Shown here: positions 1 through 40,898 of the stretch, one piece after another
Numbering within the stretch: position 1 is the stretch's first letter
How the letters are laid out: each line of letters opens with the position of its first letter
Origin: Acidobacteriaceae bacterium
GTDB lineage: Bacteria; Acidobacteriota; Terriglobia; Terriglobales; Acidobacteriaceae
DNA: 40,898 nt
Assembly (NCBI GenBank): GCA_003139795.1
Contig: PLGM01000408.1
Span: 1-40,898 of the forward strand
Reading direction: 5' to 3'
Program-made: the position numbers and the translations under genes
The notes under the pieces: model-generated
Database searches by the model: none
Told to the model about the DNA's origin: nothing
The model's input: the letters and a program-made list of their open reading frames with translations, nothing else

Positions 1-304
1 TTTAGGGCCGGATCAGTAACTACGAAATCACGCGGTCACGGTACTAGTTCGAGCGCCGGCTGGCGGTTCGGCTCAAACCTGAGGCTGAACACCGGTCGCT
101 CCATCAACATCGCATTGCGCGACCTGCGAACCGTGGCGGGCGCAGCTCCGGAGGGCGGAAGGCATTTCGCGTCTGCTGCTTCCCAAACGGCCCCGGTTCC
201 TGCTATATATCTTTCTGCGTGAAGCCGCTGCCAGTTCCGTGGCAGTCTGCCGAATCGGAAGCTCTAAATTCTCCCTCGGCACGGGCACACCCCAGGATGT
301 ATCA
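1..304. other. No gene recognised in the left edge
   Basis: Several short open frames occur here, but none resembles a protein I know, and the one on the minus strand (73-330) runs antisense into the His-rich gene. An AT-rich TATATAT stretch near 203-210 could be a -10 region for the His-rich gene that follows, but no matching -35 is evident. The gene to the left lies outside the window. Confidence 0.3.
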
Positions 305-505
305 ATGTCCGAGCATTCGCACACGCACACCCACGATACAGTCGCGCATACTCACGAACACTCCCACGACGACGGACGCCACGAACATTCCCCTTCCACT
401 CCACCTGCTCCCGGCACAACGCACACGCATGAGCACACCCACGACGGGGTTACGCACGCGCATCCCCACGATCACGACCACCATCACGACCATCCTCACG
501 AATAG
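305..505 (+). CDS. Small histidine-rich protein, probable metal-binding
   Basis: This 66-residue protein has 23 histidines, mostly in alternating TH, EH, SH and DH pairs, and ends in an almost pure His/Asp stretch. It has no signal peptide and no other domain. The ATG at 305 is preferred over the in-frame upstream GTG (239) because AGGA lies 8 bases before it and the His-rich composition begins there. His/Asp-rich tails of this kind bind Ni, Zn or Co in metallochaperones and transporter loops, so metal storage or buffering is a reasonable inference, but no metal transporter or nickel enzyme is adjacent. The period-two His pattern could also be simple low-complexity expansion. The coding call is fairly firm; the function is a guess. 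Confidence 0.6.
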   Translation: MSEHSHTHTHDTVAHTHEHSHDDGRHEHSPSTPPAPGTTHTHEHTHDGVTHAHPHDHDHHHDHPHE

Positions 506-656
506 CGCCACGATCCCATGCGCTGGTCACTGTGATTGACAGGACCTTGCACGGCCTGTTGGGCTCAATGTGCGCTCGGTGCGGTCCGCTTTATCGTCGC
601 GTCAGGGAGAAAGTCGATATACGCTGGAGAAGAGAGTGTTTCCCTGAAGGGCAATT

Positions 657-1070
657 ATGATACGAAGCACACCGGCACAGTTCTTGAGCGTTGCAGTACT
701 CTTCTTCGTTACTGCAGTGGTTGTGCCATCGCAGTCGGCAAAGCCGCATTCGCTGGTTCTGTCCCTCCAGTGCCCGCAAGGTGATTGCCCTTTGCTCAAA
801 GGAGTTCCGCAAACCATCGGAATGCGAAGCGGGCTTGTGCGCCTTGAGCCTGGTGCGACGGTCGGCTGGCACACCACCGGCATGAACGAGGAATCCCTGG
901 TTATCTTGCACGGTCAGGGCAACGCGCTCATCGACGGCGGGGCGGTCCAAACGTTTACTGCTCCGGCGTTCGTCTATATCCCGCCCGCGACTCGCCACAA
1001 CGTCGCGAACACTGGAAATGACCCGCTCGAGTATGTGTATGTCGTCGCGCCTGCGAAGCAGCAGCAGTAA
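657..1070 (+). CDS. Secreted small cupin-domain protein
   Basis: The 137-residue product begins with a hydrophobic signal sequence (residues 9-27, cleavage near SQSA). The rest is a single small cupin barrel. Motif 1 is seen around residues 66-88 (GATVGWHTTGMNEES, then LHGQG), with His72 and Glu78/79 as likely metal ligands. Motif 2 is YIPPATRHNVANTG, with His114. Only one His stands where many cupins have HxH, so the metal site may have three ligands. Two cysteines at 39 and 44 could form a disulfide after export. AAGGG lies 6-8 bases before the ATG. A periplasmic binding or enzymatic role is likely, but the substrate cannot be read from the sequence. Confidence 0.75.
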   Translation: MIRSTPAQFLSVAVLFFVTAVVVPSQSAKPHSLVLSLQCPQGDCPLLKGVPQTIGMRSGLVRLEPGATVGWHTTGMNEESLVILHGQGNALIDGGAVQTFTAPAFVYIPPATRHNVANTGNDPLEYVYVVAPAKQQQ

Positions 1071-1501
1071 CCATTGCAATTCCCAGGTGGCGGGATTTGC
1101 GGGCAGCAATGCTGATTACGCGAGGCCTCATGCACGGTCTGCCTGCTCAGATGGCGCAGAGGCGATTTTCCGGCATTTGACCGGAATAGGGCACAACAAT
1201 GCGATTGATGATGCATCGGACCGCCGAGTGTTGCGTGCAATCCCTGCCTGCTGGATAATCAAAGAGAACTGGGAGTGCCCGATCTGCTGTACCAGCTTCT
1301 CTCCTATCCACTCACACGGAATTCGGTGGATACTGCACTTGTTTGGATTGAGAGGGTAGTGTTCGACAAAACTGCGGTCCCGTCGAGTTTGCGCTGCAGG
1401 CGAAGCCCATCACTCAGAACAGAGACAGGTCTGGTGTTTCGAAAGCCGGCCCACCTGCAGTAGAATTCGAGCGGACCATTCCTGAATAAAAGGATTCATG
1501 T
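1071..1501. other. Intergenic stretch, no gene recognised
   Basis: About 430 bases lie between the cupin and the propeller gene. The open frames inside are short and unlike any protein I know. Just before the next gene, AAAAGGA (1488-1494) is followed by an ATG at 1498 that opens a frame of only about ten codons overlapping the propeller start, so start choice in this region is ambiguous. Confidence 0.3.
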
Positions 1502-2602
1502 GTGCAAAGGAGAATGGACGTGCGTTATAGAGGACTGTTGCCGCTAGCCATCCTCTCGGCCGGCCTTGCGATGCTTTCCGTGTGTTCAGGAATCCTCGGA
1601 CAACAGGCGCCCAAAGCCAAGCCGTCGCCGCTGATGGCCCTGCTGGACCGCTTCACGGCCGCCAACGTGCCGGCCATGGGCCCCGCCGAGATTGACGTCG
1701 CGCCGCGCGAGTGGGACCAACCCATCCCTCCCGGCTTGCCCGGCAACGGAATGGCCCAGCACCCGATGCTTTACGTCGGCGAGGGCTATAACAAAATATT
1801 CCTCGTCAATGACGACAAGATCGTATGGACCTATTCGACGGGGCCGGGCTGGGAATACGACGACGTGTGGATGCTCTCCAACGGCAACATTCTCTTTACG
1901 CGCATGCAATACGTCGCCGAGGTAACACCCAGCAAACAGGTGGTGTGGCGTTACGACGCTCCCGCCGGGACCGAAATCCACACCTGCCAGCCGATCGGCT
2001 TGAATAAGGTTCTGTTCGTCCTGAATGGCCTCCCGCCCAAACTGATGGTGGTTAACATCAAAACCAACGCCGTCGAAGTTCAACACGAGCTGCTCGCGCC
2101 GAGCCTCACCGACGAAGGGACCGTTCACGGGCAGTTTCGCCGGGTGCGCTACACCGCGCAGGGAACCTACCTCGTTCCTTTTCTTGAGATGAACCAGGTT
2201 ATCGAATACGACAGGCATTTCAAGGAGATCTGGAAGTACGAAATCAAGAGCCCCTGGGCCGCCCTCCGCCTCAGGAACGGAAACACTCTGATCACCGACG
2301 AGCGGGATATTCTCACTCGCGAAGTCAACCCCCGCAAGGAGACGGTCTGGGAGCTCAGGCCGAGCGACCTGCCTGAAGCTTACCGGTACATCAACACGCA
2401 GACCGCCACCCGGCTGGCCAACGGCAACACCATCGTCTGCTCCCGCGGCGGCGATGGAAAAGGCCCTCAGCTCGTCGAGGTGACACCGGACAAGAAGGTT
2501 GTCTGGGTTCTGTGGGACTGGGCGAACTTCGGCCCTGCGACCGCCGTTCAGATCCTGGACGAACCCGGCATACCGGAAAAACCGGGACAATCGCAACACT
2601 GA
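1502..2602 (+). CDS. Secreted beta-propeller protein (PQQ/arylsulfotransferase-like repeats)
   Basis: The product of up to 366 residues has an N-terminal signal sequence (residues 12-33, LLPLAILSAGLAML then CSGILGQQ). It is followed by repeated blades with the pattern NGNIL/NGNTL ... EV(T/N)P ... VVW, visible near residues 123, 261 and 308. This pattern is typical of PQQ-like and arylsulfotransferase-type propellers. No catalytic residues could be assigned, so a binding or scaffold role in the periplasm is as likely as enzymology. The start is uncertain. GTG at 1502 follows AAAAGGA by 7 bases, while the internal AAAGGAG (1506-1512) places GTG 1520 at an equally good 7-base distance. Both give a usable signal peptide. 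Confidence 0.7.
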   Translation: MQRRMDVRYRGLLPLAILSAGLAMLSVCSGILGQQAPKAKPSPLMALLDRFTAANVPAMGPAEIDVAPREWDQPIPPGLPGNGMAQHPMLYVGEGYNKIFLVNDDKIVWTYSTGPGWEYDDVWMLSNGNILFTRMQYVAEVTPSKQVVWRYDAPAGTEIHTCQPIGLNKVLFVLNGLPPKLMVVNIKTNAVEVQHELLAPSLTDEGTVHGQFRRVRYTAQGTYLVPFLEMNQVIEYDRHFKEIWKYEIKSPWAALRLRNGNTLITDERDILTREVNPRKETVWELRPSDLPEAYRYINTQTATRLANGNTIVCSRGGDGKGPQLVEVTPDKKVVWVLWDWANFGPATAVQILDEPGIPEKPGQSQH

Positions 2603-2608
2603 TCGGGC

Positions 2609-2632
2609 GCCGGCGAAGCCACGGACGCCGGC
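2609..2632 (+). terminator. GC-rich hairpin after the propeller gene
   Basis: GCCGGCG (2609-2615) and CGCCGGC (2626-2632) form a perfect 7-bp stem with a 10-base loop just after the stop codon. There is no T-run, so this may be a weak or Rho-assisted terminator, or only GC-rich chance. The convergent arsR gene ends at 2799. Confidence 0.3.
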
Positions 2633-2798
2633 CGGCGGCGCGGACTGCCCGATATCTTGCGCCAGCTCGTGCGCCCCTCCACCATGAACTCTTTCATGAT
2701 CAACAGGGAGAAGGCTGCTCTGCTCCCCGCATGGCTGTCGTGTGTCCTTTCGCTCCGTCATGGGAGCCTCTGCGCGACTGCGCAGTCATGCACCGCGA

Positions 2799-3170
2799 TT
2801 ATTCTCCCTTCGGCCGCCCGCCAGTTGGAACATCCAGGCGTCTTTCATCCGGCTCAGCCAGCAGTTCGCCCAGCCGGTCAAGACAGCGTTCCCACAGCGT
2901 GCGGCGATCGCCGATCCATTGCGCCGCCACTGAAAGGCCGCCCGGGGCGATCTGGCAAGTGCGAACCCTCCCCAACTTTTCGGTTTGCACCAGCCCGCTC
3001 TCCTCCAATACCTGCAAGTGTTGGACCACAGCGGCCAGGGTGACTGCGAGTGGCTCCGCCAACCGCGAGACCGACATGGGTCCTTCGCTGAGCTTCTCCA
3101 GAATCGCCCGGCGCGTGGGATCGCCGAGCGCGTGGAAGACACGATCGATATCGGGCTTCTTTCCATGCAT
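2799..3170 (-). CDS. ArsR-family winged-helix repressor
   Basis: The 123-residue protein has the ArsR layout. An N-terminal helix reads VFHALGDPTRRAILEKLSEG (residues 11-30), and a helix-turn-helix spans residues 32-61 (MSVSRLAEPL, then AVVQHLQVLEESGLV). No metal-binding ELCVC motif is present, so this is not an arsenic or metal sensor. It belongs to the group that is usually paired with an AHSA1/SRPBCC protein. It lies 29 bases downstream of such a gene on the same strand and is presumably cotranscribed. The pair most likely represses its own promoter through the palindromic repeats at 3709-3760. The target beyond the operon is unknown. Confidence 0.85.
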   Translation of the reverse strand: MHGKKPDIDRVFHALGDPTRRAILEKLSEGPMSVSRLAEPLAVTLAAVVQHLQVLEESGLVQTEKLGRVRTCQIAPGGLSVAAQWIGDRRTLWERCLDRLGELLAEPDERRLDVPTGGRPKGE

Positions 3171-3199
3171 GGGTCCGCGCCTTCCCGTCTCGCTCTCGT

Positions 3200-3673
3200 C
3201 TAGCTCTCAAGCTCCCTTGCCAACTTGTCCAGTAGCCCGCGCCATCCGGCTTCCCGCATCTCAGGACCATCGGAGCCCTCCAGGAATGCGCTCTGAAATG
3301 TGAGGATCAGGTCGGTGCCCTTTTCCGACGGGAGGAGCTCAACCGTGCCCAGAGATACAGAGATGCATTTCTCTTCCACAGCCATGGTAGAGGTGAAGAT
3401 GATGCGACGATTCGGAACGATGTTCCGATACACGTTCTCGCTTTTGAGCGAAAGACCTGTCAGTGGATGGCCTTCTTTGAAGCCGAGGGCGTAATGCTCC
3501 CTGCCTCCAACGCGAAAGTCCTGCTGATAGCTTTCGACCTTGTTATGTTCGCCTTCGGCATACCAGCGGCGTTTCTGGGCAGGGTCGGCAAACGCGGCGA
3601 AGACGCGCTCAGGCGTGACGGGATAGTTGCGCTCGATGACAAACGTATTGTGGATTACTGGTTGCTCGTCCAT
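3200..3673 (-). CDS. AHSA1/SRPBCC-family protein
   Basis: This 157-residue protein begins IERNYPVTPERVFAAFADPAQKRRWY, the classic start of the activator-of-Hsp90-ATPase-1/START-like fold (two strands and a helix with the RxW turn). It ends with the long C-terminal helix (EAGWRGLLDKLARELE) that closes the ligand cavity. The start at 3673 is chosen because GGAGGAG sits 8 bases upstream. The frame is open for 31 more codons, but those overlap the promoter. Members of this family bind small hydrophobic ligands or act as polyketide cyclase-like enzymes, and no specific substrate can be inferred. It is the first gene of a two-gene unit with the ArsR repressor. Confidence 0.85.
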   Translation of the reverse strand: MDEQPVIHNTFVIERNYPVTPERVFAAFADPAQKRRWYAEGEHNKVESYQQDFRVGGREHYALGFKEGHPLTGLSLKSENVYRNIVPNRRIIFTSTMAVEEKCISVSLGTVELLPSEKGTDLILTFQSAFLEGSDGPEMREAGWRGLLDKLARELES

Positions 3674-3708
3674 GGTTTTTTCTCCTCCAAGGGGATGGTT
3701 AAGTACAC

Positions 3709-3760
3709 GCTTAAGTATTTGCCAACTCGGATTATTTGTCAAGTGGATACTTAAGTATTT
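3709..3760. promoter_or_regulatory. Paired CTTAAGTAT operator-like repeats
   Basis: GCTTAAGTATTT (3709-3720) and ACTTAAGTATTT (3749-3760) are near-identical and 40 bases apart, which places them on the same face of the helix. The second contains the perfect 12-base palindrome ATACTTAAGTAT (3747-3758). They frame the promoter and cover its -10. This is the arrangement expected for autorepression by the ArsR protein of the same operon, which is an inference. Confidence 0.6.
3714..3742 (-). promoter_or_regulatory. Sigma-70-type promoter of the AHSA1-arsR operon
   Basis: Read on the minus strand, a perfect -35 TTGACA (3742-3737) is followed by a 17-base spacer and a -10 AATACT (3719-3714). Transcription would start near 3707, about 34 bases before the AHSA1 start codon. 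The -10 lies inside one CTTAAGTATTT repeat, and the second repeat is just upstream of the -35. Confidence 0.65.
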
Positions 3761-3805
3761 TTGCAAGGCGCAAGGTCAACCGTGCCCACCCGCCCTCGCC
3801 GGGAG

Positions 3806-4402
3806 TTAATTCCCGCTACGGCTGGCCGGGGGAACGATGCCGTTCATGCGCAGGTATACGACCATCTGGCCGTAGTGGTCCATGAAATGCGCGATGCCGA
3901 AGGCTGCCATGCCGGCCCGCGTGCCGTGGGAGGTCATGACGAAGGCATTCTCCGGGGTGATGGAGTCGACGGCCGCATGCGCCAGGGCGAAAGAATCCTT
4001 CAGCGCTTTCACGATATCGGCCTTGCTGGTGAGCTTCTCGATCGCATCGCTTTTGACCTTGTCGTCGGCCTCGCTCGAGTTCGGGCCGCTGAAGAAGTAG
4101 TAGTTGGACTCGGCCACATGCTTGATCTGCTGGCCAAAGGTGCGGACGCCCTTGAACTCGCCCAGGCTCGCAGGCGGGGCAAAGTCGTACTTGTCTTCCG
4201 GCATGGCCTCGGCAGCGCCGACAAATTCCTGCTCCATGCCGCTGAGCAGTTTGCCGTAGACTTGCGCGGGCGGCATAAGGCTGCCCACAGCGGGTTTGGC
4301 GGGGACGGCGGGTGGGGCGGCCTGGGCAAGGACGAGCGTGGATGCGGCAGCCAGCAGGCTACAAGCAAGAATGCAGCCTGCAATCGGGGTAGGTTTGTGC
4401 AT
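3806..4402 (-). CDS. Secreted DinB-like (DUF664-type) protein
   Basis: The 198-residue product starts with a clear Sec signal peptide (GCILACSLLAAASTLVLAQA, residues 9-28). The remainder looks like a four-helix DinB bundle. An early helix reads LLSGMEQEFVGAAEAM and contains the sequence EDKYDF; a central helix carries His (FGQQIKHVAESNYY); and the end has HFMDHYGQMVVYLRMNG. The two conserved histidine positions of DinB proteins (KHVAE and MDHYGQ) are present and could bind a metal. The start at 4402 follows GGAGGT by 8 bases; a longer frame upstream lacks a signal peptide. DinB-fold proteins are mostly thiol transferase-like enzymes of unknown substrate, and an exported copy points to a periplasmic role. 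Confidence 0.8.
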   Translation of the reverse strand: MHKPTPIAGCILACSLLAAASTLVLAQAAPPAVPAKPAVGSLMPPAQVYGKLLSGMEQEFVGAAEAMPEDKYDFAPPASLGEFKGVRTFGQQIKHVAESNYYFFSGPNSSEADDKVKSDAIEKLTSKADIVKALKDSFALAHAAVDSITPENAFVMTSHGTRAGMAAFGIAHFMDHYGQMVVYLRMNGIVPPASRSGN

Positions 4403-4556
4403 GGAATGACCTCCGGCGGCATCAGCCGCGTGAAGGCAATTTACCAGAACAGCGGTGGATTCCGACAGCACAGCGCTGTGAATCTTCCATTCAGTGTCGG
4501 GAAATACGCGCGAAATCCCGATTCCCCGTACAATCGATAAAAAGGAGAAATTCGCC

Positions 4557-5729
4557 ATGCGCCGAGTCTATATGGACGCCAATGCCACCACCCCCCTTCT
4601 GCCGGAGGTTGTGGAGGCCATGCGCCCGTACTGGATGGAGCACTTCGGCAACGCCTCTTCAATTCACCTCGACGGCCAGCGAGCCCACGCCGCTGTGGAC
4701 CAGGCCCGCGAGACGATGGCCCGCTTCTTCAACTGCCACGCCGCCGAGGTGGTCTTCAACTCCGGCGGCACCGAGGGCGACAACACGGCCATCTTTGGCC
4801 TGTTGCACCCCGGCGACCACTTCATTACCACCTCCATCGAGCACTCGGCCATCCTGGAACCGGCCAAGCGCCTGACTCTCGACGGCGTGGAAACCACCTT
4901 TGTTGCGCCCCAGCTCAGCGGCCTCATCGACCCCGTCAACATTCGCCGCGCCATCCGCCCCGAGACCCGCCTGATCAGCGTGATGCTGGCCAACAACGAA
5001 ACCGGCGTACTCCAGCCCGTCGAGGAGATCGGCAGAATCGCCGCCGATACCGGGATCTTCTTCCACATCGACGCCGTGCAGGGCGCGGGCAAGGTCCAGT
5101 TCGACGTGCGCCGCTTCGGCTGCCATCTGCTCTCCATCAGCGCCCACAAGATGCACGGCCCCAAGGGCATCGGCGTCCTGTTCGTGCGCCGCGGAACGCC
5201 CGTCGAACCGCTCCTGGTGGGCGGCAGCCATGAGCGCCGCCAGCGCGCCGGCACTGAGAACGTGCCCGGCATCGTGGGCCTGGCCAAGGCCGCCGAACTG
5301 GCCATGCACTCGCTCGAGGATGGAACCATCCACCGCCTTGCCGCCCTGCGCGACCGCCTCGAAGCGGGGATTGTCGCGCTTCCCGGAACCGGCCTCAACG
5401 GCGCGTGGGACGGAGACAAGCCCGTTCCCCGCGTGGCCAACACGACCAATATCTGGTTCGACCAGTTGGAGGGCGAAGCGCTGGTAATCGCGCTGGACCT
5501 GAAGGGCGTTTCCGTCTCCGGCGGTTCGGCCTGCCACTCCGGGGCCACCGAGCCCAGCCACGTGCTGATGGCCATGGGCCTGGACAAGACCCGCGCCCGC
5601 GCCAGCCTGCGCTTCAGCCTGCTCAAAACCGCGACCGACGCCGATGTGGACCACGTATTGCGCGTAGTTCCCGAGGCCGTCGAACACCTGCGCGCGCTTT
5701 CACCGGTCGCGGCAGGGACGCTAGGATGA
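4557..5729 (+). CDS. iscS: Cysteine desulfurase (IscS/NifS family)
   Basis: This 390-residue PLP enzyme removes sulfur from L-cysteine as a protein-bound persulfide for Fe-S cluster assembly and tRNA thiolation. It opens with VYMDANATTPLLPEVVEAM, typical of the family. His96 (SIEHS) should stack on PLP, Asp172 (HIDAVQ) contacts the pyridine nitrogen, and Lys198 (SISAHK) forms the Schiff base. Cys326 in SGGSACHSG is the persulfide-carrying residue. The length matches IscS/NifS (about 390-400). The ATG at 4557 follows AAAGGAG by 9 bases. MnmA, a direct user of this sulfur, is the next gene, 115 bases downstream. No iscU or iscA lies nearby, so tRNA thiolation may be its main local task. Confidence 0.92.
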   Translation: MRRVYMDANATTPLLPEVVEAMRPYWMEHFGNASSIHLDGQRAHAAVDQARETMARFFNCHAAEVVFNSGGTEGDNTAIFGLLHPGDHFITTSIEHSAILEPAKRLTLDGVETTFVAPQLSGLIDPVNIRRAIRPETRLISVMLANNETGVLQPVEEIGRIAADTGIFFHIDAVQGAGKVQFDVRRFGCHLLSISAHKMHGPKGIGVLFVRRGTPVEPLLVGGSHERRQRAGTENVPGIVGLAKAAELAMHSLEDGTIHRLAALRDRLEAGIVALPGTGLNGAWDGDKPVPRVANTTNIWFDQLEGEALVIALDLKGVSVSGGSACHSGATEPSHVLMAMGLDKTRARASLRFSLLKTATDADVDHVLRVVPEAVEHLRALSPVAAGTLG

Positions 5730-5739
5730 GTCTCATAGG

Positions 5740-5829
5740 AGCGGAGTTAGCGGTGTTAGCGGAGTTAGTTGCTCCACGGCCGCTAACCGCGCCAATTCCG
5801 CCAACCACGCTAGCTCCGCTAACTCCGCT
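5740..5829. repeat. Inverted clusters of a 9-bp repeat forming a long hairpin
   Basis: The gap between iscS and mnmA starts with three tandem copies of GCGG(A/T)GTTA (from 5741) and continues with about five degenerate copies of the reverse complement TAACTCCGC. AGCGGAGTTAGCGG (5740-5753) pairs perfectly with CCGCTAACTCCGCT (5816-5829), and GTTAGCGG (5755-5762) pairs with CCGCTAAC (5780-5787). The transcript could fold into a nested hairpin of about 90 bases ending 15 bases before the mnmA start, which has no clear Shine-Dalgarno site. Confidence 0.75.
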
Positions 5830-5844
5830 TGCTCAGAAAATCTC

Positions 5845-6981
5845 ATGACGCAGCACACAACCATCGCCGTAGCCATGTCCGGAGGGGTAGACTCCTCGAC
5901 GGTTGCGGCCATGCTCGCCCACCAGGGCGACACGCAGGCCCGCGGCAGCGCCAGCGTAATCGGCCTCACCCTCCAGCTTTGGGACCAGACCCGCCTGGCC
6001 GGCCGTCACGGCATTCCCGACGCGCCCAAGGCAGGCCGGTGTTGTTCGCTGGACGATGTCTACGACGCCCGCCGAGTCGCCGAGCACCTCGGCATCCCCT
6101 ACTACGTCGTCAACCAGCAGGAGCGCTTCGAGCGCGATGTGGTCCGGCCGTTCGTCGATGAATACCTGGCCGGCCGCACGCCGATTCCCTGCTCGCTCTG
6201 CAACAACCACCTCAAGTTCGACCAGTTGCTCCTCACCGCCCGCTCCATCGGCGCCGGCCGCATCGCCACCGGCCACTACGCGGTCAACGAGTTCGACCCC
6301 GCGCGCGGGCGCTGGATTCTCAAGCGGCCCACAGATCTCGCCAAGGACCAGACCTACTTCCTCTTCGGCCTCACGCAGAAGCAGTTGTCGCGCACGCTCT
6401 TTCCGCTGGGCCGCCTGACCAAGCCCGAGGTCCGCGAAATCGCCCGTGCGCACGGCTTGGCTCTGGCCGAGAAGCCCGACTCGCAGGAGATCTGCTTCAT
6501 CCCCGGCGGCGACTACAAGCAGTTCCTCACCGCCTATCTTGAAGAGCAGGGCGAACAGGTACCGGAGACCGCCGGGGAACTCGTCGCCTCCAGCGGCGAA
6601 TTCCTCGGCCGCCACGACGGCATCTTCAACTTCACCGTCGGCCAGCGCAAGGGCCTCGGCGTAAGTTCGCCCTCGCCGCTCTACGTGCTCAATATCGATC
6701 CGGCCAGCCACCGCGTCACCGTAGGCGCCGACGCCGAGCTGGCCACTCGCAGCTTGAGAGGCCGCCGCCTCAATTGGATCAGCATCCCCGTTCTGACCGC
6801 CCCAATGCGCGTCAAGATCAAGATTCGCCATCGCCACGAACCCGCCTGGGCCAAGCTTGAGCCGGCCGGACCGGACGAGGTCCTTGCCACGTTCGACGAA
6901 CCCCAGCGCGCCGTCACCCCCGGCCAGTCCGCCGTCTTCTATGACGGCGACGAGGTGGTTGGCGGGGGATGGATTGTATAG
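5845..6981 (+). CDS. mnmA: tRNA-specific 2-thiouridylase
   Basis: MnmA adenylates U34 of the Lys, Glu and Gln tRNAs and replaces its 2-oxygen with sulfur supplied by a cysteine desulfurase relay. The 378-residue protein has the PP-loop SGGVDSS (residues 12-18), then Cys119 in CSLCNNHLKF. The second catalytic cysteine, Cys217, lies in DSQEICFIPGGDY. The C-terminal beta domains include FTVGQRKGLG. The first catalytic segment reads PIPCSLCN rather than the common NPDxxCN, so this is a divergent subgroup with an extra Cys116. Length is near the family norm (about 360-380). It follows iscS in the same direction, which fits their joint pathway. A small GGGAGC/GCTCCC hairpin follows the stop codon. 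Confidence 0.92.
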   Translation: MTQHTTIAVAMSGGVDSSTVAAMLAHQGDTQARGSASVIGLTLQLWDQTRLAGRHGIPDAPKAGRCCSLDDVYDARRVAEHLGIPYYVVNQQERFERDVVRPFVDEYLAGRTPIPCSLCNNHLKFDQLLLTARSIGAGRIATGHYAVNEFDPARGRWILKRPTDLAKDQTYFLFGLTQKQLSRTLFPLGRLTKPEVREIARAHGLALAEKPDSQEICFIPGGDYKQFLTAYLEEQGEQVPETAGELVASSGEFLGRHDGIFNFTVGQRKGLGVSSPSPLYVLNIDPASHRVTVGADAELATRSLRGRRLNWISIPVLTAPMRVKIKIRHRHEPAWAKLEPAGPDEVLATFDEPQRAVTPGQSAVFYDGDEVVGGGWIV

Positions 6982-7048
6982 GGAGCCTCCGCTCGAGCTC
7001 CCGGTCCGCCCGGCTTGACCAGGACTCGAATACGGAGCACGACCCGAA

Positions 7049-7834
7049 ATGAAATCGCCGATTCAATTCTTCGCCGCTTTCGTTGTGCTGGTTTTCGCCT
7101 GCGAGGGGGCGTCCTTCGCCCAGTCCCAGCCGGCGCCCAGTTCCCAACCTCTCAACGGCTCAGTTTCCGACTTCGGCACCACCTTCATCTTCAGTCCCCC
7201 ACCCATCTGCCCAAAATGCCTGGAAACTGAGCTTGGCTTCCAATCGCTCAGCGGCAGCCGCTATATTCCCACCGTGGTCTCCGTTGCGCCCTTCAAGACA
7301 AATACGGACTTCAGCGTGCTGGTCAACCTGCTGGACTCCGAATTGCCCGGCAACGACCGAACCACCCAATTCGGCAACCGCTTCGATTTTGTCGTGCGGC
7401 AGCAGGTCCTTCAAAAAGCCGGATTCCTGCTGACGCTGGCACCGCGCGGCGCAGTCTTCACGCGAGGCATCGACGGAGGTCGAGCTGGCGCAACAGCCGC
7501 GCCGCAATACTCGAAAGGTAAGAATCTGATCGCCGCGAACTTTACCTGGACGGGCGCAATCGGCACATCGGCAGCGAATCCAAGGTCGGACTATCAAGGT
7601 TTTTTCGATTACTTCCGCACGCTCGACGAAAGAGGAACAGCCTTCTTCCTCGGCTTTGCGCACGAACTGACGGCCGGGCAGCAAACCGCGGGAACGGAAG
7701 GGGGCTTGGTCATTCCCTTCCGCAACGGGCAGCTCGAGATTGAAACCGCGCAGCTCGACCTCAACGTGAAGCCGGAGTGGCAGTTTCAGACGCGCATCAT
7801 CGTCAACTGGGGCAAGGTATTCCCGCGCAAGTAG
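7049..7834 (+). CDS. Secreted protein of unknown function
   Basis: The 261-residue product has a good signal peptide (residues 5-25, ending ASFAQSQP). Near the mature N-terminus there is a CxxC pair (PPICPKCLETELGF). The rest is rich in beta strands with alternating hydrophobic residues (DFSVLVNLL, RFDFVVRQQVL, GFLLTLAPRG) and ends in a segment like a porin strand (WQFQTRIIVNWGKVF). A periplasmic or outer-membrane location is likely. I do not recognise a named family. GGAG lies about 9 bases before the ATG. It is convergent with the YncE-like gene. Confidence 0.6.
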   Translation: MKSPIQFFAAFVVLVFACEGASFAQSQPAPSSQPLNGSVSDFGTTFIFSPPPICPKCLETELGFQSLSGSRYIPTVVSVAPFKTNTDFSVLVNLLDSELPGNDRTTQFGNRFDFVVRQQVLQKAGFLLTLAPRGAVFTRGIDGGRAGATAAPQYSKGKNLIAANFTWTGAIGTSAANPRSDYQGFFDYFRTLDERGTAFFLGFAHELTAGQQTAGTEGGLVIPFRNGQLEIETAQLDLNVKPEWQFQTRIIVNWGKVFPRK

Positions 7835-7877
7835 CCAGCTTCCGCCGCAGCACAGCAGGCGACTCTGAACTCCGCTC

Positions 7878-8954
7878 TTACTGCCGTACCGCCCACGCCA
7901 GCCCATCCGGCCCGGCGACGTCGACGTGCCCAACCATTTCCAGCGTCTTCAGGTCGATGACCGCCACGTAGCCATCGCGCCCGCAGGCCACGTAAGCCCG
8001 CGCCCCGTCCGGCTGCATCTGGATGCCTCCGGAACCGTGCACATTCGCCAGTCGCTTCACTTCCTTGTGCGTTGCGGCGTCCAGAATCACCAGAGCCGAT
8101 CCGGCGGTGATGAGCACCTGCTTCCCGTCCGGCGTGAACTTGAGCCGGTTGGCGCCCTGCACGTTGACCGCCAGCGTCGCCGTCACCTGCTTTGCCGCGA
8201 TATCGATTACGGAGACGGTGCCGTCCCGGGCATTGGCCACCCAGGCCTCTTTGCCATCCGGAGAAACGTCAAACCCCTCCGATCCGCGCCCCACGGGAAT
8301 CACCGTAAGCTGCCAGTCTCCGCCCGGCGGCGTTGGCATTGGCCCCGGCGGCGGACCGCCCGCGCCCGGAGGAGGACCACTACCACCCGGCGGCATCCCC
8401 GGCGGAGGCCCGCCCGCGTGGCCCTCGGTCTTGTTCAGAATCGTCACCGTTGCGGAGCTGACGTTGGTGGTCACAATCCGCTTGCCATCGGGAAAAACAT
8501 AGAGCATGTGGGTTCGGTCCTGGCCGATTCCCATGATCCAGTCGATCTTGCCGCTTGCCGGGTCATAACTGCCGATCGCCTTCGCCGCCTCGGCCGTGAA
8601 CCACACCTTGCCCAGCTCGAAGTCCAGCCCATGCGGGCCGCGCAGCGCGCCCAGATCGATGGACGGCAGCCTCGTTTGCCCCACCAGGTCAATCACCGCC
8701 AGCGTGTGGAAGGCGCCAAATCCATAGTTGGAAACGTAGGCCGTCTTCCCGTCCGCCGAGGCCACCACCTCGTGCGGGTCGTCGCCCACCGGAACCCGCG
8801 CCAAAACGCGCAGATCTGCCGGATCGACAATGGCCAAGGTGTGGTCTTGCTTGGATAGTGCAAGAAGCGCGGCCTTGGGCGTAGTCTGAGCCCCGGCCCA
8901 ACCCGCCAGCAGCACCACGAAAACCACTCGCGCACACCTGAAGCGTCGCCTCAT
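7878..8954 (-). CDS. Secreted YncE/YVTN-type beta-propeller
   Basis: The protein (358 residues from this start) has a signal peptide (VVFVVLLAGWAGAQ) followed by seven-bladed-propeller repeats of the YVTN type. Blade motifs include ASADGKTAYVSNYG, SPDGKEAWVANARDGTVSVID and QPDGARAYVACGRDGYVAVIDL. Such proteins bind ligands or partners in the periplasm, and enzymatic activity is rare. A 34-residue run made almost entirely of Pro and Gly interrupts the propeller at about residues 179-212, between two blades. Two in-frame ATGs are present (8960 and 8954). AAGGG lies only about 2 bases from the first but 8 from the second, so the second is preferred. Confidence 0.75.
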   Translation of the reverse strand: MRRRFRCARVVFVVLLAGWAGAQTTPKAALLALSKQDHTLAIVDPADLRVLARVPVGDDPHEVVASADGKTAYVSNYGFGAFHTLAVIDLVGQTRLPSIDLGALRGPHGLDFELGKVWFTAEAAKAIGSYDPASGKIDWIMGIGQDRTHMLYVFPDGKRIVTTNVSSATVTILNKTEGHAGGPPPGMPPGGSGPPPGAGGPPPGPMPTPPGGDWQLTVIPVGRGSEGFDVSPDGKEAWVANARDGTVSVIDIAAKQVTATLAVNVQGANRLKFTPDGKQVLITAGSALVILDAATHKEVKRLANVHGSGGIQMQPDGARAYVACGRDGYVAVIDLKTLEMVGHVDVAGPDGLAWAVRQ

Positions 8955-8997
8955 GCTCATGCCCTTACCCAGCCGCTGGGTCGCAACGAATCGTTGT

Positions 8998-9528
8998 TTA
9001 AGCGAACGTGTCCTTGTCGCCGGAAGACCGTGTCCCCCGCAGTGCCGGATAGGAACTGCGCAGCGATTCGATGATCGCCTTGGCTGCCGCCAGCAGGCCC
9101 GAAAGCTGCCGCATTGGCCTGCTGGCCGCCTCGGTCACAAACACACCAGCCCGATCGACAGCATCAAGAGCGCTGGAAACCATCGCATCCACCCGGTCGC
9201 TCTGACTATCTACGCGTTCCAGTATCTCTTGGGCCGAGGATTCCACAGCCGCGGCCTGCGCGCGCAACCCGTGCGCCAACGCCGCCAGGTCGTTGACGGT
9301 TTCTTCGACCTTCGGACCAATGCGGCCCAGGCGGGCAAGAAGCTCGCGCGTGTTGTCGACGATAGGCATCACCGAAGAACGCAGGTCCTCGGCTTCCTCT
9401 TTCAGCGATTGGGTTGCCTTGCTGACTCTCCGGTAGATTGCAAACAGAATGATCGTCTGCACCAGCACGGCCAGCCCGGTAACAACGATAAATGCAAGCT
9501 CGATGGCTTCATGATCCAGATTTGGCAT
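8998..9528 (-). CDS. DUF948-like membrane-anchored coiled-coil protein
   Basis: The 176-residue protein has one N-terminal membrane segment (residues 9-31, AIELAFIVVTGLAVLVQTII). A long helical, heptad-rich region follows with repeated Val/Leu/Ala at spacing 3-4 and many Glu/Arg (ELLARLGRIGPKVEETVNDLAALA and onward). This layout matches DUF948-type general-stress or envelope proteins, whose molecular role is unknown. It lies downstream of the YtxH-like gene on the same strand, a combination also seen in Gram-positives, so both may serve envelope stress. The Shine-Dalgarno sequence is weak (GAG about 9 bases before the ATG). Confidence 0.6.
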   Translation of the reverse strand: MPNLDHEAIELAFIVVTGLAVLVQTIILFAIYRRVSKATQSLKEEAEDLRSSVMPIVDNTRELLARLGRIGPKVEETVNDLAALAHGLRAQAAAVESSAQEILERVDSQSDRVDAMVSSALDAVDRAGVFVTEAASRPMRQLSGLLAAAKAIIESLRSSYPALRGTRSSGDKDTFA

Positions 9529-9715
9529 CGGAATGATCTCGCGCAGTTCCTCTGCGGACGTGCAACTACTCTTTCAACGCACCCCAGGCCAAAAGGAAGC
9601 GTTCTGTCCGGAGCTTGCGCATGAGCCGCACTCGACCGCTCGCGCGCTCAACTCCGGAGCCGAAAATCGAATCAAAGCAGGCCGGAATGGAATCCATTCC
9701 GGAAGACAGGTCTGC

Positions 9716-10138
9716 TCAGTGCTCCGGCGGTTCGGCGGTGTTCTGCTGATAAGCCTGGCGTCCCGCCTCAACGGCCGCGGTCACCCGGGTGGTCTGGTCG
9801 GTCACCAAGCTCTTGCCGCGCTCCACGAATTCTTCCCACTGCGCCCGTCCGCGATCCACCACCTCGCGGCTGCGGTCTACCGCATCGCTCACCTGCTCCT
9901 TGCCCTTGTCCACCAGATTGCTGACGTGCTCCTTGCCCTTGTCCACCAGGGCGCTTACCTGTTCGGCGGCCTGCTGGGTGCGATTACGCAGGTATTCCGT
10001 GCCTTCGCGGGCGCCGCTTGCCAGGCCTTCACGGGTCTCACGGCCGCTCTTGGGAGCATACAGAATCCCTACCACCGCGCCCACGCCCAATCCAGCCAAA
10101 AACCATGCCAGGTGATGTATGTTGTTTTCTTCTGTCAT
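9716..10138 (-). CDS. YtxH-domain membrane protein with 11-residue repeats
   Basis: The 140-residue product has a Gly-rich membrane segment (WFLAGLGVGAVVGILYAP) followed by KSGRETREGL, the signature of the YtxH (gas-vesicle-protein-like) family. The remainder is a continuous amphipathic helix built from 11-residue units, seen as ALVDKGKEHVS, NLVDKGKEQVS and DAVDRSREVVD. The first two units are also nearly identical at DNA level, so they arose by recent duplication. The start at 10138 is chosen because AAAGGAG sits 9 bases upstream; an in-frame TTG two codons earlier is too close to that site. YtxH proteins are stress-induced in Bacillus, and the 11-mer repeats resemble LEA or apolipoprotein helices that bind membranes. 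Confidence 0.7.
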   Translation of the reverse strand: MTEENNIHHLAWFLAGLGVGAVVGILYAPKSGRETREGLASGAREGTEYLRNRTQQAAEQVSALVDKGKEHVSNLVDKGKEQVSDAVDRSREVVDRGRAQWEEFVERGKSLVTDQTTRVTAAVEAGRQAYQQNTAEPPEH

Positions 10139-10459
10139 GACCAAACTCTCCTTTTTCGCTCAGCCTTAGGAACGCCTAAGCGTAACAAATTACCCGGTGT
10201 GCCGCAAATGGGAAACCAGTTGCAGGACCGGCTTTGAAGGTCGACGCGCCTGCTCATTCGGAGCAAAACTTCGCGACGGCCTCACGCATTGGACGCAGAC
10301 TCCCCACCCCGGGTTGCAAGCTCTTGCCCTCGAAGCCAGTAGCCTGCTCCTCTTCAACACAATACAGCAAATCCCCGCAGCCTGGCTGTTTGTTTTTTCC
10401 CCCCGGACCATAAAGCAGCAAGGTGGCTTGCGCCATGTCGGGCTAAAGCTCAATAAAGA
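10139..10459. other. Intergenic stretch with a small inverted repeat
   Basis: No gene is recognised. CTTAGG (10165-10170) and CCTAAG (10175-10180) form a 6-bp stem with a 4-base loop about 30 bases upstream of the YtxH-like start. This may be a regulatory site for that gene. No convincing -10/-35 pair was found. Confidence 0.3.
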
Positions 10460-10483
10460 GGCGCGGACCTGAAGGCCCGCGCC
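10460..10483 (-). terminator. Terminator of the TonB-dependent receptor gene
   Basis: On the minus strand, GGCGCGGG pairs with CCGCGCC across a short loop, starting 24 bases after the receptor stop codon. It is followed by TCTTTATT. The strong GC stem with a T-rich tail fits a Rho-independent terminator. Confidence 0.6.
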
Positions 10484-10506
10484 GGAAACGAAGGAAAATC
10501 GCCGCT

Positions 10507-13500
10507 TCAGAACTCGGCCCGCACCGCAACCTGGCCGGTGCGCGCCCCGCCGAAGTCCGATCCGATGGTTCCCGGGACCAGGCCAAAGCTGCTCTGGCTG
10601 AGGTTCATGTTGGGATCGCCCAGGTTGGTGTGGTTCAGCACGTTGGTAAACGTTCCTTCCGCCTTCACCTTTATGCGCTCGGTGATGGAAAACGTCTTGT
10701 TCAACCCGGCCGACAGGTCGATCAGGCCTGGACCCTCGACAGAGCCGATCTGGCTGTTGCCGAAGCGCCCAATCGGCAACGGAACCGGACCTGAGCCACT
10801 GCCGGTGGTGCAGGGGTTGCCCGCCGTCCAGCCTGGGTAGCCGGGGCACGCAAATGCGGCGGGATTGGTCCAGTTAAATCGATTCTTGCCTGCCGGATTG
10901 ACGCTCATCCCGGGAAGCTGATCGGGGTGCTGTGCGCGGTGCCCAGGATCCCAGCCGGCCGCGGTTGAGGTCAGCCCTGAGCCCGTTCCCGAAGGATCAC
11001 CCTGCCCGTTGGGGAAGTACGGCGTTTCGTAGGGACCGGTCTGCGTGGTCAGGATCGATGACAGCCGCCAGCCGCCAGCGATCAGATCGGCCGCGCGTGA
11101 CATTGAGCCGCCCAGCATCTTGCCCCGTCCGATGGGCAGATCGTAAACGACCGTGGTGTTCCAGCGAAGCCGCCGCGTTCCGTACACATTGCCGAAATCG
11201 ATATGACGGTCGAGGATCGAAGTCGAGCGCTCGCCGCCGCCCTCGCCCGCAAATCCATCGCCAGTCAGATTGGAACCGTAAGGCCCCTGGTCGTCCCCCA
11301 GCGCCTTGGCCCAGGTGAACGTCGAGTGGTACTCAAGCCCGTGCTGCAGACGGTGGCTGGCGTCCAACTGCATCGAGTGGTAGCTCTCGTTGGCGCCTGT
11401 GGCGCGTGTGTTGATGCGCCCCCAGTTGGGGAACAGGAGCGCCGAATTGGGCTGATCGTAAGCCGACACCGTCGAAGAGTATGGCAGCGTGTTCTCGTCC
11501 GGCGCCCACACCAGTTGATGCGTCTCGGAACCGATGTAAGAGATGCGCGCCGCGTAGCCCGAGCCAAGGTCGTGATCGATGCTCAGAGACCACTGCTCCG
11601 TGTAGGGATCCTTCCAGTCGGTGCTGTTGGCCGTGCCAAAGTAATCCGTGCCGTAGGCCGGCAACAGTGGGTTGTTGTTGTCGATCTGCGGCCACTGGTA
11701 GCCGATGGCGAAGGTCGCCGGGTTGTAGCTGTTAATGAACTCCTGAGTATTTGCCTGCAGCGTTCCGGTTAGAGAGTAGAAACTGGAGCCCAGCATGTTG
11801 ATGTTGTAAAGGCCCACGCCGCCGCGAATCGCCCACTTGTCGTCGCCGAAGGGACGATAGGCGAAGCCGAAGCGGGGCATGAAGCGCAGGTGCGGAACCT
11901 TCTTCAACCCCGAGGGATAACCGGCCGTCTGGTTGCCCTCCACCTCCATGCAGGGAGCGCCGTTGACGATGGCCGAGTTGGTATTGGTCACGCCGTCCGG
12001 ATCGCACGCATTTGCACTGGCCAGGAAGTACGGCAACAGCAACGACTGCTTGCCTTGGGGATAAATCGCGCGTCCGGCCAGAGGCACACTGGGATCGAAG
12101 TTGCCGATCTGGCCGCTGTTGTCATGGTAGCCGGGATGGTACTCATAACGGACACCATAGCTGAGCGTGAGCTTCGGGCTGGCGCGCCACTCGTCCTGCG
12201 CATAAAAATGGTAATGCGCTGAGAGCCCGTCGTTGTCCTCCTGGATTACGTCGTAGAACGTCGCAATGGGAGTGCCGATCAGGAAGTCGGCAAAATCCAC
12301 GCCCGTGAAGGCGCCCTGGCTCCCGTTTCCATCATTGAAGTAGTAGGTGCCGTAGTTGTCGGCACCGTTGAAGGTCAGTGGCGTGATCGCCTCCAGCGTC
12401 TGCACCTCCCCGCCAAACTTCAGCGTGTGCGTGCCCCTGGTCCAGATCAGCACATCGGTGTAGTCGTCTGTGAGCGACTTGCTCAGGCTCGTCAACCGGT
12501 CCGCATTCAGCGGCTGGATGTTGTTGAAGTCCATCTCCGGAATGCCGTTGTAGAACAGGCTCTGCAGGCCCTGCCAGCCCTGCGCCTGGGTAAATGCCTG
12601 ACCGTTGAAGCTGTTGCTCGATCCCGTGGTGACGTGGGTGAATCCGAAGCCGCCTTCATTGATCACGTTGGGCTTGATTGTCCAGTTCGTATCGATCCTC
12701 AGAACCCGGTTCTGGTTGACGTTCTGCGAGGAGGGAACCAACAGGAGCTTAGGCGAGGTCGAGGGGTAGTCCTTCCAGGTGAACTTGCCCCACAGCAGGA
12801 ACTTCTGGTTCGACCCAAAATACTGATCGCCGCGCACATCGAATTGGTTCGAGTGCCCGCTGTCATCCACATTCTGCTGCCAATTCGGGACGCCGTTGTC
12901 GGTATACGCAGTGGGATCACCAACATTCGGGGCTGGGTAGAACTGCTTGAGAATATTCTGGGTGATCGGGTTCAGCGAACCGGAAGGAATCGAGGTACCC
13001 CAGATGGTGCCGTTGAACGGATCCCTCATCCCCTCGAAACCGCTGGAGGTGTATTTTGAAAAGTCGCCCTGCACCATCAATGTGCTGGGAACGACTTCAA
13101 GGAGCGTGGCCTGCGCCGGATGCCTCCAACCCTCATAGTCGCCGAAAAAGAACGTCTTGTTATGGCCGTTGTAGAGGTGCGGAAAAACCACCGGTCCACC
13201 CAGGCTGCCGCCAAAGGTGTTGCCGGTGACGCTGGGCTTGGTCGTCGTCGTCGGGAACGTGTACGCAATGGCGTCGAACGCAGAGTTCTGGTAGTACCAG
13301 AAGCCAGAACCATGCAGGTTGTTGGTTCCTCCTTTAGTGGTCACTACGATCTGCCCGGGATCGCTGTATTCGGCGTTGGCCAGCACGCCGTCGGCGCGAA
13401 TCTCGGAGATCGCCTCGGTCGAGGGAAAGGAGTCCGCAATGAAGGTTCCGCCAGTTGCATTCTTTAGCGTGATGCCGTCGACAGTTACTTCTGTTTGAAA

Positions 13501-14082
13501 GGGCAGAGCGCCTTGCAGAGAGATTCCGGATGCGTCGTCCTGCACACCCGGCAGCGTACCCAGGATGGCGGCGGCGCTGGTGCCGCTAAAGCTGGCCCGC
13601 GTATTAACGGGAAGGTTGTTGGTATCTTCTGAAGTGAACGTAGCGTTGATGGTTGGCGAGTCGGTCTCGATGGCGCTCACCATGTCGCCGGTCACGTGAA
13701 TTTCCTGTTGCACCGCGCCCACGGCCAGTTTTGCGTCCACGCGGAGTTCCTGGCGGACCTCCAGCGTCACCCCGGAGGCCGCCCACTTCTCAAAGCTCGG
13801 CGCGGAAATCTCCACCGTGTAGTGCCCTTCCTTGACATCCTGAAAGCGGTAATCGCCCACGCCGTCGGTCCTGGTGGTGCGCACTGCGCCTTCGTCTGTG
13901 TTGGTCAGCGTAACGTTTGCGCCAGGAACAACGGCGCCCGCGGCGTCCTTCACGGAGCCTGTGATCGAGCCCTGGGTAGACTGCGCCCGGCCCTGTGTGC
14001 AGGCCAGCACGAGCAGCAGCCCGAGTGCAATTAAAGACCGCCGCAGAGTCAGTTGCCGACAAATATCGATGAGCTTTTGCAT
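10507..14082 (-). CDS. TonB-dependent receptor with N-terminal carboxypeptidase-regulatory domain (Oar-like)
   Basis: The 1191-residue outer-membrane protein has a signal peptide (RRSLIALGLLLVLACTQGRAQ). A CarboxypepD_reg-like Ig domain follows at residues 36-125 (GSITGSVKDAAGAVVPGANVTL, then GDYRFQDVKEGHYTVEI). Next come a plug (ILGTLPGVQDD; EVTVDGITLKNATGG; IVVTTKGGTNNLHGSGFWYYQN) and a long 22-strand-type barrel with many aromatic-rich strands. It ends in Phe (AVRAEF), the usual signal for outer-membrane insertion. The fold and length match the Oar-like receptors that are strongly expanded in Acidobacteriota. No typical TonB box is visible. The substrate is unknown; complex carbohydrates or peptides are common guesses. 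AGGAGA lies about 9 bases before the ATG. It stands alone with its own terminator. Confidence 0.9.
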   Translation of the reverse strand: MQKLIDICRQLTLRRSLIALGLLLVLACTQGRAQSTQGSITGSVKDAAGAVVPGANVTLTNTDEGAVRTTRTDGVGDYRFQDVKEGHYTVEISAPSFEKWAASGVTLEVRQELRVDAKLAVGAVQQEIHVTGDMVSAIETDSPTINATFTSEDTNNLPVNTRASFSGTSAAAILGTLPGVQDDASGISLQGALPFQTEVTVDGITLKNATGGTFIADSFPSTEAISEIRADGVLANAEYSDPGQIVVTTKGGTNNLHGSGFWYYQNSAFDAIAYTFPTTTTKPSVTGNTFGGSLGGPVVFPHLYNGHNKTFFFGDYEGWRHPAQATLLEVVPSTLMVQGDFSKYTSSGFEGMRDPFNGTIWGTSIPSGSLNPITQNILKQFYPAPNVGDPTAYTDNGVPNWQQNVDDSGHSNQFDVRGDQYFGSNQKFLLWGKFTWKDYPSTSPKLLLVPSSQNVNQNRVLRIDTNWTIKPNVINEGGFGFTHVTTGSSNSFNGQAFTQAQGWQGLQSLFYNGIPEMDFNNIQPLNADRLTSLSKSLTDDYTDVLIWTRGTHTLKFGGEVQTLEAITPLTFNGADNYGTYYFNDGNGSQGAFTGVDFADFLIGTPIATFYDVIQEDNDGLSAHYHFYAQDEWRASPKLTLSYGVRYEYHPGYHDNSGQIGNFDPSVPLAGRAIYPQGKQSLLLPYFLASANACDPDGVTNTNSAIVNGAPCMEVEGNQTAGYPSGLKKVPHLRFMPRFGFAYRPFGDDKWAIRGGVGLYNINMLGSSFYSLTGTLQANTQEFINSYNPATFAIGYQWPQIDNNNPLLPAYGTDYFGTANSTDWKDPYTEQWSLSIDHDLGSGYAARISYIGSETHQLVWAPDENTLPYSSTVSAYDQPNSALLFPNWGRINTRATGANESYHSMQLDASHRLQHGLEYHSTFTWAKALGDDQGPYGSNLTGDGFAGEGGGERSTSILDRHIDFGNVYGTRRLRWNTTVVYDLPIGRGKMLGGSMSRAADLIAGGWRLSSILTTQTGPYETPYFPNGQGDPSGTGSGLTSTAAGWDPGHRAQHPDQLPGMSVNPAGKNRFNWTNPAAFACPGYPGWTAGNPCTTGSGSGPVPLPIGRFGNSQIGSVEGPGLIDLSAGLNKTFSITERIKVKAEGTFTNVLNHTNLGDPNMNLSQSSFGLVPGTIGSDFGGARTGQVAVRAEF

Positions 14083-14702
14083 GGATCACTGTCTCCTGGG
14101 ATTTGCTCCATGTGTAAGGTGCGGTTATGGTGCGACCAGATCATGAGAAATGGATTGCGCTGGATTACCCGGCGCGCAGCAAGTCAGGACTACGCGCCGG
14201 CTGATGCCGAAGCGGAGACCGGGGCAAGCGTGCTCCAGGCTGGCCCTCTCCGCGGCGGGCGCCTGGCCGGCTGCTCAAAACCTCTGGGCTGCGGAGACAC
14301 TCCCTGCATCGATCAGCCTCCCTGTCGATCTCAAGTTTTGAGTTTGGCAACGACTCCAGGCTAACGGGGTTGCGTTAAAAGGCAACTCTGATTTGGTTAC
14401 AGATCGGTGAATTCGGCCGATCTGTATGGGGAGACCCGGAGATTTGATGAATACAGTACGAAACTCTCTGGGGATTAGCCCAGCACTTTTTTCAAGAACG
14501 CTGGACGCGGAACCGTTGTGGATTTCTCTGTTCTTATCGCGATTCAACTTACAATTGCGCGCCACAACGCCATTCGCTCCGCACCGCCAGGTACCGAAGC
14601 TGCAGCGGTTCGTCAGGTGCCAGTCTCAGAAACCGCTGGCGCCGAGTGGCTTTTCCTTCTCCGAAGTCCCCTATCCGCGGTGGAATGATCCTTCCAGTTA
14701 AT
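14083..14702. other. Intergenic region without recognised gene
   Basis: This 620-base stretch separates the receptor gene from the FAD/Fe-S oxidoreductase gene, both on the minus strand. Short open frames on both strands match no protein I know. It should hold the receptor promoter, but I see no strong -35/-10 pair. The most notable element is the 10-bp inverted repeat at 14398-14426. Confidence 0.3.
14398..14426. promoter_or_regulatory. Perfect 10-bp inverted repeat
   Basis: TACAGATCGG (14398-14407) and CCGATCTGTA (14417-14426) are exact reverse complements with a 9-base spacer TGAATTCGG. The element lies about 275 bases downstream of the YdiJ-like gene and 316 bases upstream of the receptor gene. 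It could be a regulator operator or an RNA hairpin. There is no T-run on either side, so a terminator is less likely. Confidence 0.5.
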
Positions 14703-17700
14703 TCACTCCCCGCAGCCGGAACTGCGGTCCAGCACCTCCGCAAAGTGCATTCCCTCCCGGTCCGATAGCTGGGCAATCTGTTCGCGGCAACTGAAGCCGT
14801 CGGCCACGATGATCGTCTTCGCGTCGGCGGACCTGACCGCCGGAAGCAGGCCCAGATTGGCGATGGCCTTCGAGACCTCGATCTTGCCTGCCTCGAAGCC
14901 GAACGGTCCGGCCATTCCACAGCAGGTTGATTCGATCAGTTCAACCTTTGCGCCGGCCTTGCGCAGCAGGGCAATCTCGTTTGCCGGTCCGCCGAACACG
15001 GCCTTATGGTGGCAGTGCCCGTGCAGGATCACGTGCGCGCCCTCAAGCCGCCCGGTAACCCACTCCGGAGCCTTTGCGGCCAGCCAGTCGGCCAGCAGCC
15101 AAACCTGCTTGCTCAGCAACTCCGCCCGCTTGTCCTTTGGAAAAAGCTCCGGCAGTTCGTCTTTAAAGACGCTCGCGCAGCTTGGCTCCAGGAAGATGAA
15201 CGGAAGCCCGGCCTCGATCTCCGCCCCCACGCGATCCAGAACCCTGGCCAGGTAGCCGCGCGCGGTGCCCAGCAGGCCGAAGTCATAGAGCGCGCGCCCG
15301 CAGCAGATGTGCCCTTTGGTCGTCTGCACCCGGAAGCCTGCCTGCGTAAGAACGGATTCGGCGGCGGCAAGGGTTTGCGGGTGATAGTAGTTGTTCCAGG
15401 TGTCGGCCCACAGCACCACCGCCTGCCCCCCGCCTGGCCTTGTCTCATTCTGCCCGTTTGCAGCGCGGGGAACGTTGCTGGTCTCAGAGGCCGCAGCTCT
15501 CGCCTTCTTGTAGCTCTTCGCCGCCAGTTGCGGCATTTGCCGCTCCTGCGCCACGCCCACAAGGTGCTTGATGAGCGGGCTGGTGATGGGACCGGTGAGC
15601 ACGGCGTTGGTCAGGGCCGGCGCCAGCGAACCCAGGCGCGCCATCTTGTCGGCAAACCCGAACACGTAGTGATGCAGCGGGTGCAAACGCCCCTTGTAGC
15701 GCTGCGCCAGGTACTCCGATTTGTAGGCCGTCATATCCACCGCCACCGGGCACTCGGTCTTGCAGGCCTTGCAACTCAGGCACAGGTCCAGCGCCTCATG
15801 AACGGCCTCGCTCTGGAAACCCTCTTTGCGCAGCGCTCCGGCCAGCATCTCCCACAGCAGCCGTGCGCGCCCCCGGGTCGAGTGCTGTTCCTGGCCGGTG
15901 GCGCGGTAGCTGGGACACATCACGCCGCCCTCGGCCTTCAGGCAGGCGCTCACGCCCACGCAGCGCGCCGTGGCGCGTTCCAGGGATCCCTGATCGGCCG
16001 CAAAGACGAAGTGTGTTTCCAGTTTGGTCTGCGATTGAACCTCTTTCCGGCCTGGCGCGGGCGGCCCGTGGCGCAGGTTCTCCACCGGATCGTAGACGCG
16101 CACGGCATCGGACAGCTTGCCGGGGTTCATGCGGTTGTCCGGGTCCCAGATGGCCTTGAACTCCTGGAAAGCCTGGATCAGTTCGGGCCCAAACATCTTG
16201 GGCAGCAGCGCCGCGCGGGCCTGCCCGTCGCCATGTTCACCCGAAAGCGACCCGCCCAGCGCCAGAACCAGGTCGGCGGCGCGATCGATGAACTCCCTGA
16301 AGCGCCGCAGACCCTCGATGGAGCGGAAGTCGAAGTTGATGCGCAGGTGAACGCAACCCTGTCCGTAATGGCCGTAAAGCGGGCTGCGGTAGCCGTACTC
16401 GGCCATCAGCGCCGTGAGCTTGCGCAGGTAGGCGCCCAGGTGAACGGGGGGAATGCCGGCGTCGTCCCAGCCCTCCCAACCTTCAGGCTCGCCGGGAACA
16501 AAGACCGTGGCGCCGAGCGCCGACTCGCGGACCTTCCACACGCGTTCCGCGTCTTCGGCGTTGTAAATGCGCGCCCTGGGAGCCTCGGGCCAGCCTTGCG
16601 CGGCATGGACCAGCGCTTCAGCCTTGGCCTGTGCTTCTGTGGCGGTCCACGCGCCCATCTCCACCAGCAGAAAGCCGCCGCCCGGCGGCAGCAGCTTCAC
16701 ATCGTCGACGGCCAGATGCTTGCGCAGCATGAAGTCCACCAGCAGCCCGTCAAAGCCCTCCAAACCGATCGGCCTGAACTCCAGAACCAGCGGCACAACA
16801 TCGGCAGCCAGGAATGGATCGTCAAAGGCGAGCGCCGTCAGCACGCGGTAGGGCGGGCTCGCGGTCAGGTTCAGCGTGGCGGAAACCACCGTCGCGCACG
16901 TCCCCTCCGAGCCCACCAGGGCGCGGGCCAGGTTGAAGCCGTTCTCGTCCAGCAGTTCGTCTAGGTTGTAGCCGGAGACGCGCCGCGGAATGCGCGGAAA
17001 TCTCTGCCGGATCAGGCCTTCGTACCGGCCGCGCAATTGCCACAGGCGCGCATAAATCTCTCCCACCCGGCCGCCGCCTTGGATCAGCGCTTCGATCTCT
17101 GCCAGGCTGGTGCGACCCACGGTCATGCGCGTCCCGTCGTAGAGCACGATGTCCATCTTTTCCACGTTGTCCACCACTTTGCCGCCCAGCAGCCCGTGAA
17201 CGCCGCAACTGTTGTTACCGATCATGCCGCCAAGCGTGCAGCGGCTGTGCGTGGCCGGGTCGGGAGCATAAGTCAGGTGGTAGACCTCGGCGGCTTCGCG
17301 CAGCCGGTCGAGAACGATCCCCGGCTCGACGACAGCCAATTTGGCCTCCGGGTCGATGGACTTCAGGCCCTTCATGTACCGCGAGTAATCGAACACCACC
17401 GCCGCGTTGGCGCATTGGCCGGCAAGGCTGGTGCCCGCGCCACGAGGCAGCACGGCGGCTCCAGTGGCCCGGCAGGCGGCGAGAGCAGCCTCCACGTCCG
17501 CGGCGTCGCGGGGAGTAATCACCCCTACCGGGAGCTGGCGGTAGTTCGACGAATCGGCGGCGTAGAGCGCGCGAGAGCCCAGATCGAACAGGACGTCGCC
17601 GCGGACGGTCGCCTTGAGCCGGGCTTTCAACTCGCGGTGCGCTGCAAACCGCTCATGTTCGAGCGGCGGCTGACTCAACAGGTCGGAAATCGGTGCAATG

Positions 17701-17705
17701 CTCAC
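14703..17705 (-). CDS. ydiJ: FAD-binding and Fe-S oxidoreductase, YdiJ-type (D-2-hydroxyglutarate dehydrogenase-like)
   Basis: The 1000-residue protein joins a GlcD-like flavin half to a GlcF-like iron-sulfur half. The FAD domain (about residues 30-260) shows VLPRGAGTSLAGQ and GGMIGNNSCGVHGLLGGK. The substrate domain contains YGHYGQGCVHLRINFDF and SGEHGDGQARA. Two ferredoxin-type 4Fe-4S motifs follow near residues 580 (CVGVSACLKAEGGVMCPSY) and 641 (CLSCKACKTECPV). Two CCG motifs come last, near 799 (HICCGRALYDFG) and 925 (STCCGMAGPFG). This order and length match E. coli YdiJ, which oxidises D-2-hydroxyglutarate; D-lactate or glycolate are alternative substrates. The start is a GTG with no clear Shine-Dalgarno sequence. 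It probably passes electrons to the quinone pool or a cytochrome. Confidence 0.88.
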   Translation of the reverse strand: MSIAPISDLLSQPPLEHERFAAHRELKARLKATVRGDVLFDLGSRALYAADSSNYRQLPVGVITPRDAADVEAALAACRATGAAVLPRGAGTSLAGQCANAAVVFDYSRYMKGLKSIDPEAKLAVVEPGIVLDRLREAAEVYHLTYAPDPATHSRCTLGGMIGNNSCGVHGLLGGKVVDNVEKMDIVLYDGTRMTVGRTSLAEIEALIQGGGRVGEIYARLWQLRGRYEGLIRQRFPRIPRRVSGYNLDELLDENGFNLARALVGSEGTCATVVSATLNLTASPPYRVLTALAFDDPFLAADVVPLVLEFRPIGLEGFDGLLVDFMLRKHLAVDDVKLLPPGGGFLLVEMGAWTATEAQAKAEALVHAAQGWPEAPRARIYNAEDAERVWKVRESALGATVFVPGEPEGWEGWDDAGIPPVHLGAYLRKLTALMAEYGYRSPLYGHYGQGCVHLRINFDFRSIEGLRRFREFIDRAADLVLALGGSLSGEHGDGQARAALLPKMFGPELIQAFQEFKAIWDPDNRMNPGKLSDAVRVYDPVENLRHGPPAPGRKEVQSQTKLETHFVFAADQGSLERATARCVGVSACLKAEGGVMCPSYRATGQEQHSTRGRARLLWEMLAGALRKEGFQSEAVHEALDLCLSCKACKTECPVAVDMTAYKSEYLAQRYKGRLHPLHHYVFGFADKMARLGSLAPALTNAVLTGPITSPLIKHLVGVAQERQMPQLAAKSYKKARAAASETSNVPRAANGQNETRPGGGQAVVLWADTWNNYYHPQTLAAAESVLTQAGFRVQTTKGHICCGRALYDFGLLGTARGYLARVLDRVGAEIEAGLPFIFLEPSCASVFKDELPELFPKDKRAELLSKQVWLLADWLAAKAPEWVTGRLEGAHVILHGHCHHKAVFGGPANEIALLRKAGAKVELIESTCCGMAGPFGFEAGKIEVSKAIANLGLLPAVRSADAKTIIVADGFSCREQIAQLSDREGMHFAEVLDRSSGCGE

Positions 17706-17739
17706 GATGGAATGGTAGCGCGTTGCGCAGGCCAGATTG

Positions 17740-18130
17740 CGCTGAAACGCGGCTGAAACAAAAAACGACTTGAAACGCCTTGTAGACGATGACCGGGGCA
17801 GGCTGGTTGAGCAGGACTGTCATGACAGAAGCTGCCAGGCCCAGCGCAGACGCATTGACCACACGCGCATAGCGGCTGGTATGCACCGGCCCCTCAGCGG
17901 TCGTGTTTTGAGAGCAACCGGGCGCACAACCACTGTTACAACGCCGGCACCGCTATCGCGCACAACCAGGATTGCCAGCCACACTCCGAACCATTGAACG
18001 ACGCTGGTCGAAGTGAAGACCTTACCGATCTGCTTCCAGTTAGCCCAGAACCAGAATAGCGTAAGGGCAAACCAACTGAAGGTCAGGCCGCGGCCAAAGG
18101 GTTTGATGCTGTTGAAAAACGAGCGGCTGG
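17740..18130 (-). pseudogene. Remnant of an integral membrane protein (MBOAT-like C-terminus)
   Basis: The minus strand encodes a membrane-like segment from about 18130 (FGRGLTFSWFALTLFWFWANWKQ at the DNA level, then VVQWFGVWLAILVV). Its frame degenerates and stops at 17822. A second frame then continues the same style from 17886 (TSRYARVVNASALGLAASVM, followed by LLNQPAPVIVYKAFQ). Joining the two needs one frameshift near 17890. Neither piece has a start or Shine-Dalgarno site. The Trp-rich FWFWANWK segment and the final QPAPVIVYKAF reminded me of the C-terminus of MBOAT-like acyltransferases, but this is from memory and not certain. The gene is broken at both ends. The remaining bases 18131-18292 hold nothing recognisable. 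Confidence 0.4.
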
Positions 18131-18292
18131 CTGCGTTTCAACTCTTGATCCAATTGCAAATTCTGGAATTCAAAGCCCGTTTGGAGTGAAGACTGGCAGA
18201 GACGGTGCCCGGCTTCAAGGAAAGAACGGCAAGACGTGAAGCTGTTGCTCAATGAAGTAACGTTCCGAATGACTCTCTCCATCTTGGGAAAG

Positions 18293-18865
18293 TTACCGCG
18301 AGGGCCACTCTTCAACCACAATGCCCAGATCGTTGAGCTGTTGGATGGCGGCTTCGACGTTGCGGCGGACCTTGACGCGGTCTTTGCGGCTGGCCAGCGG
18401 CGACTCGGCCACCGCAATCACGCGCCCATAACGCCAGGCTCCGGGGGGCAGCGCGATCAGCGCCTCGGCCAGATCGCCGGGGCGCAACTGGATCTCCTGC
18501 CGCCGCGCCGCTTCAGGGCGCAACATCGTTCCCTGCCCCAGAGTGCTGGGGTTGGCGTCGCTCATCGTCACGCGCAGATTCAGCGTGTCGGCACCCACTG
18601 AGAGAAAGGGATTGGCCCACGCTCCGGGTTCCTGCACATCCACATACAGGCTCTTGGTGGGCAGCGGGATGACTGCCATTGCGGCCCGCTGCTTGTCGCG
18701 CTCAGTCGCTGCGGTTTGTGCAGCAGCCTGGGCCTTCTGCTCGGCGTTGACGGCATTCTGTGCGACGCCTACGACCGCCTGCTGTTCCTTGTGGCAGGCC
18801 GCCAGAGCCACGCCCAACAGCAGGGCCATGGCCGCCAATCCCCAAGTTCGCGCGCGCAGAGTCAC
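18293..18865 (-). CDS. Small lipoprotein of unknown function
   Basis: The 190-residue product has a lipoprotein signal sequence with lipobox LAAC (Cys24), so it should be lipid-anchored. His-Lys-Glu follows the cysteine, with no Asp at +2, so outer-membrane sorting is expected. An Ala/Gln-rich helical stretch (residues 33-60, QNAVNAEQKAQAAAQTAATE) leads to a beta-rich domain (SLYVDVQEPGAWANPFLSVG; LNLRVTMSDANPST). A C-terminal part is rich in Arg and Ala (VKVRRNVEAAIQQLNDLGI). I do not recognise a family. The apparent start is GTG; AAGG precedes it closely, which is poorly spaced. Confidence 0.6.
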   Translation of the reverse strand: MTLRARTWGLAAMALLLGVALAACHKEQQAVVGVAQNAVNAEQKAQAAAQTAATERDKQRAAMAVIPLPTKSLYVDVQEPGAWANPFLSVGADTLNLRVTMSDANPSTLGQGTMLRPEAARRQEIQLRPGDLAEALIALPPGAWRYGRVIAVAESPLASRKDRVKVRRNVEAAIQQLNDLGIVVEEWPSR

Positions 18866-18950
18866 CCTTCAAGGATAACAGGAGTCCTCAATTGCCCACC
18901 GGAAGGCCGAAGCGGAGGAAAGGAGCCACATAGAGCCGGGTTGTTTGTAG

Positions 18951-19796
18951 ATGGAGCCAGCTGGTTGTACCTTTATCCGCATGGCAAATCCTTCCCTTTT
19001 TTTGGGGCTTCGTCGCTTCTCTGAGCCGGATCGAAACAAAACGTCCGGAGCAATCCTGCCCATCCTGCTTGCCGTGCTCGTTTCCATGAGCTGCGCAATT
19101 TGCGCATCAGCACGAACGGCAAAGGGCTTTGATACGGCGACGCTGGTGGAGACGGAGGCGTATATTCCGTGCGCGGGCGGGTGCTTCCTGGGCCTTGAAC
19201 CGGCCCGCGCCTTCTGCTTCCGCCTGGGCGACGAGTTCCTGGTTGGAGAGGGAAGAAGTTACTTGCATGGGAACAAGTTCTCCAGCGTGGAGGATTTACC
19301 TGGGAAGCAGGTTTCGATCCGATTCACCCGGCGTTCCATCTGGATCAGGCCTCCTGACCGCCCTACGGTGAAAATCAAGCGCGGATCTTTGTTTGAGGGA
19401 TTTAGGGACGGTGGATGCGTTCGCCAGGTACATGAGCCAATCCTTGAACACGCTAACTCCTCCAGGCGGCCAGCCAAAATCCCTGCCGATGCCGTTGCGA
19501 TTGCGGGCTCGGGTCGAGGCGATTTCCGGCCACTGTTCCTGTGGTTCCAGTGCGCTATGGATTCCGATGCGGCAACGATCGCGTGCCGAAGGTGGTATGG
19601 AAACGGCGACTTCGACGGAACGGATTGGTATTGCGCGCGGACGGCGGATGGGGCGGCGGTTGCGGCGGACTTCGCCATCGATCCGCTCCTGAGTCAAGCG
19701 GGAAGGCTTGTTCTCAAGTCTGGCGCTGCGCTGCAGCACGACAACCGGGGAAGAACCAACGACAAGCTCGACCGCCCCAGTGAGGCTTGCCGTTAG
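18951..19796 (+). CDS. Putative exported protein of unknown function
   Basis: The 281-residue frame has a possible signal segment at residues 34-52 (GAILPILLAVLVSMSCAICASA). A mature region follows that reads like real protein: FCFRLGDEFLVGEGRSYLHG, GSLFEGFRDGGCVRQVHEPI, CRRWYGNGDFDGTDWYCARTADG and FAIDPLLSQAGRLVLKSG. Six or more cysteines spaced through it would suit disulfides in the periplasm. I do not know the family. The start is unclear, since ATGs at 18951, 18981 and 19087 all lack a good Shine-Dalgarno site; starts nearest the hydrophobic stretch would give a normal signal peptide. The long frames on the opposite strand look like shadows of this one. Confidence 0.5.
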   Translation: MEPAGCTFIRMANPSLFLGLRRFSEPDRNKTSGAILPILLAVLVSMSCAICASARTAKGFDTATLVETEAYIPCAGGCFLGLEPARAFCFRLGDEFLVGEGRSYLHGNKFSSVEDLPGKQVSIRFTRRSIWIRPPDRPTVKIKRGSLFEGFRDGGCVRQVHEPILEHANSSRRPAKIPADAVAIAGSGRGDFRPLFLWFQCAMDSDAATIACRRWYGNGDFDGTDWYCARTADGAAVAADFAIDPLLSQAGRLVLKSGAALQHDNRGRTNDKLDRPSEACR

Positions 19797-19823
19797 ATTG
19801 AAGTGGCATATGATGAGTAACGG

Positions 19824-20240
19824 ATGAAGAAGCGAATCATCATCCCCGTTTGTGCGCTACTTGCGCTACTTGCCCTCGTCGCTGGGATTGTTCGCTTCAA
19901 TCGGCCCACCGTGCGGCTGGAAGCCACCGGCGCCGCCGTTGTAGTCCGCGTCGAAACGCTTGGCGAATACCCTACGACGATTCGTCATATTCTACTTAAG
20001 AACGCCTCATCGGGAGCGGTCGTATTCGAGTTAGTCACTGAAAATGGGACACCTCAAATTCATAACTTTCTACTCTCAGCCGGGGCAAATTCAATAACGA
20101 CTGCAGACCCGCAGTACGGCTCCTATCGCGCGATTACGCCCGCTTCCGGAGAAAGCTTTGTACTCCGCCCAGGCGTTGACTACCGGATAGAGATATGGGG
20201 AACAGGTTGGCTGCCTTCTCATGCCGACTTGAAGTTTTGA
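19824..20240 (+). CDS. Small membrane-anchored or exported protein
   Basis: The 138-residue product has two basic residues and a strong hydrophobic segment (residues 5-23, IIIPVCALLALLALVAGIV), acting as a signal anchor. The exported part looks like an all-beta domain (VRLEATGAAVVVRVETLGEY; ASSGAVVFELVTENG; GVDYRIEIWGTGWLP). No family is recognised. It follows the previous exported protein by 27 bases on the same strand, so the two may be cotranscribed. It ends 12 bases from the convergent nusB gene. Shine-Dalgarno support is weak. Confidence 0.6.
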   Translation: MKKRIIIPVCALLALLALVAGIVRFNRPTVRLEATGAAVVVRVETLGEYPTTIRHILLKNASSGAVVFELVTENGTPQIHNFLLSAGANSITTADPQYGSYRAITPASGESFVLRPGVDYRIEIWGTGWLPSHADLKF

Positions 20241-20252
20241 AGCAGCCGCTCC

Positions 20253-20672
20253 CTATTTGCCAATCAGCCCGCGCGCAATCGCGTCCAACATCCCGTTGAG
20301 AAAGTTGATCGACTCCGGCGCGGAGTAGCGGCGGCCAATCTCCAGAGCCTCGTTGATGACGATGGGGAACGGCGTGCCCTTGAAGCCCAGCATCTCGCCC
20401 ACGGCCATGCGCAGCAGGTTGCGATCCACCGCCGGCATGCGCTCCAGCCGCCAATGCTTCGAGTTCTGCACCAGCAGTTCGTCGATCTTCTCCTGGTGCG
20501 CCACGGCCACGCGGAACAGATCCTCCGCAAAGCCGCGCACCTCGGGCTCCACATCGTCGCCGGCCTTCCAGAACGTGGCCCGCACCTGGTCGGGAGTCTG
20601 CTTGCCGATGTCTGCCTGAAACAGCATCTGCATCGCCAGCTCGCGCGACTTGCGCCGCGGTCCGGCGGTCAA
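20253..20672 (-). CDS. nusB: Transcription antitermination factor NusB
   Basis: NusB forms a heterodimer with NusE (S10), binds boxA RNA and promotes antitermination in rRNA operons. The 139-residue, mostly helical protein has the family's opening RRKSRELAMQMLFQADIG and the conserved helices MPAVDRNLLRMAVGEML and PFPIVINEALEIGRRYS, ending FLNGMLDAIARGL. Its length matches NusB (about 130-150). The start is a TTG overlapping the ribH stop codon by four bases (TTGA), so translation is probably coupled to ribH. The ribH-nusB order is common in bacteria. Confidence 0.93.
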   Translation of the reverse strand: MTAGPRRKSRELAMQMLFQADIGKQTPDQVRATFWKAGDDVEPEVRGFAEDLFRVAVAHQEKIDELLVQNSKHWRLERMPAVDRNLLRMAVGEMLGFKGTPFPIVINEALEIGRRYSAPESINFLNGMLDAIARGLIGK

Positions 20673-21538
20673 GCGGCGCCGCCTTGCTCAAGTTTGCGGC
20701 GCAGGCTCACCATCTCGATGGCCGCCACGGCAGCCTCAAATCCCTTGTTCCCGGCCTTGATGCCGGCGCGGTTCAGCGCCTGCTCCAGCGTCTCGCAGGT
20801 CAGCACGCCAAAGCTGTGCGGAATCCCGGTCTCCTGTTGCGATTGACCGATGCCCCGCGCCACTTCGTTGTAGATGGCCTCGTAATGAGCCGTCTCGCCG
20901 CGCAGCAAACAACCTAAAGTCACGATCGCGTCCACCCGGCCCACATTCGCCACCGTCCGCGCCGCCGCGGGAATCTCCCACGCGCCCGGTACGCGAACCA
21001 ACTCAATATCCGCCCGCTTCGCGCCGCTGCGCAGCAATGCGTCCAGCCCCCCTTCCAGTAGCCGCTCGGTAATCACCGCATTCCAGCGCGCCACCACAAT
21101 CGCAAACTTCATCCCCGCCGCGCTGAGATCGCCTTCCACCGCCACCGGCTTGCCGCGCAGCGGATCGGTCCAGGCCCAGAAGCTGAACGCGAATCCCGGC
21201 TCCGGCTCCGCGGTAAAGATGCGCGACTTCCAGTGGGTCTGGGTGATCGCCGAGAGCCGCGCGGCCTCTGGATCGCCGCCTTCCGTGCGCAGCCAGTTCG
21301 CGGCGGCCTGGTGCACGACATCGAGCCCGGTCACCTCCACCAGCACATCGGCGGTCGAGGGGAATTCGCCATCCACAAACTCCAGATTGCCCAGCGGAGC
21401 CAGAAACGCCGCGCCGCGACTCGATTCCTCTTTCCATCCAACCCCGGAGGCAAACCCCAGCGCCGAAAAAAAGCTCGCCAGCCGGTCATAGACCACTCGG
21501 CTGCCGGCAGGACGAAGGAAGGAGATCCCCTTGATCAT
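20669..21538 (-). CDS. ribH: 6,7-dimethyl-8-ribityllumazine synthase with N-terminal VOC-like domain
   Basis: The C-terminal part (from about residue 131, VAVEGDLSAAGMKFAIVVARWN) is lumazine synthase, the penultimate step of riboflavin synthesis. It joins 5-amino-6-ribitylamino-uracil to dihydroxybutanone phosphate. Family motifs are VPGAWEIPAAA, GCLLRGETAHYEAIYNEVARGI (catalytic His in TAHYE) and GVLTCETLEQALNRAG. The first 128 residues are extra. They have the look of a vicinal-oxygen-chelate (glyoxalase-like) module: YDRLASFFSALGF, then AAFLAPLGNLEFVDGEF, then DVLVEVTGLDVVHQAA, then SRIFTAEPEPGFAFSFWAW. Normal RibH has about 155 residues; this one has 289. No start with a good Shine-Dalgarno site was seen that would produce RibH alone, although Met143 exists. 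It overlaps nusB. Confidence 0.9.
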   Translation of the reverse strand: MIKGISFLRPAGSRVVYDRLASFFSALGFASGVGWKEESSRGAAFLAPLGNLEFVDGEFPSTADVLVEVTGLDVVHQAAANWLRTEGGDPEAARLSAITQTHWKSRIFTAEPEPGFAFSFWAWTDPLRGKPVAVEGDLSAAGMKFAIVVARWNAVITERLLEGGLDALLRSGAKRADIELVRVPGAWEIPAAARTVANVGRVDAIVTLGCLLRGETAHYEAIYNEVARGIGQSQQETGIPHSFGVLTCETLEQALNRAGIKAGNKGFEAAVAAIEMVSLRRKLEQGGAA

Positions 21539-21651
21539 GCTTTGATTCTATCGTGCGGAGTTGGCTCTGTCCTTCCCCACTCCATTGCATCGGCCGACAG
21601 GAAAAGCCAGCGCGGGCCGGCCTCTCTGCTTCAAACTCGATGGCCTGAAGG

Positions 21652-24120
21652 CTACGTGGTAGACCGCGGCTTCACCACGATGGCCGTGGCCGGAACGATG
21701 CTTCCGCTACCCGTATAGGTGCAGCCGACGTCGTTGCCTCCGGCGGAAACCGGCGTGCAGGCAGGCAGGTTGGGTGCGATCTGCTGCGTGTCGACGGGCG
21801 GCGTCGCTGGAGTCACGTTGGCGGGGATGCTGACGTAGTGGATCAGATTGTCGCCGGCCGTGGAAACAAAAAACAGCGCGTCATCCGGCGTGAACGCGCC
21901 TGTCAGCGGTGCCGTGATCGCCGCCGCCGAGCTTCCGCCAAGCGTTACATAACCCACCGTGCCCGCCGCGCCACTTGTGCCCGGAATGTAGTACGGCAGC
22001 GAAGCGCCGGGCGTGGTGCCGTTGTAGGTGATGAAGGCCAGCGTGGACGCGGGCGACGCCACCACTTGGTTCACGGCCGTGGCGGTGGCGGCGATCTGCG
22101 TCTGGTTCAACGTGGTTCCAATCACCATGGGCGACAGGGGATCGCCAAGGGCGAGCGGGTTGTTGTCGGAAGACGGAGGCAGACAATTGAATGCCGGGAT
22201 GGTGACCCCGATGTCCGACAGGGTGATGCCGCCGCCGGAGGTCGATGCGCCCAGGATGTGGTTGCCATCCGTGGTTGCGGCCAGAACATCGGTCTCCGCG
22301 TTCACCGAATTGTCCGGCGTTGGCCCCTGCGGATAGAAGAGCATGCTGGCCGTGTCCCCTACCGTGCCCGAGGGGCACCAGGTGTGCGCCACGGTGGGAT
22401 TGCCGCTCAGAAACGCGCCCACGCTGGGGATGGTAATCGCCAGGTTCTGCGCGCCCGGATTCCCCGCCCCGGAACTGGCCAACGGGTAGGTCGTCCACCC
22501 GGTGTTCACGTTGTAGACATAAAGCGTATCGCTGTGGCCGGTCCCCAAAGATGCACTGTCGGTGATGTACAGCGTCTTCGAATCCGGCGTCCAGGCGGCG
22601 GCATTGCCCATGCCGCCAAACGTCGTGGCGCTTGAAGAGGCGATGCTGTACAGATAGAAGACCTGCCGCACCTGATCGTTGATGAGCAGTTGCGCGTTGC
22701 TTGGTGAGACGGCCAGAACCACGCCCGGCACGGTGGGGTCCTGCTTGCCGAGTGTGTTGGAACCGACGCTGAAGTACATCAACTCGTGCTGTGACCCGAA
22801 GTAAAGATTGGTGCCGTTTCGGTCCATCACCATCGAGTTCGGTACATACGGCAGACGCACCGTCGAGCCCACCGTGCCGCTGAGCAGCTCCACGGGAATA
22901 AAGTACTGCGACTGGCCGGGCGCCGAGAACCACACGTAGTCGCTGGCGGTCCCGGGGGTGGTGATCTTCACCGGGTTCGAGGATATGGAGAGACCGGTTC
23001 CATACAAGCCCGTCACATTGATTGGAGCCGGATTGCAGGTGGTCGGCTGGCAGATGGCATACACCGACGCCACGCCGGGGAAGTTGGTTGTGACGCCACC
23101 GGAGGCGCCCGCGGTGATGTCGATCGGATCGGTGGACTGGTAGTCCAGCGTTAGACCGGTAATGGCATGCCCTTGCGTGTCGATGACGTTGGTGGTCACA
23201 TTCTGCTGCACGCCCTGGGTGATCGTTCCCACCGTCCCTCCGTTGGCCAGGGTCACGCTGATCGACTGCGGCGGGCAGGTCGAGAAATACCCGGCCGTCG
23301 AACTCCCGCCGGCCACCGAAGCGGTGATCACCGTGGTGCCCGGCTGCTCGGCGGTAATCTGGTTGGTCTCTGCGTTGATCGAGGCCACGGCTCCGGTGCC
23401 GACATTGTAGCTGAGAGTGCCCAGGGGCAACGAGCAATCGGGGATCGAACTCAGGCTCATGCCGGGGGGAAGTGGGCAGGCAAGGTTCGGTGAGGAAGCG
23501 CCAGTCACCGAAGGCGGCGCGCAGAACAATTGCTGCTGGTTGTTGCTTCCCACAAAGCATGCCTGGACGTCGAGCGGGTTCGGCCACAGGGTACCCTGCG
23601 AAAGGCAGGACTGCGGCCCGGCAAGGGTGACTGAGGTCACCTGCGCATGAACGTAAACCTCCACCGGGTTGGAGGTCACCGAATTCGCCGAGGCCGTGAT
23701 GTACGCCGTGCCGTAGGGCAGACCGCCGGTCTCCGGAAGCGGATTCGGCTTGTTGCAGTAGGTATAAGGCGCAATGCCGCCGCCGGTATTCCGGTTCCAC
23801 GTGCCCGCGCAGAGGTTGCCTGTCGGCGAGATGTCCACCAACTGGTTGTTGGTGGTGCCGTAGGTATACGTGCTCGCGCTCGCCGCCGTGCCCTTGCACG
23901 TCTTGGCCGAGGGCGCCGACACCTGTTGCGTCTGCCCGAACGCGAGCGAAATCCCCGTCGTCTGCGGCGACAGGAAGATGGACGCCACGTCCGTGTCCTT
24001 CAACCCGTAGCCCAGGCCGTTGCAATAGTTCCCCGCCGGATTGCGGTAGCAGCCAGTGATCGAAATCCCGGCCGGCATGGCCACACACAACAAACAGACA
24101 AGCGTCAAAAACCGCCGCAT
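21652..24120 (-). CDS. Large Ig-like (BIG2-type) and propeller surface lipoprotein
   Basis: The 822-residue protein has a lipoprotein-type signal (LTLVCLLCVAMPAGISITGC, Cys24). Ig-like repeats of the bacterial BIG2 type follow in the first 400 residues, e.g. SPQTTGISLAFGQTQQVSA, SINAETNQITAEQPGTTVIT and SVTLANGGTVGTITQGVQQN. The second half has propeller-type units (NSMVMDRNGTNLYFGS; GVVLAVSPSNAQLLIND; AAWTPDSKTLYITDS; AFTPDDALFFVSTAGDN). It is rich in Thr, Ser, Gly and Asn, and poor in Lys, as is usual for exposed proteins. A role in adhesion, cell-surface binding or matrix is likely but not shown. Its upstream region (24121-24535) also separates it from the S9 peptidase gene. Confidence 0.75.
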   Translation of the reverse strand: MRRFLTLVCLLCVAMPAGISITGCYRNPAGNYCNGLGYGLKDTDVASIFLSPQTTGISLAFGQTQQVSAPSAKTCKGTAASASTYTYGTTNNQLVDISPTGNLCAGTWNRNTGGGIAPYTYCNKPNPLPETGGLPYGTAYITASANSVTSNPVEVYVHAQVTSVTLAGPQSCLSQGTLWPNPLDVQACFVGSNNQQQLFCAPPSVTGASSPNLACPLPPGMSLSSIPDCSLPLGTLSYNVGTGAVASINAETNQITAEQPGTTVITASVAGGSSTAGYFSTCPPQSISVTLANGGTVGTITQGVQQNVTTNVIDTQGHAITGLTLDYQSTDPIDITAGASGGVTTNFPGVASVYAICQPTTCNPAPINVTGLYGTGLSISSNPVKITTPGTASDYVWFSAPGQSQYFIPVELLSGTVGSTVRLPYVPNSMVMDRNGTNLYFGSQHELMYFSVGSNTLGKQDPTVPGVVLAVSPSNAQLLINDQVRQVFYLYSIASSSATTFGGMGNAAAWTPDSKTLYITDSASLGTGHSDTLYVYNVNTGWTTYPLASSGAGNPGAQNLAITIPSVGAFLSGNPTVAHTWCPSGTVGDTASMLFYPQGPTPDNSVNAETDVLAATTDGNHILGASTSGGGITLSDIGVTIPAFNCLPPSSDNNPLALGDPLSPMVIGTTLNQTQIAATATAVNQVVASPASTLAFITYNGTTPGASLPYYIPGTSGAAGTVGYVTLGGSSAAAITAPLTGAFTPDDALFFVSTAGDNLIHYVSIPANVTPATPPVDTQQIAPNLPACTPVSAGGNDVGCTYTGSGSIVPATAIVVKPRSTT

Positions 24121-24535
24121 GAATCCTCCCCGCCCCGCCTCTTCGAACCGCGGAACGGTCTCTCCGAAATCCGTCAGAAAATTGGGTTATAGCACTCTCA
24201 GAAATCCTGTTGACCGGAACCACTGCCCTCAACCCGCCGCGACCCTGTCGAGCGACGGCCCTCGATTCCGGTCCCAAAATCCACATTCTCTCTGAAAATG
24301 CTCTCTAGCGGCCCGTCGACAGGCCCATAGCTGCATTACTGGCGGGAAATCCGCTCCCATGACCGGCTCCCGGCGGTACGCTCTTCCCTGCAGCCAGTCG
24401 GCGGAACCCGCTCTCAAATCTCCAATGAAAAGTGTATCAGGGCAGGGCCGTCCCCTGCAGATACCCGCTAGGCGCACGGCCCGATTCCCGACCCTGCTCT
24501 CAATAGACTCCGCCGCGCGCGGATGGGGAGCAAAC
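24121..24535. other. Intergenic region without recognised gene
   Basis: This 415-base gap lies between two minus-strand genes. It should carry the promoter of the lipoprotein gene. On the minus strand a TATAAC at about 24190-24185 could be a -10, but no good -35 lies at the right distance. GCAGGG and CCCTGC near 24443-24460 can form a small stem after the peptidase gene, without a T-run. Confidence 0.3.
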
Positions 24536-26749
24536 TCAGTTCCCCGGCGGCATATACCGCGCAAACCACTCCACCGCCCGCTCCATCACGTCCCGCACGT
24601 GCGCCGGATCCACGAACCCGTGCCCTTCGTTGGGGTAGACCACCAGTTGCGTCGGAACATGCTGGTCCCTGAGCGCGTGCCAGAACTCGTAGGACTGCGG
24701 CGCCGGGCACTCCCCGTCCCGGTCCCCCACCACCACCAGCGTCGGCGTCCGCGCCTGCTTGATGAAGTTGATCGCCGAACTCTTCGCGTAAACTGCCGCA
24801 TCGTCGTACACCGACGCGCCAAAATAAGGAATCATCCACTGGTCGATCGAGTTCTCCCCGTAATAGCTCTGCCAGTCCGAGATCCCCGCGCCCGCAACCG
24901 CCGCCTTGAACCGCTGCGTCTGGGTCACGGCAAACATGCTCATGAAACCGCCGTAGCTCCACCCGGCAAGGCCCACGCGATTGGGGTCCACGGGGTACTT
25001 CGCCAGCACCGCATCCACTCCGGCCAGAATGTCGCGCAGGTCGCCGTACCCGAAGTCCTTGCGGTTGGCCTGCGTAAACTCCTCGCCCTGCCCGTAGCTG
25101 CCGCGCGGATTGGGAAGCAACACAAAGTAGCCGAGCGCGGAGAACGCTGCCTCGCCCAACCCTCCGCCCCCGCCCCAGTGCGCCACCACCGCCGCGGCTG
25201 GGCCGCCGTGTACCTCCACGATCATCGGATACTTCTTCGCGGGGTCATAGTCTTTCGGCAGCATCAGCCAGCCCTGTACGTGGAACCTATCGCTCTTCCA
25301 CGAAAGCGAGACCGACTTGCCCCACCCCGGTTCCACCCCATCGTTCAGGTGCGTCAATTGGATCACGCCCTCCAGGCCCGCTGTCATCACCGTCCCCGGC
25401 TTGGCTTCATACACCTCCACCGGGTGGTCGAACGTGCTGGCGCGAAACACGAACAGTGAGCGATCGGCCGTAGACGACAGGCTCAGTTCCATCTCCCCAT
25501 CCCCCACGCCGCCCGGAATGCTGAAAATCGGCGCACCAAAGCTCGTGGCCACGCTCTCACTGGTCCGGTCGCCTTGCAGCCGAAACCGCACCAACTGGCT
25601 GTTGCCGCCCGCCAACTCGCTCACAAAAATATGGTCGTCGTCGCCCCACTCGATCCACGCCGGCGACGTAGGCCGCTGCGGCGTAAGATCTACCGGCTGC
25701 CCTCCATCGGCGGAGACAATCCACACATCCCCGCCCGTCGAGCCCTGGTCGCTCATCAACCCGCCGATGAACGCAATCGCCTTCCCGTCCGGCGACCACC
25801 GCGGCACAGCAATCTGCAATCCGTGCAGGGCCCCGGAAACCTCCGCCGGCACCAGAATCGCGACTGGCGCGCCGCCCTGCTCCTGCGTATACAGCTTCGC
25901 CACCCACCAGTTGTTCTCTCCCGGCGGATCGGCCGCCACATACGCCAGCCCCTTCGAATCCGGCCGCCAGTCGAACTCATACACATGCTGGTTGGCGGGC
26001 GTGAGGAAATTGAAGAGCGGTATGAGGTTTCTCCCCGTGGAAGCCAAGAGACGATTCGACGTTGGCGCCGAACTATCCTCCCCATTCCAGTTTGGAGGGA
26101 CGGTTACATCGGCAACCCGCTGAATCTCCACCCCATCCTCGCCGATCACCCCCGACGGCGGCTTCATCGCCGCCAGCGCCCCAGCCGGCCGCGTCGCTCC
26201 CTCCACATAAAGGAAGGCCACGCTGTGCCCGTCCGGCGAAAAAGCCGGCGCATCGACCTCGCCTTTCAGCTCCGTCAGCCGCCGCGCCACGCTCCCGTCC
26301 ACCCGCGCAAAATATAAATCCGTCTGCTCGCCCGGCCTGGCGCAATCTGAAAAGAATGCCAGCCCCTGGGCGTCCGGCGACCACGCGATCTCCCCCTCGT
26401 GACAGTGCTGCTCGGGCTTGGCCGCGGCCGTCACCCGCTCGCTCTTCTCCAGGTCCTTCAGCGGGGCCACGCGAATCTCCGCACCGTCCTTCCCATACTT
26501 CACCCAGGCCAGCCTCTTGCCGTCCGGCGACACCGCCACCTGCCCCATCCCCCGGCCCCGGTTCAGCCCCTTCAGCACCTCATCGATATGCGCCCGGTCG
26601 GGCGCCTGCGCCGCCGCCGAATCCTGCGCCGCGGCAGCGTGGGAATCCTGCGCCTGCGTATAGGAAAGGTTGAAAACCGAGCCCAGAATCAGGGCAGCGC
26701 CCGCAATCAGCCCGGAGCGACGAGATTTGCGAAGCCGAGTCAAAAACAT
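24536..26749 (-). CDS. S9-family serine peptidase (prolyl oligopeptidase/acylaminoacyl-peptidase type), exported
   Basis: The 737-residue protein begins with a twin-arginine-like or Sec signal (RKSRRSGLIAGAALILGSVF, then cleavage near TQAQ). A WD40/TolB-like propeller follows (residues 55-480) with repeated SPDGKRLAWV, SPDAQGLAFF, SPDGHSVAFL and SPDGKAIAFIGG blades. The C-terminal alpha/beta-hydrolase domain has the oxyanion region PMIVEVHGGP and the nucleophile in GWSYGG (Ser near residue 598). The acid is Asp in VVGDRDGE (near 673) and the base is His in NEGHGF (near 707). The triad is complete, so it should be active, trimming short peptides in the periplasm. It stands alone, with the divergent membrane/XRE pair upstream. 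Confidence 0.88.
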   Translation of the reverse strand: MFLTRLRKSRRSGLIAGAALILGSVFNLSYTQAQDSHAAAAQDSAAAQAPDRAHIDEVLKGLNRGRGMGQVAVSPDGKRLAWVKYGKDGAEIRVAPLKDLEKSERVTAAAKPEQHCHEGEIAWSPDAQGLAFFSDCARPGEQTDLYFARVDGSVARRLTELKGEVDAPAFSPDGHSVAFLYVEGATRPAGALAAMKPPSGVIGEDGVEIQRVADVTVPPNWNGEDSSAPTSNRLLASTGRNLIPLFNFLTPANQHVYEFDWRPDSKGLAYVAADPPGENNWWVAKLYTQEQGGAPVAILVPAEVSGALHGLQIAVPRWSPDGKAIAFIGGLMSDQGSTGGDVWIVSADGGQPVDLTPQRPTSPAWIEWGDDDHIFVSELAGGNSQLVRFRLQGDRTSESVATSFGAPIFSIPGGVGDGEMELSLSSTADRSLFVFRASTFDHPVEVYEAKPGTVMTAGLEGVIQLTHLNDGVEPGWGKSVSLSWKSDRFHVQGWLMLPKDYDPAKKYPMIVEVHGGPAAAVVAHWGGGGGLGEAAFSALGYFVLLPNPRGSYGQGEEFTQANRKDFGYGDLRDILAGVDAVLAKYPVDPNRVGLAGWSYGGFMSMFAVTQTQRFKAAVAGAGISDWQSYYGENSIDQWMIPYFGASVYDDAAVYAKSSAINFIKQARTPTLVVVGDRDGECPAPQSYEFWHALRDQHVPTQLVVYPNEGHGFVDPAHVRDVMERAVEWFARYMPPGN

Positions 26750-26826
26750 ATCGAAATGCTATCAGGCGCAATCCGCCGCTGCGGAAGCCCGCCAGGGTCT
26801 CAGCCTGACCCAGAATCGCCTCAAAA

Positions 26827-26883
26827 AAAAGACAAGAATACTTGACATTATTCGGCAGTATATGTAAAGTAGTCTTGTCTTTT
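26827..26883. promoter_or_regulatory. Perfect 11-bp inverted repeat framing the promoter of the membrane protein/XRE pair
   Basis: AAAAGACAAGA (26827-26837) and TCTTGTCTTTT (26873-26883) are exact reverse complements. They sit just upstream of the -35 and directly on the expected transcription start of the promoter at 26842-26870. A smaller palindrome CAAGAATACTTG (26833-26844) overlaps the left half and the -35. This looks like an operator for autoregulation, possibly by the small XRE protein of the operon (inference). Confidence 0.6.
26842..26870 (+). promoter_or_regulatory. Sigma-70-type promoter
   Basis: A perfect -35 TTGACA (26842-26847), a 17-base spacer and a -10 TAAAGT (26865-26870) lie 30 bases before the ATG of the four-helix membrane protein. 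It drives the membrane protein and XRE pair. Confidence 0.65.
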
Positions 26884-26900
26884 AGGAAAGGACACTCGTC

Positions 26901-27311
26901 ATGATCTTGCTCAACAAGCAGTCGAGCCCACTGCAACGGTGGACTCTACGCGCCTTCACCATCAACTTCCTTTTGCTGGTCGCCCTCAGCACCTTCGCCC
27001 GCATGGTTTTCGAGCACAGCCATCCCGGCAAGGCGATCATTTATCTGCTCTCCTTCCTGCCGGCCATCCCCGTTGTAGGCATGGTGGCCGTGATTGGGCG
27101 CTACCTTTCGCGGGAGACCGATGAGTTCGTCCGCATGCTGGCTACCCACTCCCTGCTCTGGGCCCTGGGCGTCACCATGGTCGCGGATACGATTCTCGGC
27201 GCGCTCAATCAGTACAACTTCCTGCCCGGCTTGTTGCCGGTGCTGAACATCGAACTGTTCTGGATCACCGCCCTGATCGCCCTGCACATCCAGTTATGGA
27301 GGAACCGATGA
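26901..27311 (+). CDS. Four-helix membrane protein, partner of an XRE regulator
   Basis: The 136-residue protein has four predicted membrane helices, near residues 18-37, 45-66, 84-104 and 110-130. Loops are short, and the second contains GRYLSRETDEFVRMLATHS, the most conserved-looking piece. The stop codon overlaps the start of the following XRE gene (ATGA), so the two are translated together. I recall small four-helix proteins paired with a YozG-like HTH protein from several phyla, but the function is unknown to me. AAAGGA lies about 9 bases before the ATG. It might sense a membrane signal and relay it to the regulator, which is conjecture. Confidence 0.7.
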   Translation: MILLNKQSSPLQRWTLRAFTINFLLLVALSTFARMVFEHSHPGKAIIYLLSFLPAIPVVGMVAVIGRYLSRETDEFVRMLATHSLLWALGVTMVADTILGALNQYNFLPGLLPVLNIELFWITALIALHIQLWRNR

Positions 27312-27514
27312 AGAACCGGCTTCGCGTCCTCCGCGCCGAGCGTGGCTGGAGCCAGGCCGACCTCGCCGCCCGCCTCCAAGTCTCCCGCCAATCCGTCAAC
27401 GCCATTGAAACCGGCCGCTTCGATCCCAGCCTGCCCCTTGCCTTCAAGCTCGCAAGGCTCTTCGGAACCACCATCGAGTTCATCTTCGCCGACGACCCAA
27501 GCGCCTTCCAATGA
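27308..27514 (+). CDS. XRE-family (YozG-like) transcriptional regulator
   Basis: This 68-residue protein is almost a bare helix-turn-helix: NRLRVLRAERGWSQADLAAR, then VSRQSVNAIETGRFDPSLPL, then FKLARLFGTTIEFIF. The pattern and length match the small XRE/Cro proteins of the YozG type, which control their own operons. The ATG at 27308 shares four bases (ATGA) with the end of the membrane-protein gene. An in-frame ATG at 27296 is less likely because GGAGG lies between the two. A probable operator is the 11-bp inverted repeat at 26827-26883. Confidence 0.85.
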   Translation: MKNRLRVLRAERGWSQADLAARLQVSRQSVNAIETGRFDPSLPLAFKLARLFGTTIEFIFADDPSAFQ

Positions 27515-27584
27515 CCCCCGTTGAGGATGCGTCCGCTCAGAATCGTTCAGGTGTTCCCTGGTCCGCCAATCGGCCATCGACAAT

Positions 27585-27602
27585 ATAAGCAAAATTGCTT
27601 AT
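27585..27602. promoter_or_regulatory. Palindromic operator of the hicAB module
   Basis: ATAAGCAA and TTGCTTAT are exact reverse complements separated by two bases, ending 9 bases before the hicA start codon. TATAAG within the left half may be the -10. HicB antitoxins bind such palindromes in the hicA promoter, so this fits autoregulation. Confidence 0.6.
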
Positions 27603-27611
27603 TCTTAACTC

Positions 27612-27773
27612 GTGAAGAGCAGCGAGTTCAAGCGGTGGCTGGCAGCACAAGGAGCCACCTTCAGGCCGGCCAAGGGTTCGCACTTGAAGGTGGAATTGAA
27701 CGGCAAAACCTCCTTTCTTCCAATGCACAGCAAAGAACTCAAGACGGGCCTTGTTGTGAGCATCAAAAAGTAG
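27612..27773 (+). CDS. hicA: HicA-family toxin (mRNA interferase), shortened by an amber codon
   Basis: The 53-residue protein carries the HicA double-stranded-RNA-binding-like fold: SSEFKRWLAAQGATFRPAKG, then the catalytic His in GSHLKVEL, then SFLPMHSKELKTGLVVSIKK. HicA toxins cut mRNA and are held in check by HicB. The family usually ends KKQLGLK or similar. Here the codon after KK is TAG and the next four in-frame codons read L-G-L-K before a second TAG (27786), so a single CAG-to-TAG change seems to have removed the last five residues. The start is a GTG without a clear Shine-Dalgarno site. It is followed 22 bases later by hicB. Confidence 0.8.
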   Translation: MKSSEFKRWLAAQGATFRPAKGSHLKVELNGKTSFLPMHSKELKTGLVVSIKK

Positions 27774-27795
27774 CTAGGGCTCAAATAGGAGGATT

Positions 27796-28215
27796 ATGTT
27801 GCGCTATCCAGCACACTTTGAAGCGGCTAAGGAAGGCGGGTTTGTTGTCACCTTCCCCGACATCCCCGAGGCGATTACCCAGGGCGAAAGCGTGGAAGAT
27901 GCTCTGCTCCATGCCGCCGACGTTCTGGAATCGGCTTTGGATTACTACATCGAGGAGGGCCTTCCCATCCCCGCTCCCTCCAAACCCAAGCGCGGCCAAC
28001 ACTTGGTTGAGTTGCCGGCCAGTTACACCGCCAAAATCCTGCTCCTGAACGAAATGGCAGCGCAGAAAGTGCGACCGGCGGAATTGGCGCGGCGCTTGAA
28101 GGTGACGCCGCAAGAGGTAACCCGGTTGATTGACGTTCACCACACGACAAAAATCGACGGCATCGCTGGCGCGCTGAAGGCCCTCGGGAAAACCATGGAG
28201 ATTCGCGCCATATGA
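27796..28215 (+). CDS. hicB: HicB-family antitoxin with C-terminal DNA-binding domain
   Basis: The 139-residue protein has the HicB N-terminal partial RNase H-like fold: RYPAHFEAAKEGGFVVTFPD, then AITQGESVEDALLHAADVLE, then EGLPIPAPS. It neutralises HicA. A helix-turn-helix follows (residues 94-125, ELARRLKVTPQEVTRLIDVH), which should bind the operator upstream of hicA. A strong AGGAGG sits 5 bases before the ATG, much better than for hicA, as expected if antitoxin must be in excess. The next gene on the right, kdsA, is convergent. Confidence 0.88.
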   Translation: MLRYPAHFEAAKEGGFVVTFPDIPEAITQGESVEDALLHAADVLESALDYYIEEGLPIPAPSKPKRGQHLVELPASYTAKILLLNEMAAQKVRPAELARRLKVTPQEVTRLIDVHHTTKIDGIAGALKALGKTMEIRAI

Positions 28216-28270
28216 AGCAACTGCGAGCCTGCGCCTCGCTGAATTGCTAGCTGGCTGAGCCGCCGACTCG

Positions 28271-29083
28271 CTACCCCGCCGCCGCATGAATCGCCAGCAG
28301 CCTTTCCAGCAGCGGCTTAAGCAGCTTCAAATCCAGCGCATTCGCCCCGTCCGACTTGGCGTTCGCCGGGTCGTCGTGAACCTCCAGAAACAGTCCGTCG
28401 ATCCCCGCCGCCACCGCCGCCCGCGCCAGCAGCGGAATGAACTCCGGCTGGCCGCCGCTCACCCCGCCCGCCGCCGAAGGCTGCTGCACCGAGTGCGTCC
28501 CGTCAAACACTACCGGCGCCAGACGCCGCATCACCGGCAATGAGCGAAAATCCACCACCAGCGTGTTGTACCCGAAGCTCGTCCCCCGCTCGGTCAGAAA
28601 CACCCGCTCGTTGCCCGTCGAGCGCACCTTCTCCACCGGGTGCTCCATATCCCACGGCGCCACAAACTGCCCCTTCTTGATGTTCACCGCGCGCCCCGTC
28701 TTGCCCGCGGCCACCAGCAGGTCGGTCTGCCGGCAGAGGAACGCCGGAATCTGCAGCACGTCCACTGCCTCAGCCGCTATCTCACAATGGCCGGGCTCAT
28801 GCACGTCGGTCAGCACCGGCAGCCCCGTATCCTTGGCCAGCCGCCCCAGAATCCGCACGCCCTCCACCAGCCCCGGCCCGCGAAAGCTCTTCACGCTGGT
28901 CCGGTTCGCCTTGTCGTAGCTGGCCTTGAAGATGAACGGAATGCCCAAGTCCGCCGCAATCCGCTGGATCGCGTCCGCCATGGTCCGCACGTGCGCCTCG
29001 CCCTCGATCACGCATGGTCCGGCGATCAGGAACAGTTGTCCCTCGCCCACGTGCACCGGCCCGATTTCAAAGCAGTTGCTCAC
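28271..29083 (-). CDS. kdsA: 3-deoxy-8-phosphooctulonate synthase (KDO-8-P synthase)
   Basis: KdsA condenses arabinose-5-phosphate with phosphoenolpyruvate to make KDO-8-phosphate for lipopolysaccharide. The 270-residue barrel has FLIAGPCVIE (Cys24), FIFKASYDKANRTSVKSFRG, VLTDVHEP, FLCRQTDLL, TERGTSFGYNTLVVDFRSL, VVFDGTHSVQQP and EVHDDPANAKSDGAN, all family hallmarks. The Cys in GPCVIE marks the metal-dependent class (as in Aquifex); E. coli KdsA has Asn there. The start is a GTG at 29083 with weak Shine-Dalgarno support; the frame continues upstream but without family resemblance. No other LPS gene is adjacent. It shows the host is Gram-negative. Confidence 0.92.
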   Translation of the reverse strand: MSNCFEIGPVHVGEGQLFLIAGPCVIEGEAHVRTMADAIQRIAADLGIPFIFKASYDKANRTSVKSFRGPGLVEGVRILGRLAKDTGLPVLTDVHEPGHCEIAAEAVDVLQIPAFLCRQTDLLVAAGKTGRAVNIKKGQFVAPWDMEHPVEKVRSTGNERVFLTERGTSFGYNTLVVDFRSLPVMRRLAPVVFDGTHSVQQPSAAGGVSGGQPEFIPLLARAAVAAGIDGLFLEVHDDPANAKSDGANALDLKLLKPLLERLLAIHAAAG

Positions 29084-29293
29084 GATGCCGATTCTACCCT
29101 GCCGGCCAACGCCACCCGGCACAGCCGTTGTGTTTGCGCGGCAATGGCCGCCTGCCGCCGGCAAGACAGGGAATCTCCGCCGGCCCTGCGCCGCTCCCCA
29201 CAGCCTGCGGTCTTCTCCTCAGCGCCTTTCGCCCCGCTCCCGCCTCAAGGTGGCTGGGAACAACTCCACCGGGTTGACGGCGCCAGGGTCTGT

Positions 29294-29863
29294 TCACACA
29301 GGAAGACACTGATCCACATGGCTCCTAGACCACTCCCAAAGCGCCCGGTCCAGCGCGTGCAGAGCTGTCGGACCGGGAAGTTCGTCTTGCGGTTCGACGA
29401 TCCCGCGCTCCGCCAGCCGCTTGCAAAAGGCCACGTATTCGGTATAGAACTCCACATCGTGCCGCGCGTGCCCCAGCGCTTCCAGAGCGCGAAAATCCAG
29501 CACGTTGTACCGTTCCGGCGCAATTGCCGCCAGAATCGCCGAGGCGATGGAAAGGTCGATGCCGCGCAGCGACGTCAGAGCCTCGACCGCGTCCCGCACC
29601 GATGTTTCGGGAGAAGCTGCAATCGCCAGAACCCTCTTGATCTTCGCCTCGCTGTTGCCAACCAGGTAATGAACCATCCGTTCCGACTTCCAGCGAACGA
29701 TCACCTCCAGGTTGACCAGCGAGTAGTCTCCGCCGCGGATCGCTGCCCCGGCTTCAAACGCTGCCTTCTCCAACTGTTGTTCGCGTGCGCCGGCTTTCTC
29801 CCAATACTGCTCCGCCAATTGCTGAAGTTCCGATTCTGCGGGTTGAAGTTCAAAGTGAGCCAT
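29294..29863 (-). CDS. Unknown protein with helix-hairpin-helix-like segment
   Basis: The 189-residue, mostly helical and soluble protein has the segment SLRGIDLSIASAILAAIAPE followed by YNVLDFRALEALG. This resembles the helix-hairpin-helix region of HhH-GPD-like proteins and of uncharacterised proteins with the pattern GVGxxxASAIL...DxRA. The N-terminal half has many Glu, Gln and Ala (AEQYWEKAGAREQQLEKAA) and a conserved-looking VIVRWKSERMVHYL. No catalytic Lys/Asp pair of a glycosylase can be assigned with confidence. GGAGGA is 9 bases before the ATG at 29863, and a good promoter lies upstream. It starts the accessory stretch of the window and may be part of a defence or mobile cargo set, which is speculation. 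Confidence 0.65.
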   Translation of the reverse strand: MAHFELQPAESELQQLAEQYWEKAGAREQQLEKAAFEAGAAIRGGDYSLVNLEVIVRWKSERMVHYLVGNSEAKIKRVLAIAASPETSVRDAVEALTSLRGIDLSIASAILAAIAPERYNVLDFRALEALGHARHDVEFYTEYVAFCKRLAERGIVEPQDELPGPTALHALDRALWEWSRSHVDQCLPV

Positions 29864-29896
29864 GACGTCGGGTCCTCCGTACATGAAAGCGATGCC

Positions 29897-29926
29897 ACAA
29901 TAGGCCCCGCAAAAAGCCATTGTCAA
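29897..29926 (-). promoter_or_regulatory. Promoter of the HhH-like gene
   Basis: On the minus strand a perfect TTGACA (29926-29921) is followed by an 18-base spacer and TATTGT (29902-29897). The start codon at 29863 is 34 bases downstream of the -10. Confidence 0.5.
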
Positions 29927-30162
29927 TCACGAAAAGAACACTCCGCGGGATGGACCCCGGAATCGGAGACCGGGCTGCCCAAATGGGAGGTCCGACGGGC
30001 GCAGAGTTCGTGCCCAAGGTCACGCTGCGAACAGCGCCCTCAGAGGCTTCAAACCTGTACCGGCCGCCCGTCGCCGCAAGCCCGCCATTCGTCCCATCAT
30101 CGGATGGAGGTCCAAACTTCGCCGCCTCCCGCCGCTCCACCTGCAGGCATACTGCAAATTCG

Positions 30163-30191
30163 ATGAGAAATGCCATTCACAATGGTAAAAT
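30163..30191 (+). promoter_or_regulatory. vapBC promoter, probably leaderless, with operator in the spacer
   Basis: A -35-like ATGAGA (30163-30168), a 17-base spacer and a strong -10 TAAAAT (30186-30191) end only 6 bases before the vapB ATG (30198). Transcription would therefore start at or next to the start codon, and no Shine-Dalgarno site exists. The palindrome CCATT-CAC-AATGG (30173-30185) fills the spacer and a further CCATT (30193-30197) abuts the ATG, so AATGG/CCATT half-sites flank the -10. Confidence 0.55.
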
Positions 30192-30197
30192 GCCATT

Positions 30198-30476
30198 ATG
30201 TCTACCACCGTTGAGATCGACAAAGCCGGCCGCGTCGTCGTCCCCAAAAAGTTCCGCGATGCCCTCCACCTCACCCCCGGCACCCGCCTCAAAATCGACC
30301 GCACCGGCGACACGCTGACGCTGGAGCAGGATTTCCCTGAACCCAAGCTGGAGATGATCGACGGATTATGGGTGATGACCGACGGGCCTCCAGCGGATAT
30401 CGATATTCCTAAGTTGATTCGCCAGGGTTACGAGGAGCGCCACAAGAGAATCATGGAAGGCAGTGGGCTGGAGTGA
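30198..30476 (+). CDS. vapB: AbrB/MazE-family antitoxin (VapB)
   Basis: The 92-residue protein opens with the swapped-hairpin DNA-binding domain STTVEIDKAGRVVVPKKFRD, then LHLTPGTRLKIDRTGDTLTL (residues 2-45), as in AbrB, MazE and VapB. The C-terminal part (DGLWVMTDGPPADIDIPKLI, then RQGYEERHKR) should wrap around the toxin. It binds and neutralises the PIN toxin encoded next and represses the operon via the CCATT/AATGG sites. Its end overlaps the toxin start by four bases (GTGA). The mRNA appears to be leaderless. Confidence 0.9.
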   Translation: MSTTVEIDKAGRVVVPKKFRDALHLTPGTRLKIDRTGDTLTLEQDFPEPKLEMIDGLWVMTDGPPADIDIPKLIRQGYEERHKRIMEGSGLE

Positions 30477-30898
30477 GAGTTTTTCTGGATACTTCTGTGC
30501 TGGTCGCCTCAGCGCGGAAATCGGACCAGCGTTATCAGGTCAGCCGCGGCGTGCTGATGCGGTGCCATCCCCAGGACTCATTCTGCGCCGCCCTTACCTT
30601 GGCCGAACTCTACGCATCCCTCACCGGCATGCGTCCCCCCAACCGGTTTAGGCCGGAGCAGGCGATCCTCGTCATTGACCAAGTCAAAGCCAGCCTGCAA
30701 TGCGTCACCCTTACCGCCGAAGAAGCATTCCAGACAGTCCACCGCACGGCGACTTTGAAGCTACCGGGAGGAATTATCTATGATGCCTTGCTGATGGCAT
30801 GCGCGCGAAAAGTGAATTCTGAGCGCATCTACACTTGGAACGAAGAGCACTTCCGTATGGTCGCCCCCGACCTGGCGAACCGGATCGTTACGCCGTAA
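30473..30898 (+). CDS. vapC: PIN-domain ribonuclease toxin (VapC)
   Basis: The 141-residue protein is a PIN domain: FLDTSVLVASA (first acidic residue Asp6), ALTLAELYASLTG (Glu near 44), GGIIYDALLMACARK (Asp near 103) and a final YTWNEEHFRMVAPD. This gives the acidic cluster that binds Mg2+ or Mn2+ for RNA cleavage. VapC toxins usually cut tRNA or rRNA. The start is a GTG sharing GTGA with the vapB stop codon, so translation is coupled. The four-acid set seems complete, so the toxin is probably active. Transposase remnants follow directly after it. Confidence 0.9.
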   Translation: MRVFLDTSVLVASARKSDQRYQVSRGVLMRCHPQDSFCAALTLAELYASLTGMRPPNRFRPEQAILVIDQVKASLQCVTLTAEEAFQTVHRTATLKLPGGIIYDALLMACARKVNSERIYTWNEEHFRMVAPDLANRIVTP

Positions 30899-30958
30899 GG
30901 AAAAAGCGATTGTGAAGCCATAAATCCCTAGCCAAAGATATTTGAAATTTAGGGGTAT

Positions 30959-31185
30959 TTACTTCACGCCACCAGACACAACAGGTTGTGGTTTGACCAA
31001 GGTTGCAAACGGGACGGGGCCAACCTGCACGGCTTGTTGAGCCAATCGATAGAACAGTTTGCCGCGAGATTTGGATGTGCGGCGGTGGAATCGAAAGGTG
31101 AACTCGTCCAAGTAATGGTCCAGATGCTCCGGTCCAATCGCCCCCTAACGTTTATGAGGGTGCGAACGCGGTGAAGGCGTTCCGG
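30959..31185 (-). pseudogene. C-terminal fragment of an IS1595/ISXO2-like transposase
   Basis: On the minus strand, a stretch ending at the TAA at 30959 reads GPEHLDHYLDEFTFRFHRR, then TSKSRGKLFYRLAQQAV. This is the typical C-terminus of ISXO2-like DDE transposases of the IS1595 family (HYLDEFTFRFNRRTS signature). Upstream, near 31143, the frame is broken by a TAG, and similar coding continues in another frame (LHRVRTLINV) up to about 31185. The N-terminal two-thirds, including the DDE residues and zinc ribbon, are missing. It faces the next remnant in opposite orientation. It is inactive. Confidence 0.7.
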
Positions 31186-31187
31186 AG

Positions 31188-31574
31188 GTGAATACCCAAT
31201 GGGTGAGATGCAAAACCGGCCTTTTCGTAACCAACACGCAGCTCAGGAACCGGAAGGTTGTCCGCTTCTACAACCAGCGTGGCAAGGCAGAGCAATGGAT
31301 CAAGGAAGGCAAGCAGGCGGTAAAAATGACGCGGCTAAGCTGCCACCGGTTTTCCGGCAATGAGGCTCGGCTGTGGCTCAACATTCTCGCCTACAACCTG
31401 GGCAACCTGTGGCGGCGCCTGGCTCTGCCCGGTGGGATCAAAGACTGGCCTCTGACCAGTTTGCAGCAGAGATTAGTGAAGACGGGAGGGCGGCTGGTCA
31501 AGCATGCACGGTACTATTGGCTGATGCTGGCGGACGGACACCTGACGCGAATACGGTTTGCGGCGATTTTGTGA
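31188..31574 (+). pseudogene. C-terminal fragment of an IS1380-family transposase
   Basis: The 128-residue frame reads GLFVTNTQLRNRKVVRFYNQ, then RGKAEQWIKEGKQAVKMTRL, then NEARLWLNILAYNLGNLWRR and ends RIRFAAIL. This is the end of the DDE group-1 transposase of IS1380 elements, including the catalytic-Glu segment (YNQRGKAEQWIKEGK). A full transposase has about 430-470 residues, so the first two DDE aspartates are absent. The apparent GTG start is where the fragment is joined to the IS1595 remnant. No inverted repeats could be identified. Confidence 0.8.
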
Positions 31575-31822
31575 AGGATCGCGATCTTGCCGCTTCCGGC
31601 AAACTAAGGAATTGGTGGGATACAACACGGATCGAATCGTTGAGAACCAAGGAGGATGGAGCAGTGTCTGTAACATCGGCCAGGAGGGCTCTCGATTGCG
31701 CGGGCGAACCCAGGAGGGCGCAGAATCGCCCCGTTTTTTGCCTGCAAATGCAGCTCCGGTCTTGCCGTTCCACTCAGGAGCAGTACAATTCAGTCAAATC
31801 GGATCCGAAAAGGGAGATTCCG

Positions 31823-31939
31823 GTTTACAACTCCATCCGCCCCCACTCCAGCCTGAAAGCGCTCACGCCCGACAGGTATACTTCAACCGCCTGCCGGAGT
31901 CCCTGGCACCCTGAACCAAAAGCAAGAACTTCCACTTAA
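31823..31939 (+). pseudogene. C-terminal scrap of an IS3-family transposase (OrfB)
   Basis: A short stretch reads VYNSIRPHSSLKALTPDRYT, the last conserved block of IS3-family integrase-type transposases (YNxxRPHSSLxxxTP). It is followed by a region resembling an IS right end (CTGTCCGAACTACCGGGAC at 31954-31972). The catalytic core is gone. The bases 31575-31822 between this and the IS1380 remnant hold no recognisable gene and probably include decayed IS sequence. Confidence 0.65.
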
Positions 31940-32052
31940 GGAAAAAGCAAAAACTGTCCGAACTACCGGGACCACCTCTCGTGATCGGATCGCTCGACGC
32001 GCATCCAGGACAGGTTCGTAAGTTCGAGACCAACCACAAAGAGGAACAAATC

Positions 32053-33348
32053 ATGGAGAGTCGCCACTTGGTTCATCGCCAGCTCCGAATTTCAGCCATC
32101 ACCTGTGCGCTGGTTCTCGCCGCAGCCGCCATGGCGCAGGATCTTCCCACCGCCAAACCTGAATCGGTTGGCCTTTCATCGGAGCGACTCGATCGCATCG
32201 GGACGGTGGTCGCGCAGAGCATCGCCGACAAGCAAATCGCGGGCGCGGTGACCATGGTTATTCGCCACGGCCACGTGGCGTGGTTTAAGGCCCAGGGCAT
32301 GAGCGATCGCGAGGCTGGCAAAGCCATGCAGCCCGATACCATGTTTCGCATCTGCTCCATGAGTAAGCCCATCACCAGCGTCGCGGTCATGGTGCTCTAC
32401 GAAGAGGGCCGCTTCCAGTTAGACGACCCTGTCTCGAAATACCTGCCGGAGTTCAAAAGCCCCAAGGTGCTCGTCAAACCTGCCTCCGGTCAGCCTTACT
32501 CCATCCCTGCCACCCGCGAGATCACCATCCGCGATCTCTTGCGCCACACATCCGGTCTTACTTACAACTGGAACGAGGACCTCGGCAAGGTGTACAACGA
32601 TGCCAACGTTGCCAGCGGATTGCTTCCCTACGACGGTACGATCGGCGACAGTGTAAAGCGCCTCGCGGCGTTGCCACTACTCTTCAACCCCGGAGAACGA
32701 TGGGAATATAGTCTCGGAGTAGACGTTCTGGGACGCCTGGTTGAAGTCGTCTCCGGCAAGCCGCTGGACGAATTCTTCCGCGTCCGCATATTCGAGCCGC
32801 TGGGCATGAGAGACACTTACTTCTTTCCGCCCGACAACAAACTCGATCGTCTTGCCACCACCTACAGCTACGAGGACAACAAAGGATTGAGCCGTGTTCC
32901 CGACGGTTCTGTCACTGAAGGACTCCTCGTCTATTCGGCCGACTATCCGTACCGCGGACCCAGGAAGCTATTCTCTGGCGGTGGCGGGCTGGTCTCAACC
33001 GCATCTGACTATGCCCGCTTCTGCCAGATGATGCTGGACAATGGCAAGGTGGGACAAAGTCGCTTGTTGAGTCGTAAGTCAGTCGAACTAATGACCTCCG
33101 ATCAACTTGGCAAGATAAGTCCGGATCAGGGCTTTGGGCTGGGCTTCGGCGTGTCCGGAGTCAAAGGACCCCTCTCTGAGCTGGGATCAGTCGGGGCATA
33201 TAACTGGGGAGGTTTTTTCTACACCGGTTTCTCGATTGATCCCAAGGAGCAGATGATCGTGATCTTCATGGCCCAGCTCCACCCGGCGGGCAGCGTGGAC
33301 ATTGAACAAAAAGTCCAGACGCTGGCCTATCAGGCTATCAACGACTAG
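32053..33348 (+). CDS. Exported serine hydrolase, beta-lactamase class C/EstB fold
   Basis: The 431-residue protein has a signal peptide (ISAITCALVLAAAAMAQD). The serine beta-lactamase/penicillin-binding fold follows. The nucleophile is Ser102 in SMSK (SxxK, Lys105). The second motif is Tyr219 in ERWEYSLGVDVLG, where the usual YxN is replaced by YSL. Motif three is probably WGGFFYTGF near residue 390. RDLLRHTSGLTYNW and GGGGLVSTASDYARF are also typical. YSL plus lack of a KTG motif favours an esterase, beta-lactam-insensitive or D-amino-peptidase function over antibiotic hydrolysis. AGAGGA lies 8 bases before the ATG at 32053. The longer frame upstream to 31981 runs into IS-end sequence and should be ignored. 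The gene sits alone between IS debris and broken genes, yet it is intact. Confidence 0.85.
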   Translation: MESRHLVHRQLRISAITCALVLAAAAMAQDLPTAKPESVGLSSERLDRIGTVVAQSIADKQIAGAVTMVIRHGHVAWFKAQGMSDREAGKAMQPDTMFRICSMSKPITSVAVMVLYEEGRFQLDDPVSKYLPEFKSPKVLVKPASGQPYSIPATREITIRDLLRHTSGLTYNWNEDLGKVYNDANVASGLLPYDGTIGDSVKRLAALPLLFNPGERWEYSLGVDVLGRLVEVVSGKPLDEFFRVRIFEPLGMRDTYFFPPDNKLDRLATTYSYEDNKGLSRVPDGSVTEGLLVYSADYPYRGPRKLFSGGGGLVSTASDYARFCQMMLDNGKVGQSRLLSRKSVELMTSDQLGKISPDQGFGLGFGVSGVKGPLSELGSVGAYNWGGFFYTGFSIDPKEQMIVIFMAQLHPAGSVDIEQKVQTLAYQAIND

Positions 33349-33379
33349 CGTCTTATCTCCGTAGTACGTTTGAAGAATA

Positions 33380-33420
33380 GTACTGTCATCCTGAGCGTAG
33401 TAGGCTGCTGTGGAACTGGC
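33380..33420. repeat. Possible dispersed intergenic repeat (GTCATCCTGAGCG type)
   Basis: The sequence TACTGTCATCCTGAGCGTAG is of a kind I associate with dispersed intergenic repeats in Acidobacteriota; its antisense translation reads LRMTVLFF, a common false ORF. There is a single copy in this window, so the repeat status rests on memory. The rest of 33349-33587 shows no gene. Confidence 0.35.
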
Positions 33421-33587
33421 CCGTCATCACGCTGTGTATTCGGTCTTGAACCAGGAAATCGCGGCCAAGAAGTCTTTTGGAGATTCTTGCTGTCTTCGGG
33501 AAAGATTCGGCTGTGCCGTGTCGATAGAGGCAAGAAGAGCAGATTTGGGGCATCATTCAAACTCAGCGGCTCAAGAAAGGCGAGGCG

Positions 33588-33842
33588 ATGAGCAGAGGGC
33601 TAGCGGCGGGAGTTGGGTTGTTGGTGGTGGGTGCGGTGTTGCTGGCAAGCCCGGCAGCGCAGGCCCAGGAGCATGTGCGGCTGATGCCGCAGTTGGGAAC
33701 TGAATCAATCCACTCCGTGGCCTTCTCCCCGGATGGCCGATCTGTGCTCACCAGCAATAGCAAGACAGCGCGGCTTTGGGATGTGGCCTCCGGGCGGCAG
33801 ATTCGCTCCTTCGCTGGGCATAAAGATGCGGTCTATTTATAA
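33588..33842 (+). pseudogene. Truncated exported WD40-repeat protein
   Basis: The 84-residue frame has a clean signal peptide (GVGLLVVGAVLLASPAAQAQ). One WD40 blade follows (SIHSVAFSPDGRSVLTSNSK, then TARLWDVASGRQIRSFAGHK) and the start of a second, DAV, after which the frame stops. WD40 proteins need about seven blades, and the downstream DNA has no more of them, so only the first fragment of a gene survives. GGCGAGG precedes the ATG. The break point near 33835 lies between unrelated pieces, as expected for a deletion. Confidence 0.7.
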
Positions 33843-33869
33843 ATCGCTGCTTAGTGTGATTCTGCATGA

Positions 33870-34130
33870 TCAATTCGCCGGGCATAGCTCCGGGGAACTT
33901 TTTGTTTCGGCCGCTCCGTCTGCTTGATCGAAGCGGGCAGGCGCGGCTGGTGTCAGCTGTGAAGGCGCAAGATGCCGGGTGCCCCAGCGGCTCGCCCGCC
34001 GCGGCGGAGGGGAGCGCCGGCCGATGAAGGGAGCCTCAATTTCCTCCCGCCGCTCATGGCCGCAGATGGAGCAAGCCCGCCGGTGCCGCCCAAGGCTGAC
34101 CATTGCGTCCGAATGGTGCTGTTGGATCAT
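33870..34130 (-). CDS. Small CxxC protein, possibly a fragment
   Basis: The 86-residue frame begins MIQQHHSDAMVSLGRHRRAC and continues SICGHERREEIEAPFIG. This resembles a class of short proteins with a CSIC-H-xREEIE motif that I have seen in this phylum. After residue 40 the sequence turns into Arg/Pro-rich text that may be out of frame, so the C-terminus is probably broken. No Shine-Dalgarno site is clear. It could be a zinc-binding HTH protein remnant. Confidence 0.35.
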   Translation of the reverse strand: MIQQHHSDAMVSLGRHRRACSICGHERREEIEAPFIGRRSPPPRRASRWGTRHLAPSQLTPAAPARFDQADGAAETKSSPELCPAN

Positions 34131-34142
34131 GTTGCGATTGTG

Positions 34143-34369
34143 GCCTGACAGGTGCTTGGTTGCAAGGTGTCCTGCTTCGTTCGAACCGCACCAGCCGCCA
34201 GCAGGCATTGCTCGAAAGCGAAATGGCCGCCGCCCGCGAAGTGCAGCAGGCCATCCTTCCCGAGCAGGTCGAGTCGGTTCCCGGATTCACGGCGGAGAGC
34301 GAATACCCGCCAGCGCGGGAGGTGGGCGGCGACTTCTTCCAGATCATTCCACACAAGACTGACGGCAGC
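34143..34369 (+). pseudogene. Fragment of a PP2C/SpoIIE-family protein phosphatase
   Basis: In one plus frame the sequence reads LLRSNRTSRQQALLESEMAA, then AREVQQAILPEQVESVPGFT and PAREVGGDFFQIIPHKTDGS. This is the coiled-coil linker and first catalytic block (GGDFF with its metal-binding Asp) of RsbU/SpoIIE-type phosphatases, usually the output domain of a membrane or response-regulator protein. After DGS the resemblance stops abruptly at about 34369, and the second half of the catalytic domain is absent. The N-terminal sensor part is also missing. It is inactive. Confidence 0.7.
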
Positions 34370-34779
34370 CACGGCACGCAGGATGACGGCCTTTGGCACT
34401 GCGGCAGAGTGTTCGCATGCCTGCCGCCCGCGGCACCATGCAAAGCAAAGGCCGGCCCTGCACTTTCAGGGTGTCCAGCACAAACTCCCCGGCATCGGGC
34501 AACAATGTCCTCTGTCCCATCGGCATTTGCGAGAGACCGCCAGAGCTTGCCTCTGTCCCACGCCCTCCGGCTGCCCCTGGGGAGTATCACCAAACGTGCG
34601 GATGAACCCAATTCAGACGAGCGAACCCACGGCCGCTACAATCGCGATCTAACACTGCTTCTGCGCTCAGGTATCATTCAGAGAGTATTGGCTCCGGGCA
34701 GTTCGGCTGCCGGGAATGGCCACGTGAAACCAAGAGCTTGGGCCCGGACTGGATTTCGGTTCAAGGGGGCGTCATTACC
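34370..34779. other. Unassigned stretch between gene fragments
   Basis: About 410 bases follow the phosphatase fragment. Frames are open on both strands, but none reads as a protein I recognise. It probably consists of decayed coding sequence, in keeping with the broken genes on both sides. Confidence 0.3.
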
Positions 34780-35027
34780 ATGGAGCGCAGTTCGGGACAC
34801 GGCCACAAGTGGTCGAGTGAGCAGGCCGCCGAGCTGTTTCAGGCGATGGTCGACTGCCTTGACCAAAATCGACACGTGTACTTTCTTTCCGTAGATTCCG
34901 GCGGACACATCATCGGGTGTAACCATGCCATGGCGCACCTTCTTGGCCTGAGTTCGGACGAATTCCAGGCCGAAAGCATCTGTAACAAGCTTACTGAGTC
35001 TGATGCTGCGAGACTCAACGAGCGACT
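34780..35027 (+). pseudogene. PAS-domain signalling gene cut off by an IS701-family element
   Basis: The frame starts MERSSGHGHKWSSEQAAELF and continues QAMVDCLDQNRHVYFLSVDS, then GGHIIGCNHAMAHLLGLSSD, then NKLTESDAARLNERL. The middle is a PAS domain (the FLSVDSGGHIIGCN and LLGLSSDEF blocks). AGGGGG lies 10 bases before the ATG. Coding continues past 35028 only because the IS end happens to be open; the native C-terminus, where an output domain would be, is lost. The DNA on the other side of the element does not continue this gene. Confidence 0.7.
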
Positions 35028-36398
35028 TAGTACTGCAGTTGTAACTAATGGGCAAGAAGCAGAAGCTGTTGTTTTCGAAAGTGAAAGATGCGTGCCAGGA
35101 ATTGGTGATGTCTTCGCCAGTCAGACCAATGCAGAAGATGATCCAGGCCGTGCCAGCCGCTGCGCAGCACGGAAGCGAGCAAATGCCGGATTTCCGGTAC
35201 GCTGAGGGGAACCTTCTTGGCGGAAGGTTTTTTTCTCCCCGGCGCGCAGCACCGCCAGAACGGCCAGAGCCAGCATGGCGAGGGTGATGTGCCGGTACCA
35301 GCCCTGCCAATGCCGGACTTCGTAATGATCCAGTCCGCACTCGCCCTTGGCCATCTGAAAGGCGCTCTCGATGGCCCAGCGCCGTCCGGCCACGGCCACC
35401 AGGGTTTTCAGAGTGCTTTGCTTTTTGCGGGCATAGGTGAAATAGAAGGCGTACTCGGGTTCGGTCTCCAGGCTGCGCCGCACCAGCAGAGCTTGTTCCC
35501 AACTCTCGCGCTCCGCCCAGGGCATCAGGGCCCAATCGTAGAGCCTTTCCCCCTTGGCGCCTGAGCCTGCCGCAAGACGTTTCCAGGCCCGTTTGGGCAA
35601 CTGGTTGGCGATTTCGTCGACGCGGTGCTGGCGCATATCCTGCCGCCATAAGCGCTGGTCCGCGGCTACCGCCAACACATAGGGCTGGCGGCGCTCTTCC
35701 AGCCAGCGGCGTAGCTTGCTGTCCCGGCCATAGACTTCATCTCCGGCCACCCAGCCGCAGGACACACCGGACTGGAAGGCTCGCTCCAGCATCTGCCGAC
35801 CCAACATCGGCTTGGTCTGAAACTCCATCTCGTCGGGAATGCCGGCCGCCTGGCGGCGTGCGCCGTCTTCGGCCCAACTCTGGGGAAGATACAACTCGCG
35901 ATCCAGCAGCGCATAACCCCGCTCGCCGGCATAACCGAGAAACACGCCGATCTGGCTGTTTTCGATCCGCCCTGCCGTACCGCTGTACTGTCGCTGCACC
36001 CCGGCAGAATGCGTGCCCTTCTTCAGAAATCCGGTCTCGTCCAGAATCAGAACCGCATCCGGGCTGCCCAGCTTGTCCTGCACATACTCGCTCAGCCGCG
36101 CCTGCAGCGCATCGGCGTCCCAGCGTGCCCGGCCCAGCAAATATTGCATCCCGTAAGGTGACGCGTCGCCCACACACTCGGCCACCTGCCAGCCGTTTTT
36201 GCGCTCGCAGCCGCTCAACAGACCTTCCAGATAGGCCAGACTGCGTTCCCGCACTTCGGATCGCGCAAACAGATCCCCCATCCGCTGATGCGCGCGCATC
36301 AACTCGCCCTTCCAACCTCGGATCGTCTTCTCCATCGCCTACGCGGAGAGCCTGCCTGAGCGCCTTCAGTCTATCATTTAGTTACAACTGTAGTACTA
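35028..36398. mobile_element. IS701-family insertion sequence, about 1.37 kb
   Basis: The ends are inverted repeats: TAGTACTGCAGTTGTAACTA on the left (35028-35047) and its near-exact complement on the right (36379-36398), with one mismatch over 21 bases. The single gene inside is a full-length transposase on the minus strand. Flanking bases are TTAG on the left and CTAG on the right if one counts the outer TAG, so a perfect target duplication is not seen. The unrelated broken genes on the two sides suggest recombination after insertion. Confidence 0.8.
35121..36335 (-). CDS. IS701-family transposase
   Basis: The 404-residue DDE transposase has an N-terminal DNA-binding part (GDLFARSEVRERSLAYLEGL, then SGCERKNGWQVAECVGDASP). 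The first catalytic Asp is in AVLILDETGFLKKGTHSAGV, in the family signature with RQYSGTAGRIENSQIGVFLG. The second is in GWVAGDEVYGRDSKLR, and the Glu in RRWAIESAFQMAKGECGLDH. Length and motifs match the IS701 family. No stop codon or frameshift interrupts it, so it may still be active. The last 30 residues (FARFRAAQRLARPGSS) are Arg-rich. Confidence 0.88.
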   Translation of the reverse strand: MEKTIRGWKGELMRAHQRMGDLFARSEVRERSLAYLEGLLSGCERKNGWQVAECVGDASPYGMQYLLGRARWDADALQARLSEYVQDKLGSPDAVLILDETGFLKKGTHSAGVQRQYSGTAGRIENSQIGVFLGYAGERGYALLDRELYLPQSWAEDGARRQAAGIPDEMEFQTKPMLGRQMLERAFQSGVSCGWVAGDEVYGRDSKLRRWLEERRQPYVLAVAADQRLWRQDMRQHRVDEIANQLPKRAWKRLAAGSGAKGERLYDWALMPWAERESWEQALLVRRSLETEPEYAFYFTYARKKQSTLKTLVAVAGRRWAIESAFQMAKGECGLDHYEVRHWQGWYRHITLAMLALAVLAVLRAGEKKTFRQEGSPQRTGNPAFARFRAAQRLARPGSSSALV

Positions 36399-36650
36399 GA
36401 GTCCCGTGGCCACGCCCGCGAAGGCGGCCTGGGTGGCAAAGCCGATCGCAGCGCAAAAGAAGAGAGTGTCCAGATTAAGCACGATCGCAACGGAAGCATT
36501 CTTGGCCGTCAGATCAAGAGCCGTGATGGTTTCCCACTTGACTCCGGCGGGCGTGTAAGTGCTGGCCGCATCGGTTTGGCCTATATAGGCCAGACTGTCG
36601 TCGACATAGGCATTATTACGGGAACTCGGTGCTAACAGAGGTTGCCACAA
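36396..36650 (-). pseudogene. Truncated unknown ORF at the IS701 right junction
   Basis: On the minus strand a frame of 84 residues (TTG start) reads LAPSSRNNAYVDDSLAYIGQ, then TPAGVKWETITALDL, then a hydrophobic end AIVLNLDTLFFCAAIGFATQ. Its stop codon is formed by the end of the IS element, so the C-terminus is lost. It lies 8 bases downstream of the frame that follows the Rep-like gene and could be the next gene of that operon. The hydrophobic tail suggests a membrane segment. I do not recognise it. Confidence 0.4.
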
Positions 36651-36657
36651 CCCATTC

Positions 36658-36954
36658 TCAACGAACTACCAGATTATCGCCGAATGCGCGGTTCTTCAAG
36701 TGGGCTGGAACGTAGGGGTCTTCCGCGGCGGCCGCAATGAGATCGGATGGCCCGTGATACTGCATCTGGTCAAGCTTGCCGGTTAGAACAAGGCCGTCCT
36801 GCTGTGTTGCTAATTGGCGCAAGGTAGGCAGGACGATTCTCACCCTGCTGAGTTGCAAACCGTGCACGGGTGCGGTTCTTGGTGTGATTCGGGAAACTCG
36901 TCTGCTTGATACGAGGGTTAAAGAGTTCCAGCCACCTGAAGGACCAGTCGCCAT
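36658..36954 (-). CDS. Open +1 frame overlapping the end of the Rep-like gene
   Basis: This 98-codon frame overlaps the last 185 bases of the Rep-like gene in the +1 frame and continues 112 bases beyond it. Its second half reads as ordinary protein (IVLPTLRQLATQQDGLVLTG, then QMQYHGPSDLIAAAAEDPYV, then HLKNRAFGDNLVVR). The end of the Rep frame over the same bases (TAGRPCSNRQA) looks less natural. It may be the true C-terminus of Rep after a one-base deletion, a product of programmed +1 frameshifting, or a separate small gene starting at ATG 36954, which lacks a Shine-Dalgarno site. Confidence 0.4.
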   Translation of the reverse strand: MATGPSGGWNSLTLVSSRRVSRITPRTAPVHGLQLSRVRIVLPTLRQLATQQDGLVLTGKLDQMQYHGPSDLIAAAAEDPYVPAHLKNRAFGDNLVVR

Positions 36955-37471
36955 TGCAATCGTTGATCGACTTCAAGCAATACTCCGGCCCCAAGCAGTT
37001 GTGTTTGTAGGATTCCACCACCACGCTGTCGTCTTCTGGGTCATCGTCTCCCAGGACGTTGTCGCTGGCCAGGGCGTCTTCACCCACGAGACGGACGCCG
37101 GCGGCGTCATCCTCCTGCCGCCGCCGGGCGGGGCGAGACACCAAATCCCGCCAGGTGTCCTCAACCAGCATCTTGGGAATGTCGACCATCGAGGTCACCA
37201 ACAGATGGAAATGCCAGGGAACCTCCATACCGTGAGACCGGGGCTTCCGCTCCTTGCCGGCAACGAAGCAGATCTGGGTCCGCAGAGTCCTCTCGATGAT
37301 ATTGAGCCATTCCTTCAACTTCGCGTCGGCGGTCTCGCTCCTGACGTTCCAAGGGAACGTCAGGGTGATGAACCACTGCCAAGCGACGGGCCGGAACCAC
37401 TTTGCAGCGGCGTCGACCACCAGGCGATCCCGCTCGGGGATCAGGTTGTACCAGAGGTGCTTCTCACTCAT
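36770..37471 (-). CDS. HUH-endonuclease replication initiator-like protein (Rep)
   Basis: The 233-residue protein shows the three ordered motifs of rolling-circle Rep proteins. Motif I is FITLTF (residues 34-39), the HUH motif is WHFHLL (His87 and His89), and motif III is GPEYCLKSIN (Tyr164 and Lys167, YxxK). Such enzymes nick one strand at an origin and stay bound through the tyrosine. A very acidic insert (residues 119-149, with GDDDPEDDS) separates the HUH and Tyr motifs. Start 37471 is chosen because AGGAG lies 7 bases upstream; it shares ATGA with the end of the preceding ORF. No helicase domain is present. I cannot name the closest family; inovirus/plasmid Rep or a Y1-type transposase are options. 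The natural C-terminus may lie in the +1 frame. Confidence 0.65.
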   Translation of the reverse strand: MSEKHLWYNLIPERDRLVVDAAAKWFRPVAWQWFITLTFPWNVRSETADAKLKEWLNIIERTLRTQICFVAGKERKPRSHGMEVPWHFHLLVTSMVDIPKMLVEDTWRDLVSRPARRRQEDDAAGVRLVGEDALASDNVLGDDDPEDDSVVVESYKHNCLGPEYCLKSINDCNGDWSFRWLELFNPRIKQTSFPNHTKNRTRARFATQQGENRPAYLAPISNTAGRPCSNRQA

Positions 37472-37842
37472 ATCCATGCTCCTGTTCTGCGGCCGGCTCC
37501 AGGTTGTCTGGTCACTTTCATGACCTCCCGAGTCGGCCTGGGTTGTGTAGGCACACGTTGTCCTATGCCCATCTGAGGTCGTTGGAGGGATCGGGTATTC
37601 CACCGCTCCGACGGGATCAACAGCACCCTAAGAGCCCCTCCGGCCAGTTCCCCCGACAGTGCGTATTCGCGCCGTGATTCAAGGAAACCCGCCAACCGGC
37701 TGATCGAGCAGGTTCCAAATGGACACCTGCGTCGAACATGTACCCAGTCTGAAGCACTGCTGATGTCTACCAAAGCTTCGAGGTCGTCAGCTTCCTCAAC
37801 CGCGCCAATGCCGCTGATGTGCGTGTCTATCGATGAGGGCAT
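37468..37842 (-). CDS. Unknown Arg-rich ORF translationally coupled to the Rep-like gene
   Basis: The 124-residue frame (if begun at ATG 37842; GTG 37851 and TTG 37773 are alternatives) reads VEEADDLEALVDISSASDWV, then RRRCPFGTCSISRLAGFLES, then GELAGGALRVLLIPSERW. It ends in a basic tail rich in Arg, Gln and Pro. Its stop TGA lies inside the Rep start (ATGA), which is the best evidence that it is a real gene. The start overlaps the excisionase-like gene by up to about 50 bases, and no Shine-Dalgarno site is evident, so the N-terminus is uncertain. No family is recognised. Confidence 0.45.
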   Translation of the reverse strand: MPSSIDTHISGIGAVEEADDLEALVDISSASDWVHVRRRCPFGTCSISRLAGFLESRREYALSGELAGGALRVLLIPSERWNTRSLQRPQMGIGQRVPTQPRPTREVMKVTRQPGAGRRTGAWI

Positions 37843-37996
37843 CGAGTTCACGTGAATCGAACCGGATCTCGCCTGCAATGCGGATGGGGTTGATCTGACC
37901 GGTCTTGACGAGCCAGTCGATCTGATCCTGGCTGAGGTGAAGTACGGCGGGGAGTTCCGTCGGTTGGTAGAGCCGGCGGTCCGACTGAATGGGCAT
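37796..37996 (-). CDS. Excisionase-like (AlpA/MerR-type) helix-turn-helix protein
   Basis: The 66-residue protein reads RRLYQPTELPAVLHLSQDQI, then DWLVKTGQINPIRIAGEIRF, then DSRELDALIDRH. This is the winged-helix layout of small excisionase/AlpA DNA-binding proteins (LxxxLxVSxxxIxxLxxxGxLpxxrIxgxxrF). They act as Xis factors or as control proteins of plasmids and phages. AGGAGG is 4 bases before the ATG; a GTG 7 codons earlier is less likely. It is the first gene of the three-gene Rep operon. Confidence 0.7.
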   Translation of the reverse strand: MPIQSDRRLYQPTELPAVLHLSQDQIDWLVKTGQINPIRIAGEIRFDSRELDALIDRHAHQRHWRG

Positions 37997-38015
37997 ACTG
38001 CCTCCTGTAAAGAAC

Positions 38016-38114
38016 ACTGCATCAGGAAGGTCAAGTAGCCAAAGCTATGGCCCGCAAATCAGTGCGCGGCCGAATGAGATGGGTACTTCGCCTTCCATCT
38101 GCAGACTGCATCAG
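38016..38114. repeat. Direct 10-bp repeats upstream of the Rep operon
   Basis: ACTGCATCAG occurs at 38016-38025 and again at 38105-38114, 89 bases apart, in the region between the Rep operon and the divergent regulator. Two copies are too few to call iterons, but binding sites for the excisionase-like protein or an origin element are possible. Confidence 0.35.
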
Positions 38115-38243
38115 AGGCACCGATCTGCCAAAGGCTCGATCAAAAATGGCAATGATTGACTCAGGGCAGGTAAGCACATTTGCTGCCCTCGATCTGCCGT
38201 TCGTCTGGCTAATACGGGCTTATCTGTAAACAGTTGCCAAGAA

Positions 38244-38303
38244 GCAACAATATGAATCCACTGGACTTGCTAGCCATTTGCAGGCCAAATCAGGTATTGT
38301 TGC
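38244..38303. promoter_or_regulatory. 8-bp inverted repeat before the winged-helix regulator gene
   Basis: GCAACAAT (38244-38251) and ATTGTTGC (38296-38303) are exact reverse complements 44 bases apart. The second ends 3 bases before the regulator ATG. An additional GTTGC at 38233-38237 forms a smaller dyad with the first. These are candidate operator sites for the regulator encoded next. Confidence 0.4.
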
Positions 38304-38306
38304 GAA

Positions 38307-38690
38307 ATGGCGACCAATGACCCCATCAAGAAGTTTGCCGAGCAGGCACTCCAAGTAGAACGTGTGCTTGGAGAGCACGGCTTGAGTGGCAACGCCGCCA
38401 GGGTACTCTACATTCTCGACGCAGCGAGAAGGCTCGAAGGGGTTACACAGAAGCAGGTCGTGGATGGAACATATCTCCCGAAGGATGTCGTCAGCAAATT
38501 AGTCCGTTCGCTTGTGGGGGCAGGACTGTTGACGCAGGAGCGCGAGGGGGGGAACGCGCGGATCAAGCGGCTGGCTATGACCGACTCGGGAAGGGCACTG
38601 TTGTCGCGGGTGAAGGCGGCGCTACAACCGCCCCGTCCCGCGAAGCAGGAGCCCGAGCAAAGACACAGGCGATTGTCATTCTTCGATTGA
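38307..38690 (+). CDS. MarR-like winged-helix regulator
   Basis: The 127-residue protein has a helix-rich N-terminus (FAEQALQVERVLGEHGLSGN). A winged-helix core follows (ARVLYILDAARRLEGVTQKQ, then YLPKDVVSKLVRSLVGAGLL, then REGGNARIKRLAMTDSGRAL) matching MarR/PadR-type regulators. The C-terminal tail is basic and Pro-rich. It is divergent from the Rep operon and about 310 bases from its first gene, so control of that operon is plausible. No Shine-Dalgarno site is evident; the start follows an inverted repeat half-site. Confidence 0.7.
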   Translation: MATNDPIKKFAEQALQVERVLGEHGLSGNAARVLYILDAARRLEGVTQKQVVDGTYLPKDVVSKLVRSLVGAGLLTQEREGGNARIKRLAMTDSGRALLSRVKAALQPPRPAKQEPEQRHRRLSFFD

Positions 38691-38694
38691 ACAG

Positions 38695-39108
38695 TTGCGC
38701 GTTAGCAACCGTCAGGCGAATTGTCCCTTCCGGCGTGCTGCGCTCCATTTGGGGCCGCAACACCATCGGCTCCATCTACCGCGGCCGGAATCCCCCGAGA
38801 GCGATAGGTTCTCGCACCCAGCCGACCACCAAGATCCAACCGAGCCTGCAGAGTCACTCGAGTTCCCGATTCGCGACGAATCGGCGGAGCCAACACATTA
38901 CCAGAACCCGGAGTTTCGAGACCATTCCGAGCCTCCAGAGTATCCTCGGGGACCAACTTACGACGGTGACCAAGCCAGTCATGGGTCCGAAATTCTTGCC
39001 GTTCGCCCAGTTCCTGCCGAACCCCAGCAGGCTCCAGAGTGGCCCGAAGGGGCACCCCTATGGTCGGCTGGTCTGAGGGTGGGCCACCCGCCTTCGGAAT
39101 CTATCTAG
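38695..39108 (+). CDS. Doubtful Pro/Glu/His-rich ORF
   Basis: The 137-codon frame begins with TTG 5 bases after the regulator stop codon. It is rich in Pro, Glu, Asp and His (SHPADHQDPTEPAESLEFPI, then THYQNPEFRDHSEPPEYPRG, then VRPVPAEPQQAPEWPEG). The region is unusual in being open in at least three frames at once (also +38687-39076 and -38702-39055). An acidic, disordered protein is possible, but so is the absence of any gene. No Shine-Dalgarno sequence and no recognised relatives. Confidence 0.25.
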   Translation: MRVSNRQANCPFRRAALHLGPQHHRLHLPRPESPESDRFSHPADHQDPTEPAESLEFPIRDESAEPTHYQNPEFRDHSEPPEYPRGPTYDGDQASHGSEILAVRPVPAEPQQAPEWPEGAPLWSAGLRVGHPPSESI

Positions 39109-40898
39109 GCCAGATTCTTCACCTGTGGATAGCAGGTGAATTCTTCATCAGCGACTTGCCAGTATGGGATAAACTTCTGCCCGGGATTTCCGCGCACAGA
39201 GAAGTGCAGCGGCGATCCCTCAATGGGATGGAAGTACTCGGATAGATCCTCCAGATCATGTCCAGAATCGAGCGAAAGAACGACATTGGAAGAACCCACT
39301 GCTGCAAGCAGAATCGGCCCGTACTCAACTGAGCAGCGAGTGCGGCCTTGGATCTGGTCCAGCCCGGCATAACGCCTGACGCGAATCGCCGCCGGCAATG
39401 AGAACTCAATCCTGTCGCCATCTGCCCATTTGCGGTTGAGGACCAGGTAGCGGCCAGGCTCACTTGAACCCGCTGTTTGCCCGTTGATAGACACAGTCAT
39501 TTCCTTGGCTGACCAAGAGGGTACTCTTATCCGGATGTTGGCCTCCGTTGGCATCTCAGTTTTTACAGTGGCCTCCACCTTGGTCGTAAATGGGAATTGC
39601 GTTTTCACGGTCAGCTCGATGGGCCGATCATTGTGTGTCCACCGGACTGTCGAGGGCTCGTAGAGATGCACGAACAACCCATCGGGGGCAATCGAATAGA
39701 TATGCTCAGGCAAAGATCCGATAAGCCGGGTTCCCTGTCCTTCGCAGCATGTGTTTTCGTGCGTTGCTTTCTCTTTCTTGCCTTCAAGGATCGTGTGGTA
39801 ACGAAGTCCAATCCCATGATCCTGATTGCCGAGACCTATGTTAAAGATGGACTTTTCGATCTCAGCTGCAAAACGCTCATCCTCGGGATTCAGCTGCTGA
39901 AAGCGCTGGCTGAGAAACACCCAAAAGCTGTTGCCGCAGAGTTCGCCCAGTTTCTGTGACAGGTAATTGCTGTCGGGAGGATCGTTCTCAAATTCGATGA
40001 TCGAAATGCTACCGCCCGCCTGCTGCCAATGCGCACGATAAAGCTCCCAGGCGCCGAGCACTGCATCAAAATAGATCTGATGGCCGGTAATCAGGTACAT
40101 GTCGAGGTAAGCTTCAAGATCGGTGAGCAGATAGCAGTGCGGGCGGTCGTACGGATACTGCCACACCTGTGCCTCTTCTCGTCTCGCTAGCCCTCGCAGC
40201 CATGCATCTTCCTGGTAATACTGCTGGATGACCTGGGCATCTTTTGGAACACCGAAAGAGCTTGTGCCAACGCGGGTATTTGCCACCATTCCCTGGCCTC
40301 CCTGGATTGCTCCACGCAGCATTTCAGGCAGGAAGGACTGGCGATTAAACCAGTCATAGTATCCGCGTAGCATCGGCAGTGCTTTCTCATTCCCGCAGTA
40401 TGCAGCCTCAAGGAGTCCGTGCGTCAGCCAGGCACGCGTATAGGCTGCACGCTCGGAGTAGAGAATTGTGTCTTGCGGATATGCCATGATGTAGCCATTC
40501 GGCTCACGACATTCTGCAATCCCATCTACAACTGAATCGAGCCTTTGCTGAAGTTCGGGATGATGAATCCACCGAAGCGTATTGCCGGCGCCCATAAGGA
40601 AGCGGCCGGCATTCGATCCGGCTAGATCCTCCTCCCAGAACTTTTGCGAGCCCGTCGGTTTGAAATCCTTCACCTTTCCAGTGCGCTCATAAAACTGGCG
40701 CAGAAGATCTGCCGTTGAGTAGGAGGTCAGCAGATACTCGATGTTGTTTTCCATAGCTTTCTGGAAAACCCCACCGTGAAGGGTCACCCCCGACCTGGGA
40801 ACCTGTGCCTTGAACTTCGGCGGCGTCCACGTTGCAGGGCCGGTTACGGCGTCTGGATTATCATGAAGAATCTCTTCACTTGAGAGTACCGAGTTCTG
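39105..40898 (-). CDS. GH127-like (DUF1680) glycoside hydrolase, N-terminus beyond the window
   Basis: The frame is open from the right edge of the window to 39105 (about 597 residues seen), so the start lies outside. An (alpha/alpha)-barrel part shows AGRFLMGAGNTLRWIHHPEL, EPNGYIMAYPQD and AYTRAWLTHGLLEAA. Next comes the zinc/cysteine catalytic site of the GH127 family, with ELCGNSFW (Glu-x-Cys) and then THENTCCEGQGTRL (Cys-Cys). The C-terminal beta domain has RIRVPSWSAKEMTVSINGQT and VEYGPILLAAVG. GH127 enzymes remove beta-L-arabinofuranose from plant glycoproteins and use a cysteine nucleophile; this divergent member may cut another sugar. The part seen has no signal peptide. Confidence 0.85.
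   Translation of the reverse strand, partial: QNSVLSSEEILHDNPDAVTGPATWTPPKFKAQVPRSGVTLHGGVFQKAMENNIEYLLTSYSTADLLRQFYERTGKVKDFKPTGSQKFWEEDLAGSNAGRFLMGAGNTLRWIHHPELQQRLDSVVDGIAECREPNGYIMAYPQDTILYSERAAYTRAWLTHGLLEAAYCGNEKALPMLRGYYDWFNRQSFLPEMLRGAIQGGQGMVANTRVGTSSFGVPKDAQVIQQYYQEDAWLRGLARREEAQVWQYPYDRPHCYLLTDLEAYLDMYLITGHQIYFDAVLGAWELYRAHWQQAGGSISIIEFENDPPDSNYLSQKLGELCGNSFWVFLSQRFQQLNPEDERFAAEIEKSIFNIGLGNQDHGIGLRYHTILEGKKEKATHENTCCEGQGTRLIGSLPEHIYSIAPDGLFVHLYEPSTVRWTHNDRPIELTVKTQFPFTTKVEATVKTEMPTEANIRIRVPSWSAKEMTVSINGQTAGSSEPGRYLVLNRKWADGDRIEFSLPAAIRVRRYAGLDQIQGRTRCSVEYGPILLAAVGSSNVVLSLDSGHDLEDLSEYFHPIEGSPLHFSVRGNPGQKFIPYWQVADEEFTCYPQVKNLA

Follow-up and report, generated by a model that had tools for sequence, protein, structure and literature searches.

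The module described here is situated close to one end of a 40.9-kb contig from a soil bacterium of the Acidobacteriaceae, with an IS701 copy on one side and a GH127 gene on the other; the window that we analysed is the whole of this stretch, 40,898 nucleotides in length. The module has three coding genes, rep, hth and marR, whose codon-position GC patterns are of the coding type. The nearest named relative that turned up in the genome collection was PLOI01000140.1, a MAG from the Acidobacteriaceae. The features of the locus and its flanks are as follows.

35121..36335, minus strand: IS701-family transposase gene, a flank outside the module; its conserved end reaches about 36399
36770..37471, minus strand: rep, gene for a putative HUH endonuclease or Rep-like protein of 233 aa (basis: invariant motif residues, pN/pS and PF23343 matches in its family)
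37022..37120, minus strand: acidic-insert segment of rep (about residues 118-150), between the HUH and Tyr motifs
37472..37745, no strand: non-coding leader 5′ of rep, similar to the fen_408/G017 leader
37796..38017, minus strand: hth, gene for a small HTH_17/AlpA-like, Xis/RDF-like protein; GTG start as called, with an ATG at 37996
38018..38306, no strand: divergent promoter region in the hth/marR interval, holding palindrome 1 and part of palindrome 2
38233..38248, no strand: palindrome 1, operator-like, GTTGCCAAGAAGCAAC, exact
38299..38314, no strand: palindrome 2, operator-like, GTTGCGAAATGGCGAC, one mismatch, overlapping the marR start codon
38307..38690, plus strand: marR, gene for a MarR-family repressor of 127 aa
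38694..38709, no strand: palindrome 3, operator-like, GTTGCGCGTTAGCAAC, exact, directly 3′ of the marR stop codon
39105..40787, minus strand: GH127 gene, chromosomal, a flank outside the module; it has a different 3′ neighbour in relatives

On the IS701 side, the sequence from 36400 to 36770 was unmatched in relatives except for very short stretches. On the other side, about 410 bp separate marR from the GH127 stop codon (38691-39104); this interval holds no recognisable gene, and AGCCTCCAGAGT-like short repeats occur in it at 38843, 38930 and 39029. Farther away on the contig, an ordinary VapBC-like pair is found at 30198-30898 (plus strand), where a MazE/AbrB-type antitoxin gene overlaps a PIN-domain toxin gene, and an IS fragment consisting of a transposase C-terminal tail (rve_3-like) lies at 31841-31979.

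What kind of protein does rep encode? The initial annotation had pointed to HUH motifs in this ORF, and they are present in Rep order: FITLTF (motif I), HFH at residues 87-89 and YCLK, which contains Tyr164 and Lys167. W31, T38, H87, H89, W107, Y164 and K167 are invariant both in a profile made from four homologues and in a wider alignment of seven relatives. Homologues lacking the His or Tyr residues were to be sought as evidence against an HUH identity; none was present among the full-length homologues aligned, which favours this identity. In a genome from the same genus (G017), rep is truncated by an IS fragment, 80% identical to the one at 31841-31979 of the window, and stops short of the Tyr. 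In a comparison of 111 codons with the same-genus relative, pS was 0.73 and pN was 0.20; because synonymous sites are close to saturation, the pN/pS ratios of both rep and marR (see below) are only indicative. The changes at the three codon positions numbered 34, 18 and 55, the third position being dominant, and the GC contents at these positions of rep are 0.58, 0.44 and 0.75. To judge from its pN and pS, rep appears to be under purifying selection.

The window protein scored 17.3 bits against the Pfam family PF23343 (REP_ORF2-G2P), below the gathering cut-off of 27.8. This family was matched by six of the seven Rep family members scanned (best E 7.1e-10), and a kinship with PF23343 is therefore likely, although we do not claim membership. 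Motif I, the HUH motif and the Tyr region are common to Rep and to PF23343 and the microvirus-type replication initiators (phrog_3584 and phrog_3419), from which the window Rep differs in carrying the acidic insert and in having no virus genes noticed nearby. A structure prediction was built on a two-sequence alignment, and the resulting model was poor (mean pLDDT 41.7). Its core, residues 32-115, was modelled as beta-alpha-beta-beta-alpha with the HUH motif on the third strand. AAV/parvovirus Rep and microvirus Rep were among the top structural matches to this poor model, but unrelated ferredoxin-like folds ranked equally with them; the named viral hits near the top of the Foldseek results were mostly microvirus-type Rep/VP4. 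A Y1/IS200-type transposase was considered and rejected, in that no Pfam match was obtained and the YxxK-type motif argues for Rep. Taken at the level of its motifs, the protein is a putative HUH endonuclease with a single catalytic Tyr.

The acidic insert of about 30 residues, noted initially between the HUH and Tyr motifs of the window Rep, is indeed there. It is absent or much shorter in the Rep relatives that reach this far, and among the relatives compared it is a feature of the window copy only. A GC-rich hairpin (an inverted repeat at 37098-37127) overlaps the DNA of the insert; its folding z score is -2.2, with 4 of 200 shuffled sequences folding as well. This hairpin corresponds to a position only a few bases from the point at which the IS fragment cuts the G017 rep. 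The hairpin may mark a hotspot or belong to an origin, or its position may be coincidental.

Upstream of rep, the initial annotation had proposed an 'Arg-rich ORF' (37468-38034) as a gene coupled to rep by an ATGA overlap. We reject this ORF as a gene. It shares its strand with hth, which it overlaps; the GC contents at its three codon positions are flat and of the non-coding type (0.62, 0.58 and 0.55, versus the rep values above), and in comparison with a relative, single-base indels shift its frame while mismatches fall evenly on the three positions (15, 15 and 14) with no three-base periodicity. A 46-aa match of the ORF to G017 was equalled by other frames, because it is the DNA itself that is conserved. 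The ATGA overlap exists, but it couples rep to nothing.

What lies there instead is the non-coding leader of rep. Its identity to the fen_408/G017 leader is about 50-90% in sliding windows, and the segment 37534-37696 is 74% identical to G017 over 163 nt. Because the leader is conserved to this degree even though about 73% of the rep synonymous sites differ, it is probably constrained. A promoter or an origin region is possible, and the leader is a candidate for either. Its folding was no better than that of shuffled sequences, and Rfam gave no match across 36300-39110. CTTGATA, which we take to be the phiX174/pC194-type nick motif, occurs once, at 36905 inside rep, and is not near rep in most relatives; we do not claim it as an origin. 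No recognisable origin was found in the window.

The other two genes had been described as an AlpA/Xis-like protein and a divergent winged-helix regulator, and both descriptions agree with our searches. The former matched HTH_17 in Pfam with an E value of 1.9e-4, a match too weak to reach the Pfam cut-off, and an excisionase PHROG with an E value of 2.6e-4. The latter contains a MarR_2 domain (E 1.4e-10, 41.6 bits versus a cut-off of 27). Among 399 genomes of the class, a single marR homologue was found besides the window's own, in the genome G414, where it lies in the same island as a Rep. The two MarR proteins share 52% aa identity, with a pS of 0.67 and a pN of 0.32; such values suggest that marR is under purifying selection, with synonymous sites near saturation. 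The window HTH protein specifically matches the G414 HTH that adjoins MarR and stands at the head of the recombinase operon there (phmmer E 3.3e-10 among five proteins; 53 aa aligned at 37.7% identity).

A palindrome, GTTGC-N6-GCAAC, is present in three copies around marR in the window, two exact and one with a single mismatch, and G414 likewise has three copies around its marR, all exact and longer-armed. The two loci agree in the placement of the copies: one lies in the divergent promoter region, one over the marR start codon and one a few bases past the marR stop codon. For three exact copies within 890 bp, the Poisson probability is about 1.5e-10, a value computed after the motif had been noticed. 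Across the whole window genome (6.3 Mb), 13 sites were counted, versus 8 for a reversed control pattern. The recurrence of the same three positions in both loci suggests repressor operators, and on sequence grounds the likeliest reading of the palindromes is that they are putative MarR operators serving autoregulation, although palindrome 3 has no clear job under this reading. Might they instead be core sites of recombinases, with marR as a mobile or invertible cassette? The G414 palindromes have arms of 7-8 bp around a 6-bp centre and so look like core sites of tyrosine recombinases, copies lie on both sides of marR in both loci, and three tyrosine recombinases adjoin the palindromes of G414. 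We nevertheless hold this to be distinctly unlikely. In both loci, two of the palindromes, across the start codon of marR and within the divergent promoter region, lie where a regulator of its own gene would typically bind; TTGC/GCAA half-sites would fit MarR-type operators; and the window keeps its palindromes though no recombinase is near.

A search with the Rep profile found the family in 10 of the 399 class genomes and, at a stricter cut-off, in 3 of 297 genomes sampled across the phylum, the window genome being included in both counts. The neighbourhoods of the main Rep relatives were read. These relatives are chromosomal, and several lie near integrases. The most informative is G414, whose Rep is on a single 6.3-Mb contig. 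Within 7 kb, the order there is MarR, divergent from HTH, Int, Int, HTH, Int, HTH, Rep; that is, a MarR homologous to that of the window faces away from a minus-strand series comprising the homologue of the window HTH, two tyrosine recombinases, an HTH_17 gene, a third recombinase, a third HTH gene (HTH_17) and Rep. The initial annotation had called for a search for the gene set in other genomes, and in this integrase-bearing locus the homologues of all three window genes are co-located. Because a marR homologue is found in no genome of the 399 other than G414 and that of the window, chance alone is unlikely to have brought it into one locus with a Rep homologue. The G414 locus is flanked by two genes:

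L015 4341-6452, minus strand, and L048 767-2773, minus strand: reverse transcriptase (RT) of the UG19/DRT group and DNA methyltransferase

Elsewhere, an integrase adjoins Rep in G052 and G294. The neighbours of Rep are an HTH_17-like gene, an integrase and a RepB-type primase in G429, and XRE, HTH_17 and integrase genes in G144, where the opposite side is occupied by a type III restriction-modification pair. An integrase next to xis and rep is thus present in G414, G429 and G144, and it is not present in the window. In G374, no integrase was noticed in the stretch that was read, and G030 has a Rep relic with a stop codon. G017 retains just the leader and the truncated rep and has neither HTH nor MarR, so rep, hth and marR do not necessarily move together. 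Two relatives are placed differently. The Rep relative of G175 is inside a prophage, and in G234 the HUH Rep domain starts a 651-aa ORF (L014 7371-9326, minus strand) that has no Pfam match; by eye, this ORF has a Walker-A-like stretch and a C-terminal part resembling RecA/DnaB-like ATPases.

The window itself holds much less. A tblastn search with all of the island proteins recovered only rep, hth and marR in the window, and neither a recombinase nor a remnant of one. Among the window ORFs, no coat, morphogenesis-ATPase, Zot-like or transfer genes were noticed, nor was an FtsK/SpoIIIE-type Tra, Pfam scans having covered part of these ORFs. The attachment-site duplication that had been suggested was not found beyond chance-level repeats. 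The strongest direct-repeat pair close to the module's ends, CTATATAGGCCAGA and CTATCTAGGCCAGA at 36581 and 39101, was rejected because it is at chance level for 3 kb (about 0.7 expected by our own estimate). No empty site could be identified through the GH127 orthologues, because their 3′ neighbours differ. The GH127 stop codon is 1.8 kb from the contig end at 40898, and missing parts of the element may therefore lie beyond it.

How should this locus be interpreted? In our judgement it is probably the control and replication-initiation piece of an acidobacterial integrative element, left without its recombinases. The relatives of the gene set sit on integrated mobile elements, which makes a leftover fragment of one the most likely identity, rather than an independent plasmid or virus. 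Weighing against this reading are the lack of any further island gene detected in the window, recombinases included, the incomplete gene set of G017, the absence of att repeats and of an empty site, the different placement of Rep in G234 and G175, and the fact that no sigma-70-type promoter match was obtained. The initial annotation had proposed an undescribed rolling-circle replicon, and only part of this proposal survives. The genes do look like control genes of a mobile element, as indicated by the conservation of motifs and by their co-occurrence in the integrase-bearing locus of G414, but a replicon of this kind is not borne out: the window lacks a detectable recombinase, a recognisable origin and an att repeat, and no gene for transfer or for a coat was noticed in it. 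A rolling-circle replicon integrated at 36.4-39.1 kb that is small, intact and self-sufficient (a plasmid, inovirus or satellite) would account for an intact Rep ORF under selection that is found with a Xis-like HTH and a repressor within about 2 kb, and the conserved non-coding leader could hold its origin. We consider it quite unlikely, however, given the deficits just listed, given that the only other MarR-bearing locus is a chromosomal integrase island, and given that searches of phage records (50,697), plasmid records (72,556) and viral contigs (IMG/VR scans) turned up no relative.

The maintenance of Rep under selection without adjoining recombinases is also what would be expected if the protein were domesticated or non-replicative, for example a chromosomal nickase, a relaxase-like mobilisation initiator or a defence or counter-defence nuclease, under regulation by MarR and HTH. 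Relatives near restriction-modification and RT genes, and one that forms part of a 651-aa ORF extended by a long additional C-terminal region, are in keeping with this idea. Yet the sporadic distribution (about 10 of 399 genomes), the degenerate copies and the IS-truncated relative are signs of mobile-element turnover and not of a fixed function, and PADLOC gave no match for Rep; we therefore regard such a role as unlikely. Under the reading that we prefer, that of a piece of an integrative element, the window copy is probably a small remnant and, with no recombinases in reach, no longer mobile by itself; its preserved Rep could be usable in trans.

In an intact element of this type, Rep, by analogy with the initiators of rolling-circle replication, would nick one strand of the excised circle and so start rolling-circle copying, and the HTH_17 protein might act as an excision factor or an activator. 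From the position and conservation of the palindromes, MarR would bind GTTGC-N6-GCAAC both across the marR start codon and in the promoter region common to marR and hth, and bound MarR would silence marR as well as the leftward HTH-(rep) transcript until induction.

The locus is of a known kind, an HUH Rep and Xis-like control module of an integrative element, and it is a new instance in Acidobacteria. In actinomycete integrative and conjugative elements (AICEs) such as pSAM2, an int-xis-repSA operon has been reported (PMC3218068). The likeness to AICEs (PMC3218068) consists in integration, in a control module combining a tyrosine integrase, a small Xis and an HUH rolling-circle initiator, and in a dedicated regulator. 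On the other hand, the phylum and the Rep family are different, the window copy has no integrase, an FtsK-like Tra was not noticed in the window or in the related loci examined, and the regulator is a MarR here and Pra/KorSA there. The best reading, by this analogy, is that the window control piece may work like the rep-xis module of actinomycete ICEs. The G414 locus also recalls GInts, in that three tyrosine recombinases, small HTH proteins and cargo lie beside the homologous MarR/HTH pair. In GInts, however, the three recombinase CDSs are consecutive (ginABC), whereas G414 has an HTH gene in between and then an HUH Rep; and the window holds no recombinases at all. IncC-dependent SGI1 and other replicating genomic islands, which are integrated and replicate in an excised form (PMC7433901 and PMC7826253), serve only as a precedent for replicating integrated islands.

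A literature search on Acidobacteria, rolling circle, integrase and mobile genetic element returned no paper having such elements as its subject, as judged by title. We tentatively raise the possibility, itself rather doubtful, of an undescribed lineage of acidobacterial integrative elements, in which MarR and three operators would control an HTH/recombinase operon ending in a divergent HUH Rep, excision would be coupled to rolling-circle copying, and defence genes would be carried as cargo; the window would then be a reduced version that keeps the regulation and a Rep with a copy-specific acidic insert. Acidobacteria are very abundant soil bacteria, and their mobile elements are poorly described. 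A divergent family of Rep proteins linked with integrases, with Xis-like proteins and with phage-defence cargo would be a marker with which to find and bound such islands, and the conserved MarR palindromes constitute a directly testable switch.
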